From Hyaloscypha bicolor E (taxonomy: Eukaryota > Ascomycota > Leotiomycetes > Helotiales > Hyaloscyphaceae), in contig NW_020194546.1 of the NCBI RefSeq assembly GCF_002865645.1, positions 62,001-126,000 of the forward strand: 64,000 bases of DNA, in the 5' to 3' direction. Shown in pieces: positions 1 to 64,000 of this stretch. The first letter of the stretch is position 1. The number at the start of each line of letters is the position of its first letter. The translations under genes were made by a program, and so were the position numbers. Below the pieces are notes generated by a model. The model searched no databases. It worked only from the letters and a program-made list of their open reading frames with translations, and was not told where the DNA came from.

Positions 1-1527
1 TACAGTGGACCCATGATTCTTGACAGCATCGACAGCAAGAATGAACTGCCTAGCCAGTCCATCGTCACCGCCACCATGACCGCCCTTGGCAATGAACGGC
101 CTGTATATTTTCTTCGTCCCAGTATTGAAATCTTCCACAGTGATAGTCGTGCTATCCGCATAGATCTCTCCATCAGATCCGTATATGTTGGTGTATCTGT
201 CACAGATCTTCTTTGTGTGAGCGACCATGTGGAAGACGGCGGTTTTGGCACCACGTCCAGCGAGAGCTTTCTCGTTGTCGTCATTAACCTTGGGAAGAGG
301 GTCATTGTCCCAGCTCATAGTCACCACTTGCTCATCGCAAACATCATTATCTGCTTCGTAAACACAGCGGCCGAACCAGTTCTTGGCTGCGATTTCTGAA
401 CCGGGAGTATCCTGAGTGTAGTTTTCCTCGAGCCTCTTCATGATGGCGGCTTCGCCTGCGGAAGGACCGCCCATGGATATGCATTCTTCAATCTCAGGAA
501 CCACAATGTGAACCGGCCAATGAGTGTTGCCGGATCCAAGGCCCTTGAGTTCAGATCCCAGGTAAATCTTCTTTGCAGAATATTTGCAATACGTTTCGAT
601 TGGGCAAGAAAGACAATTGGTTGCATTTCCAGCAGCCGTTGGCTTTCGAGTCTTGTTGAAATACTGAAGAGATCCAACAGAAGTTACGGTTGTGGGTATA
701 TGGGCTGGGCGGGTGCTATTTGGAGGTGGGGAGCAAAGTAACCAGAGGAGAACGTCAATGTCGTGACAGGACTTGGTTAGGAGTGATGGGGCTGTGGTAG
801 ATTCTCTTCGCCAATTGCCTCTGCAGCCTCTCAGTGATCAATTCCAAAGGAGTGAAGCAAGAGATACATACCTAACGTAGCTGTGTGTGAAGTGCCACCA
901 CCCAACAGGTTCCGTATGATTGATTGACAGAATCTCTCCAATGATTTTGTCTTCCAATAGTAGTTTCCGTAGCAGCATGTTATGTGGGCTGTATCTCAGG
1001 ACGTGCCCTATTGAGAAGATTCTGGACGGGGTGGTATTTGGAAGGTTCGGGAGGAGAGACTTGTATATCGAGACACAGTCGTCCAAGGTGGTGGCCAAAG
1101 GCTTCTCGCACATAATATGCAGGCCGAGGGGAGCCAATCCAACAACGACCTCCTTGTGCTGCTCATCCAATACGCAGATGAATGCTCCATCCACCCCTGC
1201 CGGTACCTCTTCTCCTCTGCTGGCCTTCGCCCGCCTCTCCAATTCCCATTTCAGAAATGCCCTCCAATCTTCGAACCCTTGTCCATCCGTTGGCCCTGCC
1301 TTGCCCCAGATGTATTTCTCCCCAAGTTGCTTTCGCTTGTATGCAACAGGTTCTGCCACAGCTACAATTATGCCGTTCGTTGATTCTGCGGTAGCTCTGG
1401 CATATGCATTGCCTCGTGAGCCTGCCCCGATGATGAGGAGTCGTGGGGGATTTGCTGACATGGCAGGACGTGGAGGAGCGGGAAGAGATTCACCATCATC
1501 GACTGGGGAGTCTGCGTGAGGTGCCAT
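1..1527 (-). CDS. Gfo/Idh/MocA-family NAD(P)-dependent oxidoreductase (5' part, 3' end outside window)
   Basis: The N-terminal Rossmann fold is visible as LLIIGAGSRGNAYA, followed by ICVLDEQHKEVVV and the family motif MCEKPLATTLDD, whose EKP lysine is the usual catalytic or cofactor-contact residue. Members oxidise or reduce sugars, inositols and related polyols with NAD(P); the substrate cannot be read here. Two exons are seen: 1527-872 and 820-1, joined across a 51-nt intron (GTATGT...CTGCAG) so that HSYVR continues as GNWRRE and then KSCHDIDVLLWLL, a conserved stretch of the second domain. The start is the ATG at 1527 (good context, AAC ATG G); an internal ATG at 1461 (MSANPPR), directly before the fold, is the alternative. 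Codons upstream of 1527 are open but have no ATG. The C-terminal part runs off the left edge. Confidence 0.88.
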
Positions 1528-2254
1528 GTTGCTTCTGGATGTGGGGCAATGCTCTCGAGGGGATCGAGTGCCTTTTGAGCCCGAGCCCCAGGCTCCCACC
1601 TTGGATCTGGTCAGCCTTGTGGACCACGCAGTCGCGGATTCACTGGCTTGAAAGTTATGCAACGTTACCGACCAGTTACATGGCTGGTATTTGAATTGAC
1701 AGAGGTCAGCTAAAGCTTGGCATCTCGAGCTAATTGTGTGACTGGCAATTTGTGTTCATGGCGTTTCAAAGGTGGGAGGAGGTTCAATTGAGCTGCCCCA
1801 CTAGGCGGATCGCCGCTTTTGAGATGTCTTCTTGGGCTAGGTTTCTTCCCTATGCAGCTGCAGAGGTCAAAGTCTTCACAAGCTCCATCTGAACAGAAGA
1901 ACTGAACCTTGGATGCTACGAATTTGATTTGATAAGACAGAGCTTACTTTATTTTTTCCATGGATAAAACTCTGGACCGTTGCTGGGACAGGACTGGTAG
2001 CAAGGACTCGCTTAGCTAAAAGAGGCAAAACTCGCTTTCTCGCCCACAGCTTTCAACCCCCAATATCACAAATTTCAAAAAACCATTGTAAAACAATTTC
2101 TTTCGCAGTTGTTCTACAAAAAAGCTTCAAAAATTGTTGCAAAACAGCTGTAAAAGCAAAATATGTATCAGAAACCTCAAAAGAAGAAACCCCTGAGATG
2201 AAGTTCGCTGAGAGAGTTAATCCTTAATTCAAATAATTTGATTTAATTGAACTT
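1528..2254. other. intergenic, no gene seen
   Basis: This is the upstream side of the oxidoreductase. Around 2050-2165 it is A/T-rich with several loosely repeated short TTGT/AAAAC-type words. No open frame with coding character and no transposon ends were found. Confidence 0.5.
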
Positions 2255-2406
2255 ACACCTAGACGGGACTCGAACCCGCAATCTTTGCCAATTTCCAGAA
2301 TAAGAACACGAATATTCAGCCGGAAAGCAACGCTCCAAGGATGTTAGTATGGGATGAAAGCTTGGCGTTCAGATGAAACTTACCCTTACCATTAGGCCAC
2401 CAGGCC
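2255..2406 (-). tRNA. tRNA-Arg(CCG)-like gene with anticodon intron and a second, D-arm insertion
   Basis: Read on the minus strand, the locus folds as a tRNA once two segments are removed. Acceptor 5' strand GGCCTGG (2406-2400), D arm TGGCCTAATGGTAAGG...C (2399-2384 plus 2332), anticodon stem TTGCT/GGCAA (2330-2326 and 2289-2285), loop TTCCGG + T with anticodon CCG at 2323-2321, variable AGATT, T arm GCGGG-TTCGAGT-CCCGT, acceptor 3' strand CTAGGTG, discriminator T. A 29-nt intron (2319-2291) lies one base 3' of the anticodon, the canonical place, and its CTGGAA pairs with the TTCCGG of the loop. A second 51-nt segment (2383-2333) interrupts the D stem. The removed-intron molecule is 72 nt. 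A box and B box (GGTTCGAGTCC) are intact, but pair 1-72 is G.G, two acceptor pairs are G.U, and no T-run of four or more follows closely, so it may be a pseudogene. Confidence 0.7.
2333..2383 (-). other. spliceosomal-type intron-like insertion inside the tRNA D arm
   Basis: The 51-nt insert begins GTAAGT, has TACTAAC 10 nt before its end and ends GGAG. Removing it exactly restores the D-stem pairing GCCT/AGGC. These are the consensus 5' splice site, branch site and 3' splice site of fungal mRNA introns, and the length matches the mRNA introns elsewhere in this window. It is not a tRNA-endonuclease intron, because it is not in the anticodon loop. Confidence 0.65.
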
Positions 2407-4357
2407 AGTTTTCACTGGTCTTTGAACCGGAAAATCGCTTATTTGGCCCTATACTGCTCACCCATTTTTGGAATGTTTCGGCCAATCACATGCTTCCATT
2501 TCCTATTGTCCAGTCAAGGCGAAAGTGAGCTCTAGCATGTAAAATTTGGACCCCTTGTCAATCATAGTCCTAAATTGTGATATCGAAATTTACTGTTGCC
2601 TTTTCTAGCTTTTTAACCACGTGTTCATGAAATTCCTTGACTGTTATCTTAAAGCATCTGCGGAAAGACGTCTTGAAAGTGATCTATTGTGCCCTAAAAA
2701 TTAGAAGGAATGCTAGTTATGTGTTCAACGCTGCACTTCTATCAATAGATTTGGCTCTAAGGGTTCTGAAATTTGAAATCCTTTCTTTGTGTGGTTGTGC
2801 TTTGTTGTGATATTGGAAAAAATAATTTGTCCTCAATGCAGCCTGACAACTTCAAGTGAAGGAAGGACAAAGCAAGGAGTAGGTGAGCTCTTATTCACGT
2901 TGATAAGCATTCCTGCAGATGCACCAACGGTTTCTTTTCGGTCTCCTGCCGGTTCAATGTGACCATTTGGACCGCTATAGCGTGGCCAGGCTTCACGCGT
3001 GATCCAGAGCTGTCTTCATAATGCGTGTCCTCAAGGCGGGAGATCCTTCTTCAGCGTGCTCATCATAATTTCTTCAGTCGCGTTGGAGCTTACCCAAAGA
3101 CTGTCTTGATTGAGTTGTGCTTGTGGAAAAAGCCTCATGCCTCCGGAAAGGTCCTTTGACTATTGAAATTGGCTGGTGTTGCAGAAGTTTAAAACCGAAT
3201 TTATTAGTGGCTTTTTTTTGGCTCGCCTTCACCATGGGCCCTAATTCTTAAGACTTTGCCTTTCGAATCTAGATGAAATCCGCCGTCAATTATCAAAATC
3301 TTCGATTTGGGGTGAAATTTGCTGTCAATCATTAATAGATTTCCTCCTTGATTTGAATGTACCCACCCTATTCCGGGGACCTACCTTCACCCGACGTCTG
3401 CAAACCCTCTTCATCCAGCACCAAATCATTACCGACTACGGTCTCTGCCCGTAATCCATGTTATAGGATATGTCTGCTGACACCGCAGACAGCCTTGTAG
3501 AATGTTCCCTGCTTGTAATAAAGGGAAATCTTCTCCTTGAAGCTTTACAATGTACACATCCTCAAATTGAACACATCAATTAGTATCATAGAAATGAATC
3601 GGATCGTAAAGTGAAATTGTTTTGATTTACATGTCAGTTCAACTCGGCCTGCAGCTCTATAAATCGCGGGAACGTATTATTACACTGCTGTCAATATGGC
3701 ATCATGCCGAAAGTTTTGGGTATTTGGTCAAGCCGGTGCACTTTCTAGCTGACACTTCGATAACCTAAGTGTCCACACGTATGTTGGCATGGAACTTGAG
3801 AGCAAGAACAATCTCGAATCTGAATAGGTCTTGAGAGGTACAGATGATTCACGTGGAGCAATGAAGCCAAGACCGTGATCAAGTTGTAGGCATTTGGAAA
3901 GACAGATCACATCTCTGAAGACTGTGAAGCAGTATCGCAAGATTTCGTTTTGAGAGAATCAATGAATTAAGGTGGTAAAGAATAAGAACATAGAACATAA
4001 AGCAGAGCTTTTTGTACACATATGCAAAAAGAGAAGAAACAAGCTAAGTGAGCCAATTGTGTTATGAAAAACCTTCATCTACTAACTAACTACACCACTC
4101 TCGATTTTGACTTGTCTTCAGATACTTTAAGGACATATATGCTTTGATAAAGAAAGTTATCAAGGGATCAAACGGTTCAAAAACCACCCTTCGTACCGTG
4201 CACGTGCCCAAGCTGCGTTCGAGATAGGTCATTTGCCTTGTATAGAGTCATGATCGGCAGCTCTCGATCAGGAGGGAGAGGAGGTGAAGCCATGTCACTG
4301 GGCACTTGGATCTACCAAAATTTGGAAAAATGAACACCATTGGCCGGATGAAGGGTA
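2407..4357. other. intergenic, no gene seen
   Basis: About 1.9 kb with no open frame of coding character on either strand. No terminal inverted repeats or tandem repeats were noticed. Confidence 0.45.
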
Positions 4358-4989
4358 TCAAGAAGCACAAACCGAAAGGCCCTTTGCCCAAGCCTTACTT
4401 GCCTCTCCTTTCCTAGCGACAAATACAGCCTCAACCTCCGGAACTTCAATTCCCATCTCTTTCTCGACCTCCTTCACTCTCTCAATTACCACCCTAAACC
4501 ATCCAATTTCCTTCCGTATCCTAGCGTTTAAGGTTTCCTCACTAGATTCACAAACTCACCATCCTCGCTCAACCTCTTGTCACAATGCATACTAAACACG
4601 ACAATCATCCTCCCCAGAAAAGTACAGTACGTCCTTCTCCTTCTCCACGTAGTCATATCCTCCGCCCTTCTTCTCTCACACGGAATATTGCTTTTTGATT
4701 AAATCACGTGATTACAGACAGGTGGAGAACAGTGCGGGGAGTGTGTGGCTCCGGTGGGCAAGGCGGAGCTGGATTTCGGGATAGAACGACCTCGGACGGA
4801 TCGTAGGTCCGAATCCAGGCTTGGAGGATGCCGGGTGTCGAGGTCTGAGGCGATGGGGTGGATGCGAGGTGGGTGTGAATCTGCTTGGGTGTAGGTTGCC
4901 ATATCCGACATTTGAACCTGGATCTCGCGCGGAAGTTTGGGGAAGCACGTGAACTCACTGGTGCTAGGAGAGCAACAGATATCTGCCAT
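4358..4989 (-). pseudogene. decayed 2EXR-type fungal gene
   Basis: Pieces of one family appear in order but in different frames. From the ATG at 4989: STSEFTCFPKLPREIQVQ matches the start of 2EXR proteins (F-x-x-FPxLPxELRxKIW); the next piece RIWQ is in another frame; then HTLPALFSTCL-stop-SRDLIKKQYS in a third frame, which corresponds to the family's conserved C-x-ESR element with the codon before SR now TAA; then GYDYVEKEKDVLYFSG, the usual DTLYF-like element; and finally ETLNARIRKEIGWFRVVIERVKEVEKEMGIEVPEVEAVFVARKGEASKAWAKG up to a TGA at 4358. (The last piece is quoted only as a sequence of recognisable segments.) Several frameshifts and stops separate the pieces and no GT-AG introns bridge them. 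2EXR proteins are common in fungi and have no assigned biochemical function. Confidence 0.55.
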
Positions 4990-5473
4990 GATAGGAGGTC
5001 GGAGTAGGGTTTGACTTGTCAGGTTGAGGTTCTATGAGGTTCTGTGAAAGGGCTGAGCTCGGTGTGGTAACCCTTAACGGTTGAGGTCGGGCCAGCTGAA
5101 CACGTGAGGACTTCTCCTTACATTGAAAATGAATGAGATTTTGTTGCACGTCTAATCAGTCACAAGCCTGTTTTTGCATATGACGAGACGTCAATTACTG
5201 GGGTTCAAACCTGCTCTGCTGCTGGAGTTGTAGTGCAGCAGCTGAGGCTGATCAAAAATGCCTATCTTTGCGGGGTTGAGATCGTCTTTGATCGAGGTAC
5301 TTTGAATTCACGTGAATCACCGAGGGCATAGTGGCTTGGCACAAGACATCCCATTGAAGGCATCCATTAAACCCAAACTAAACTAAACTACATACAAGCA
5401 CGATCCAATTTTCAACCAATTCCCAAGCTAACATTACAGTGAACAATTCATAAGTCATACAATCGCAACCTTT
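4990..5473. other. intergenic, no gene seen
   Basis: This stretch separates the decayed 2EXR gene from the 3' end of the DUF3659-type gene. It will hold the latter's 3' untranslated region; no further feature was recognised. Confidence 0.45.
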
Positions 5474-6225
5474 TTAGTTCTTCTTTCCAGTGAGTGATTC
5501 CGTGACCATTCCAAGACCAAGACCTTTGAGAATGCCTTTGAGACCAAGACCACCCAAGAGGTTGTCAAGGAGACCACCGAGACCGAGGCCAGCCAGAAGT
5601 CTACCAACAAGACCCAACACACCGCTGAGGAGCAAACCAACAGCTGCGATAATCTGACCAAGTGGTTCTGAAATTGTCAGTGCTGCCATATAGATGGATT
5701 GAGAATGCTTACCAGCCAACAAGTTCCACAGAGGATTCAACTCCTTCTTGGCATGAGGCATGCCCGCGATCTTCTTCTTAGCATTGTCAATGGTTTGAGT
5801 AACGTTTCCAGCCAGCTCCTTGAGGACTTCAGCGAGACGGTACTCTTCTGGGGTGGCTTCTCTGGCAGCTGTCTTGTGCTTGGCGTTGGCTTGGATGCGT
5901 CCATCGGGATCAAGGCCACGGATAACACCGTTTGCTTCAGTCAAGATTAGACCGCCTTGCTCGATGAGTGGCTTGACGGTATCGACCAATTTCTGCTCGT
6001 CGAGCTCCTCTTTTGGTTGACGCTCGGCGGCGTCGATAGCCTATATTAATGTTAGGATAGGATTGATGGTAATATTTGAGTGAGCTCGACATACCTCTGT
6101 GATCATCTTCAAGATGGGGTTGATCTTATCAAGAGATTGTTGAATACACATAGCCAATTGGCCAGCGAGCTTCTTATCCATTTCAAGTTGTTTGCGCTCT
6201 GCAATCTCCTCGGGAGACTCTGTTG

Positions 6226-6256
<31 letters not shown>

Positions 6257-9200
6257 CTCTGCCTCAGGCTCAGGCGGGATGTCCTCGAGGAGAGTTACGT
6301 GGCCGATGACTTGGTTTTTGAGATTATAGACGTCGCCATCTTCGTCAATCTCCTTGCCAGCACACTTTGTGATGTCGCCGTCTGTCAATTTTGCGATCAC
6401 ATCTCCTGTTCCGAGAGTTAGCACTGTATAATTAGGAAGATTCTGAAGGATGAGCCTCCGATGCTTACCATCTTCGTCAACGACATTGCCCTCGCGGTTG
6501 ACCTTTCGGCCAGCGACAGGGTTGTGTGCCTTCTGTTTCTCTTCTGGCTCCCATCTCTCAGCACGACCGATTGTGTTGCCATTTTTGTCCAATACATCTC
6601 CATCATCATCAACCTCCTTGCCATAGAGTTGTTTTCCGTCGCCCTGTATGAGACGACCGATCGTAACGCCATTTGAGTCAGCGACCAATCCGTCCTTGGT
6701 GACTTTCGGGGAGTCGAATCCAGCGAATGGACCTTCCTTCTGGCCCGCTCTCTCGCTCTCAGGAACAAGTTCAGCACGACCAACGATGTTTCCGCCTTCA
6801 CTCCAGACATTGCCATCCTTGTCGCACATCTTACCTGCAAGTTTCTTGGGATCTCCCTCGACCAGGCGACCATAGATTTCACCGTGGGAATCCACGACGT
6901 TGCCGACCTTGTTGACGCGCTTACCGGCCAGAGCCGACATGTCAATTTTCTCTGGCTCAGGGACGGCCTCCTCTTCAGGTCCATCCCATCTTTCGGCCTT
7001 GCCAAGTACGTTGCCAACCCTATCGACGACCTCTCCGTCTGGGTCGATCTTCTTCCCGATGAGCTTTTTCGCGTCTCCCTCGACCAATTTGCCAACAATC
7101 TGGCCTTCGTAGATGACGTGACCCTCCTTGTTGATAACTGCGTCTGGGAAATCTTCGAATGGCTTTCCTGTGATCTCGTCTCTTTCGTCGACAGGAATAA
7201 GTTCTGCGGTGCCGATGACTTTGCCCGATTCGGACCAGATCTTGCCATCCTTGTCGACCTTCTTGCCGATGAGCTTGGCTAGGGCGCCGGACACAACGCG
7301 ACCGAAAAGCTTGCCGTTATCATCGACGACATTTCCGGCCTTGTTAACCTTCATCCCTTCCCTACAGACGTGATTAGTTTCTCCTTGCTGGTGTGAGGCC
7401 GGCTGCTTACATGGCGGAGAGATCCTCAACTTCCTCTGGGACCTCCTCTGGAGCGTCCTCTTCTTGGTAACGCTCAGCCTTCCCCAGGACGTTGCCGTTC
7501 TTATCCAAGACATCTCCATCGGCGTCAACTTTCTTGCCCTCCAACTTCTTGGCCTCGCCCTCGATGAGCTTGCCCACAATTCGGCCTTCGAACATGACAT
7601 TACCCGATTTGTCGAGGACGGCATCTGGGAAGTCTTCAAAAGGTGCAGACGGCTCGGCTTCACGGTCCGTCTCTGGCAACAATTCTGCCTTTCCAATGAC
7701 CTTGCCTGAAAACGAATCAGTAATGAAGACAAGATTGGGGAAATGAGGTCCACGTACCGGTATCGTCCCAGATACAACCTTTATCGTCAACCTTCTTGCC
7801 GAGTAGCTTCTTGGGATCGCCCTCTACGAGAACACCGAACGGAGTTCCGTCTTCAGACACGATCTTCCCGAGCTTGTTTACGGTCTTTCCTTTCAGGATT
7901 GACAGGTCTGGAACTTCGCCCTCGGGAAGCTCGCCCTCGACACCCTCGACTTTTGACTTGGCATCCTCGGGAACTTCACCTTCGAGACCCTCCACTTTTT
8001 CCTTGGCCTCTTCGCCCTCAGGTAGTTCGCCCTCGACACCTTCGACTTTTGATTTGGCATCCTCGGGAACTTCACTTCCAAGACCCTCCACTTTGTCCTT
8101 GGCTTCTTCGCCCTCTAGAAGTTCACCGTCGGTACCCTCGACTTTGTCCTTGACGTCTTCGCCCTCGGGAAGTTCGCCCTCTACACCTTCTACTTTGTCC
8201 TTAGCTTCTTCACCTTCGGGGAGCTCCCCTTCAACGCCTTCGACTCTAGACTTGGCATCTTCAGGCAGTTTTGAGCCGAGTTCAGAGCCAGCTCCTTCGG
8301 CCTTTTCAAGCACGTCAGGTGTGATTTCTGCTTTGCCAATGGTGCTTCCTATGTAAAATCGTAGTCAGTAAAGTTGCTTCTGATTACCGCGGAGCCGGAT
8401 CAGACTTACCACTTTCACCCTTCAAGTTGCCTTCAGCGTCAATTTCCTTGATCGAGGTCCCTACAAGCTCCCGGGGTTCTCCTTCTGCGAGTTTCCCAAT
8501 CACGGTACCTGTCGCATTTGTGATCTCGCCGTTGTCCTGTACGCCGAATGGTGCCTCGAGTTCAGGTGCTTCGACATCAGGCTTCTCGGATTCCAAGCCA
8601 CCAATAGCTTCAGCGATCAAATCGGCTTTTCCGATCACGTTGCCCTCGGCATCTAAGACGTCCTAAAAGAACACAACAGTCAATAACGTTCTGAGTTGGG
8701 GTTCGTTTAGTGACATTCAAGCGAGGTAGGTATTCTTACACCTTCTTTATCCACCATGGATCCTTTTAGCTGTTTAGCTTTTTCGCCAGTGACACTGCAA
8801 TTCCACGGAGTCAGTATAACTTGATTCATGTAACCACAACTTGCGAGACATTTTGGAAGAAAAGAAATCTTGATGGTGCCGCGACTCGCGAGCCGTTCGG
8901 GAGGGGTACGGATTTCCATTTTATAGCAATTCGTGAGACATTCGGGGCCGAATGAACTTTGCATGTGCCATGAGTAGCGAGAGGAAAATATATCCTAGAG
9001 AATACTCACTGTCCAACAACCTTTCCTGTTTCATCTACAACTCGTCCCTCTTCGTCAACGCTGCCCGCAGCTTCAGTTCCTTCCTCCTCATCATCGACCG
9101 TCTCGAGTTCGTCAACATTTTGTGTTCCGTTATCAGTTGCCTCGTGAGTCTGGCTTCGAACATCATCGATATGACTTGACGCTGGTGCTGCAGCTTCGGT

Positions 9201-9299
9201 TGCCTTCTTTTTGGCAGCTTGGGGAGAACCAGCCAGGCTGCTTTGTTTGGACTGCCTTGGCAAGTTCTGCTGCATTGGTCTTTGCGCGATATCTGCCAT
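5474..9299 (-). CDS. DUF3659-repeat / DUF6987-type disordered protein (LEA-like)
   Basis: Nine exons give 1069 aa with all phases consistent: 9299-9010, 8794-8740, 8662-8410, 8348-7758, 7705-7411, 7361-6469, 6405-6095, 6040-5713, 5667-5474. The protein starts MADIAQRPMQQN with a Gln/Ala/Glu-rich region, then a run of imperfect VEG(V/L)(E/G)GE(L/V)PEGEE(A/D) repeats (about residues 200-330), then at least six copies of the DUF3659 unit, recognisable as G-K-x-V-N-K-x-G-N-V-V-D-x-x-G-x-x-x-G-R-(L/V)-V-x-G and V-D-x-D-G-x-V-x-(D/S)-x-x-G-x-x-(I/L)-G-(K/R)-A-E. A (PE)n tract encoded by a GGCTCT-type hexamer microsatellite (about 6222-6265) precedes a helical segment and a Gly/Leu-rich hydrophobic tail (LGGLLDNLLGGLGL). 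Such proteins are widespread in fungi and often annotated as LEA-domain proteins; a stress-protective or membrane-associated role is inference only. Confidence 0.88.
8795..9009 (-). repeat. three 45-nt tandem repeats inside a long intron
   Basis: This 215-nt intron is about four times longer than its neighbours. It contains three imperfect 45-nt units whose conserved core reads PECLTNC, PERLASR and PKCLASC in one frame. That frame begins at an ATG at 8964 and stays open straight into the next exon (VTGEKAKQ). Confidence 0.6.
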
Positions 9300-10946
9300 G
9301 TTGGCGATGTGCTTTAACAGTGATAGGACAGTATGGAGACCAGCGGAAATGTATTCTATGATTTTGCTTTGATATTGCGATTTGGGCTTTGTTCAAAGAC
9401 GCACGGGTATATTTTTGTTTGAGGGTGCGATTTAATTTCTGAAAAGGATCCTCAGGAGAGATGTGGTTATATGAGGGAGCTCAAAACTTCTTGCTCAGTA
9501 CCGAAAGTAAAACGAATAGCTACGTCATGTGGGTAGCTGCAGGAACTGAAAGCCCCTCATTGCACGTTCATAGCTATGCTCCAGGCCAGAAAGCGTGGTC
9601 TTACATCACACCACACAGAACTCTCCGTCAAGGAGGGTCAGGATGAGCTGTAGGCTCCTCTCCCCAGCCAGGATGAGGTCGATCGGGGTCTCCATCAATT
9701 TCGATATGATTCATGAGAAGTCTTTGGACAGGGGAAATAACAGGCTTTCCAGAATCGAAGACGGGGAGAATATTCATAGCTCCAGGCTCGTAGGGACACT
9801 AGCTCCCGCCTGGGAAGCTGGATGATCAGCGAGGCGATCAACGAGCCACACTTGTGCCCTGCAATTATAGGGTGTCCGAGACGTAACGGCGTCGACTGCC
9901 AACTGCGCAGTGTGTCGATCAAGGAAACCCTTGAGGCTTGACATTGATGTCGAAGTTGCTTCAAGAGTGGCGTTTGCGTGTCCAGCCGCTGTGGCTGGAC
10001 AGGCGAGTCAGTAAGCTAGTCCGTATTGGGCACTGTTTTGAGGTGACCAGGGGGCGGCAAAAGATGCCCCCTTTTTCCTTCCCGAACAGCCCTCCCCAGC
10101 CTGTGGCTCTCCACCACACCAATGACCACCATCAGCATCATGAACCCATCGGAAACTCTCATCCCACGCGTCAGCAGAGCACAATCCCATGATTTCCTTG
10201 TTTTGATCCTTTCTGATAACGCAACTGTTGCAGCAGACCCCGCCATCGAGGATTGTCCCGATCGCGATTCACCAGCCTCATCCTCATATCCCAGCTCCCC
10301 AGGTAATCCAGACCTCCCGAGGCGGTGGAGGACGCCGAGTCAAGTGACGAAAGGCCTCCGTGAGCACTTTACGGACAAAGGACAGATAGACTCGGACACG
10401 GTTGATGTACAGTACCGTTGGCAGATGCACAACCGTGTTCTTCTTCTACCAAGCGGCAAGACGGGACACTCGTTTCAAATGGCTTGGACTGAGGCTGCGT
10501 AACAACATATCGTGCAGCAAGGGCCGGAAAGAGGAAGCCGCTCTTATTTCTCAAGTGAGCTTACTTCGTGCAATGATGACGATTGATTGGCACATCTGAA
10601 CGTACTGTTCATGCATAGGAGCTTACCTCGTCCAGTGATCTTCAAGTAGCCCTGTGAAGTGGTGAGCCACACCTCAGTTTGGAGTGCCAGTGGAGCACGG
10701 CCATCTTCCCAGTTTCTTTGCCACCTAATATCCTACCCCGCTTGAACCCTGACTTGGAGTGAGGCAAAGATCGAGAAGCTCAGTCGGTCATCGAGTGCCG
10801 GTATTCCACCCTCGTCATAGCTCGTCGCAAAAAGTTAGAAAGCAATAAGTAGATCCTTTTGGAATCTATTATCAAGTCAGTTAACCAATCTATACCTTCG
10901 AGAGATAAGACCGAGCTTTATCATTGCCTATAATTTTCGTCTCGAG
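9300..10946. other. shared 5' region between two divergent LEA-like genes
   Basis: This 1.65-kb region separates the divergently read genes starting at 9299 (minus) and 10947 (plus) and should contain both promoters. It holds a 126-codon open frame at 10122-10502 (MTTISIMNPSETLIP...) that I could not assign to a family and do not call a gene. Confidence 0.5.
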
Positions 10947-13043
10947 ATGTCCACTCCCAAAATCCCAAAAACACCACTCAATTCCTCCGACCAAAACGTT
11001 GCAGGCACGAAATCGCCGAAATCGGTCAAGAAGATGATTCCTTCAAACCCAGATTCGACCCAGGTCAAGAGACGTGTCTCGAAAACCACTCAGGATGCGA
11101 GCTCGAAGCTATCGCAGGCCCAAGATCAGGCATCTCCAGAGCAGCATACGAAGACTTTGAAGCAAAAGCTTCCCAAGGCCCCTTCAGAGAAGCCTCCAGA
11201 AACCCCTTCCGTAGTTTCAGAGGCGTCGCAAGCCCCGTCAGCGACTCCCGATCCATCCACACCAAGTTCCCAGAAGAAAAGAATCATCAAAAAGAAGAAG
11301 CCCGCACCTCCACCCTCCGAACCTGACAGCCAAGCTGCACAGGACCTTGCAGACCAGCAACCAGAACCAGAATCACTCGACACTCCAAAGCAAAAGATCA
11401 AGCCAAATACTCCACAGAAGGCAGACTCGCCATCACCAAAGATCCTTAAGAAGAAGAAACCTGCACCAATTCCGGAGCCAGAGCCCGAGCCTGAACAGGA
11501 AGAGATGGAGCCAGAACCCGAGCCAGAACCGCAACAAGAGGAGGAGGAGGAGGAACAGCCAAACTTGCCTTCACCAAAAACGCTGAAAAAGAAAAAGCCG
11601 GCACCAATTCCAGAACCAGAGCCAGAGCCACAGCAGGAGGAAGAGGGGGAAGAACAGCCAGAGGAAGATGAACAAGAGGATAATGAGGCTGAAGACGATT
11701 ACGACGACGAGGTTCACCATGACCAGGATGAAGACACCGAAACTTACGAACATTCCGATGAGAATGAGCAATCTGCCCAATCCGAAGGGGGCCATGAGGA
11801 GTATCACGATGCAGATGAAGAGGACACACAAGGTGCTCCATTGAACAGCGTTCAAGACACTGCAAAGGATCTCCCGAGCAAAGCCAAAGATACTGCCGGT
11901 AGTCTGCCAGAACAGGGCCAGCAGGGGGTTTCAAAAGCATCCAAGACTGCTAAAGGAGCAACTGACAACGCTCAAAGGCAGGCCCAAGACGTCGGCGACA
12001 AGACCCAGTCCACCGCAAACGGTGCGACCGACAAAGTCAAGTCTTCTGCAAAAGGTCTCACTGATAGCACTCCCGACCTACCCGCCGGCCTACCTAGTGG
12101 AGACGCAGTCTCCAAGATCGCCAAGAAATCTTCTCAAGACACTGCTGGCAAGACGTCAAAGTCTGCTACTGATGCTGTGGGCGGATTGAAGAAGAAATCC
12201 GGTGGGCTCTTGAGCGGGGCCCCAAATACAGACTCGATTGGGCAGCAGGCAAACGATGCTACCAAATCTGCTAAATCGACCGTTGACGGGGGTGTCAAGG
12301 AGGCAAAGAATTCAGCGCCTAATATTGGCGGAGATCAAGCCGACAGTGCATTGGATAAGGCAACTTCTACCGCAGGGGCCGCGGGTTCTAAAGTTCAAGA
12401 CAGTGCCGGAGATGTAACCAAGAAGGCCCAAGGAGTCGCTGGAGATGTGAAAGACAAGGCTCAGGGAGCGACTTCGCCTCTTGGATCTGCCTTGGGGGGT
12501 GTCACCGAAGACCCACAAAGCATATTCGGCTCTACCAGAGAGCAGTTGGGAGGCATCACAAATGGAGTGCAAGACAGTGCGGACCAAGCAGCCAACGGTG
12601 CTAGCGGGGCTGCAAAAGATGCCCAGGACAAAGTTGGTGGCCTCGCAGATCAAGGGAAGGGTCTTGCCGATGGCGCAACCTCGAGCATTACAGACAAGCT
12701 CGGAGACATTTCTTCACTCGTTGGCAATAAAGTTAATGATTCAGGAGACATCGTGGATAGCTCTGGGAAGGCATTGGGGAAGGCTTCCGGGGATTTGAAG
12801 TCAATGGCGGGCTCAAAAGTCAACGAGACAGGTGAAATCGTCAATTCTTCAGGACAGGTGGTTGGGAAGGTCGCAGACAAAGCAATGAGCTCAGTCCCAG
12901 GACTCGATGTTGTGCAATCAGCACAGGGAACAGAGATCAAGACGAGTGGTGGTAGTGGCGGTGGGATCGAGATCACGTTGCAGACTACAAGGGAAGGAAC
13001 TACGCTCACGATTAAGATTCCTGGCGCTTTTCAACAGCAGTAA
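10947..13043 (+). CDS. LEA-like low-complexity protein with C-terminal DUF3659-type repeats
   Basis: A single uninterrupted exon of 698 codons, starting MSTPKIPKTPLNSSD. Residues 1-100 are Lys/Ser/Pro-rich; 100-240 contain repeats of the type PSPK(T/I)LKKKKPAPIPEPEPEPE; 240-310 are strongly acidic (EEDEQEDNEAEDDYDDEV); 310-600 are Ala/Lys/Asp/Gly-rich with 11-residue-like periodicity (KDTAGSLPEQGQQ, TDKVKSSAKGLTD) as in group-3 LEA proteins. The end has two DUF3659-like units (VGNKVNDSGDIVDSSGKALG and AGSKVNETGEIVNSSGQVVG) and a folded-looking tail, GIEITLQTTREGTTLTIKIP. It shares the DUF3659-type unit with the gene at 5474-9299, from which it is divergently transcribed, so the two are probably related. 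Predicted to be largely disordered; function not known. Confidence 0.9.
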   Translation: MSTPKIPKTPLNSSDQNVAGTKSPKSVKKMIPSNPDSTQVKRRVSKTTQDASSKLSQAQDQASPEQHTKTLKQKLPKAPSEKPPETPSVVSEASQAPSATPDPSTPSSQKKRIIKKKKPAPPPSEPDSQAAQDLADQQPEPESLDTPKQKIKPNTPQKADSPSPKILKKKKPAPIPEPEPEPEQEEMEPEPEPEPQQEEEEEEQPNLPSPKTLKKKKPAPIPEPEPEPQQEEEGEEQPEEDEQEDNEAEDDYDDEVHHDQDEDTETYEHSDENEQSAQSEGGHEEYHDADEEDTQGAPLNSVQDTAKDLPSKAKDTAGSLPEQGQQGVSKASKTAKGATDNAQRQAQDVGDKTQSTANGATDKVKSSAKGLTDSTPDLPAGLPSGDAVSKIAKKSSQDTAGKTSKSATDAVGGLKKKSGGLLSGAPNTDSIGQQANDATKSAKSTVDGGVKEAKNSAPNIGGDQADSALDKATSTAGAAGSKVQDSAGDVTKKAQGVAGDVKDKAQGATSPLGSALGGVTEDPQSIFGSTREQLGGITNGVQDSADQAANGASGAAKDAQDKVGGLADQGKGLADGATSSITDKLGDISSLVGNKVNDSGDIVDSSGKALGKASGDLKSMAGSKVNETGEIVNSSGQVVGKVADKAMSSVPGLDVVQSAQGTEIKTSGGSGGGIEITLQTTREGTTLTIKIPGAFQQQ

Positions 13044-13838
13044 TTATAGCCTGGTTATGGATTTGGTGGTTTCGATTTGATTGTTTCTAGTTCTAATTCA
13101 AAAGTTCGGATTGTAACTTCCACTTCCACTACTACCCCGCAGCGCTATCTACATGGTGATGGAGATTACTGGCAGTTCTTGACGGCGGCCGTCGTATTGG
13201 CTTTTCTGATGTTTGTATTTGGACGTATGACTCGTTATTGATGAAGTAGTACTAAAGAATTAATGTGCAATGCCCTCAATTATTTGAAGTGCTGAAGTGC
13301 CGAAGTGCTGAAGTTCTCAGTATTTGCATAATTGAGAAATCCAAACCCCATCCAGCGAAGCTTCTTTACACTTCCAACCTTTCACATGCTAAACACTGAC
13401 ATCAGGATCCCTCCCTCTATTACGAAATTTATCCACCCCTAAATCCGAACAGGTTCTTTCAGAACAGGTTTCACAACATCAAGAAAGATTCGAGCCCAAT
13501 ACGTCAGCCACAGATTCGCCACCATGCAACTTCCCCCTCCTCTACCACATCATCAACCACCGTTCTGCTTCCCATGCCAGGCCTCCCTGGAAAACTTTCT
13601 ATGCAGGGTTCTCCAGATCGGAGGGGCCGGATATATGCCGATCCAAAATTTAGTTAAGCTTTGGGAGGCAAGTGTGTTCCCTTCTTGTGATCTTCGACAT
13701 CCTGGCCCCGACACTGAGAAAAAGTGTGGCATGTTTACTTTCAATTGCTTTGATCGCCCAAGATAGAAGTGAGGTCAAAGATAGCAAAAGCAGACCCTGT
13801 TGAATTCAGTGTTCTAAATAATTGAAAGCCAACACGAC
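13044..13838. other. intergenic, no gene seen
   Basis: This region will hold the 3' end of the LEA-like gene and the promoter of the hydrolase gene. Near 13290-13315 is a short GCTGAAGTGCCGAAGTGCTGAA repeat of three 9-nt units. Nothing else was recognised. Confidence 0.45.
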
Positions 13839-15497
13839 ATGATGATTAACACATTACTTCTCTGCTTTATTCATGGCTTCAAGGGAGATGAAGAGACTTT
13901 CTTTCAGTTTCCTGAGGTTCGTCATTTCCACCAAAAGTTTTCGCAGGAAACATTTACTGACTGCCGCCATACAGGACCTGAAAAATGCAGTCTCGGAGAA
14001 GAACCCAGAGCTCAATGTCCAGACTCGGGTATATCCCAAATACGAGACCCGGGGCGACCTTGCAGCATGCGTGGAAACATTTCGAGAATGGCTCCAAGAT
14101 CAAGTCACAAATCTGGAACGCAATGCTGCAACACCATCAGCAATACTTGATCCCTCTGTGAGCGTGATTCTCGTATCTCATTCAATGGGGTAGGTACATT
14201 TTCCAGATTTCTTCTCTTCATTTACTGACAAGAACCCAGAGGTTTCGTCGCAGCAGACACCCTCTTCTCCGTCCTCGACAACACGCCCGTCTCCTCCAAT
14301 CCCAGACAAAAACTCATGTTCCCCCTAATCCAAGGCGTCATGGCCTTCGACACACCTTACAATGGTCTCTCCCGCTCCATGTTCGCCTACGGCGCCTTCT
14401 CGCAATACCAAAACATCTCCTCGATTTGGAACGTCCTGTCCAGCATCTCCACCTCCTTACCCGCATTCATGGGTGCCGCAGGATCAGCATCTGCTTCCTC
14501 AGGCGCCGCCTCAGCTGCAACATCCTCAGCCAAGATCGCTACAACCCAGAACAAGACGTCTTGGAAGCGCTGGCAGCTCCTCGCTGCTAGGACAGGGACA
14601 ATTGGTGCCATTGCTGCCGGTGGAGTTGCTGCGTACATGAACCGCGAAGCGATTCTCAACTCGCTGTCCAAGATCAACAGAGAGAATATTTCGAGTATCA
14701 ACTATAGAGAAAATCTTGCTAGGATCCCGAATATTAAGTACAAGGAGAATATTTCTCAAGGTTTAGCCTATGTGAGCAGAGAGAGTATTGGAGAGGGATT
14801 CGCGTGGATGGCATCGCATCTCAAGTTCGTCGGGGCACTGATGAAGCAGACGCAGCTTACTACGAGGCTTGAAAGACTGAGTCAGTTGGAAGGTGTCGGA
14901 CTTGTCAATATATATACCTCTCTAGGCGAGAATGGTTATTGGAGTGGAGGGTACTTCGTTCCAAAGAGGACATTCTGCGCTATTCCTACTGGAAAGGGGC
15001 AAAGTAGGCTGTTCATCGAGCAGCCGAACCCAAAGGCAGAGAACGAGATTGAGGCGCATTGTAGCATGTTCAAGCCGAACAAGAATGAGAAGTATGTAGA
15101 GATGCTAGAGAGGAGTCGGGAGCTTGTGCTTGAGTGGGTCAAGCATGATCCTAGGATGGTGGTTGATGAATATAAGCCGAGCCGGGAGCAGTTGACGAGG
15201 AGCCGAAGTGAGAGTCAGCTTTGGGACGACGACGGGGTGGTTAAGAGCCCCGAGGGAGAGAAGGATGGGATGAAGGGTGGTGAAGAGGATGAGGATCAGT
15301 TGGATGCTATTCTGAAGAGTCAGGATATGCCGCAGCCGGAGGATGGAGGGGTGAATGACGAGGAGTTGAAGATGGCTTTGCAAGTACCGCTGCCTGTTGA
15401 TCAGGAAGCGATGCAAAGTGAGGACCTGGAACAGGCTGTGAAGATTCCATTGCCCAATGATGATGAGATCTTGAAGGAAGTGAAGGAAGAGATATGA
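13839..15497 (+). CDS. DUF676-type alpha/beta hydrolase (putative lipase/serine esterase)
   Basis: Three exons, 13839-13916, 13975-14189 and 14240-15497, give 516 aa; both introns (58 and 50 nt) are in-phase GT-AG introns with CTGAC-type branch sites. The N-terminus LLLCFIHGFKGDEETFFQFPEDL is the oxyanion-loop region (HGF-x-G) of the alpha/beta hydrolase fold. ILVSHSMGGFVAADTLF is the nucleophile elbow, with the catalytic Ser in S-x-S-M-G; this is a variant of G-x-S-x-G also seen in fungal DUF676 proteins. QGVMAFDTPYNGLSRSMF follows, as in family members. An Ala/Ser-rich and short hydrophobic stretch (GAIAAGGVAAYM) may contact membrane. The last 130 residues are charged and poorly conserved in type. 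Likely role: ester hydrolysis on a lipid; substrate unknown. Two adjacent ATGs (13839, 13842) could start translation. Confidence 0.85.
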
Positions 15498-16721
15498 TTT
15501 GGTTCAAATTTCGTCAACGCTGCATAGCTGGTACTTTCTTGAGTATAGTTTGGGATAGATTTGAGAGTGTTAATGTAATGAACAACGGCCAGAACAATCT
15601 CGCAGGGTATCAGAGTCTAAGAAAAACTCAAGAACTCTCGGGAAGTATTCAAACGTTCCCCCTCAGAAAGCTCTTGTCAACATTACTCCCGACACTTTCG
15701 CCAACGCCCCCTTTCCCGAATTGACCCCCTACTGCCTCCCCAATCTCTCGCTGAGCCCTATCAATGTCCTTGTTTCCAGAGACTTCTCCCTTTCTCAAAG
15801 TGTCTGACCACATTAACATCCCACCTCAAACCTCTGAATTTGAAAGCTTACCTTTGACACCATAGCTTGTCCTATTCTCCCCAAAGTACTTTAAGTACGT
15901 ATCCTCAACCCACCTCCACGCCTTGTCATAATAACTATCACTCTTCTTCTTCATCGATTTCATTCCCTCCATTCTGACTAGTTCTCTTCAGGAAGTATCT
16001 CAAATAATTGGTTCTAGAGTGATGGCTGGAGCGGCACAAAAAGCGATGATTTCACCCTTCAAAACAGCTCGTCCGAGCTAAGAAAGATATACGCATCTCT
16101 CTAACGAAATACCTGCTTCTCTGCACTTCAACGCGATATGACGTAAATGATCGTGGGGCTGGCGAGCATGATGTGGCTTGAGACAGTTCACCAGCGGGGA
16201 ACCCTTCCCATCCCCTGCACCTTTCAATTTCGAAACTCGACGACTGGCACGATTATTTCGTACGCTAACGATGGCTCCAGTGATTTGCTGTTGAGCTTTG
16301 ACAGGCATTGCTGAGCTACGGATTTATTAATCGAGGTGGTGATAACCGCTTGCCGCATTGGGAACGGGATTACGTGAGGAGTGCCATATATGTTCCGGGA
16401 TGTCTGCACGCCTCGTAAATTCTCCTCAGCCACATGCAGATCGGTGCAAGCCACGAATGTTCTGGAATCAAGCCCCTTTCGCAATCGAGGGATCGGGAGG
16501 GGGTCGGTCATGCTTTTTGGAAGTGGCGGGGATTTTTTTGGTGTGAGTGGAAAGTGCAACACTCGAGCTTTGAAATTTTGGTGCTCAAGGAATCGCGAGT
16601 AATATTTCGTATCTTGTCATTTTGTGGATGCTATACTATGCTGAAAACAATTCCGTAAAGACTCCAGAGCTCGACAAACCCAAGTCCCACCCTTCCTGAA
16701 CGCCGTTCGTTGTCAAGTTCA
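15498..16721. other. intergenic, no gene seen
   Basis: Convergent interval between the hydrolase (plus) and the small conserved protein (minus). Open frames here overlap each other on both strands and show no recognisable motif. Confidence 0.45.
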
Positions 16722-17446
16722 TCATAGAATCGGATCCCCCTTCTGCATCCGCAGCTCTTTCCTCGTCAACTCTATCTCCATTATCCTCTTGTCCAGCGGC
16801 ACCTTCTCTTGTAATCCATCATCATCCATATCAAAGTACAACGCCCACTCGCCCTCCTTCTCCTCGACGACTGTAAATCCTTCCCACCCATCAAAGTTCA
16901 GCCGTCTGTCAATCGGCGTGACATTCCACGGTCCAACATGATGTCCTTGTGCTTCCACCTTTAGCCCATATTTCACTTCGTATGTGTCTTTGTCCACGTA
17001 TATCCAGTTGAGTTGCGGCGGATCGTCTTGAATGGTCGAGACATATCCATCGCCTCTTCGGCCCCATTTGGACTCGGGGTAGGGGAAGAAGTATCCTGCT
17101 AGCTGGTGGCCTTGCTCTTCTACGTTGTCTTCTCCTTCGTCGGGTAGGAATTTTGACTTCGGGTTCACGTTCGTCACGTATACCTAGAGAAGAAACGTCG
17201 GTATGTGAAGTTGAGATTTGTGAGCGATCAAAACCTAGGAGGGCCTACCTTCTTGTTCCGCAAAACGACTGTTCCTCCATGTATGTCGCGACTTTTCCGT
17301 GAGGGATCATTGCAGGTGACGAGGAGATTCGCCTTGCGACTTCTGTGCCGTTCTCGAGCATTTTGCTTTTGTCCTGAGCGAACTGCTTCAGTTGTCCCAA
17401 TGATCGCCGGACATGCTGCGATGGATGTGATTATCCCCAACACCAT
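16722..17446 (-). CDS. small conserved fungal protein of unknown function, probably secreted or membrane-anchored
   Basis: Two exons, 17446-17249 and 17183-16722, give 219 aa. The 65-nt intron (GTAGGC...TCTCTAG) joins VVLRNKK to VYVTNVNPKSKFLPD, preserving frame. The N-terminus MVLGIITSIAACPAIIGTTEA is hydrophobic and could be a signal peptide or anchor. It is followed by a very basic stretch (RERHRSRKANL), then a Tyr/Trp-rich middle (GYFFPYPESKWG, LNWIYVDKDTYEVKYG, WNVTPIDRRLNFDGWEGF) that looks like a beta-rich fold, and a charged helical end (RIMEIELTRKELRM). A TATATATA run lies about 20 nt upstream of the ATG on this strand. I recognise the pattern as a recurrent fungal hypothetical protein but know of no function for it. 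Confidence 0.8.
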
Positions 17447-18643
17447 AGTGGGGAAGGAGGCTCAAAGTGTATATATAGATTTATAAATACGAATTATCGA
17501 AGGTAAATTTGATGGGAAAAGACCTTTGAGAGTCTAGAACATGTTCATGAAGAAGAATGCATGAGTTGGAAAGGCGCATGGTCGACAAGTCAGGCACAGG
17601 GTGCGCCTTACAGTTGTTATGACAACATCAACAAAGGGATTGTCGTGACCCCGCGCGCAGCTGCATGTCTGAGACCCTTTCCGAGTATTCGACCAAGTCC
17701 CTGTAGGAATGGTGAAAGCGGCTGCGACGTAAGCTTCAGAAAAGGGGTCATGTTTACAGCAATAATTTCTTCTTTCAGCTTAGTGAGGAAGTTGGACTCG
17801 AGATCGAGATCTGATGTGTTCAGAACGACTGTGTGACTACACACGGATCAAGGAATGCGCAAATCTTACAAGGGTGAGGTTCAACCTTGTTGGAGGGATT
17901 TACATACCTGCAGGCAGACCAAGCATAAATCGGGAGAGGTGAGAAGTGGAGCGATCAAGTGGGGGACTAGCGGCTGCCTAACCACCGCCAACACTTTACT
18001 GTACATGGGAACCAAGGCGCCGCGCAACCCCGATTCCAAAGTAACTGAAATTAACACTACATCATTTGAAGTTCAACATGAAATAATAAGCGCACAGCTC
18101 GTAGGCTGGAACATTTGGGGAATATCCTCGCCTGCAAAAATGAGGTGGTCGAGTGGAGAGGCAACTCGCCAAGCGGACGCATGACAGCCATCCACGCATC
18201 CCCGGATGCGGATCGGGACAACCCCTTCGATCGAACACTGTGCGGAGATTTATGACGCAACACAGTCAGCTCACACCAATAGAGGGTGAATAGAGTGAAC
18301 AAATAGAATCTGTCCACTGTGCTCATGAAGAAGCCCCATGAATACCCTGAGGTTCCTGAACCTGTTTTCTGCAACCCCTCGTGGCAAGTGAGCTTCCCTA
18401 GAGCATTATCTTGATTTCAAGCTATGGCGTAAGAGTTCACCTTCGTCGTCATAGGTACCGATGAGCAGATAAGTATGCCTCTTTTCATTCTTATTTTGCA
18501 GATACCAAACAACTCTTGAAAACTTTTGATACCCCAATATCGCTTCTCCTGAAACTTCATTCAACCACTATCAACTAAACAAACTACCAGCCTCCAACTT
18601 CAAAGACTTCCACAGATCACAATCTCAAAATCACATCTTCGCC
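17447..18643. other. intergenic, no gene seen
   Basis: Upstream region between the small conserved protein (minus) and the short charged protein (plus), so it should hold two promoters. No gene or repeat was recognised. Confidence 0.45.
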
Positions 18644-19162
18644 ATGTCTGATAAGTGAGTTGACTCCGGAGCTCAGTTCCGACGGCCCATACTAACAGTT
18701 CAGCAGCGAAAAGCAACAAGTCTTGCAAGAGGACAACAACTACGAGTACGCATCTGATACCGACGAACAACCAGAGCAACAACAAGTCGCACAGGCCGCT
18801 CCCAGGCAGGGTCAACGAACGATGCAGCGCGCTCGGCAAAACCAAGCTCAAACACAACAGTTCCAAGCACCGCAGCAACAGCCCGCACAGCAACAGATGG
18901 TACCTGCGATGGACCAACGCATGACCGGCAACATGGGCGGCAGGACTGGAGCAATCCGCGAGTCGAGAATCAAGGACAGGCCACAGCCAAAGGAGGAAAG
19001 AGACAGCAGTTTGAAAATCAAGATCGAGCTGGATCTTGAAGTCGAGGTAGATTTATATGCCAGGGTCAAGGGAGACGTCACAATAGGCCTGATGTAGTAA
19101 CTGTTTTGTAGGTGGACCTTTATGCTAGAGTCAAGGGAGATGTAACAATCGGCTTACTGTGA
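18644..19162 (+). CDS. short Gln-rich disordered protein with conserved C-terminal tail; alternative terminal exon
   Basis: Exon 1 is only 11 nt (18644-18654, ATG TCT GAT AA). A 49-nt intron with GTGAGT and ACTAAC ends at a NAGNAG acceptor (18703 or 18706), then exon 2 runs from 18704 (or 18707). The protein reads MSDNSEKQQVLQEDN..., is rich in Gln, Ala and Arg (QAQTQQFQAPQQQPAQQQM) and ends with the motif LKIKIELDLEVEVDLYARVKGDVTIGL. Two endings are possible: unspliced, stopping at TAG 19097 (...GLM), or with intron 19047-19111 removed, continuing into exon 19112-19162 and stopping at TGA 19162 (...GLL). The last 16 residues are almost the same either way. The gene at 21081-21719 carries a related tail (LDLNLVIEIFLKAKIQGDVTITFL, quoted in part). 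About 135 aa; function unknown. Confidence 0.78.
19047..19162 (+). repeat. direct duplication of the terminal coding exon
   Basis: Two 51-nt copies, 19047-19097 and 19112-19162, are separated by 14 nt (TAACTGTTTTGTAG). They encode VDLYARVKGDVTIGLM-stop and VDLYARVKGDVTIGLL-stop. Ten of 16 sense codons differ synonymously, five are identical and one changes Met to Leu. The first copy starts with a GTAGAT donor and, with the spacer, forms a 65-nt in-phase intron. Confidence 0.8.
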
Positions 19163-21080
19163 GTGACAGAAACGAATTCCCATCAACAGCGCAGTTTCTG
19201 ATACATGTCAGTAGATGAGTGCTGAGGCACATGATTTTGGCGGTGTCTTCTTTGGGATCCATGTACTTTAGTTAAATGTACCCAAGGCGCATGAAGGAAG
19301 AATAGAACTATTTTGCCTCAATATGTGAAAATCATGTGGATATGATTTGGTCTGCCGTCGACAAAAATCAGCCCAGGCAACGGTGTTCCCCGGGAATGCA
19401 TGCAGCCACGATCATCATAATGTCTCAGCCTGCCGCCCTCTACTTCGAGGGTCCCAACACGAACTGCAGGCAATCCTTGGCCGGACCACATCGCTCCTTG
19501 AGAGGTTCGTTGCGCTGTTTCGCGGCTCAATCTAATCGCCCATGTGCCACCCGTGCATTTAGAAGTGTCATAACTGTCGGGCATTACGCCGACAGTGGGT
19601 GGTGCGTGCATCCCACTGAGGATGCAATGCAGCAGTCTCGAACAGCCTGCAGCCCACCCACACGCAACGCAAGACTTCTTGTGGGTTCTTGAACAGTTGA
19701 TCATCCCGTCGAATGTGGAGCGACGATGTTTCATGCCCCCCTTTCGGATGGATCGAGCGGTCGACGTTGGAAAAAACGCGTCTTCGCTTACAAACCTTAC
19801 TGGCTTGCTAGCGCTGATCTGCTCGCCTGTCTGCGAGATAAGTGGCCATGCATCTATTTGCACACGGCTATAATTGCCTTGCGAGTCCAAGGAAAACCCG
19901 TAGCAAGATTCCCATCCTACGCCAGGTTGAGATCGGGGAATCCCATTGATGGACGTCCCAGCGGAAACGGCATACCCTCGGGTGGTAAAGTACTTCCAAC
20001 TCGTAAATTCTCATTTGGGTGAAGTGAAAGTGCAGCGCGAGGCAGTGAGTGGCCTTGGAATGGCCTCACTCCAGCCAGACGAGATAGACACACTCTCCTC
20101 TTGATTAGTGGGATTTTATGGCGGGGTGGCTGACCCGTCGCACGGTCATACCCCACAAACTGAATCAACGGCCGACAGCCCGAAATTTTGCCCGGCTGAG
20201 TTCCAAGTTTTTATCCCTGACGTGCATCAGAGCCAAGGCTACGTAAGCGTAAGACAAGGGTTTCTGAGAGGAAAGAGGGGTACTCCCGTACTCATTTTGT
20301 AACACCCATGAAATGCCAATTTTATCTTTTCCATTTCTTGAAAATGGGGGAAACGAAAGTCCATTAGCCAAACAACTCTTCTCATATTGGCTCGTGCTGG
20401 GTTGTGGGCCGGATCAATGCGTGACAAGCAGGTTTTCTGTAGCATTAAGCGGAGGGCCTCTCCGAGATTTCCGAGACTCGAGATATCGGGTGCCCAGCTC
20501 GAAAGCTTTGATAAGTTCACATAAGCCGTCCAGACGCATCCCTTATCTACGCCGTTGGTGAAGGTCGCAAAGAGATGAAGATTTTAAAATTCTGTCTGGG
20601 AGGACAAAACAAGCTTTTACTAGTGTCAAGCGTCCTGCTAATCGCACTTGGGGTAGGGCCAGTATATGGCGGGAGACGTAGCGAAACTCTATTCCTTTTT
20701 CCTCTGAATTGCGGAGTTGCATCCGTCGCAAGACTCAGAACTAACTATACTCTAGTCTGAAAGAAGGCGCACGATCAATGTGGCATGCGGAGCTTCGATG
20801 CGGACTGTTCACTTGTTAATACGCAAAAGTGTATAGGAATCTGATGTCTCCCAGGTAGTGACAGACAGCCAAAAAGTCGACCTGAAACTCGCATCTGTCC
20901 TTATGCCCATGCAATCCCACAATAAACATCCCAAATCTCCCAAATAGCCCCTCGATACGCCGTCGCAATATGATCCAAATATTTGAACCGGAAGAATTGA
21001 AGTTCCAACCCGAAAGACTTAAAATTACTCCCTAATTCCGGTGTCAGTGATTCCATATTGCCGGACCAAGCGGACAACAC
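19163..21080. other. intergenic, no gene called
   Basis: About 1.9 kb between the two short charged-protein genes. It contains overlapping opposite open frames (minus 19318-19890 and plus 19336-19692); neither shows a known motif, so neither is called. Confidence 0.4.
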
Positions 21081-21719
21081 TCACAAGAAAGTAATAGTAA
21101 CATCGCCTTGGATTTTTGCTTTCAAAAAGATCTCAATCACAAGGTTGAGATCAAGTTTTATGGACATCGGTCTCGGTTTCTCCTCCTCTTCCTCCTCGCT
21201 GGAACTCTCGTCCTCGGTCTCGGATTCCTTGACCTCGGCTTTTTGCTTCTTCTTTTTCTTCTTTTTTGAAGACTTCTTCTTCGACTTCTTGTCTTCAGAA
21301 GTGGTTGTTCGAACTCCAACAGGCCGTCCACTCGAAGAAGCAGCTTTCCTCAAATTGAAAGCTCGTATCCCCGTCTCAAAAGGCGTTGGTTGCTTCTCCG
21401 GTTGCTCCTCTGGTTGCTTTTCCTCCACCTTCTGTTTCCTCGCGGCACATTCTGGACATGATGTCCCGTTCACTTGTGTCTCTTCTTGATCCATCTTGAC
21501 CTCCTCTCTGTGTTTTGGTTCTGTTGAAATTTCCGGTTCTGGTATTGGGGGCATTCGGCTCGCTCTGATGTGGTTTGTGGTACTCTGTTTTCGGCCTCCA
21601 CGTTGATACTTTCTACGTTCTGTAACTGCGTCGTCTTCGGATTGTTCAGAATCTACATCCGAGTAATCGTCAGGAAGCGGTGGGTTTGTCGGAGGAAACT
21701 CTTCTGTTGTCGCATCCAT
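21081..21719 (-). CDS. short Lys/Glu-rich protein with CPEC motif and conserved C-terminal tail
   Basis: Single exon of 212 aa from ATG 21719 (MDATTEEFPPTNPPLPDDYSD) to TGA 21081. An acidic N-terminus is followed by NGTSCPECAARKQK, a lone C-x2-C pair that could bind metal with a partner, then a Lys run (SKKKSSKKKKKKKQK), a Ser/Glu block and the tail IKLDLNLVIEIFLKAKIQGD-VTITFL. The same kind of tail ends the protein at 18644-19162, so the two are probably diverged relatives or share a docking element. The basic block may act as a nuclear localisation signal; this is inference. The stop codon TGA sits inside a GTGAGT donor-like sequence, as in the relative. Confidence 0.75.
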   Translation of the reverse strand: MDATTEEFPPTNPPLPDDYSDVDSEQSEDDAVTERRKYQRGGRKQSTTNHIRASRMPPIPEPEISTEPKHREEVKMDQEETQVNGTSCPECAARKQKVEEKQPEEQPEKQPTPFETGIRAFNLRKAASSSGRPVGVRTTTSEDKKSKKKSSKKKKKKKQKAEVKESETEDESSSEEEEEEKPRPMSIKLDLNLVIEIFLKAKIQGDVTITFL

Positions 21720-23720
21720 TTTCGATCCCAGAAGTCGTTTGATACCAGCGTAATCACAGAATAATCGCACACGTACAGCTGGAACTGTAAAGCTTCATCG
21801 AGCTGCGAAAAGAAAGAAGTTTGGCCAAGACGACATGCCTCGGAATGAGGTCACCGCAATTGCACGAAGCAGTCGGGGACGGGACGGGTGCCGCTGTATC
21901 AGGCGGTTCGACGCGAAACTCCAATCGAGCCCCCTGAAGACTAGGCGTTCCCAGAACAAGTTTCGAGAACCTTTTATCAGAAGCTAACTTGCCGGAAAGC
22001 TAGCATTCCCTGCAAGGCTTTGTCTTATCCCGCTCAAAATAGCGGTAGCGCTCAGTCCTCCTGCTAGCTTCCCGTCATACAGCTGATCATAAGTAATGGG
22101 ATCACCCGAAAGGCTCCAGCCACAAGAAACGTCCGAGCACCAGGCCACACCGCGGCTTCAATTAACATGAGGCAATATGCGCCATCTTATCATTTCCTAA
22201 TTTAGACGATTTTCCAACCTCGCCACATGCTCGTCCTTGGCCAGAGCATCCCACCTCTGACGAATGAGCAAAAGATCATCCTGACAGGCGACCGACACCG
22301 AGTAAAATAAAGGGAAGAAACCGCTGTAAATGCGAGTTCGTGCCCATTCTGAAACAAAAAATGTGATGTCTGTGGGGCCGAACGTAGCCACTTGAACGGC
22401 ACACGGGTCGACATCCCAGCCCCCCGTCTCGATCATCGAAATCGTGCCAATGGCAAAGTTCTCAACTTCTGCATGCAGAAGGATCCCACAAATGAGACAG
22501 CTTGCCGAAGAAGGATTTTTGATCTGTCGTCACCTTAGTTGTGAACTTGATTCTCGAGGACTTTCTGACCAGTGACGGGACTTGAGATTTATTATCCCAG
22601 CAAAGGCAACCGTATGAAAGAGAAATCGAGAAGATCAAAGAATGCCATGCCGCGACATATGGGGATCACTGACTGATCGGATAATGGTGGGACACTCGGG
22701 ACCGATATTTTTTATTGACTTCAGAGCGGGGCAATCGTTGGGCTTCCTCCACTCACAGCTTGAAATCCCAACTTTTAAAACTTGGGATACCGATGCTTCG
22801 ACTTTTTTTTTTTTTGCACATCAGATATTATTGAAGTAACTCGTATCAACTTTGAGAATGACTAGCAGAGCTACCGTTCTTACACTCTGGGTTCTGCGTG
22901 GCGGATTGTCCGCGTGTAAACAGCACGGGACACAGGACTAACCAACTTGTCACTTAACCACCTGCAGCTCCCGGACATCTCGTGACAAATACAAAATACA
23001 GAAGACAAACTTCAAAACAGTCTGAAGGATAAAGCTACCGCAGCCTTCTTGCCTCCGAGTTTTGCATGATTGGAGATTCCCTTTAGGCCACACGTCACCG
23101 CCACACGGCCAAGACTCCCACAAGACTTCAGAAGCACCGAGCATCCACGAAATTACAGACAATTTATATCCTGTAATAGCAAATGACACTAGCGAATTCT
23201 TCTTTGCTAAATAATTCTTAAACCAAAATCTTGGTCTTGATGTACCAGAAAGGTGCTGTGGCTGACTTCCCGTCTCCCACCACTCCATGCAACCAGTTCC
23301 GAGCTGCTGCAGCATAGACAGCCCAATCCCTCCCCGACACCACTGAGACAGACAACTAATCCTCCTCAAGAAACCTGTTTCCAGCCACATCTCAAACATC
23401 CCTTTCCAGAATCCTTCCATGATCGTCGACGTGCCACACTTCCCCCAAATCATGACGCCGCAACCATCCTCCCTCCTCTCCGAAACCTGTTTCTTTACTC
23501 CCTCCGCTGATCCAAAGATCTAGAACTCTGCAAGGTGCTATACTACACATATCCATAAATTAAAAGCGTCAGACGGAGATCCAACACCTCGCGTGAACCT
23601 TCCCTCCCCCAACCCGCCAACTTATTGGCCCTCAAACCAAGACCTCAGCCCACAACCGTTACAAACCGCAGACCCACTAGACCCTGCCTCAGTCCCTGGA
23701 GCACATCAGCTCACCCCACC
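21720..23720. other. intergenic, no gene called
   Basis: About 2 kb containing a T14 tract near 22802-22815. A 167-codon minus-strand frame (22950-23453) has no recognisable motif and odd composition (many Trp and Cys), so it is not called. Confidence 0.4.
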
Positions 23721-23988
23721 ATGCTGAACAGCCACGTAATGAGAGGTCGATATGACTTCACAGCTCAGGATTACAGCTTGGGATCAAGTTTCGAGGCGGA
23801 GGCAACTGTGGCTGACCGATTGCTCGATCTTCAGGCTCAGCCTTCTCTGATCCAGAGACGCAACGATCAGAAGACTAACAAAAGTCTGATTGCGGGCGGC
23901 GAAATCTTGATTGAATGGTTAGTAATAAGGGTATATCTTGACTGAAGTTTCTAGGGGTCTTTTTAATCAACAATCCTCCTGTACCTAA
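23721..23988 (+). CDS. possible small hypothetical protein
   Basis: ATG 23721 has a strong context (CCACC ATG C). Exon 1 to 23917 reads MLNSHVMRGRYDFTAQDYSL..., with an amphipathic middle (EATVADRLLDLQAQPSLIQR). A 37-nt intron (GTTAGT...CTGAAGTTTCTAG) would join it to exon 23955-23988 (GLFNQQSSCT-stop), for about 76 aa. The intron is short for this genome, and I do not recognise a family. It lies just upstream of the Gly-rich gene and could instead be part of that gene's leader. Confidence 0.35.
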
Positions 23989-24000
23989 CTTCCAGAAAAC

Positions 24001-24006
24001 TATAAA
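24001..24006 (+). promoter_or_regulatory. TATA box of the Gly-rich protein gene
   Basis: TATAAA lies 58 nt upstream of the ATG at 24064, and no other TATA-like element sits at a suitable distance. The assignment rests on position only. Confidence 0.4.
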
Positions 24007-24063
24007 TTTCCCCAACCAAAGCAAGCATTTGATCCTTTCATACTTCAAAACACATCAATCGCA

Positions 24064-24402
24064 ATGGCCGGCCTACTAGGAAACCTCACAAATAGCCTCG
24101 ACAATACACTCACGGGCGGCGAGAAAGAGCAAGGCCAAGGCGGTCTCTTGGGATCTGTCGGCGGCGCTGTAAACAATACTGTTGACGGTGCAGGAAAGAC
24201 TGTGGGACAAACCACAGACGGTCTTGGGAATGTTGTCGGTCAGACTACGAATGGAGTTGCTGATACCGCGGGGAAGACAACTCAAGGTGTTGGAAATGCT
24301 GCTGGTGGTGTGACTGAAGGTGTCGGGAATACGGCGAGTGGTTTGGGCAGCACTGCTGGTGGGTTAGCCGGCGGTGCTACAGGACAACAGAAGCAGCTGT
24401 AG
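24064..24402 (+). CDS. small Gly/Thr/Asn-rich repeat protein, LEA-like
   Basis: Single exon of 112 aa starting MAGLLGNLTNSLDNTLTGGE. The body is an imperfect repeat of about 11 residues built from (T/G)xGVGNxxGxTTxG, for example GLGNVVGQTTNGVADTAGKT, ending GGLAGGATGQQKQL. Cys, Trp, Phe and Tyr are absent, as expected for a hydrophilic, heat-stable disordered protein. It has a TATAAA element and a short leader, suggesting a strongly induced small gene. It may belong to the same functional class as the two LEA-like genes at 5.5-13 kb, but shares no clear motif with them. Confidence 0.75.
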   Translation: MAGLLGNLTNSLDNTLTGGEKEQGQGGLLGSVGGAVNNTVDGAGKTVGQTTDGLGNVVGQTTNGVADTAGKTTQGVGNAAGGVTEGVGNTASGLGSTAGGLAGGATGQQKQL

Positions 24403-25128
24403 ATGTGTGAAATATCTGAGACGGGAATGATGGAGAGTAATGGGATGTGTATGAGTATGGGGAGATGTTATGTTGACAAGGTTGCGGAAGCTCAAACTTC
24501 GACCGAGAAGACACCTTCACTTTTAGATAGTTGAAAAGTCTTCTGAAATAGTCCTGTTACTATGATTGCAGGTCCATTGCAGTTGTGAAATTCTCGGTGT
24601 GCACGTCCTATTCCTTGGGCTAGAGCCTGCCGGCACTGAGCGCTCCCCTGAACTGCGCACATCAGCACTTGCCTGAAGGGCATCGGGACCCTCAATTGCT
24701 AGGCCTTTACACCTACCAGCGTTCTTCCAACCCCTACTGCATTCCTCATCTATACCAACATTTCCGCAAAAGTTCGGTGCAGGTATTTGCAAAGTTTGGA
24801 TCGTCGCTTCTACACCTTTTCACTTGTTATCCTTCCTCCAGTATTTAGCAACTTTCTTCTACACCTGGTGTCGGCGGTGATCCCATGAATTCCCTTCCAA
24901 TTATTACTCTGTACCTTTCTTGTCTATTGAAGAAGGATGCTTTCAGTTAATGAAGCTCAGCCGGCACTGCCTGGATCTCCCCCAACAACACTTCAAGGCT
25001 TCAGAGACACTTTTCGACAAAACACACCCTCCTCAATCACGTCAAGCAGCTTAGGACACGGTTCGGAGGATCTTCTTTCCTCGCGGGGCAAACACGAAGC
25101 TATGGAGGTAGCTCAAAGAACGGTCTCT
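24403..25128. other. intergenic, no gene seen
   Basis: Convergent interval between the Gly-rich gene (plus) and the ABC transporter (minus). No features beyond expected 3' regions were recognised. Confidence 0.45.
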
Positions 25129-28100
25129 TCAGTGCCTATCAACTGTCTCCGAACCACCAACGCCAAAATCCGTCGACGCATCTTCACCAGCAATGCCCCG
25201 GCCAAGTACATCACTCAAGTCCCCTATCTCCGTAACCCTCCCATCAGCCATCCTAACTAACACATCTCTCCCACTCTTCCAACCTTTCTTCAACGCACCA
25301 AGTCGATGCGAGATCTCAATATCGGTATGTCCCTTATCTGTAAACTCCTGTTGTATAATATCATAAATTATTGCTTCGGTTTCCTCATCTAGAGATGAAG
25401 TAGCTTCGTCAAGCAGAAGGATAGGTTTGATTATGGCGGGGGTCGGGATATGGTCGGTGTATGGGATTGCATTGGGGAAGGAGGGAGGTTGGGCACGAAG
25501 CACCGCGCGAGCGAGGGAGAGGAGTTGCTGTTCGCCAGTTGAGAGTTGTGGGAGGGAGGAGAGAGGCGAGTCTAAGATGTGTGAAACGGTCGACGTGGTG
25601 ACTTGGTCTTCGACTCGGTCTCCAGTGGGGAGAGGATGATGTCCATTCACCCCGCACTGGGAGAATTGATCCCCTAACCGAGTTTTTTCTAATGCTGCCG
25701 TGATTTCCTCGTCTTGGTAGTGCTCGTTTGGATCCATGTTAAACCGAAGTGTTGCGTCTGGTAAGAGGAAGGGATCTTGTGGGACCGATATGAAGCACTT
25801 CTGCCACACGACAGATCGAGCAATTTTTGAGATGTTGGTCCCGTCAGCCGTGATGCTGCCAGAGCGTGGATCGAGAAGTCGAAGGAGGGAAAGGACAAAG
25901 GTACTTTTCCCACTAGGGTCCATGACATGTCAGCTTCACCCTCATCATCTCATACTTAGGCTTGCATACCTCCCTGTTCTTCCACACAGTATGAGCCTTT
26001 GACCTGCTTTGACTTCGAGGCTCATATCGCAAAGGTCGAGCTTGCCCGGACTGTATGGCTCCTCAGTCAGACGACACCGCTTTATGATCAATCAAAACTT
26101 ACATATAGGACACTTCCAGATCATCTACTTTCACGGCACCGGCTGAGGGCCAACCCTGAATAGCATAATCCTCTTCCGATCCATCTTCTTGTGGGGTCTC
26201 TTGAATCGTCTCTTTCAATCTTGCGATTGCGCCAAGCGAAATCTCCAAATTCGTATAAGACGTAACAAGCGTAAGGAGAGTTTTGTTCACCAATAGAATC
26301 ATGTTGAGGGCAACGACGATCTGCCCTCCTGTCATCGTGCCTCTAAACGCAATTGCGATTGAAATAACACCAACTGCAATGCCAGCAACGAGGAGGTCGA
26401 GGACAATGTTGAGCCATCGCTGAAGACACATTAAGAGATAGAACGGACTCTGAGATATTTCCAGCTCGGCAATATTCCTCGATTCGAATTTATTTTGCCA
26501 GCCAAACGCGCGGATGGTAGTGATACCTTCAACCTATGCCATCTTCAACAAAGCTACATGGAAAAGGGGGTCGGGTCACACCGTTTCTAGGAAGCTTGAA
26601 TAGACCGCCGATCTTGATTCCAGTTCGAGGAAACGAAGCTGTCTCGATGTCCGCAAGTAGATTTTCTGAACGAAGTAGAATACCATGGCACAGAACGGCA
26701 AGGTGACGAGAATTTGCTTCTGAGCGATAAACAGCATTGCAGCTTGCATTGAAAGCTTGCAGATCTCTGATGAAAAATTAGGCAACACCTCTACCATGAA
26801 CTTGAGCTAAACTTACGAGTGGTGAGACTTGACAATGCTGGCGGTAACTTCTTGTCGACGAGCTGAATATCTTGGCTGAATCTGCCATGACAGTGAGCAG
26901 CTACTTTTGAAGAGATGGGAACTAATGGCCATCACCTATTCAATAATGTGCCAATCTCGGACTTGGAGTACAAGGATAGTGGCGCTCTGGTAGCCTGTCA
27001 GTTTCTGCAGACGGATCTCCTCATATTGACTGACCCGATAATGGATTTCAGTAAATTGTAATGGAGGACTATCCCTGAATGTGGCGCAATCTTGATTATC
27101 GTGGACCTGCTCTTTCAGTCAATGGGAACGGATCTGATATTTCACAAACTCACCACATGGTACCGTTGGTGGAAGACCAGTAGATGAAAGCAAAGATCAA
27201 GTATCCTCCAACATAATACCACGTCTGATCAGATTCTGATTCGGTCCACCATTTCACCCAGTACTGCGAAAACAATAAGAAGAAAGAATAGGAAGCCATG
27301 CTGCAGGCCAAGATGATGTAGTTCAGGACACCAACAGACTTGAAGTAGTAACCTGTTAGATGTCAGAATCCTGGGAATCACAGGGTTCATAATAGTTCAT
27401 TACCATAGACTGCTAAATCACCAGTTCTTCTTGTCAAATTGAGAGCAGCAGTTTCTGTCGAGTTAGTTTGAGCTCTGTGCTTGACTACCAGCTCATCAAA
27501 TTGCCTGCTTGTCTTCATTTCTTTATCATCTATGATTGTTTTGAGTATTTGGCGGGAAGAATACAGCACGACTTCGGGGGCGCCCTGCAGCCGAATTTGC
27601 GACTCTCCGAGAATGACAACATGATCGGCCAAAGAATATTGCCGAACTGTTGAAGCGTCAGAATACTAGTCCGGAGCTTGATATGGCATAGTTACCGTTG
27701 TTCGTCATCAAAATCACGGTAGTTCCACTCTGCTGAAGGAGACCAGTTGGGCTCAAGAGATGTTGAACGACGTGGTGTTCTGTCGCACCGTCAAGAGCGC
27801 TGAAAAGGTCACCGAGAACCACGATATCACATCGAGAATAAACAGCACGCGCGAGAGCCTGGCAGTTTTTAATGGAGTTCATACCTGTGGAGGATATTGC
27901 TAACTTACCACACGCTGACGTTGCCCTCCAGAAAGTTTAATCCCTCGACTACCAATTTGTGTTTGGTCACGTTTCGGAAACGCATCCAGATCTTTCTCAA
28001 GACCACAGGCATAAATGACAGTCTTGTACCATTCAAGATCAGAATCAGCATGCTCACAGATGATTTTTTTGATACTTGAGCTTGGCAGCCATGGAGTTTG

Positions 28101-30400
28101 GGGGCAGAATCCAACGCATCGGGTAGAGACTGCCATTGAGCCCGACGACGGCGGAACCTCTCCCAGAATGACTTGGGCCAGTGTAGTCTTTCCTGAGCCA
28201 ACATTTCCCGAAAATATCCAGAAACAACCAGTTTTGACCTTGAAATTGATATCTTGAAGTATTGGTTGTAAGCTTGAGGAGTACTGCACAGAAATTTTGT
28301 CGGCGACGAGGGCACAGCAAGCAGTACCGTCCTCGGGGTCTGAGGTGGGTGCTTCTAGCACAGTCTTTTTGAGGTCCAACCTGTTCACTTGTCTATGTGA
28401 CTCCAAGAGATAGCGCTGAATACGCTCGAAGTTAGTCATACATGCCACGGCTCGAGGCCAAATTGTCATGAGCATATTAGCGGGGTGTGTTATAAAAACC
28501 ATTAGTGAAATTGTGGTAAAAGCAGTCCCAGCCTCGAGTTTCTGATCGCCGCGGTTCCGGGAAACGATCGCAAAGACGACCAAAGTGATAGGTGGAGTGA
28601 ATATGCCCAGAGCATTTGCTAAGTTATGTGAGACAGATACAATAGGCCCTTGAAAGCTCACATACAACTTGCATTGTAACCAACCATCATCCATCTCAGT
28701 TTCTTCGACATAGCAATCTCATGAAGCCGGAGGTCCTGGACTTTTGATTGTATTGCCTCTGAGATTCCAAGCATTTTAATGCTCTTGGCTGACGAGAGCA
28801 TGGAGATCGTCATGGATATCCGTTTCTGCGTTGCAACACTCCAGTCTCGCTGCTTACAGTTCAAATGAGTTGCCACATACTGACTCATGCGTGAGCAAAC
28901 TCTCGGCGGGTCAGTTTGATACAATTTCCACTAGAGGCCTGGAAACTCACACATGATTATGATCAAGGGAATAGGCCAGAGCCAGCCTATTTGAGTTGCC
29001 AGTAAGCTCGTTCCAATGGTCACTTCAAGGAGTTGGGCCCAAGTTTCATGAAACATTTCTCCGACACCTTGCACGTTGTCAACATCAGTGCTCATCAGTG
29101 TCACAGCGTTTCCATCGTCATAGGAGGTGTTTCGGACATTTAAGGAACGCTGATATATCAAGCCTATCAGTGCTCCTCTGGTCATCACTTGAAGTAGATT
29201 CAGCTGATGTTGATAGGCTGCTTTAGACAGCTGTAACAGGAGATCAGCGAAGAGTCTACGACGGCGATGAGGGGCACAGTACTTACCGCCAGCCCAACAT
29301 ACACCACGAGAGCTCCCACGATAAGCCAGCAACCAATGTCTGTTGACTCTTTCTCCTTCGGAGCATTGCTGATATATCTGACTGAGATATTGATGAGAAC
29401 AGGTTGAGAGTAACGGAATGTGATCAGGAATAAGCGAGGCAAAATGGCAGCTGAGACCGGACGCTTGAAACAATCCAAGAGCACGTATGGTAGATCAGTG
29501 CTTCGCTCAGGTTTAGCTTTGGTTAAAATTAGTCATAGGCGCAAAAGTATGAGAGGGAGGGAACTTCTCAGACCCCTTTGATCCTAAGACCGCAAGATGT
29601 TACGATGCAGTTTTCTCGAGGACAGCTCCTCTCCGGTGCGAGGCAGATCGGCGTCGATGAGAATCGATCGATGCCCTTTCATCAAAATTGGATTGATCCA
29701 CCAAAAGAAGGTTCGCTCAAGAATACCTGCTCGCTCCTCTGGTGTCAGTCGTTGGTAGTGGGGCAACAAGATAGAGGTTTTGTTCTGGCACTCAACAATG
29801 AGTACAGCGAGATCCAGAAAAACATGAGCAATCAACAGATACAATATTTCTCGGCTAGTCATGGGAGGTCGAATCAATAGCTCAACTCCATGTCCCAGAA
29901 GACAAGCAAGAATATACAGAACCAACGAAGTGGACGGGGTTGCCGACCGGCGATGTTCCACGAAAGAGAGTACGCAGAACGCAAGAGCAGCAACGGACGA
30001 AACAGTATTTGACAACAGCTTCAAGTCAAGTATGCCTAAAGATTCAAGAGAAGCTCTAATGAGATCGCTCAATTGCAATCCCAGGAAGGCCAATGCCGTG
30101 GTCTGAACTGGTCAACATCTTGTAACATCCTTCTGTTCTCAATTCCCTAGCAAGTACATACAACTTTGATATGGTAAATGCCGACATATTTGACCTTGAT
30201 ACTGGCCCAATGAAGCTGCCAGAGGCGGATACCTGAAAGCAACAAAAAGCTAACGGAAATGCAGCTCGAGTAGATTGCAGGCCAGGCGGGCCACTCGTCA
30301 CTGAGGACTGCTCAAAAGGCAAGTGCCATCCTGACTCTGAGTCGCCTGACTTATACAACGTTTCCAAAAAAGGACGAAATGACAATCCCACGATGCTGAT
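25129..30400 (-). CDS. ABC transporter, subfamily C (MRP-like multidrug type), with an in-frame stop in its first half
   Basis: Exons 30307-30162, 30102-29574, 29516-29287, 29230-28951, 28899-28666, 28618-27909, 27858-27696, 27646-27404, 27352-27154, 27106-27035, 26986-26936, 26881-26817, 26766-26582, 26533-26103, 26050-25970 and 25912-25129 join in phase and give about 1470 codons. A further 5' exon ends at 30357 (WDCHFVLFWKR) but has no in-frame ATG that I can find. Order: N-terminal TM region, TMD1, NBD1 (Walker A GNVGSGKTT, signature LSGGQRQRV, Walker B DIVVLGD), TMD2 (GYYFKSVGVLNYI..., LNRFSQDIQLVDKKLP), NBD2 (GRTGSGKST, LSTGEQQLLSLARA, ILLLDEATSSLD, H-loop SHRLGALK). Family members export drugs, conjugates or metabolites using ATP. 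A TAG at 29586-29584 replaces the Trp expected in RSWDQRAKPE, so the allele may be inactive unless read through or misassembled. Confidence 0.85.
29584..29586 (-). other. in-frame TAG in the ABC transporter at an expected Trp codon
   Basis: The exon reads CGG TCT TAG GAT CAA AGG G and then splices to CT AAA CCT GAG, that is R S stop D Q R A K P E. Fungal ABCC proteins have Trp before D-x-R here. On the opposite strand the change is CCA to CTA, a CpA to TpA transition. Confidence 0.75.
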
Positions 30401-30537
30401 GCCCTGCATTGGGGGAGAACTGGTCTAGAAGGTGAAGACGCGATCGATGTGAGTGATGTGACTTGGGGTTTAGAATTCAGGCTAGCGGCCGCTGGCAAAT
30501 CTCACTTGGGGAAGGTTCAGGGGCTCGCTTAGGAGTA

Positions 30538-30930
30538 TCCACGGGCCAACCGCCCATCCCCCAAACCGCTCACCCCTTTTCACCACAACAACGGCATAAA
30601 ACCGAAATTTCAAGTAGATATTTGCAATCAGCGACCTTGGTATAGTAATTCAGAAAGTTTTTAGCATTTCCCTAGTACTTTTAATAAAAAAATCACAAAA
30701 TTTTGGTGTTCTACCTCTAGCGAGGCTCTAGTAAGGGATTTGATAGCGGGGCAAAAATAACAAAATCACTACCATAAGCGATTCTAGCCGCATTACTAGT
30801 TTGAAATGAATAAATAGCTGTCAGGATATCGAAAATACTATAAAGTATTAATATATAATAGGATTTGGAATTATAATGAAGGTATAATTAAAAAAAACAA
30901 ATTTTTTGGGATGGGCAGTTGGCCCGTGGA
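30538..30930. mobile_element. MITE (Tc1/mariner-type), 393 bp
   Basis: Terminal inverted repeats start TCCACGGGCCAAC at both ends and match over about 23 nt with one difference. The element is flanked by TA on each side (30536-30537 and 30931-30932), the target duplication of Tc1/mariner elements. The inside is AT-rich and encodes nothing. Confidence 0.75.
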
Positions 30931-30932
30931 TA

Positions 30933-31203
30933 CGAAGGCCGACGGCATTAAAAATCGTCCATATTCGCTAGTGCAAGGAACACCAAAATGTCTTAGTTTT
31001 GAAAATTGTGCGTCACAACGCCACCACATCCGTATGCTTTAGTTCAAGCTTGATAGGATAGAAAAGAAGCTCAAATATCCTTCATTTGTATTTTGGTGAC
31101 TTTAAAATTATAGGGACGTTTTTCGCGAATTTTTGAATGGGGGGAATGATTTTCAAGGCTCTCGCTTAGCAATTTAGACGATTTTTAATGCCGTCGGCCT
31201 TCG
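30933..31203. mobile_element. second MITE (Tc1/mariner-type), 271 bp, abutting the first
   Basis: The 27-nt inverted repeats at 30933-30959 and 31177-31203 are perfect and start CGAAGGCCGACGGCATTAAA. TA flanks both ends (30931-30932 and 31204-31205). Its left TA is also the right TA of the neighbouring element. There is no coding capacity. Confidence 0.8.
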
Positions 31204-31649
31204 TACTTCTATCACGGAGATAATTGAACTTCTGCCGGAGAAGTCATATGGAAGTAATCAGCATCCAGCGTCTTGAACCCAAAGTAAAGAGCAAACATCT
31301 ATTACCACATCTCTCACGGCGACACGTTCATAGCCTCGGCGGAACTGAGATCTGGCATATCTGCTTTATGCTTTGCCGATAGGATAAGGTGTTTCGTCAG
31401 AGGCCTGCATGCCTCAGTGCCTCCGATGCAGCCTCATGCATTGGAGGCTGCGAGCCCCACCATCAGCCGCTCCTTCGAAGTCGACCAAATCCCTCGAGAA
31501 ATCGTTCCAGCCTCGCCAGCATCGCTCACCGCAGCCAAGCCTAAATCCTAACGACCATGACCACGTTGACGAACGCATTCGCATAGTCGAAGAGATTGGG
31601 CATAGTCGCGGAGTGTTATTGCGTTGATACCACCGCACGTCCAACAGCC

Positions 31650-34331
31650 ATGGACGATGCGGATCCCAGAAATTTCGGAATCCCCTCAGCTCCTGATCGA
31701 ATCCAGCGAAGGTTGTCATCGAAAATCACACCAGCTTTTCGAGTCCCGTCTCCTACAATCCGGCGAAGGAGGTCCTCCGAAGGCTTACATCCGCATCCTT
31801 TCGCTCCCGGGCCGAAGCGACCATTCAAGGTTCCTTCCGCAGAGCCACGAGTCCCGTCACCTCCTCCATCAAGGCAAAGGGGTCGCGTTCCTCGCGTTTC
31901 CCGGGAGCAACGAGTCCCGTCACCTCCTACAGTCCGACAAAGGGTGTCCTTCGAAGGTTTAAGGCCTCACCATGGCGGCTACGAGTTCCGAGTTCCATTA
32001 CCTCCTATAATCCGGTCCTCCCCAGGGTCGCCTGGCGGTCATCGCTTTTCTGATAAAAGAGTCCCATCACCTCCTACAATCCGACGAAGGGTGTCCTCCG
32101 AATCGCCACCTCCCGCCCGTCGCACTTACGCGTTCCGAGTTCCGTCACCTCCGCTCAATCGGCGCCCCGAAGGGCAGCGCAAAGACCCACGTAGTTTCAG
32201 CAACAACACCCTCCCAACGATCCGCGGGGTTTCCGACTACCAACGGGTCCCATTGAATCCTCCTCAAAGTCCTTCCCCTCCCCTACACGACCCTCGCAGA
32301 CGCTCCTTCGACGATCGTGATACGCGTCCTCGTACTCCGCAATCGCTGTATCCGACGGTTGATACTGGATATTTGTCCCCTCCAGATGGAGTTGACTACT
32401 CCTCGTCTGGAGGTGATCGGCCACAGGGATTGAAGCGTTGGAAGAGCGAAAGAACCCCGGGTCCTAGGGCCGCGACCCCTACGGCCTCTATAACGCCGCC
32501 CAATTCAACATTTAGGTCATCGCTTGCTTCATCTCCTGGAGTGCTGGGCGACCAGGGATATCAGTACAGGGCTCTTCAAGACTTGGAAATTAGACTGGTT
32601 AGGGTTTTCCCGGAAAGAAAAACCATGATCAAGTGTGAGATAATCCACGCTTCTCTTGAAAAGCCCCCTCGATACGTGGCTATTTCTTATGCCTGGGGAG
32701 ATGCGGGAAACACACGGAAAATTGAGCTGGAAGGTTCCCTTATTCCCGTCGGCGTCAGCCTCTATGGTGCTTTAGAGGCACTTCGTCAAAAGGTCGAGTC
32801 TGTACTAGTGTGGGTAGACGCTCTCTGTATAGATCAACATAATAGAGACGAACGTAGCCAGCAAGTCCGGCTAATGACCGACATATACTCGACAGCCGAG
32901 TCGGTAGCCATTTGGCTGGGCCCAGAAGCAGACGACAGCGCTTTGGCAATAGACTTACTCCGCGCCGTGGCAGACCAAGCCGATTCCCCAGAAAAGGTTT
33001 CCCGCTTAATATCCCGAGTTGGAAAACTGGACCTAGCCGCCGTAGTCTCACTGTTTGAGAGGGACTATTGGAGAAGACTGTGGGTTGTTCAGGAAATCTT
33101 TAATGCCAGATCTATCACAGTACACTGCGGGTCCACCAAACTTCAGTGGGCGGTGTACCAACGCGCCTCTGATGCTTTTAGTCGACACAGAGCTGACTTA
33201 GATTATTACTTCCCTGTAGGCCGAAGAGATTCGAGACGCCACACAATCTCGCCGAATCAGTTCAGTTACTCGCAGGTTTTAGTCTACCAAGGGCCCGGCA
33301 GCCTTCCGGATCTCGGATTATACATGGGGCTCGGGGAAGGATCCCTGCTCGAAGTATTACGTGCCTGTCGAAGGAAACTTGCCTCAGATGCAAAGGATAA
33401 GCTATATGGGATTATTGGTGTTTTGCCAGAGGAGACGCGCAAGGAATTTCGTGCTAACTATAGCCTTTCGGTCAAGGATGTATATACGGAAGTCGTCGAC
33501 TATCTCCTCAAGACGACCGAGCGCCTAGATGTCATCTGTGATGCCATTCATTTCCCAGTTTATACAGGCTCGGCCAATCTACCCTCATACGTTCCGGATT
33601 GGTCACATATCCCTCAAACAGCAGCCATGGGCCACAAATATAATTTCTCAGCTGCAGGCACAACCAAGGCCAATTGCAGATTTCTCGATGAACGTCTAAA
33701 TAAGCTTGAAATTTCTGCGATTTACCTCGATACCATCAGCATTAACGGCATTTCCGTAGGCACCCTCTGCACATTAGCCGACTACCTCATGGCATTTCTG
33801 CACTGGATGGCCTTGCTTCTGGCGAGTCTCGACAACAAAACAGAGGAATACAGCCTCAAGGTACAGAAGGATTTTTGCAGGACGATAAGTCTAGACCAGG
33901 TACCTCAGGCATGGGATAGGTCCGACCAGTGGCTAACTATCTGTTACCACGTATTTGCTTCCTTGCTCCGCGAGCGACTGCCTCATATGCCGCTCAATCA
34001 AAAATTGCGAGACTACGTCGACAAGATGGTGGATATCAGGCCTGAAGCTCGCAGGCAATTTCTCCAGAAACACTTCGGCGATAGGATGATGGGACGTTGC
34101 TTCTGTATCACAGAGGAGAAGCGGATCGGAATGGGCTCTGGCTTCATGTTGCCTGGTGATATCGTCGTCGTGCCTTTGGGCTGCTCCACTCCAGTTCTCC
34201 TTCGTCTAGAAGGAACTCGTGGTGAGTATCGGTTTGTCGGCGATGTATATATTCATGGGTATATGCGTGGGAAGGCGGTTGACCAGTGGAAGGATGGGAA
34301 AAGAGAGGTGAGCAAATATGTGCTCCATTGA
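31650..34331 (+). CDS. HET-domain (heterokaryon incompatibility) protein
   Basis: Single exon of 893 aa from ATG 31650 (MDDADPRNFGIPSAP). Residues 20-300 are a basic, Pro/Ser/Arg-rich disordered region with repeated RVPSPPTIRRR-S-SEG-type units, at least six copies. The HET domain follows: YVAISYAWGDAG, VWVDALCIDQHNRDERSQQV, MTDIYSTAESVAIWLG and, further on, RDYWRRLWVVQEIFNARSIT. The C-terminal half has the usual HET-protein features LYGIIGVLPEETR, SYVPDWSH, and a terminal FCITEEKRIGMGSGFMLPGDIVVVPLG. HET proteins trigger cell death on non-self recognition after hyphal fusion; the partner is unknown here. An upstream reading frame extends to 31596 without an ATG. Confidence 0.9.
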   Translation: MDDADPRNFGIPSAPDRIQRRLSSKITPAFRVPSPTIRRRRSSEGLHPHPFAPGPKRPFKVPSAEPRVPSPPPSRQRGRVPRVSREQRVPSPPTVRQRVSFEGLRPHHGGYEFRVPLPPIIRSSPGSPGGHRFSDKRVPSPPTIRRRVSSESPPPARRTYAFRVPSPPLNRRPEGQRKDPRSFSNNTLPTIRGVSDYQRVPLNPPQSPSPPLHDPRRRSFDDRDTRPRTPQSLYPTVDTGYLSPPDGVDYSSSGGDRPQGLKRWKSERTPGPRAATPTASITPPNSTFRSSLASSPGVLGDQGYQYRALQDLEIRLVRVFPERKTMIKCEIIHASLEKPPRYVAISYAWGDAGNTRKIELEGSLIPVGVSLYGALEALRQKVESVLVWVDALCIDQHNRDERSQQVRLMTDIYSTAESVAIWLGPEADDSALAIDLLRAVADQADSPEKVSRLISRVGKLDLAAVVSLFERDYWRRLWVVQEIFNARSITVHCGSTKLQWAVYQRASDAFSRHRADLDYYFPVGRRDSRRHTISPNQFSYSQVLVYQGPGSLPDLGLYMGLGEGSLLEVLRACRRKLASDAKDKLYGIIGVLPEETRKEFRANYSLSVKDVYTEVVDYLLKTTERLDVICDAIHFPVYTGSANLPSYVPDWSHIPQTAAMGHKYNFSAAGTTKANCRFLDERLNKLEISAIYLDTISINGISVGTLCTLADYLMAFLHWMALLLASLDNKTEEYSLKVQKDFCRTISLDQVPQAWDRSDQWLTICYHVFASLLRERLPHMPLNQKLRDYVDKMVDIRPEARRQFLQKHFGDRMMGRCFCITEEKRIGMGSGFMLPGDIVVVPLGCSTPVLLRLEGTRGEYRFVGDVYIHGYMRGKAVDQWKDGKREVSKYVLH

Positions 34332-36011
34332 AGAAGATAGGAACAGTGTGGCTAGTTCAATCCTGCTGCAGCTTCAGCCCGCCCACCAGATGAAGTCATT
34401 CTCCTGTGGCTAGTGATCCTCCAGGATCAATCTTTCGCAGAACCAAGCAGGCTTTATCTACTCCAACAGAATCTCAGAAAATTACTTTTTACTTGCGCGT
34501 TTTATTAACTAGCCCGCTAATGGCCTTAGTACCCCCCCCCCCCCCCCCCCCAACGCAAGCACATTATCTCCACGCTCTCTCTAGAATCTATTAATTTATG
34601 ATTTTAATTTTAATTCTGCTCATGGACATGCACTCCTCTAAGCTGTATCTCCTCATCCAAGCTGCTTCTCCAACTTCGTATTTGCTGCAACCACAGCAAA
34701 GAAAAAGACTCTGCAGTGATCGAATTGTGTCGGCACATCTATTCCTTCTTTTCCTTGATTCGAATCGATCGGAAGGAGAGCCTTTTCTTGAAGAGATTCG
34801 GACTTATCAGAGGGAAGCCCAAAAGGATCAAAAAGAATAATCTCATTTAGGTTGGGAATTCCGGATATTGCCGATACAATGAAAGAAAAATCCAAGCTGC
34901 TATTCTTCAGATTCTGTGTGTACTAGTACAGTACATATTTCGGTAAAAATTCCAAGCTTTATCGATCTCGTCCTGATATAAATAGGGGCTTCTAGCTTGG
35001 TCTTCCCAGCTTGCACGGTCTTTCGGTGCATCAAGCATAACCGGTTCATACGTGATCCTTGTAACATAATAGCAAAACCGTTGGTGCTAGGGGATGCGGA
35101 GCAAATTATTAAAGCTGCTTTGATAGAAGACGAGATGGAGATGTAATACTATAAGTACTTCTCCTCTAGCTGCAAAGGCTTTGCTCACAAGCCGAAAATT
35201 GTACAAATATTCCGTGTCGATATATTTGGCCACAGCTAGTAAGATCTCTATTAGGAGTTGATCCATTGTATCTGAAGGAACGATAGTAGAACGAAATTGT
35301 TAACCGGAGCGGGTATATAACAAGGAGTGTGCCGTAATAGAGCTGAGTTTTTGTATTCTCAGTATAGTGAGATATTACCTAAAGGATTTTGGGAGTGGAT
35401 GAGGAGCTATTGTCACAAAGCAAAAAGCCCTTCGGTCAGCCGAATATAAGTCGGCAGCTTATCGGCCGACATCGTCAAATCCTCAAGCAGAAGCCCACCT
35501 GACATCTAGAACAATGAAGTAAGCGAATGAAGGGGTGTGAAATTGAGCTAGCTCTTAGGGTACCCGTGTATTTAAATGTGGGTCAAAAATAAAATCATTG
35601 AGTGTTCCGAATTGAAGCCGATTTCGAACTTTACTGTAGGCAACAGTGCGTTTTTACTAACCTGGCGAATCTGGTGAATCTGGTAAACGAACTGGAATGA
35701 TTACATAAAGGATTCACCCAAATCACTCAACCCCCCTAACCCCCTTCCCACTTTTTCCCTGTCGCAACACCAAAAATTTGAGATTTTTCAAACTCTTTAG
35801 AAAATTCTAAAAACTTCTAGAGGTACTTTAAAATGGTCGTAGATTACGAATATCAATTTGGATTTCTCCTTTCGTGTCGTTGCGTTGTTACGATAAATTA
35901 AAATTTAGGTGTTGTGAGATTTGGGTGGTTGACTAGCGCAAAACGAAACCCCTCAGAAAACAGAAGTCCCAACCTCAAGTTCCTGTGGTATTTCCTTTCG
36001 TATCGATCGAC
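34332..36011. other. gene-poor AT-rich region with a poly-C tract
   Basis: The segment starts after the HET gene and includes an unbroken run of 20 C at 34532-34551, an AT-rich stretch with no coding frame (about 34560-35640) and a short degenerate triplicate around 35662-35690 (CTGG-GAAT-type words). A MITE-like inverted repeat lies at its right end. Confidence 0.55.
35715..35927. mobile_element. possible MITE-like inverted repeat
   Basis: CACCCAAATC at 35715-35724 is inverted at 35918-35927. Inside, CGCAACACC-AAAAATTT has an imperfect inverse partner AAATTT-AGGTGTTGTG. The target duplication is unclear, and the arms differ by an insertion, so this may be an old or truncated copy. Confidence 0.4.
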
Positions 36012-36326
36012 TTATGAGCAGATGGAATCAATCCACAGAATACATTTCCTGACTTTACTGCGTATTCTTCGAAGGGCTGTGACGCAGTTTTCGGTGATCA
36101 AGTGCTCTTGGCCATGACAGCTCACTGGAATGTTACCCACAGGTGAGCCCCAGACGTAGGACAGGGCTTTGTACGGCGGAGGATTTTCAAGAGATACCTC
36201 TATCAGTTGGATGGAAACTGGGGTGTTGAAGGTTCCAGGCAGCAGACGAGCAAGACGGATTGAGCTCTGGTGCTTGAGCGGTTGATGTTGGTATCTTTTG
36301 CGACGCTCGACCTCCTCAGCAGCCAT
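36012..36326 (-). pseudogene. truncated HET-domain relic
   Basis: From ATG 36326 the frame reads MAAEEVERRKRYQHQ... and the start of a HET domain: SIQLIEVSLENPPPYKALSY-VWGSPVGN and then RKCILWIDSIC. At that point, where intact proteins read SICINQ-D-x-x-E-R, the frame changes to TCA TAA and stops after 104 aa. No downstream exon with the remaining domain was found; the sequence below 36012 runs toward an inverted repeat. This looks like a decayed or cut copy related in family, not closely in sequence, to the HET gene at 31650. Confidence 0.65.
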
Positions 36327-37934
36327 ATTTGTTATTCTCAATCATCGAGCCGAGACAAGGGCTGGTAGTCCCAGATGAACGGTCTGCGTAAGAAGATGGC
36401 ATAGAACTGAAGTCCGTAGAATATCGTGGTTGAATAAAAAAGACTGGGCAAAGCCACAATGCCTTGCGTCACAAGGCACTCTTCACTTCACGTGACCGAT
36501 CTTGATTCATTCTAAAGATTTGTGAATTGAAACACGGATCGATCTCTGGATAAAGAGAGAGCTTCAGAAGGTTCGTTGAATGTCTGGGTACAGGAAAAGA
36601 TGTGGGAAGGGCGGGAGGTGGAGAAGTATGACTACCTCTCTCTGCACCTGAAGTAGAAGTGCGATCTATGAACACTGAATTTTGTCACTTGACTGTCAAC
36701 ACTAGACGGGCTGGAGTTCCTCGGAATATTTATGAAAGAGACGAGAGAATATTTTCAGACCATCTTTCAACTCCTCATGGCCCGAAATGAGTGACGACGG
36801 GAAGTACCCTCACAAATCCCGCCCCGGTCAGGGGAAAATCACGTGGCAGGACTCCTCCCGAGGTTTCCCGTCCCCCCGTTTGCTGCCGTGAGCTCAATAT
36901 TTACCACTTATTACTCCTGTCCAGCACAATTGCGCCGAGAGAGCTCCTTGAACGGTCCGAACAACGCATGAAGTCCCAGCACCACTCTTGGGCTAATCGC
37001 ATCAGACGGCTCAGACCTCGGTCCAGGCACAAGCAACTCTCAGATCCCTGAGCCCATGCGGGACGATAGGCTTCCAGCCAAGCCCAAAGCGGTACATCGG
37101 GGGTCTCCAGCGTGGGGAATGGCACTAACTCCTTCTCATGATCAGACCTCACCACCTTTTTTACTTTCAGTATGAAGGACGAGTATCAGATTTGTCTTAT
37201 GTTGGGCCCCGTTATATAACATCACGAGGTTTAATCTATTTATATTAAACTCGTCTGAAGAGGATTTGTGCCTATTCTGGGTCCAGTAAGAGCGCTGAAT
37301 GACCCCTAGAGCTAGAGTCGATTTGAAACGCGAAACAAAGCTCCTTCATTCGCGCCTCCACAGCACGGGAGAAACAAAATCGTTGGTGGTCGTCGATCCA
37401 AAAGACATTCTGACCTTCGATCGAGTCTGCCTTTCTTCTACGCAGGTGAATTATGGCCATTCTGTGAAGTGTCACTGTTCTGCTGGCTACGGAATTTTTG
37501 CAGTTGCAGCCATCGGTTACATCATTGAGGCTTCGCGGTCGAATTATTTACCGGGCTGGGAACAATCACAAAACCGGCTGGCCATTTTTGTGACCGCGTC
37601 CTTCGAACCCTTTCTCCGTTGAACAACACAGATATATGCGCCTGTTTATCTTCACATCATCGCCCGCGCGTATATCTCTCCTGCTTGCACGGCGTCTATC
37701 CACCTTCAACCCACGATTTACCACCTACGATCACGATCTGACTACAAGATACCACCGGGCCAGCGCTCCGACATCGTACGTCCGTCCACCGGAATACATG
37801 CGCGCTCGACCCTCTACAAACTACCCAGAATTACAGTACGCGCGCGACACGCATTCGAAGCAGTCACCCTCCCACCCGATCCTGGCGAAGATCACACACT
37901 TGAGGGGTTGACAGCAGAGGGAGAAATCGGCATA
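36327..37934. other. intergenic, no gene called
   Basis: Holds the 5' side of the next gene. A 91-codon plus frame at 37636-37911 (MRLFIFTSSPARIS...) ends 24 nt before the ATG at 37935 and may be leader sequence or an upstream ORF. Nothing else was recognised. Confidence 0.4.
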
Positions 37935-40290
37935 ATGTGGAAAAGACTCAACAACCCTAAGGGCCGCCAACCGACATCTCCTGTTCATAGATCCTACGAC
38001 GAGAAGGATTCTGGGTCCACGGGGTTGGGAATCAATCGAGTGCAATCACCTCCCGGCAAGGGCAGACCACCTCCGAGGCCTTCTCGCGATGATATGCCCC
38101 CCAGAGAACTTCCTCATCTCCCGTTGTAAGTCCTCGCCATTTCATTTCATTGAGCAATTCCGTATAATTTGGGGCAGCTCGGGGTAAACGGACTTGAAGC
38201 ATCAGACGTTCAGTTCGTGCTGCACCATATCCGCAGACCTCGCGCGGGATGGCTTCCAGAAGATTGAAGGAACCCCAGCTAACACGAGAACAGTCAAGAA
38301 CAGCCGCCCCCTCCCCCAGAACATCGCGATTCGAAGTTCAGACCTACTTCGTCAATCTATTCACAACCCTCCCCTAACGCTATAACGACCCGATTTTCAC
38401 GAAACCAGTACACATCCCGGCAAAACCCGTACCCAGAAGAAGAGGTGTCCCCCCCAAGTTCGCCCGAGTTTGATGGTTCTATGAAGAAGAGGTATGTCGA
38501 TTCTTTTGAGGATATACCGAGAGCACGCGATGGAGATGCTATACAATCCCCCGAAGCAAGCCCTCAGGTTGACTTCAGTGGCCTTCCTGAGAAAGCCATT
38601 CCATATGTGGACCCCAGAGTCCTGAGCCACAACCACCCAGGATTTCCCCTTTACCTTCTCATGTCTGCTCCTCAGTTTGTATACAAGAGACAAGCTAATA
38701 ACAAACAGTAGCCAGTTTGAACCTGTTTCTCCAATAGACGAGATGCCAGATGTGAACCGACCAAACTTTAGTCAGAATAAGCCCCCGAGCAGGCAGGATG
38801 GGAGGCCAGGGTCTAGTTCGAAGGGCCCGTCCAGCAACATTCCAGTTCTGAGGAGAGAGAAGCGACGCAACCAGGTAGCGGCCGCTGCGGCAAACTTGGT
38901 GACTCGGAATGAGGTTGATGATGGCCCGCAAGGACGAGGAAGACAAGCTGTTGACCCCAGATGGGATCCTTATTCGGGAGAAATCACAACCAGCGAAAAG
39001 GGGAAGCCACAGTCCGTGAAGCCAGGTCAATTCACAGCACTTCGACCAGTCCACAAGGAAACTGGCATTCCTCTGGGAAATGACACCAATGTCAGCTCGG
39101 GACCAAAAGCACATACCTCTTTCGGAGACCGGGTTCGAAGGTTAAAAAGCAACACCACAGCACCAGTTGAGAAGCCAGAATGGCAGGGAGCAACTCGGAC
39201 TGGCCGTGCAGCGATAGTATCCCCAGTGGCTGATCAATTCAATATTCCACCACTCAACATCCCTAGAAAAAGCAGCAAACGAGCTGGATCAGACCTTGCT
39301 TCGCCTCAATCTGGGTCGAGTACCCCTGTTTCGGTCATCCGATCTGGAGATGGTGAAACGAGCCCTGCATCACCAAACACCACTGAACACGTCGACCCCA
39401 CCATTCGCACTGTTCTTACAAACTCCGGTCGAAATTCTCCACGCGTCACCAATTCTCCAATAACCATCACACCGGATCCTGTCGCCGTGAATCAATCACA
39501 AGCAACCAAGACTTTAGCACGCAAGCAAGTACCCGGGCCAACAGAGGTCACTCGACAACACACCAAGCAAGAATCCACCGACTCGTACGAGCAACAATTT
39601 CGAGATAATTACAAGTACAACGAGGTCTCTATTCCATCAAATGATTCGTCAGAACCATACCAACAGCCACCATCCCGCTTCAGCGTAACAACATACGCCC
39701 CTTCCGAAGCACACGACTCACCAAGGCCCTCAACGGACACATTTGATCGTCCACCAATGCCGACTCCGCCACAGAACTACTCCTCCTTTTCCTCCACCGC
39801 CCAACAGGCTTCCTCAATCCTCGACCGCAAGCGCCCTAAAGTCGTCGAATCCCAAAAACAAAATGTCTCTCGAAAAGCAATCCCTCCTTCCTCGCCAGTC
39901 TTCATCTCAATGTCCCCACCAAATACCAACAAACGCTCCTCAAACATTGCCAAGACCCTCCCCATGACACCCGACGAAGCTCAATCCCACGATCTGGTCA
40001 CCTCGCTTCAAGCGCAGCTCGACGACCTCGCGCATCGGAGAGGTAACATCACTAAAAGCATAAGACAAATGACGGAGCTCATGCCGACGGATAGTTTGGT
40101 GGTTACGGACGAAGTAAGACGGAAGAGGGAGATGGAGAAGATGAAGATTGAGAGGCTGAAGACGGAGGAGGCGGATGTAAGGAGGGAGGAGCATGATATT
40201 GGACTTAGACTGCATAGGGCATGGAAGCGGAGGGATAAGGAGGCTGTTTATGAGCCGACGGGTTTGTGGGTTAGGCGGGTTACGGGGTAA
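37935..40290 (+). CDS. conserved disordered fungal protein with C-terminal coiled coil, function unknown
   Basis: Four exons, 37935-38125, 38206-38350, 38409-38491 and 38709-40290, give 666 aa in phase. Joins: LPHLP-L-RSVRAAPYPQ, FEVQTYF-YTSRQNPYPEEEVSP and DGSMKK-SSQFEPVSPIDEM. The third intron (GTATGT, 217 nt) is long, and its sequence is also open in frame to nearly its end, so retention is possible. The protein is Ser/Pro/Arg-rich; a better conserved-looking block is VLRREKRRNQVAAAAANLVT followed by GRGRQAVDPRWDPYSGEITT and SKPGQF-type text. The last 110 residues form a heptad-like helix (LVTSLQAQLDDLAHRRGNIT, REMEKMKIERLKTEEADVRR) ending HRAWKRRDKEAVYEPTGLWV. I do not recognise a named family. 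Confidence 0.75.
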
Positions 40291-43200
40291 GCTGGAGGTA
40301 GATTCGTTTGTCTATACGCTCGAGCACAGCGGGGGAGGAGGAATGTTAACGGAAACGTAACGTGGGCAATAATTGGAGGGAGAGGCGGTTGAAGAGGGGT
40401 TCTCTTCTCGCTACGAAATAGCAGCATCTTTTTCTGTTAGATTAATCCGTTGGATCTTCATGGAGTTAGAGTGGTGGATGAGATGGAGGAGCATTAAGGA
40501 TCAAGATCGTTTGCTTGTCTCTATGTAAGCAAGCGGATACGAAAGGGAGAGGAGTTCATAGCGGCTTAGATATGATATGATGATACCAGGCGTTTTTATG
40601 GCGTTGAGTGGTGATGAATGATATCATGGATTTTATATTGAAGCCCATAGTCTGTTGTATGTGGATTTGCGAGGGGAACAGGGAGAGGACGGGGATTGCA
40701 AGTGCAATAGATGACGAATGAAATTCTGCAGCATTGACTACTGAAGTTTCTTGTACATTACATTTGAATGCTCCGTCCGTACATTCACCAAGGCTTCTTC
40801 TACTTTGCATTATCAAAGTGGTTTGGATCTTTTAGAGGGGTATGTGTAACCCCACTCGCTCCCTTCTCTTTCTCCAGCAAGAAGCCCGAGGTAAGAAAAG
40901 TCAAGAACTAGGGAACCTCTTAGGAGCGAGTCCTCCTTATTCTTCCAGCTTTCCTTTTGTTGTGCAAGTGGGATGCAATACCTTTAAATATCTTGCCTCG
41001 TGCTCAGATTTGGCACGGGAGAGGTGGCCAGGAGGTGGCTTGTTGTTGTCAAAGATATGTTTTTGTTTGAAGTGCGTTGATGTTTATTATCACTTGCCAT
41101 GACTCATCGCATGTAAGCAAAGCTAGAGCTGCTAAAACCAGATGTGAAGGATGGGTTTGATTTTGATGGAAGGTGGTAGGGATTCTCTAATTCTTTAGCC
41201 AAGCGGCCAGCAAGCAGGAGCTGCTAGTGCTCTCCAAAGTAATTAAGGTCAATTTAGAGAAGCCAGACATGATCTCCGAGTCGATTGACAGTTTATTTTT
41301 TCTGTCCTTGTGTATGTGAGCTCAAAAAGAATGTTCACTTGTGAGACGTTCACTCAGGAGTCCTTAAGTGCTAATGAAGGGTTTTGACTCCTCATTTTCC
41401 TGTCAGGTATCTGCAAGAAAGGCTCTTGCGGAGGTCAAAAAGTAAATCCACACATTTCCTACTCTGTTCAGCTACGCATTCAAGCCTCTATTTCAGACGC
41501 CCACGCCTCCCTCACATGATAAAAGATGCTCGCGGAACAGATCCACACCGATACGCCATCTTCGTTTACCTTGGCTACATTATACCCTCGACACCAGCAA
41601 GATACATAGTAGCCGCACGTCTTACCCTCTCTTTCTTCTCTGCTATGCTCACAATGGAGAGAGTAATATCTCTTTATCAAGCCAAGTGTGCTTCATTGCT
41701 ATAGGAGTTGTGGAACATTTGGATGTCGGATCTTGCGGCAAGGCCCGCGACCTGACAACGAAAGTCGTCTAAAGAAACGGATGGTCATTATCCTTGATAA
41801 TGCGGGTACCTTGAGACCGTCCATTCTTTTATATTCAGTCGTCCGCTCTTAAGACAAGGAGTACGATGTGGCAACGAAAGTTCATCCCGGGACAGTCCTC
41901 ACTCTCACCATATCGTACAGGCATTGACAGTTCAGTACCGGAACTGTCTGATTTCTAGGTATGAAGAAGAACGTGTGGTTTATGAGTTACTCGTTAGCAT
42001 CTCCATGCAAGCACACCCCGCATTGGTGGATAATAGTATTTGGCTTCTATATCGAGAGAATAAAGGGAAAGGGAGGTGGCTTTAAATATTGGTTACAAAG
42101 GTAGAGTCACTTGGGTGTTTTTTGCAGCGTATTTTCATTGCTCTAAACTTTTGTGTAGAATGAGATGACGCACAAGACCGCAACAGAGCGACTGTCTCTG
42201 AGGCTTCTGGGCTTTGGGGAAATGGGTGCAAGATGTAAGGGATCATAGAACGCCAGCGTTTGGAAAATTCAGGGTCTCGATTGAGATCAACGCTCCCAGG
42301 ACCTTGAAGTATTCAAGGAAACCAATTCTATCAAGAATTTGCATTAATTGGCGTGGCGGTTACAAGCTACTGTTTTTATGCTTCTATTCTATAATTCTAT
42401 AATTAATTATTAGTTAATTCGGGTTGTGATTTAAAAGTTGTTATGGGTGAAAATAGGGCCGCTGTTTTATTGTTCTGGGTCGGACCGACTATCCGTTCCG
42501 CTGCGGCCAGGGACGACTTTCATAAAGCGAATTTTCTCATCAGTTTAATTTGAAATAATTTACCACGAAAATAAATAAAGCTTAATTCCTCTTTAGGATT
42601 CCTAAAGCACCCTTTTGAGATAGTTAAAAATAAAGTTTTCATTAATTCTTATAAGTATTTAGCCAGGTGAAATGGATTAGCAATATGAGGTTTTGTGATG
42701 TTCTTGACTTTTCGCGAAAGTCGTCCCTGGCCGCAGCGGAACGGATAGTAGCGCTGTCATGAATCCTTGCCTGTTGAAATGTTTAGAGAAGGGGACGGAC
42801 GAAGGCACGGCGTGACAACAACAGTTAGGTACATGGTAGATACATAAACCGCTTCTCGTATCTCTGCTATATGGAGCCTGGAACTTTTCACATGTAGCAG
42901 ACCCCAGTATTGCTTGAAAGATCAAGGAGTATCAGAGGTGGAAGCGCATAAGGGCCAGCAAGACTTGCAGGTAATGATGGCTCCTTCTATCTTAAACTAG
43001 GAGGAACACTTTACGCTTTACGTAATTCTTGTGCTCTGGCTACAAGAGTTGTTAGGCGAGGAAAACTCCCTGAATATAGGGTAAATGGCAGGCACCATTC
43101 AAAGTACTTTGCTTTTCAAGGGTAAATTGAAGCTGGCAATAAATTTACACCATAGTGGTCTTGGATTTCTAAGATAGTGAATGGCAAAGAAAGTCACTTA

Positions 43201-45270
43201 GGTAATTTGTGATACTTGTGCCAGTTGAATTTCAAGTATAAAAGTAGAGAAGGATTTGGCATACCTGCTTTCCTACTCTGCACAATCTCTTCGCCGAAGA
43301 TAATTGCCACGATGCCCAGCATGTAAACCTCAAAAGGCTAATATTGACATATTGCAAAAACAAGTCCAGTCTTCAAAGCTGGCTTAGACTTTTAGACTAT
43401 GTGTGCGGGGGAGGCAAGAATGCTTGGAATTTTGCCAGGATAGATTTTTTGACAAGGTAGCGAAGTATGTCGCATCGCTGTACGACGTTGGTTGTTGTTA
43501 GTCGGCCACAAAGTCAGAGAATGGAGGAAAATGAGACAGAGACAACAGGCGGTGAATGCTCTGATGTTGGAGATTTGAAACTTTATTATAGTTATAAAGA
43601 AATATGAGAAAAGGGTTTGAAGATAATGCCGCCATGAATTGATGAGAATAGCCTGCTGACCACCGGCATACATTGGAAAGATCACACCCTTGCTGCAGTC
43701 TGACTTCTTGGTTATTTATAGAAAAAATCAATTCAGTAACTTGAGGGTCTATGCAAGTTCGCGGCCGATATTTATTACCTCGATATTGAGAAGCAAATGA
43801 ATTGGGGAAGGAGGAACAGGGGGGTTAACACGTGACTCATCATTCCCCAGCCAGCCACGAGGAAGGTGATGAGGAGAATGGAGATCCATGTATCAGGCTC
43901 CGTAATATTGTTATTAGACCTCGCCCTTCGAAACCTTGTTCTTTTAATAGAATTGAGAGAACTTTAAAATGGAATGCTGAAAATTCAACTTCATGTGACC
44001 ATGTCAAATTGTCAACCCTGCCTACCGCCCAATGGAGAACTTCAAACTTTGTGGCTTCCACCAACGACCCTTCAACTTCCACAAACCTTTTTTCAACATT
44101 TCGAAACACCGCGCGAATGCGAATGTTGCTCCGCAGAGGCTCGAGGGCGTTGATGCTGCATGCAAATCGTCCGATCGGCTTCCGCCAGCCAATGAAATTC
44201 CGGCATCGCTGTTGCGCGCAGGTCGGACGACCTGCTGCATGCAACGATGTGGCGTCGTTTGCGCTGTCATGAATACGAACTGCCAGGTACCCTATCCACA
44301 CAAATTTCCCATTCTGTACAACAGGTCCCTTGCTTGCAAAGGAATATATTGTTTTTGCTTTCAGCCGCTCGTTGAGGAGGCAATAATCAATTTGCAATGC
44401 ATGAGAAAGCTTTTCTTGCATTCCATATTATGTCAACTCAAAAAGTCAAATTTGTTCCCATCCTTCAGAAACAAGCCATGAGATCGTGAAATGAGAGGCT
44501 CTCAAGCCCCTTGTGATTTTGGCTGCGGTCGGACTGTCGGTTGAGGAAGCGGCTCAGGGGTAACGCCCAATTCGTGCCCCGGCACAAACGGCCGTCCGGA
44601 TTTGGAAGCCTCCCAGCCTCCTCCCGGCGCCCGCCTGGTCTTACCCGAGCATTCTGAGTGTGGGGAAAGGGTCCAAGTTCCACCTTTAACGCCCTCTCTG
44701 CCCGAGAGCGCTTCAAACCTGGCCACATCGAGGTCCATTGGCATCAATGGATACGATCTGTGCTCAAGCTGAGCACACAAATGACATGCCATTCTGATTT
44801 AGAGGAGGGGAGTGCAACACTGCAAGCTCTTTGAAAGCATTTCCTCGGTTCGGATTTAGCCATAACGCTTGCATCAATAGTTACCGAGTCTTCTCGCTTG
44901 TGCAGGGCCAGTGCAACCGAACTGCAAGCATCTGGCCGTCAGGGGTTCAGTGAACCCAAAAATATTTCGCCCCTCACCTCTGATATTCAAGAGACACGAT
45001 GATATAATGGCATCTGATAGATCCCGCAGGGGTACCGGAAAGGCCCGAAGCCCGCGCATTGCAACTGCACGGACAAGAATAAACCTTGCTTGTTCAGATG
45101 AACCTGTGTAGCTTCGGTTGGATATTTTTTTTAGCTCAGCCCGACAACGCCAGCTTTTGTTGTGCTCCCCCAAGTCTTATTTATTGATGTCCGCTCCCAT
45201 TTCCTCCAATCCAACTCTCTCCCCTCATCCGTTCGGAGTTTACCCCACAATCGTTTCCTCTCTCACTAGA
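40291..45270. other. 5-kb gene-poor region
   Basis: No gene is supported across this span. It contains a MITE (42492-42745). A 193-codon minus-strand frame at 43840-44421 starts with ATG (MQEKLSHALQIDYCLL...) and looks partly protein-like, but has no motif, and a 146-codon plus frame overlaps it. Confidence 0.5.
42492..42745. mobile_element. MITE (Tc1/mariner-type), 254 bp
   Basis: Inverted repeats of 30 nt at 42492-42521 and 42716-42745 are perfect and start TCCGTTCCGCTGCGGCCAGG. TA flanks both ends (42490-42491 and 42746-42747). The AT-rich centre has no coding capacity. Perfect arms suggest a fairly young insertion. Confidence 0.85.
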
Positions 45271-47731
45271 ATGGCGACATTCAAGACGTTCGTTACAAGC
45301 ATCGCGTTGGCTGCCGGCTTGCTGCAAGTCGCCAATGCCAGTGCTGTCAAGCGGTGGGGAGTTCCTCTCCCAGCATGCACACCAGCTACTCCATTCGTTT
45401 ACGCCGGATGCTTCTCTGATATGGGAAGCACCGGTGCTCTGGAATACAGATCAGAGGTTAATTATGATACTATGACCATCGAAGCTTGCGTTGCTTTCTG
45501 CAAAGGTAACCCCCATCTGGGCGTCAGCCATGAAACACTACTAACAGGAACAAAGGAAACGATTTCAGGTATGCCGGACTCGAGTACTACGGCGAATGTT
45601 TCTGCGGAGCAACAGTGGGCGGTACTTTAAGTGATAATTCAAATTGCAATGCGCCATGCAACGGCAACCACTCAGAGATCTGTGGAGGGACGAGTAAGTC
45701 AATGTTTATCTACTCCCGAGTTCTCTCTTTTAGTAAATGCTAAATCTGGGATCTGTAGGCTACATCTCGATTTACCAAGATCCGACATTTCCACCTGTGG
45801 ATGATACCATCATTACCGACTACAACTCCGTGGGATGCTACTCCGAAGGTGTTGGTGGCCGAGCCCTGGAGTACCAACAGAACCTGGACACTTCGACGAT
45901 CACCATAGAGGCATGTCTCTTCGCTTGCAAGGACAATGGTTTTGCCTTTGCCGGCGTTGAGTTTGGTTCACAATGCTTTTGCAACGTCGTCTTGGGCAAT
46001 GGGTCTGTGCCTCTCCCAGCCAGCTCGTGCAGTAAGTGCCTGCAGACCTGACCCCGGTCCACTTACAAACGAATTACTGACCTTTTGTAGATATGCCTTG
46101 CAACGGCAATTCTTCCGAGACTTGTGGAGGTGCTGCGGCGCTTAACCTCTATGTGGCCCCGGATCTTGAGTCCGATCAACCATGCGGATATGTCACTGTC
46201 TCGTCTTCGACGACTTCGTCAAGCACGATCCCAACAGTAAGATCATTATAACCTCCATCCTAAACGCGTCGTTCTAATCTAATTGTCCACAGTACTCCAC
46301 GCCCGCTACAACTCCTACAACCACCCCTACGACGTCCTCTTCAACGACTCTTACAGTACGACATTTCTTCCAGAATCATGTCACATGACTAACTTGGGAA
46401 CAGACTTCTACCTCGACTTCAACGACCACGAGCTGCGTAGGCTATGGGTGCGCCACACCCATAGTAAGAGCTGCTCCTTTCCTAGATGTTGACTAGATTA
46501 CTGATCTGAGAACAGACTTCTACTTCGACCTCGACGACTTCAACGACCACACCCACACCCACAGTAAGAGCTATTTCTTTCCCAGATCTTGACTAGATTA
46601 CTGACCCGAGGACAGACTTCTACCTCGACCTCAACGACTTCTACCTCGACTTCAACGACCTCAATGACCACTCCATGCGCAGGCTATGGATGCACCAAAC
46701 CTACAGTAAGAGCTATTTTCTTTCTCGGAATTAACTAGAGTACTAACTCGAGAACAGACTTCTACCTCGACCTCAACGACTTCAACGACCACACCCACAC
46801 CCACACCCACACCCACAGTAAGAGCTGTTCCTTTCTCAGATCTTAACTAGCTTGATTACTAACTCGAGAACAGACTTCTACCTCGACTACTACCAGCAAG
46901 TCGGTATCACTGTGCACGTCGACTGTCGTATCTACTCCAACCCCAACTTGTGAATATCAATGCGGAAAATGGTGCTCGAAACCTCTTCCACCCTTCTCCG
47001 ACCACGGATCTTGCAGCACATCTGCATCCAACTGCGCCGTCCAGGTCTTTTCTTGCTTCATGAACGCCGGATGGCCCGCTTCTCAAAACTGCTTTGCCTT
47101 CTCAAACTGGTGTAACAGCGTGAGCAGCTACTGCTCAAGCAGTTGTCCAGGTGGAAACTGCAACCTCAATAGCTGCAAATCCAAGTGGCCTCCCGTCGGA
47201 CCTCCTCCACCAGCCACTACATACTCTCCAACAGTTTATCCATGCACACAAACAACAACCCTCTCCAAATCAACCACCACCTCCAAACCAACAACCACCT
47301 CCTACGTCCCCATTCCCACGCAATCTTGCATCTGCAGTCAACCCAACAACCCCTCCAAAGGCTACTCCTCCACCTCACCCGTCGGCTCCATCTCGCTCCC
47401 CTGCCTCACTTGCAACAACCTCTACTCAGACTACAACTCCGGCAACCACTTCAAACTCTACACCTCCTCTGATACCAAATCCTGTTCTTCGTACCCTGGC
47501 GGCTCCGTGCCCCAGGGCTGCAAAGACAGCTGCGACTATCAGAAAACGGCGTGTCTGGGCACGTACGCGGAGAGCTGCAAGGGGAATTCGGCGCAAGATA
47601 TTGCCGGAGGGAAGGACAGCTATGCGAGTGCGTGCAATAAGTGCCAGAGTCAGTGGAGCGATTGTTATGCTGCGAATGGTTGGGTGAGTGGCGGGAATAG
47701 GTGTTCGGGGTGGAATTCGGGGTGGTATTAG
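45271..47731 (+). CDS. secreted or cell-wall WSC-domain protein with Ser/Thr-rich linker
   Basis: Ten exons, 45271-45505, 45556-45693, 45759-46031, 46091-46236, 46293-46355, 46404-46463, 46516-46563, 46616-46705, 46758-46817 and 46874-47731, give 656 aa in phase. MATFKTFVTSIALAAGLLQV is a signal peptide. Two WSC domains follow: FVYAGCFSDMG...ACVAFCKGNDFRYAGLEYYG-ECFCG...CNGNHSEICGGT and SVGCYSEGVGGRALEYQ...ACLFACKDNGFAFAGVEFGS-QCFCN...CNGNSSETCGG. WSC domains bind glucans or other wall carbohydrates. A Ser/Thr/Pro linker encoded by short repeated exons contains two CxGYGC motifs. The 285-residue end is Cys-rich (CGKWCSKPLPPF, CVKTACLG-type text, SACNKCQSQWSDCYAANGW). No GPI signal or TM segment is seen at the end, so it is probably soluble or wall-bound. 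An AVKR dibasic site after the signal peptide suggests Kex2 processing. Confidence 0.85.
46293..46873 (+). repeat. tandem exon-intron array in the WSC gene
   Basis: Five short exons (63, 60, 48, 90, 60 nt), all phase 0, and the first bases of the next are separated by near-identical introns that begin GTAAGAGCT, contain CTAGATTACTGA or CTAACTCGAG and end GA(A/G)ACAG before ACTTCTACCTCGAC. Each exon encodes TSTSTSTT-type text. The array clearly grew by duplicating an exon plus its intron. Confidence 0.8.
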
Positions 47732-49852
47732 GACTGTAAAAGGTGAAAAGAGGGGAGAAAGACCTGAGCGATTCGATGATTGGGAGTCGCCCAAGGAGGA
47801 GGAATCAGAATCAAAACGAATATTATTGGCTAATGTTTTATTACAAATTAGGATGGTGGCACGGTGGAAAAGATGACCTTCATACTATCCTTAATCTATT
47901 TAAATAATATCGACTGCTCATCAGTCATGAACCTGAACATTCCTTCGGATTTGCACATTGAGAACGATTTTGAGTGTGATATGGACCCAGGTGACTAACA
48001 GGCGACTGGCCACGTAGGTGAGTCATAACAGCAGGTCTGTAACATATGATGCTCCTCAGCTAAGAAGAACAAAGCATTGAAACAAGACTCTGGCTCCGGC
48101 GATGAGACGACAGGCGCGAGTTCGACACTTCGCCTTGCAAATGATGTCTTCTATTCTACCAGTCATCTACATACCACCGGTATCAAAAGAGTTCCATATG
48201 TCTCCTCTCTACTCGTTCGTTGGGGACCTCGCACACTCCGGAAAGTTGATATTCTGCCAGCGTGACAACACATTTCGTCTGGTGTTTTTCAAAGCCGTGT
48301 TTGAGTGACAGCAAAAGTTGTAGCAGTTAGATCACTATCCAAAGTTTCAGTGCGGCTGAGTGCTCTCGAGACTTCGGAAGGGTATTGGCCCAAGTTGACG
48401 AGGCGGAGGAACGATTTCTTCCTTTGATACATAGGTTCCGGCTGGATACACGCCATAGAGTTGTCGAATTCTTTCGACATCATCTCAGGCACCTTATATA
48501 TTGGAATTTTGGCGACTCTCGGCAGCGGCTCACGCCTGGCGGCTCCGGCAGGGAACTTGGGTGCTGGATTGAATGCAACCAGCGGTGAATCCGCATTTAT
48601 TCAAAGGAGTGATTCTCGCCTCTCGCCGGTTCTAGAATATTGATTTATTTAAGTGGATTCCTCCTACCCTTTTTGCGGTTATGCCGTACCCCCGTCCAAG
48701 TCATTCCTCTATAAAAGAAGTGCAAAACTCACCTAAAGACAGTCATGGCAACACAAGGCGACAATCGCGATGAGGTCCTTAATCATGCTTAGAGGTAGGT
48801 ATTGCATTGTGTAAATATATGTGTGTTTTCGACGAGTAGCTCCGTTCATTTCCTAACCTTGATTATCCTTGGAATACCTCGGAGCTTCAGTGAGCATGAT
48901 GCTGCTTTACAAAGCCTTTGAGAAGACCGGATGATATCTGCTGTCATTGATATTTTGCTGTCAGCGTATTGCCTTGAAACATTGGAGAGCCTTAGAGGGT
49001 CCATACCACCTGGTAGGTAGGACGGCCGACATACAGGGTCACCTGCTATTGCATAAGCTAGCCTTTTCTTGCTGCATCTTCCTTGACAACTGTCTGACCC
49101 TGTGTACTGTGTCCTTTTACATCTCCATTTCCCCGCACGATCAGTTTGTTCAAATGTACTCGGAGAATGGAGAAGAGTCGAGGAAAAGGTTTGGCCTGGT
49201 CCATCGTCACGTGACAGTGCATTTTCTGTCCCTTTGTTCAACCCATTAAGTTTTTACCTAGTATCCCTCTTACTCCTACCAGGGGCCGCATTAGCAAGTG
49301 CAAATGCAAAGAGTAAAAGCCAGATTTTCCCACTTTAAGAGATTATATTGTGACCTAAGAGGTCCCCCCTCCCAGTAACTTTTAAAAGAGGGCTCAGTTT
49401 GAAGAGCAAAGTGTTTATTCTTGGAGGAGGGCCCCCAAAGCCCCTTAAGGAAAGGAGGAAGTAGAAGAAGGCAAGAGGAGTCTTTAATCTTGGGGGGGAC
49501 CCCCCAAACCCCCCCTTAAGCCTCTGGCAGCTAGTCAAATATTTCTCCAGGTCATGTGATAGTGCATTTTGCCCCAGATCCCTTAAAGAAAGAAGGAAGT
49601 GGAAAAAAGTAAAAGGAGTCTCTAATCTTGGGGGGAGACCCCCCAAACCCCCCTTAAACCCCCCTTTAAGCCTCCGGCGGCCGGTCAAATATTTCTCCGG
49701 GTCAGGTGACAGTGATATTTTCTGACACGTGATTTTTTTGCCACACCAGCCCACCGCGCGTAACTAAAACCCAGCTTCCGACAAGTCTAAATCAGGCTTT
49801 TAATCAAGCATGATTGCGACAAGAATATCGAACCAAATCTCAACACCAAACC
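47732..49852. other. intergenic with a degenerate G/C-rich repeat
   Basis: No gene is supported between the WSC gene and the CorA-like gene, which converge here. The right part (49207-49740) is a degenerate repeat described separately. Confidence 0.5.
49207..49740. repeat. three degenerate tandem repeats with G-run/C-run hairpins
   Basis: Units at about 49416, 49486 and 49623 share (T/C)TAATCTTGGGGGG followed by ACCCCCCAAA and CCCCTTAA, then CTCC(A/G)GGTCA(T/G)GTGA-AGTG-ATTTT. A further GTGACAGTGCATTTT is at 49213. The G-run and C-run in each unit can form a hairpin. The element type is not known. Confidence 0.6.
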
Positions 49853-52800
49853 TCACTCCTGGTACTCAATCTTCCCCGTCGCCGTCCCTGTCCCATTTTC
49901 CAGCTCACCACTCTCTGTAACCCTGTCCCTCCTAGCCCGTCTGGCAACCCTAATCCTGCTCCCAAAAACCCTCGCCCATAGCGTCAACCACCATTTCAAA
50001 CTCAGCGTTTTCTTCAGCACACGTAGAACAAAGATGCGGAACTCGGGTTTCAGGGCTAGGCCGAGGGAGATGCAGGTGATAACGAAGGACACAGGATCTG
50101 TATTACCTTAGTAGGTTTGGAGGGAGGTGTGCGGAAAGGGGTGCGGGACTTACACATGATGATGGAATAGAATCCAATCGAATGCTCGCCCGTGAGAAGT
50201 TCTCTGGCCTGTGATTGATGATCTTAATTATATTCTGGTAAAGGGAGGGGTAGGAGCGTACATTCATGCCGAAGAGGCCGGTGAAGAAGGAAAGAGGAAG
50301 CTGTAATGTATTAGCTGGAGGCCGAATACTAGAGTAGGCTGGGCTTACGAAGATAATCGTAACGATTGTGAAAATCATGATGGACCAGCCCTGCTTGACA
50401 GTTTCGTATGTAAGTGAAGTCGAAGCTTCGGCTTGATCCGCGGAGGACTTGGCATCTTTCCTTGCGGCGCGAGCTTCGATCACACTCGCCTGCTTTTGCT
50501 TGAGATCAAGCAGATCTTGCAACTGGGCTGAGTAAGCATTTGACAAGCTCTGATATCGAATGTCGCTTACAGCTCTATAGGTTGACTTGGCGGTCTTCTG
50601 AAGTTCTTCAATTTGCGTTTCCAACCTGGTGCTGTCGTGGAAGGATTTATCTTGCGTATCTAGAGACTGATTGAGCATGTCTCGCATGAAAGGTTTGATC
50701 ACGCTGGTTTGCTGGCGCCCCACTGAACTGATGATGTTCAGCTCATCCAGGATGTCTTTGATCTCGGTCATTAAGTTCGTCTCAGTTGTTATGTCGAAGA
50801 GGTGTTCCATTGCCAGGTCAGTATACCAGTCGAGAGATTTGAAAGCCGCGTCCACGAGACTTTTCAGCTTTTTGCTTAAGGATACAGTCTACACAAGAAT
50901 GGTCAGCTGTTTTGAGCAACTATGGATCTCGGCTTATCACTCACCGAATGAGCTGTCTGGACAATCTTCTCCAGATCTTTGAAACGGTCCAGAAGCTTGC
51001 CCAATAGCTGTGCTTCAATGTCCTCATATGTAAGTTTGATCTGCAGGTACACTTCCTTAGCATTCAATATCATGACTAGTTGAGCCTCCAAGTTTCAATT
51101 TCTGCTTACATTATTCCGGTTCTCAATTGTCTCTTGAAGCTCATAGTAGGTCTTCTTCAGCACATTGCCCTGCGAGCAGCTCAGCATTACAAATGGCAGT
51201 ATTCATAATCTTTCCACTCACCCAATTTTGGTCCTCTACGGCCTCCGTGGGGTCTTTCCTGAAAGGTTTGAATGATCCTACGGAGCCACCTCTTGAGGGT
51301 GTTTGCCGAGAATCCGAAAGAGACGGCGTCGGCACGTCCACTAGAGCTGGCCAGTGTGCACCTTGGGCCTTCGCTTGGGCTTGAGCATCTGCAACACTTT
51401 GCTAGAAATTGGAGTATCAGTCAGCATCTTGCACGCATTGAGGAGTGTATCTTGGATGAGAGCACTTACCCCGAACTTCCTTCTGAAATCAATTGCAAAG
51501 GTTCTAAAGTTGTCTCTCCATACCTGGATCTAAACCAATTTAGTGGTTGAATTGGAGTTGGGTCTGCATATGTCAGAATTACCTGTGTCGTGCCAGAATT
51601 CTCTTTCCAGAAAGTCGAAAGGAGATTCAGCAACTTCGCTATCTGTTCCACACAGTTTAGCACTGTTTCTTCAAAGACCTCGAGTGGGGGCTTACATTAT
51701 TGGCATTATGTGCTGCCCTGACGTTTCTGGAGAATGTTGCGAATGCATTTGATTGGTGGAAAGTCTGGCCGATTTAGCGGAGGTCCATATGGGTACCAGG
51801 TGAACAAATTACAATCTCATTGATCTCCATTTCAAACATTTGTATGAACTGCAAATGAGGGTGAAGATTTCTCTTTTGGAACACGCCACGCGCTTGATCA
51901 GCAATCGTCCAAGCTAGATCAAGCGCTGACTTTGCAGTCCTTTGCCCGTACGTTGTTCTATGTCGAAGCTCTCGTTGAACTGCGCTCCAAATATCGGTGG
52001 AATCGTAGATATCGTCTCCTTCCATATAGTCTTTCTCGTCGGCCGGATCGATAATGGAAAGCTCTGATTTACTTTTGGCTGGGAAACTGGTAATCACGGT
52101 ATCTGCCAACAGAATGTCAGCATGACTTCATGGGTGGGATGCTCTGTATAATCTACCGCCGTCTATGATCCACATCCACAACTGGTTGACCATCATGACC
52201 TTCGGCGGATCCCAAGAAGCTTCGACCCGTTTTACTTCCTGGGCGTCCATCACTGCGACGTCAATTTCTGGGTCCACCCGGCTCCTGCTACTCCGCAAAG
52301 ATGATTCAGATCTCTCCCACTTTCTTCTTTCCATCCATTCTGCTTTCCTTCTCTTCTCTTCCTGTTTTGTCTTCTCAGCCTCTTCGATCTTCCTGCGGTG
52401 CTGCTTTTTCGCAAATTTGTAGACGACTTGAGACACAGTTCGTTCATCGGCATCAGTCAAAGTACTGTAGTAGTATTGATCCAGTGTTCTTCGAACATGT
52501 AAACATCGATCATTCCTAGGATCGAGAAACGCTCGTAGTATCTTCATTTTGATTGTATCGTCTTCTTCGGCTTCGATCTCTTCGGGAGTGGGTCTTTTGT
52601 ATTGAGGATCTCTGAACTTATCGGCAAGCTCTCTGATCAGGGCAATTCTGCGATCTAAACGGTCTCCACTGGTTGCCCAATGAAGATATGGCATCTACAA
52701 ATGTAAGCTATTGCCCCAATCCCGAAAGGATTGCTAGGGTGAAAACTCACGAAGAGGACCATGTTGTGAGCTGTTGGATCTTCGGCGCACTGGCTAGGCT

Positions 52801-53629
52801 CGTTCGTGGTCTTCGCTGTATCCAGGGATAGTCTTGGGCTTGGAGTAACAGGTGTTTTGACTGCTGATAGATTTTCAAGCGGCGGCGCGTCGGAAATGGG
52901 TGCAACAACGGAGAGGGTGGCAGATTCCCAATCTAACAAGCGTGTGTCAGCCAGCTGCCTCGCTACATCTTTGAGACTTCGAGATCTCAGATCATGTGCT
53001 AAACGTGGCGGCACAATCATACGCACCAGTTGGAATTTCCGCAAAGAATGGAACCATATGCCTCGCATAAAGTGGGTGATTGGCGCAGTGTTCGAGGCAT
53101 CCACGTTGCTGGTCTTTCCAATATTTGGCATTCAAAATATCTCCTGCCTTCAGCGCCTTCCTCTTCTTCTTCTGCGCATCTCCCTTTGCCTTCCTGGCTC
53201 GCCGTTCGTCCTTCGATTCGCACACCTTTTTGATGATTTCCTACACGAAACGTCAGTGAGATTGGGAGTCTAACGAGCCAAGACCGTGGGTCAAACCTCA
53301 ACCCAAACCATATTGTTGGCAGGAACATGAATCCACCGAAAGTTGTAGCCGTCTTTTGTCCAGGGTAGATACGTCTCCTCGAGTGGGTCTGCTTTATATG
53401 CATCTTCCATGATCTCATCAGCTCTACCGAGCAGAATGTCTTCCAGTGGAGCGAACTTCGTAATATAATCATGACCGAAGAAATCGACGATGGGAGCTTT
53501 CATTCCAAACGTATAGCCCCCTTGAACGCTGGATGTAGCGGAGTCTATCGATGGAGCCCTCTCCTTCCTGGTAGATCTCCAAAGTTTCGGAGCATACGGC
53601 CCCGCTGCAGTAGGCGGTCCAGTAGCCAT
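49853..53629 (-). CDS. large CorA-like membrane protein with GMN motif
   Basis: Fifteen exons (53629-53297, 53240-53027, 52932-52751, 52694-52157, 52102-51813, 51764-51696, 51642-51583, 51529-51470, 51401-51222, 51169-51110, 51055-50945, 50888-50349, 50300-50262, 50208-50154, 50097-49853) give 991 aa with all phases consistent. The N-terminal half is a cytosolic region typical of fungal CorA-like proteins: MPYLHWATSGDRLDRR, KRPTPEEIEAEE and HVRRTLDQYYYSTLTDADER. The second half is helical, and the end has KQGWSIMIFTIVTIIF-LPLSFFTGLFGMN, a CorA-type TM1 with the GMN signature, then TGEHSIGFYSIIM and a second TM (VSFVITCISLGLAL). CorA proteins conduct Mg2+; the large fungal members are uncharacterised, so transport is inference. 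ATG 53629 has good context (AAA ATG G); an upstream ATG frame (53861) cannot be joined by a normal intron. Confidence 0.85.
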
Positions 53630-54936
53630 TTTAAGATGGTTTTCAGAGAGCACTCGACTTGGCAGAAAATGAGGCTCTGAGTTTACCTGTATCCTTCGCC
53701 TCTTGAACTCTCCAGTGGGGCATCACGGACTTTATGCCTGTGGAACCTTCCCCACGATGTTCAAACCGAGCCAGTCCAGCCATTCCGAGAGTTGGACCCA
53801 CAAGACGCCATCCCTTGACTAATCCCTGGACAAAGGGTACACTCTGTGCGTGATTGACCATTCGGCGATGTGTGAATGCGTTGTCATCGGAAGCCGGCTG
53901 CGAACTCGATGCCCTGCAGCCATTAGATTATCAATCTTTTAAAGTTTGGCCAGGGTCGGTGAAGGAAAGAGAGAGAAGCTGAATGCAAGCAGGTGGCCGA
54001 GAGTGGTAACGGTCCGCCATTTTTGGGCCAATGGATTTCCTCCAATGAAAGCTGAATTCAAAGTATGGACGCCACGGGACGGCACGCTCTTATGTGCCCG
54101 GGAACTACCCACTCAAAATTCATTGTGCTGCAGGACTGCTGCCGCTCCGGAAGAGACTCTGATCCATTGGCCAATGGCTCGCCAAACGTGCAACCCTCGG
54201 TCGTCCCGAGTCCCGACCCGCTTCGTGGCAGCTGCACGTGGGGTAAGTGAGCAAGCTTATGCGATACTGTTACGCTGGTTGTCTATTTCGGGAATTGAGC
54301 CTCATGGTTGTCCTTCTCTGCCTCGAGATCAGCACAAGGTTGCTAGCGCTGCAAATGAGCTCTGTGGTTGGATAATGTCCCCCGCATCCTTGTGTCTGTG
54401 AGCTGCGAATGAATGCGCCAACGATGTCTAGAAATGGATGAGATATTGCAATAAAACTTCGATAGAATGGCATTGTGAATAAAGACATAACACTAAGATA
54501 AATAGAACAAAATACCTGACTATCGGACTAGGTTTGGTGATTCGAATTGAAGCCGCAATCAGGGTCTTTTAGCGTGGTGCGGCGCCTGCGTGATGCCACG
54601 TCCCCCAAGTCATGCTCTGAAATCCAATCACAGCCATGTACCGTTCTCCTTGGTTCTCATTATCTTTTAAATGCAACTTCAGTCCCTTCCCAAGACCATG
54701 GCCTCGGCCCTGAAGCCTTGAGCCTAGACATTCGTCTTCCTCTTAAATAGGAAGGTGGGATGTAGGTGGGGACGCTATCTCGAAAGTACCTCCATCGAAC
54801 ATCGAAGCATGAGTCAGATCGGCACCTCCTGCGATATCTTACAAGAAAGGATATAACTTATCTTTATCGTGCTTGTCAATCATTTTTCCTCCTCCAGATT
54901 GTCAATCGCAACTTCATATTCCGAACAGTTCAGATC
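53630..54936. other. intergenic between divergent genes
   Basis: Shared upstream region of the CorA-like gene (minus) and the acetyltransferase (plus). It contains the open frame 53643-53861 (MVNHAQSVPFVQGLV...), which could be an upstream exon or leader but is not supported. No repeat was seen. Confidence 0.45.
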
Positions 54937-55566
54937 ATGCCTCCCTCAGATATCAGGTTCTTCACTGAAGATTGGACGATCACGGTACCATCGCTTCCCA
55001 ACGTCAAATTCCTTCGATTGACCCCTCCACGGAGTGACGAGCAAATTAAAATCCTTTCAAATCCGTTGAACTCGCCTTTCGCCAGCCCATCAGATCTAGC
55101 AGAAGTATGGGACGAAGAAATGAAAAAAGGAGTAAAGGAACGGTTCCTGGCTCGATACAATTTGTCGAAGACAAAGTATCAAGCCTTGGAAATCGTGGTT
55201 GAAATCGACGGGGAGACAGTAGGCCAGGGCAGTGTTTACGAGATCCCGCAAGTACAGGCTGGACTAGCCAACATCGGGCTTACTCTTGCGGCGAGCGCGA
55301 GAGGGAAGGGAATAGGGAGGGCCGCGATGCAAGTCTTGCTGAGACTGGCCAATGAACTTGAGGTCAATCTTGTCCATGCGGGTACGATGTCGACCAACAA
55401 GCCGATGCGTGCACTTGCAAAGAGTCTGGGATTCACGGAAAGGGAAGAGGTGCTTTCGGTACCCGGACGGGGCGTGGTTGCCGATATTCTGTTCGAGAAT
55501 GTTGACTACAAGAGATATAAAGACTTGGAGATGAAGGTTGAGTTCTTGGGGCCTGTGCTTGAGTAG
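54937..55566 (+). CDS. GNAT-family N-acetyltransferase
   Basis: Single exon of 209 aa from ATG 54937 (MPPSDIRFFTEDWTITVPSL). The acetyl-CoA binding motif is IGLTLAASARGKGIGRAAMQ, with R-G-K-G-I-G fitting (Q/R)xxGx(G/A), followed by LLRLANELEVNLVHAGTMST-NKPMRALAKSLGF, the motif B region. The N-terminal part (FLRLTPPRSDEQIKIL..., VWDEEMKKGVKERFLARY) resembles fungal GNATs of the RimJ/RimL type. It transfers acetyl from acetyl-CoA to an amine; the substrate is unknown. Upstream codons are open from 54766 but lack an ATG, so 54937 is the first start. Confidence 0.85.
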   Translation: MPPSDIRFFTEDWTITVPSLPNVKFLRLTPPRSDEQIKILSNPLNSPFASPSDLAEVWDEEMKKGVKERFLARYNLSKTKYQALEIVVEIDGETVGQGSVYEIPQVQAGLANIGLTLAASARGKGIGRAAMQVLLRLANELEVNLVHAGTMSTNKPMRALAKSLGFTEREEVLSVPGRGVVADILFENVDYKRYKDLEMKVEFLGPVLE

Positions 55567-58500
55567 ACGCGTGGTTGTTGAAGGAACTCCAATGTCCTAG
55601 TTCGCACCAGTTCAATAGAGGAAAGAAAATGAACAGCCAACGTGACTTCACTCGAGGCTTTCTCATGGTGGCAAAAAAGCATGATTAGTTTTGAATGTCC
55701 TCAGTCGATCTAGACATTGGAAGGAGACCATTTTTGGATGTTCCCGGACTTTATAGACAACAGGAGGAAGCAGAGTTTGGATGCACCATATCTAGAAGGA
55801 GCTTTCGGAGGAGACGCGTCTGCAATAGCTCAGAGTGACTTGGAACATTGAGAATTCTCAGTGCCGCTGCAAAGACTCTGTACAACTTCCCCATCTCAAA
55901 CCAGCCTCGTTCGTCATCAAAATGCGCATGCAGCGTTTGGCTCTGGACACCTGTTTCGAAAACATATAGAAAGTATAGAAACAAATAACCCTGAGTTTGT
56001 TGATACCTCCATATTCGAGCAACGAAATTATCTATGGAAAACTTCAATGGTCGATACTCGATGGAAGACGCGTCCGAGGCTTCGTAGGACGCGTTGTACC
56101 TAAAGTCGTGAAAGAATCACAATGAGGGGTCCAAAGACCGAGGTAGGTTCACCCTCATCTGGGAGGATTTTGATGTGACAGAAATTGCAGGGCTACGTTG
56201 GTTTGTTCAAATTGCTTCACCCAGATTTTGCTTGCTGCTTGAAGGCTGGAGTTGATGATGGACGGTGCTGATCTCCAGCAGAATGTCTCCCCTCTTGGCT
56301 CTAAGGCTAGCTTTGGCAATTTGTTTTCCGAGGCCTCTTGCATTAATTACTTTTATAGGCACAACTTTCAAAATACCTGGAATAAGAATATTAGGTGACT
56401 TACTCCTATATATTCCGAGATATTAAAGAGGAAGAAGAAATTATAATTATAATCTGGCAATTATATTAGAGTATATAGACCGGTAGCGTTTTCTAAAGAA
56501 AAAGTTCAATTTCGATTGCAAATTCGAGCTTTGCTTATTGCCCCGAGCCTAGTAAAAGCGTAGTAACACCCAGCTAAGGGAAATTCAAATTATTAATAGC
56601 TCGATTGAAAACTTTTTTGGGGTAGCTTGAAGTCGGAGAAGGCGCTTTATCTTTTATATAAAATGTTTGATTTATTTAAAAAAGAAAATATCTGGAATAG
56701 AAGTATCTCTCTGGTATATAAGGATATATACAATATTGCTATCGAGAGCGGAGATAAACCAAGGGCTCGGGTTTTCGCCGAAGGAACGTATGATATATGA
56801 TGTCTAATTAAAGGGGTAATAGCCCGGTTATGATAAGGATGAAGCGGGTAGCTAAAGAACTTTCTATAGAGGTACAAGGGCTAAGTGAAGTTGATTTTGA
56901 GAATTGGCTTTGGATACTGCCTTTATAAAGCTAGATTAATATAAGATGAGTGACAAACTATTCTCAATAGAGGGTACGGACAACGGAATAGATAGAGAGA
57001 TAAGGGATCTTTAATTTTTGATCTAACTTAGCTTTTCTCGCTAATAATATCTCGCTAACAAAGGAATCCGTGAGAGAATTTCCTAAACCGAGAGGTTACA
57101 TGACATTTCCTTGTATGTACCTTGAAAGCATTGTGCTTCCCTGCCCGACGATTGCCAAGGTACGGAGATCCGAATGAACCAAGGCAGGGCGGGCAACGCT
57201 GAAGAAACGCCAAGATTGGGCAGTAATCAGGGTGCGTAGCTTCATTTAGGTACACATGAGCACCTGGGCATCCACTTTGCCTTGAGGAACGAAGAGACGA
57301 AAAGGCTCTTATGCCGCGGCCTTCAATCCAGCTCTTGCCGTTGTTCGTCTGACAAGTGACGCAAACCGCTTGCGGTTTGCCTAAGAGAGTCTTGAGGAAC
57401 GAAGCGGGACTGGGCAATTTCCAAAGCATAGGAATAGTTGAAAGTTGGTAGACTACGGATATATAGCAAACGTTTCTTAATTGCAATTCCACTACTCTGA
57501 TCAATTTCGAAGGCTTCGTGTGAGCCGTAGGCTAGCACCCATGTTATGCCTTCGAAGAGAGAAAGAGAGTGGGTTCGGCCTTTTAGTTGTTCCGTTCGGA
57601 TTAATTTTTAATCCGTTCCGGATTCTAGAAGCATCACTGGAAGGTCACGTGTATTGCTTCCTTTTTTACTCTGACAGTCAGCCGGAGATGTACAGCCAAG
57701 TGGCTGGAAATGGACCCCGCTAAAAATAGTTAACTAAACCACGATCATAATAACCTCAGACGAATGTGCCTTGCTACATTCTCAAATGAAATAAATAAAG
57801 TCTTGTAGGATTTTATTTAACCTTTGAAGTTTAAGATCTATCAGCTTCATCTCGAGTTTTACCCAGTATCTCCTAGAAGAAAAAAAGCTGGAAATGGGCG
57901 ACTTATAATTTAAGCGAGGTGCGTTCCTAGTGCAGCTGAAATGATGACAACCCCAGGCCATGCAGCAAGATTCTCTCAGCACAGTTCAGCTTCAACCTTT
58001 CATTGCTGACTTATTGGTCACTGTTACTCTATGCGGTTTATTCCTTGCCAATTCTCAAAGTTCTCGCAGAATAGCTCCTCGGTGGTAGAATGGGGAAGGG
58101 CGTTTGACCTGCTGGATTTGGGAATAAGTTTGGAAAGAATGGACGCAAAGTATGCGCATTAAGATGCACAAGCAAGAGAGACTGCATTCAGAGTTTGTTG
58201 TCCGATATCTGCGGCGATGTTAACTGCACGCTCCTTAACTGAAGGGAAGGATGCGCTGCCCATCCCCTGAAAAATATCCGCAGCTTGGATCCGCTGATGA
58301 TCGCAGATGACCACCGCAGTCAGTGGCGATCACAACCACTTTATGAGGATGACAAGGAAAAGTACCAACATCTTCGTCTTTTGTTTTTTATTCAACTGAT
58401 TGTAGGCGTATTCCCCAAGAATTGTTCCAAGAGTTTCCCGCCAGGGAATAAATAAAGGTGAGACAGACTCATGACCCGACCATCTGCCGGACTCTTGAAC

Positions 58501-58748
58501 TGCCTATATAGCGGAGGCGCATTTTCCTCTTCCTTTCGTATCCGGCTCAAGCTCGATGCCTAAATTGAATTCGATCAAAGGGGCAGTGTCCGATATAATT
58601 AGACATCCTAATTTGTCTTGTGGCCCAAGATGCTCCATAATTCCCTTTCAGTGCCTCTCTTCTCTTTCTTGTCCGAACCACGTCCGGTTTCTACTTAACC
58701 CTATGTTTAGTATTGCCAGGTTTTTTTTTGCCCTTCATGAATCCTTAC
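55567..58748. other. 3.2-kb gene-poor, partly AT-rich region
   Basis: No gene is supported. About 56345-57060 is strongly AT-rich with short broken frames, the look of an old mutated repeat. At 57359-57378 is a near-perfect hairpin (GCAAACCGC-TT-GCGGTTTGC). A 14-nt word, CTTGAGGAACGAAG, occurs twice (about 57281 and 57392). Confidence 0.5.
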
Positions 58749-61187
58749 CTACTTTGCCTTATCTTTCTTGAATGAAAATCTTTTGAGCTTATCCTGCGTG
58801 TTTCTGACGAAATTTGCTGCTTTGCCTTTGCCTTTTCTTTCTTGGCTCTTCGGCAGGGAGAGTGCTTCCGCTCTCGGCTCCGACCTGAGCTTTATCGAAC
58901 CTCGGAACCATCGATCAAGCATCATCTGATCATTCATCATGTCACTTCTTTGAGGCGTTTCGAGAAGAAGGTTGATATTCCCCTCGATATCAGTCCTAAT
59001 GAGGTAGGTTCCAGATTGTTGGTCAGAGATAGTGAGGAAAGCAACCAGGTGGTGTATATTCATTTCTTCAACAACCAGCGCAAGTGTGCCGTTCATGCCC
59101 TCACGAACAATCAGAAGACCTCGTTTTGCCATTTCTTTGGAACAAATGGCCCATGCAGGAAGCATTAGCGTTCCGTGGGCTTCTGGGTCAAGGTGAAGGT
59201 CCTCCGCGGAAATTAGGGTGAAAACAAGGACGTTATTAATGGATGCCTCATCCGGTAGGCTTAGCAAAACTTGCTTGATTTCGTCTTGAAGCGGACTGAA
59301 CATGAAGTTTCCCCCGGCTCCAGAGATTAGAACATCAAAAATCTCGAGTACGTTTTCAACGTCTGACAACTCTGATATTATCCCGACTGTTGCTCCAATG
59401 ACCTCTTGTAGAGGCCTTTCAGGGTCAGCGATAATATATGTAGGGTTCACCAGCATCGCCGAGTTGCGAAAATGGACAGCAGTATCTGCCCTACCGGTAA
59501 AGATGGGCGCGCCGTGAAATTCGGTCTTGTTTGTCGAGTTACTTTGTATATGCTCCTTGGCGTAGTCAAAAAAGGAGTGAGCTAAATCAGTCTCAGATCG
59601 GACCACAAAATCGAAGATTTTAATCTCACGCCGCCGCAGTGCAGTTTCTACTTTCTTCAAAGCAGTAGAAAGGGAGTCGTCCTTCCGATATTCGTAATCG
59701 ATCTCGCACATCGAGGCCCAGCAGCAAACCAAATCGGCATCAAACCTGGCTTCTCTCTTGCTGCTTCCAAATGCATTTAGCATTATGTTCAGTCTGGCGA
59801 GAAACTTCTCTCGATCGTCTGTGCGGGGATTGGACCTCAGGCCTAGTACCTGACTACAACCATAATTTGGAAGTGAAGTTTGGAATTTCAATACCTCCTT
59901 GTCAAGCTCTTCATGATAGAGTATGACATGCTCGTAGGGAAAGAGGCGCTTGACAGTGTTAAAGTTCCTTATCACCTCGCCTCGAGATAGTCCCAGCTTT
60001 ATCTTGGCGTACTGGCCAGCTCGTAGTTTATACTTCGTTATCGTGATAGCAGCAAGTACGATTGTGGATTTGACCCTTTCAATTCTCTGAAATTTGACAT
60101 CACTCTCCCAGGTGATTTCAATATCTCCGGCAAGAGCCCATTCTTGAAAAGTCCACGCTCGCCGCCAGTATTGCCAGGTATCGAGACGGTCTTTGAACAA
60201 CTCAAGTTCGTGATAGTATCTCTTGCACAGACTGCCAGTAGTTGCACCGCCATAAAGAGGTCTCAACCGTCGAGGTACCCGCCCCAAAATAAGATCGCCA
60301 GCGAGTGGAATATTCGGAACTCCACTTTCGTCCCAGCTTTCAACACGCTCCAACTCATCGTTGTCTTCATAGTTCCACTTAAAATGTTCTGGACGGTTCA
60401 AAAGCTGTTGCGCCAAATCAGATAGATCCCTCAATCTGCTGAAAGCTTCCTCATCGGAAGAGGGTAACAAAACTGAGACACAGGTGGCATTGCTGTATAT
60501 CGTGCCCATAACAGCTACTTGTGCGGCGATGTCGCTGTGATCCGACTGGTCAATTGAAATTGCATCCAGCCAAATGGTATTGCCTGTGCCTGCAAGGGCC
60601 ATCAATCTGTGGAACTTGGCAGGACTTTGCATAGGCACAGTCGTTATAGAAGTGCAGTTTTGGCAGCTAAGGCGAAGAGGATAGGTTTTCCCCCAAACGT
60701 AGGACACGGCTTTGTAGCTAACACCTTTTGGGACGCCTGCTACGATAGTGACGACGCCTTTACCAAGTGGATATTCGAATCGTCCTTTACAAGCCCGACA
60801 GCAGAGAAGATATGACGCTTCGGTAGGATCGAAGTTGGACATGGCCAAAGAGGGAGGCGGCGATATTTGCAATGCTGAAGAACTATTTGAAGGAGATCTA
60901 GGAGGAATGTTATAGACAAGGCCTCGGGGGAAATAATCAGAGATCCTGAAGGATGGAACTGGGCCACCACCGCCTGATGGGTCGAAGTCCAAGAAGAATG
61001 CTGACGAGAGCTTCTCCCATGGCTTGTCCTCTTCATTATCTTCCTTCGGACGAACATACTTCTGTCTGGCCATGTGCATTATCATTTCGTGAAGGTCAAC
61101 GATTTGTCCAAGAGATGGTCGTAAAAATTCGTCACGATTGACTGGCTCTGGCCTCCAAAATCTGATGTAGTCCATGCTGTAGTTCAT
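58749..61187 (-). CDS. large HET-domain-like protein
   Basis: Single exon of 812 aa from ATG 61187 (MNYSMDYIRFWRPEPVNRDE). The region YKAVSYVWGKTYPLRLSCQN and NTIWLDAISIDQSDHSDIAA followed by MGTIYSNATCVSVLLP is the N-terminal HET motif set, with D-A-I-S-I-D-Q replacing the usual D-x-x-C-I-N-Q. Later TWQYWRRAWTFQEWALAGDI is the second HET motif (RxWTxQE). Before the domain are two CxxC-like pairs (LLCCRACKG, LSCQNC). The C-terminus is basic (ERKGKGKAANFVRNTQDKLK-RFSFKKDKAK). No NACHT or TIR part is seen. A non-self recognition role is inferred from the family. It is not closely alike to the HET gene at 31650. Confidence 0.85.
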   Translation of the reverse strand: MNYSMDYIRFWRPEPVNRDEFLRPSLGQIVDLHEMIMHMARQKYVRPKEDNEEDKPWEKLSSAFFLDFDPSGGGGPVPSFRISDYFPRGLVYNIPPRSPSNSSSALQISPPPSLAMSNFDPTEASYLLCCRACKGRFEYPLGKGVVTIVAGVPKGVSYKAVSYVWGKTYPLRLSCQNCTSITTVPMQSPAKFHRLMALAGTGNTIWLDAISIDQSDHSDIAAQVAVMGTIYSNATCVSVLLPSSDEEAFSRLRDLSDLAQQLLNRPEHFKWNYEDNDELERVESWDESGVPNIPLAGDLILGRVPRRLRPLYGGATTGSLCKRYYHELELFKDRLDTWQYWRRAWTFQEWALAGDIEITWESDVKFQRIERVKSTIVLAAITITKYKLRAGQYAKIKLGLSRGEVIRNFNTVKRLFPYEHVILYHEELDKEVLKFQTSLPNYGCSQVLGLRSNPRTDDREKFLARLNIMLNAFGSSKREARFDADLVCCWASMCEIDYEYRKDDSLSTALKKVETALRRREIKIFDFVVRSETDLAHSFFDYAKEHIQSNSTNKTEFHGAPIFTGRADTAVHFRNSAMLVNPTYIIADPERPLQEVIGATVGIISELSDVENVLEIFDVLISGAGGNFMFSPLQDEIKQVLLSLPDEASINNVLVFTLISAEDLHLDPEAHGTLMLPAWAICSKEMAKRGLLIVREGMNGTLALVVEEMNIHHLVAFLTISDQQSGTYLIRTDIEGNINLLLETPQRSDMMNDQMMLDRWFRGSIKLRSEPRAEALSLPKSQERKGKGKAANFVRNTQDKLKRFSFKKDKAK

Positions 61188-61925
61188 GATATTTGTGGTC
61201 TGGATTAGAAGGGGCTGACAGCTCTGTGGATCTGCACCAATAGTTGTGATTTTGAATATTACTAGAGTCTAAACGAAAGTTTAATTGATCATAGAGCAAA
61301 CATACAGGAGTTGGTTCAGCGTAGTGATTCTTTTCTTTGCATTTCATATGCTATGCAGCTGCCCAATGCTGCCTAAGGTTCCACAGGACTGCCCGTGGCG
61401 CCATGTGAGGCGCCATGTATCACAATTCAGACGGCACAGGATCCTCCGCATCAGCCACCCAGCCAGTCATGTCTCTAATATCTACTACTTCTCTGCATGC
61501 TTCTCGTCATAGGGCAACACGACAACCGCAGGTCTGCTTCTACAAAAGCAACGCCACTAGTAACGCCACCAACAACAATGGCCAATGTAAAAAACTTTAA
61601 TCGCCTCAATAATGCCACCGTCGATGGGAGCCCTTAATCATGGAATAATCGCAAACTATAACTCCTACGACTAAAACCAAATATAAAGTTTCCTTCCAAC
61701 AGTGATATTGGAGCGCTGTTAGCCCCAGGGATCCGCCCTAACCTTAAAATGCGCTTCCTAATCACACCGCCTTCCCCTTTTGGTCGGCATTTCAAAAGTG
61801 ACTCGCGCCCCACCTTAGCCTTCCACCTCCATTCTCCTCCGTCGGTACATTCGCATCTCAAAGAGATTCATTCAACCTTCTCCTCAAGTACAATCACAAG
61901 TTAGAGCTTGCCGCTGATCGCTACC
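61188..61925. other. intergenic, no gene seen
   Basis: Between divergent genes: the HET-like gene (minus) and the NAD+ synthetase relic (plus). A GCGCCATGTGAGGCGCCATGT direct repeat lies near 61397-61417. No coding frame was recognised. Confidence 0.45.
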
Positions 61926-63140
61926 ATGGCTTTCATTACCGTCGCCGCCGCTACGCTCGCCAGCGTCCCCCTCGACTTCGGAGGATGCAGAGACCGCAAA
62001 CTTTCGATCCATCGCGATTGCGAAAGAGAAGAAAGCAAGCTTTCGCACAGGTCCTGAGTTAGATATGGTCACTTGGAGCATCACCTGGAAGGTGATATAT
62101 TTTGCACTCATGGGAGGTGCTCGCAGATATCCTGGCAGACCCAGTATGCAAAGACATACTGGTCGACGTGGGCATGGGAGTCAGGCATCGGAATGTTCGA
62201 TACAATTGTCGAATATTGTGCACATACGAGATGATCTATTTGGTTCGACCCAAGATGTCTCCTCCGAACGACAATCTGTATCGAGAGACTCGGCAGTGAG
62301 TTCCCCCTCCACTCAATCGGAAGTCCCTGGTACAATTGTGAATCGGGGACCTTGAATCACCCACACGTTTCTGGTACAAGCAAATGCTGACTTTATTCTA
62401 CGTCCAGTTTTACCGCTTGGGTCAAAGAACGACAACCCGAAAAGTATTAACTCGAAGAAGTCGTCCGAAACGTCACTGGGCAGCAAAGTGTACCAATTGG
62501 CGACGTCGTCCTTAGTACATTGGATACAGCAGTTGGTTTCGAGACTTGCGGAGAGCTATTCACCCTTTTGAACCCCTCTATATATATGGGCTTAAATGGA
62601 GTCGGGACTATACTGAATTCAAGCGCCTCACATGCCGAACTGATGAAGCTGAGAACACGCCTCAGCCTTATTTCGAATTCGACCCGAAAGGTGAGAGGAG
62701 TCTATGTTTATGTCAATAGAACTGGTGTTAATGGGGAGGCTCGCATGATGTTTGACGGATCATCAACCATTGTTGCCAACGGGAAGGTCTTGGAGCAAGG
62801 GGCGCAATTATCTCTAAAGGATGTGGTGGAAGTGACGACTGCGACTTTTGACATTGAAGGAGTTCAGATTTTCCGATCCAGTATTAGCAGAAACATGGGG
62901 TTTCTTTTCCTTCTGTTTTCTCGTTGTCTTATTCATCCCCGGGACAACATACTTCAATGTTTCAATACTCTGGGGACAATGTCAATTTGATTAATTGCTG
63001 ACGCTCCGCAGTACAAATCGTAGATCAACCCGAATAGGAACGACTCGAATGCGAAGTTCGGCTATCTCGTCCCGTAGATGAGCTTTGCCTTTCCAAGCAC
63101 CTGGAAATATCGAAGGAGATCGAGATCAGTAGGTGACGCG
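61926..63140 (+). pseudogene. decayed glutamine-dependent NAD+ synthetase (glutaminase-domain part)
   Basis: Segments in order match the N-terminal CN-hydrolase domain of eukaryotic NAD+ synthetase (Qns1/NADSYN1 family): MAFITVAAATLASVPLDF; IAIAKEKKASFRTGPELD (Glu of the triad); HLEHHLEGDIF; HSWEVLADILADPVCKDILV and HRNVRYNCRILC; LVRPKM (Lys); after an intron, FTAWVKERQPEKY; TLDTAVGFETCGELFT (Cys); YVNRTGVNGEARMMFDGSST and LKDVVEVTTATFDIEGVQIF then SSISR. They lie in at least three frames (breaks near 61979, 62065 and 62100), and stops occur at 62448 and 63035. One normal intron (GTGAGT at about 62296 to CAG near 62407) is still recognisable. No good match to the ATP-dependent synthetase domain follows. 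The intact enzyme makes NAD+ from deamido-NAD+, so a working copy must lie elsewhere. Confidence 0.78.
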
Positions 63141-63597
63141 AGAGAGAAGTAACGCCATTAAGAATGGGCTGATTGTCCTTCTTGTGCGGGAACAATGTAA
63201 AGTAGGGCTCATAGCCAGACGGTAAGATCTTACCCAAAGGCAAATGCGATTCCTCCTTAGCTGTGTCTACTTTTTTGGTCCTTCAGGGGGGTTATTCACC
63301 GCTTCCACAACATCCGTCGATAGCCGCATCCACACCAATGACTGTTGGCCGCTGCTAGACATTTTGCACACTCTCGCGCAGAGCTTGAAGGTCTCTGGTA
63401 CGTAGTTCGGGCTTGACTTGGCCTGGCCGTGCATACAAGTCCCCGCGTGACTCACAAAAGTGGGGTGGGGAAATCACTCGCAAGTTGCCTTTCACTCCTG
63501 TTGCATTTCAGATATTTCTCAATGGAGGTCTTGATTTAAGAGACTCCTTTCGCATTTATATTTTCTTCCTTGCTATGATTTCATATTTTCTTGCATT
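63141..63597. other. relic or intergenic sequence before the MFS gene
   Basis: May hold further remnants of the NAD+ synthetase gene (a FFGPSGGL-like stretch near 63270-63290 faintly recalls the PP-loop), plus the promoter of the MFS gene. No intact frame is present. Confidence 0.35.
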
Positions 63598-64000
63598 ATG
63601 GCATCTTCGTCTGATATAAAAGTACAGGGCAGTGAGGTTGACATCAAAGATCCAGCATCTGAGATGGGAACAATTGCCCCCCTCCAGAGCCCACAAGATA
63701 TCGAGCTTGTTGCCTTCGATGATATCGCCTCTGAGCCAGTCAAGGTTCGAAGCAAGCTGAGATTGACAGCGATCATGATAGGTCTCAACGTTCGTCAGCT
63801 CTTCTCGCTCCGAACTCATCAATTAACTCCAGGCAGTTGGCAATGTTCATCGTAGCTCTGGACCAAACAATAGTTGCAACCAGTATACCGACAATAACTC
63901 ATGACCTCCATTCCTCGTCAGGCTACGTCTGGATTGGAGGGGCATACCTTCTCTCCAATGCTGCTTCGGGGCCAATTTGGGCTAAACTCTCTGATATATT
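63598..64000 (+). CDS. MFS transporter, DHA2-type (5' part, 3' end outside window)
   Basis: Exon 1 (63598-63789) encodes a cytosolic N-terminus, MASSSDIKVQGSEVDIKDPA...KVRSKLRLTAIMIGLN. A 47-nt intron (GTTCGT...AATTAACTCCAGGCAG) joins in phase to exon 2 from 63837: LAMFIVALDQTIVATSIPTI-THDLHSSSGYVWIGGAYLLS-NAASGPIWAKLSDI. This is TM1 with the D-Q-T-I-V-A motif, TM2 and the start of the loop 2-3 motif of 14-TM drug:H+ antiporters. Such transporters export toxins, drugs or siderophores; substrate cannot be read here. The gene leaves the right edge. Confidence 0.9.

Follow-up and report, generated by a model that had tools for sequence, protein, structure and literature searches.

We asked whether a nuclear tRNA gene in the window, the whole stretch of 64,000 nt analysed here (contig C16, positions 62001-126000, of an 82-Mb assembly in 76 contigs), is interrupted by an mRNA-type intron in addition to an ordinary tRNA intron, as an earlier note had proposed. 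One protein of the window has its best named relative, at 80% identity, in Stipitochalara longipes, and another relative reaches 91%; together with frames recognised by eye, this indicates that the host is probably a filamentous ascomycete in or near Helotiales. ARAGORN in its standard form and Rfam at the gathering score called no tRNA in the window. With introns allowed, ARAGORN called only a poor tRNA-Arg(TCT) over 2255-2406 when 2333-2383 was kept, whereas removal of this segment afforded tRNA-Arg(CCG), in which the 4-bp D stem is perfect and an intron of 29 nt occupies 2291-2319, in agreement with the earlier claim that taking out a 51-nt D-stem insert restores the fold. The 29-nt segment lies at the 37/38 site and the anticodon-intron helix is present in the predicted fold, the features of a canonical tRNA intron, as the note had also described.

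The ends of the gene were then compared with those given before, 2255 and 2406. The 5' end at 2406 stood, and an intact A box and B box are read from there on the minus strand. A 3' end at 2255, however, would leave a G1.G72 mismatch and T73. The sequence at this end reads exon ...CTAGGT / GTAAGT...ATTAAC...CTCTCAG / exon CG, and cutting out 2208-2256 yields a G1-C72 pair and G73, the usual arginine discriminator, with a change in fold energy from -23.6 to -26.5 kcal/mol. The gene thus ends at 2206, and the two inserted segments recognised earlier, both of which hold, are accompanied by a third, a 49-nt mRNA-type intron that had been missed. After the three removals, the sequence features of a functional tRNA gene are present, namely a cloverleaf with G73, intact boxes and an upstream RATAAG (Table 1). 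Judged from the sequence, 2206-2406 (minus strand) is very probably a working tRNA-Arg(CCG) gene that contains an ordinary tRNA intron and two spliceosomal introns of U2 type. The main reading of the note, an mRNA-type intron inside a nuclear tRNA, is supported, and it extends to two such introns here and to 11 further genes.

Table 1. Parts of the tRNA-Arg(CCG) gene in the window, and sites of mRNA-type introns in the interrupted tRNA genes of the genome (sites numbered by hand from the joined sequences)
Feature	Window positions	Strand	Intron site (tRNA numbering)	Basis
Whole tRNA-Arg(CCG) gene with three introns; the mature 3' end, G73, is 2206	2206..2406	minus	24/25, 71/72	ARAGORN, folding, joining
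Exon 1: 5' strand of the acceptor stem, A box and D arm up to position 24	2384..2406	minus		exact joining
Spliceosomal-type intron 1, 51 nt, GTAAGT...GAG, in the D stem	2333..2383	minus	24/25	ARAGORN, blind cut scan
Branch-site-like TACTAAC in intron 1; CTAAC core ends 10 nt before the intron end	2343..2349	minus		sequence reading
Exon 2a: positions 25 to 37, anticodon CCG	2320..2332	minus		joining, predicted fold
Canonical tRNA intron, 29 nt, after position 37, with anticodon-intron pairing	2291..2319	minus	37/38	ARAGORN, predicted fold
Exon 2b: positions 38 to 71, T arm, B box at 2266-2276	2257..2290	minus		joining
Spliceosomal-type intron 2, 49 nt, GTAAGT...CAG, in the acceptor stem	2208..2256	minus	71/72	by eye, then script
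Branch-site-like ATTAAC in intron 2; TTAAC ends 8 nt before the intron end	2216..2221	minus		sequence reading
Start of last exon: C72 and discriminator G73, then 3' trailer	2206..2207	minus		joining
Upstream AAATAAGCG element	2436..2444	minus		sequence reading
TATA-like TATAGGG upstream of the gene	2447-2453	minus		sequence reading
First T4 run, 23 nt beyond the corrected 3' end; may be a weak Pol III terminator	2179..2182	minus		
Arg-TCT			7/8	
Arg-TCG (L016)			7/8 (GC-AG) and 10/11 (GT-AG), with a 3-nt exon TGG between	
Glu-CTC, first gene			6/7	
Glu-CTC, another gene			4/5	
Glu-TTC			D loop	
His-GTG (L046)			12/13	
Gln-TTG			D loop	
Gln-CTG			7/8, 13/14	
Ala-AGC			51/52	
Thr-AGT			53/54	
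Leu-AAG (L130)			26/27	

The part that chance may play in such joins was assessed with a blind scan, in which single cuts of 40-65 nt were made without regard to splice signals (some 5,000 per locus, estimated from the script ranges) at the 68 loci with T-stem-supported B boxes and no good uncut tRNA. For tRNA-Arg(CCG), the top score was common to two cuts, one of which was exactly the GTAAGT...GAG segment, TACTAAC playing no part in the choice. A score of at least 50 was reached in 15/68 loci, and at six of these 15 the top-scoring cuts included GT...AG (the window gene, L003, L022, L102, L130 and L160). L102, with 41 little informative tied cuts in a flexible D loop, was left out of the chance estimate; the remaining 14 loci gave 35 tied top cuts, for which about 0.14 GT...AG loci are expected at 1/256 per cut, and five were seen. 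In all five, a branch-like motif precedes the intron end by 8-11 nt. Since branch sites were not used by the scan, we place weight on its result together with these motifs. The tRNA-Leu gene L130 was discovered in this way. Nine loci with scores of at least 50 had no GT...AG cut in the top position. In L046 and L096, such a cut follows two points below; L024 is excluded by the rule against cuts in the T arm, and six belong to a family with inserts in the anticodon arm. A search with the splice consensus found seven loci versus one for the mirrored consensus (of 78 loci; 541 and 423 tests), and a stricter version gave 9 matches in 80 tests versus 1 in 35 mirrored tests, and per candidate both contrasts are modest; the single mirror match of the stricter version was L074, a member of the anticodon-insert family.

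A genome-wide survey then showed how far the phenomenon extends. The GGTTCGANTCC list of the genome comprised 138 places, 136 of which were read as distinct sites, and the relaxed B boxes in all of the collected loci amounted to 157 sites, 78 of them with a T stem. In all, 21 tRNA genes were resolved, a set biased towards genes with a findable T arm, and 12 of them carry a total of 15 mRNA-type introns of 48-55 nt, located in the acceptor, D and T arms and at 26/27. For Gln-CTG, Ala-AGC and Thr-AGT, the introns were identified by eye and their only check was exact joining, while the first intron of Arg-TCG, also read by eye, was recovered by the script once GC donors were permitted. Site 7/8 is used in three genes (Arg-TCT, Arg-TCG and Gln-CTG) and may be a preferred or shared insertion site. 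The other nine genes, Ala-TGC, Lys-CTT, two Gly-GCC, Val-TAC, Phe-GAA, two Asp-GTC and Pro-CGG, have an anticodon intron only or none. Among the 21 there is no Asn, Cys, Ile, Met, Ser, Trp or Tyr gene, and the anticodon pattern of initiator Met gave one match in the genome, which was not tRNA-like. In the interrupted genes, the exons form good helices once the introns are removed, although His-GTG, the sole histidine tRNA seen in the genome, keeps a U.U mismatch at 27-43 according to a by-hand reading.

We compared the interrupted genes with each other and with the rest of the genome. The acceptor, D arm and T arm of Arg-CCG and Arg-TCG align, and their four introns are all at different places; the three Glu genes, as well as the two Gln genes, likewise have introns at differing sites. 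Sister genes thus serve as intron-free sites for each other, and the joins agree. Intron-free relatives were also sought elsewhere. A T-arm pattern gave 24 loci in viral contigs, 22 of them with an ARAGORN tRNA and none recognised as fungal, and a D-arm pattern gave 30 loci in bacterial and archaeal genomes, all titled bacteria; neither set entered the comparison.

These comparisons bear on the possibility that the interrupted genes are decaying pseudogenes, that is, that mRNA-type introns or their lookalikes have come to lie in redundant copies while intact genes supply the tRNA. In the accessible parts of one account, eukaryotic tRNA genes with insertions at unusual positions are indeed regarded as pseudogenes, the insertion being found mostly in a single member of a set of many synonymous genes (PMC4090602). 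Ten of the 12 interrupted tRNAs, all but Glu-CTC of L160 and Leu-AAG of L130, were used in spliced form as queries for intact copies. The search with spliced Arg-CCG, a check already proposed in the note, found only its own 3' exon in the genome, where the T-arm pattern occurs once; no intact near copy was thus detected, and the decayed relic that had been offered as an alternative is disfavoured. The nine further spliced tRNAs, searched as a concatenate, also gave no intact near copy in the genome, their own genes being matched exon by exon, together with one degenerate Glu-CTC-like copy (C54:486972), which speaks for decay. Because L160, the second Glu-CTC gene, was missed by the same search, only near copies are within its reach and divergent intact genes are possible; this limit and the incompleteness of the tRNA list also favour the pseudogene explanation. 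Nevertheless, none of the ten searched tRNAs has an intact near copy, the exons keep good helices, and introns of this kind occur in 12 of the 21 resolved genes, among them the single His tRNA encountered. Furthermore, decay would not preserve GT, branch and AG at exact boundaries, or the flanking signals. Taken together, these observations make pseudogenes an unlikely explanation and favour working genes with mRNA-type introns.

The introns themselves were examined for the machinery that may remove them. The donors are GT in 14 of the 15 tRNA introns and GC in one (GCAAGT), all 15 acceptors are AG, and a branch-like CTRAY or TTAAC lies 8-12 nt before the end in 14/15, being absent in the second intron of Gln-CTG; most of the introns were found via such signals, by search or by eye, but for the five blind-scan introns the signals are independent of selection. 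At the sequence level, precise removal restores the tRNA fold, as expected of U2-type introns. The first intron of the window gene ends in GAG, a rare 3' splice site. As a host reference, a strict scan of the window for mRNA introns with 60 open codons on each side gave 21 real versus 0 mirrored cases, and this set was used; 40 open codons on each side gave 37 versus 12, while the plain consensus (17 versus 17) and a loose coding-frame version (32 versus 26) were uninformative. The 21 mRNA-like introns were chosen by splice signals and open frames, and only their length and T content are informative; their 44-72 nt encompass the 48-55 nt of the tRNA introns. In chaperonin genes, a GT...AG segment of 46-50 nt was the best or tied-best join in 6/7 gaps.

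Bulge-helix-bulge splicing was considered for the D-stem and acceptor introns and was rejected, since none of the 15 introns has a central helix of four pairs, the best case being the three pairs of window intron 1. A broader proposal is that the inserts are non-canonical tRNA introns cut by the tRNA endonuclease, or by an archaeal-like variant, with GT...AG as a coincidence. Non-canonical introns in D and T arms are indeed present in cryptophyte and chlorarachniophyte nucleomorphs, and many such introns of the Guillardia theta nucleomorph have no defined bulge-helix-bulge, as stated in the available portions of two papers (PMC4090602, PMC3978253). However, the lack of a four-pair central helix in the bulge-helix-bulge register, and the presence of GT, branch and AG in all five introns that were found without splice signals, render this proposal very unlikely relative to spliceosomal introns.

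We also analysed the flanks of the genes for signs of the transcribing polymerase. RATAAG is present 24-65 nt upstream in 10/12 interrupted and 8/9 uninterrupted genes (18/21), against 2% of random window stretches, and T5 occurs within about 60 nt downstream of 11/12 interrupted genes, against 7% of random stretches; the exception is the Arg-CCG gene of the window, where T4 comes 23 nt and T5 72 nt after the gene. TTTT is a Pol III stop signal. It occurs in none of the 16 tRNA and U6 introns versus 7/21 mRNA-like introns (Fisher one-sided p=0.011), although its absence is weaker against shuffles (P=0.05, 15 introns), and only one of the 12 interrupted genes contains TTTT at all, Gln-TTG, in the anticodon loop outside the intron. 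The A box is split by introns in Arg-TCG, His-GTG and Gln-CTG, and the B box in Thr-AGT. Such introns should weaken an ordinary internal Pol III promoter, suggesting that the upstream element carries part of the promoter work. A further, very unlikely alternative is that the tRNA exons lie within longer Pol II transcripts that are spliced like mRNA before the tRNA is cut out: it would be favoured by the hampered internal promoters, but the upstream RATAAG and downstream T runs are common to interrupted and intact genes, and the introns are free of TTTT.

A second class of small RNA gene in this genome has an intron of the same type. The U6 gene L162 (C36:940325-940429) contains a 51-nt GTACGT...CACTAAC...TAG intron behind the 5' hairpin GTTCTTCGGAAC; its Rfam match (83.6 bits) begins inside the intron, and the spliced U6 form is a by-hand reading. 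Intron-containing U6 precursors that are spliced are described for fission yeast in the accessible part of a further paper (PMC10484740). Given the U6 intron and this precedent, spliceosomal removal from Pol III transcripts is the simplest reading. Three further U6-like genes (L163-L165) have diverged 5' halves, and RNase P RNA gave no match in the genome search. It is thus highly likely that the spliceosome takes the D-stem and acceptor introns, as introns of the U2 type, out of Pol III transcripts, while the best explanation leaves the anticodon introns to the tRNA endonuclease. The 3-nt internal exon of Arg-TCG, awkward for a spliceosome, counts against this explanation, as do the GAG end of window intron 1, the missing branch motif in the second Gln-CTG intron and the U.U mismatch of His-GTG.

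On the basis of these features, a maturation pathway involving two machines can be proposed. Pol III would transcribe the Arg-CCG precursor, probably aided by the upstream TATA/AAATAAG element, and stop at the downstream T run. The D-stem and acceptor-stem introns would be taken out by the spliceosome in the nucleus, and this step would precede end trimming, because a complete acceptor stem for RNase P and RNase Z is absent earlier. The anticodon intron would be excised by the tRNA splicing endonuclease. Eleven or more other tRNA genes of this fungus would follow the same scheme. Pol III transcription, spliceosomal splicing, the order of the steps and the function of the tRNA are all what we infer from the genome sequence.

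The introns were finally compared with known systems. Tani and Ohshima (1989, 1991) reportedly described mRNA-type introns in the U6 snRNA genes of Schizosaccharomyces pombe. As in that case, a U2-type intron would reside in a short Pol III transcript, and the U6 gene of the present genome has one too; here, however, the introns reside in tRNA genes, and a single gene has as many as two of the spliceosomal type beside a tRNA intron. Bhattacharya et al. (2000) are said to have found spliceosomal introns in ascomycete rDNA, which are likewise mRNA-type introns in non-coding genes outside Pol II, but in rRNA transcribed by Pol I, whereas tRNA genes are concerned here. The canonical eukaryotic introns at 37/38 are present in Arg-CCG (2291-2319) and in other tRNA genes of this genome, and the D-stem and acceptor introns are unlike them in place and signals. 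The tRNA introns of nucleomorphs, red algae and archaea share with the present ones several sites in the tRNA body besides 37/38, but in the available portions of the sources they are tied, with exceptions, to the bulge-helix-bulge and the endonuclease; those of the Guillardia theta nucleomorph are 3-24 nt long, and GT...branch...AG signals are not mentioned in these portions (PMC4090602, PMC3978253).

The earlier remark that no described case in a nuclear tRNA was known agrees with our search of the open-access literature, which leaves most subscription journals and bioRxiv uncovered and gave no report of spliceosomal introns in tRNA genes. What appears new is thus the class of host gene and the scale, the introns themselves fitting U2-type sequence features. 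The data are likely to reflect an invasion of the nuclear tRNA gene set by spliceosomal introns in this fungal lineage, in which 12 of the 21 resolved genes would depend on the spliceosome, translation would depend on splicing through its tRNAs, Pol III transcripts would be routine substrates of the spliceosome, and the low tRNA counts of related fungi would partly be misses of the gene finders. According to the accessible part of a comparative study, three mycorrhizal Helotiales have 50-52 tRNA genes, with 51 in Hyaloscypha hepaticicola, while lifestyle averages range from 82 (mycorrhiza) to 169 (phytopathogens), and missed interrupted genes could account for part of the low published Helotiales counts (PMC11678538). 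The usual division assigns the splicing of tRNAs to protein enzymes and that of mRNAs to the spliceosome, and one gene here seems to need both. If so, the spliceosome would be able to act on structured precursors that are made by Pol III and are about 200 nt long, perhaps including a 3-nt internal exon. The order of nuclear tRNA processing would then become testable, and the genome would offer a means to study the entry of introns into non-coding genes.

Several further tRNA-like loci were kept out of the set of 21 genes. L116 shows no U33, and L025, which ARAGORN called as Ser, has no clear anticodon stem by eye. The degenerate Glu-CTC-like copy L196 (C54:486700-487250) has in its T loop a GTAAGG...TAG segment containing TTTT and is probably a pseudogene. 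The anticodon-insert family (L005, L017, L042, L065 at two places, L066, L074, L097, L105 and L109), also excluded, has good acceptor, D and T arms in most members and long inserts in the anticodon arm (107-166 nt in the nine that were folded), with U33 mostly not visible; the best cuts are not GT...AG where scored, and some members were named by ARAGORN or by score (L005 Phe, L017 Pro, L097 CAA). Lastly, 14 of the 28 Rfam tRNA loci (L010-L015, L019-L021, L023 and L026-L029; for example, G000 C7:454, C55:385, C27:1288 and C43:1443) are copies of a degenerate tRNA-like repeat (GGCCYGATAGTATAATGG...) that scores above the Rfam tRNA cut-off and was likewise excluded. At least seven copies of this repeat are no farther than about 12 kb from the start of a contig, and it is perhaps subtelomeric.
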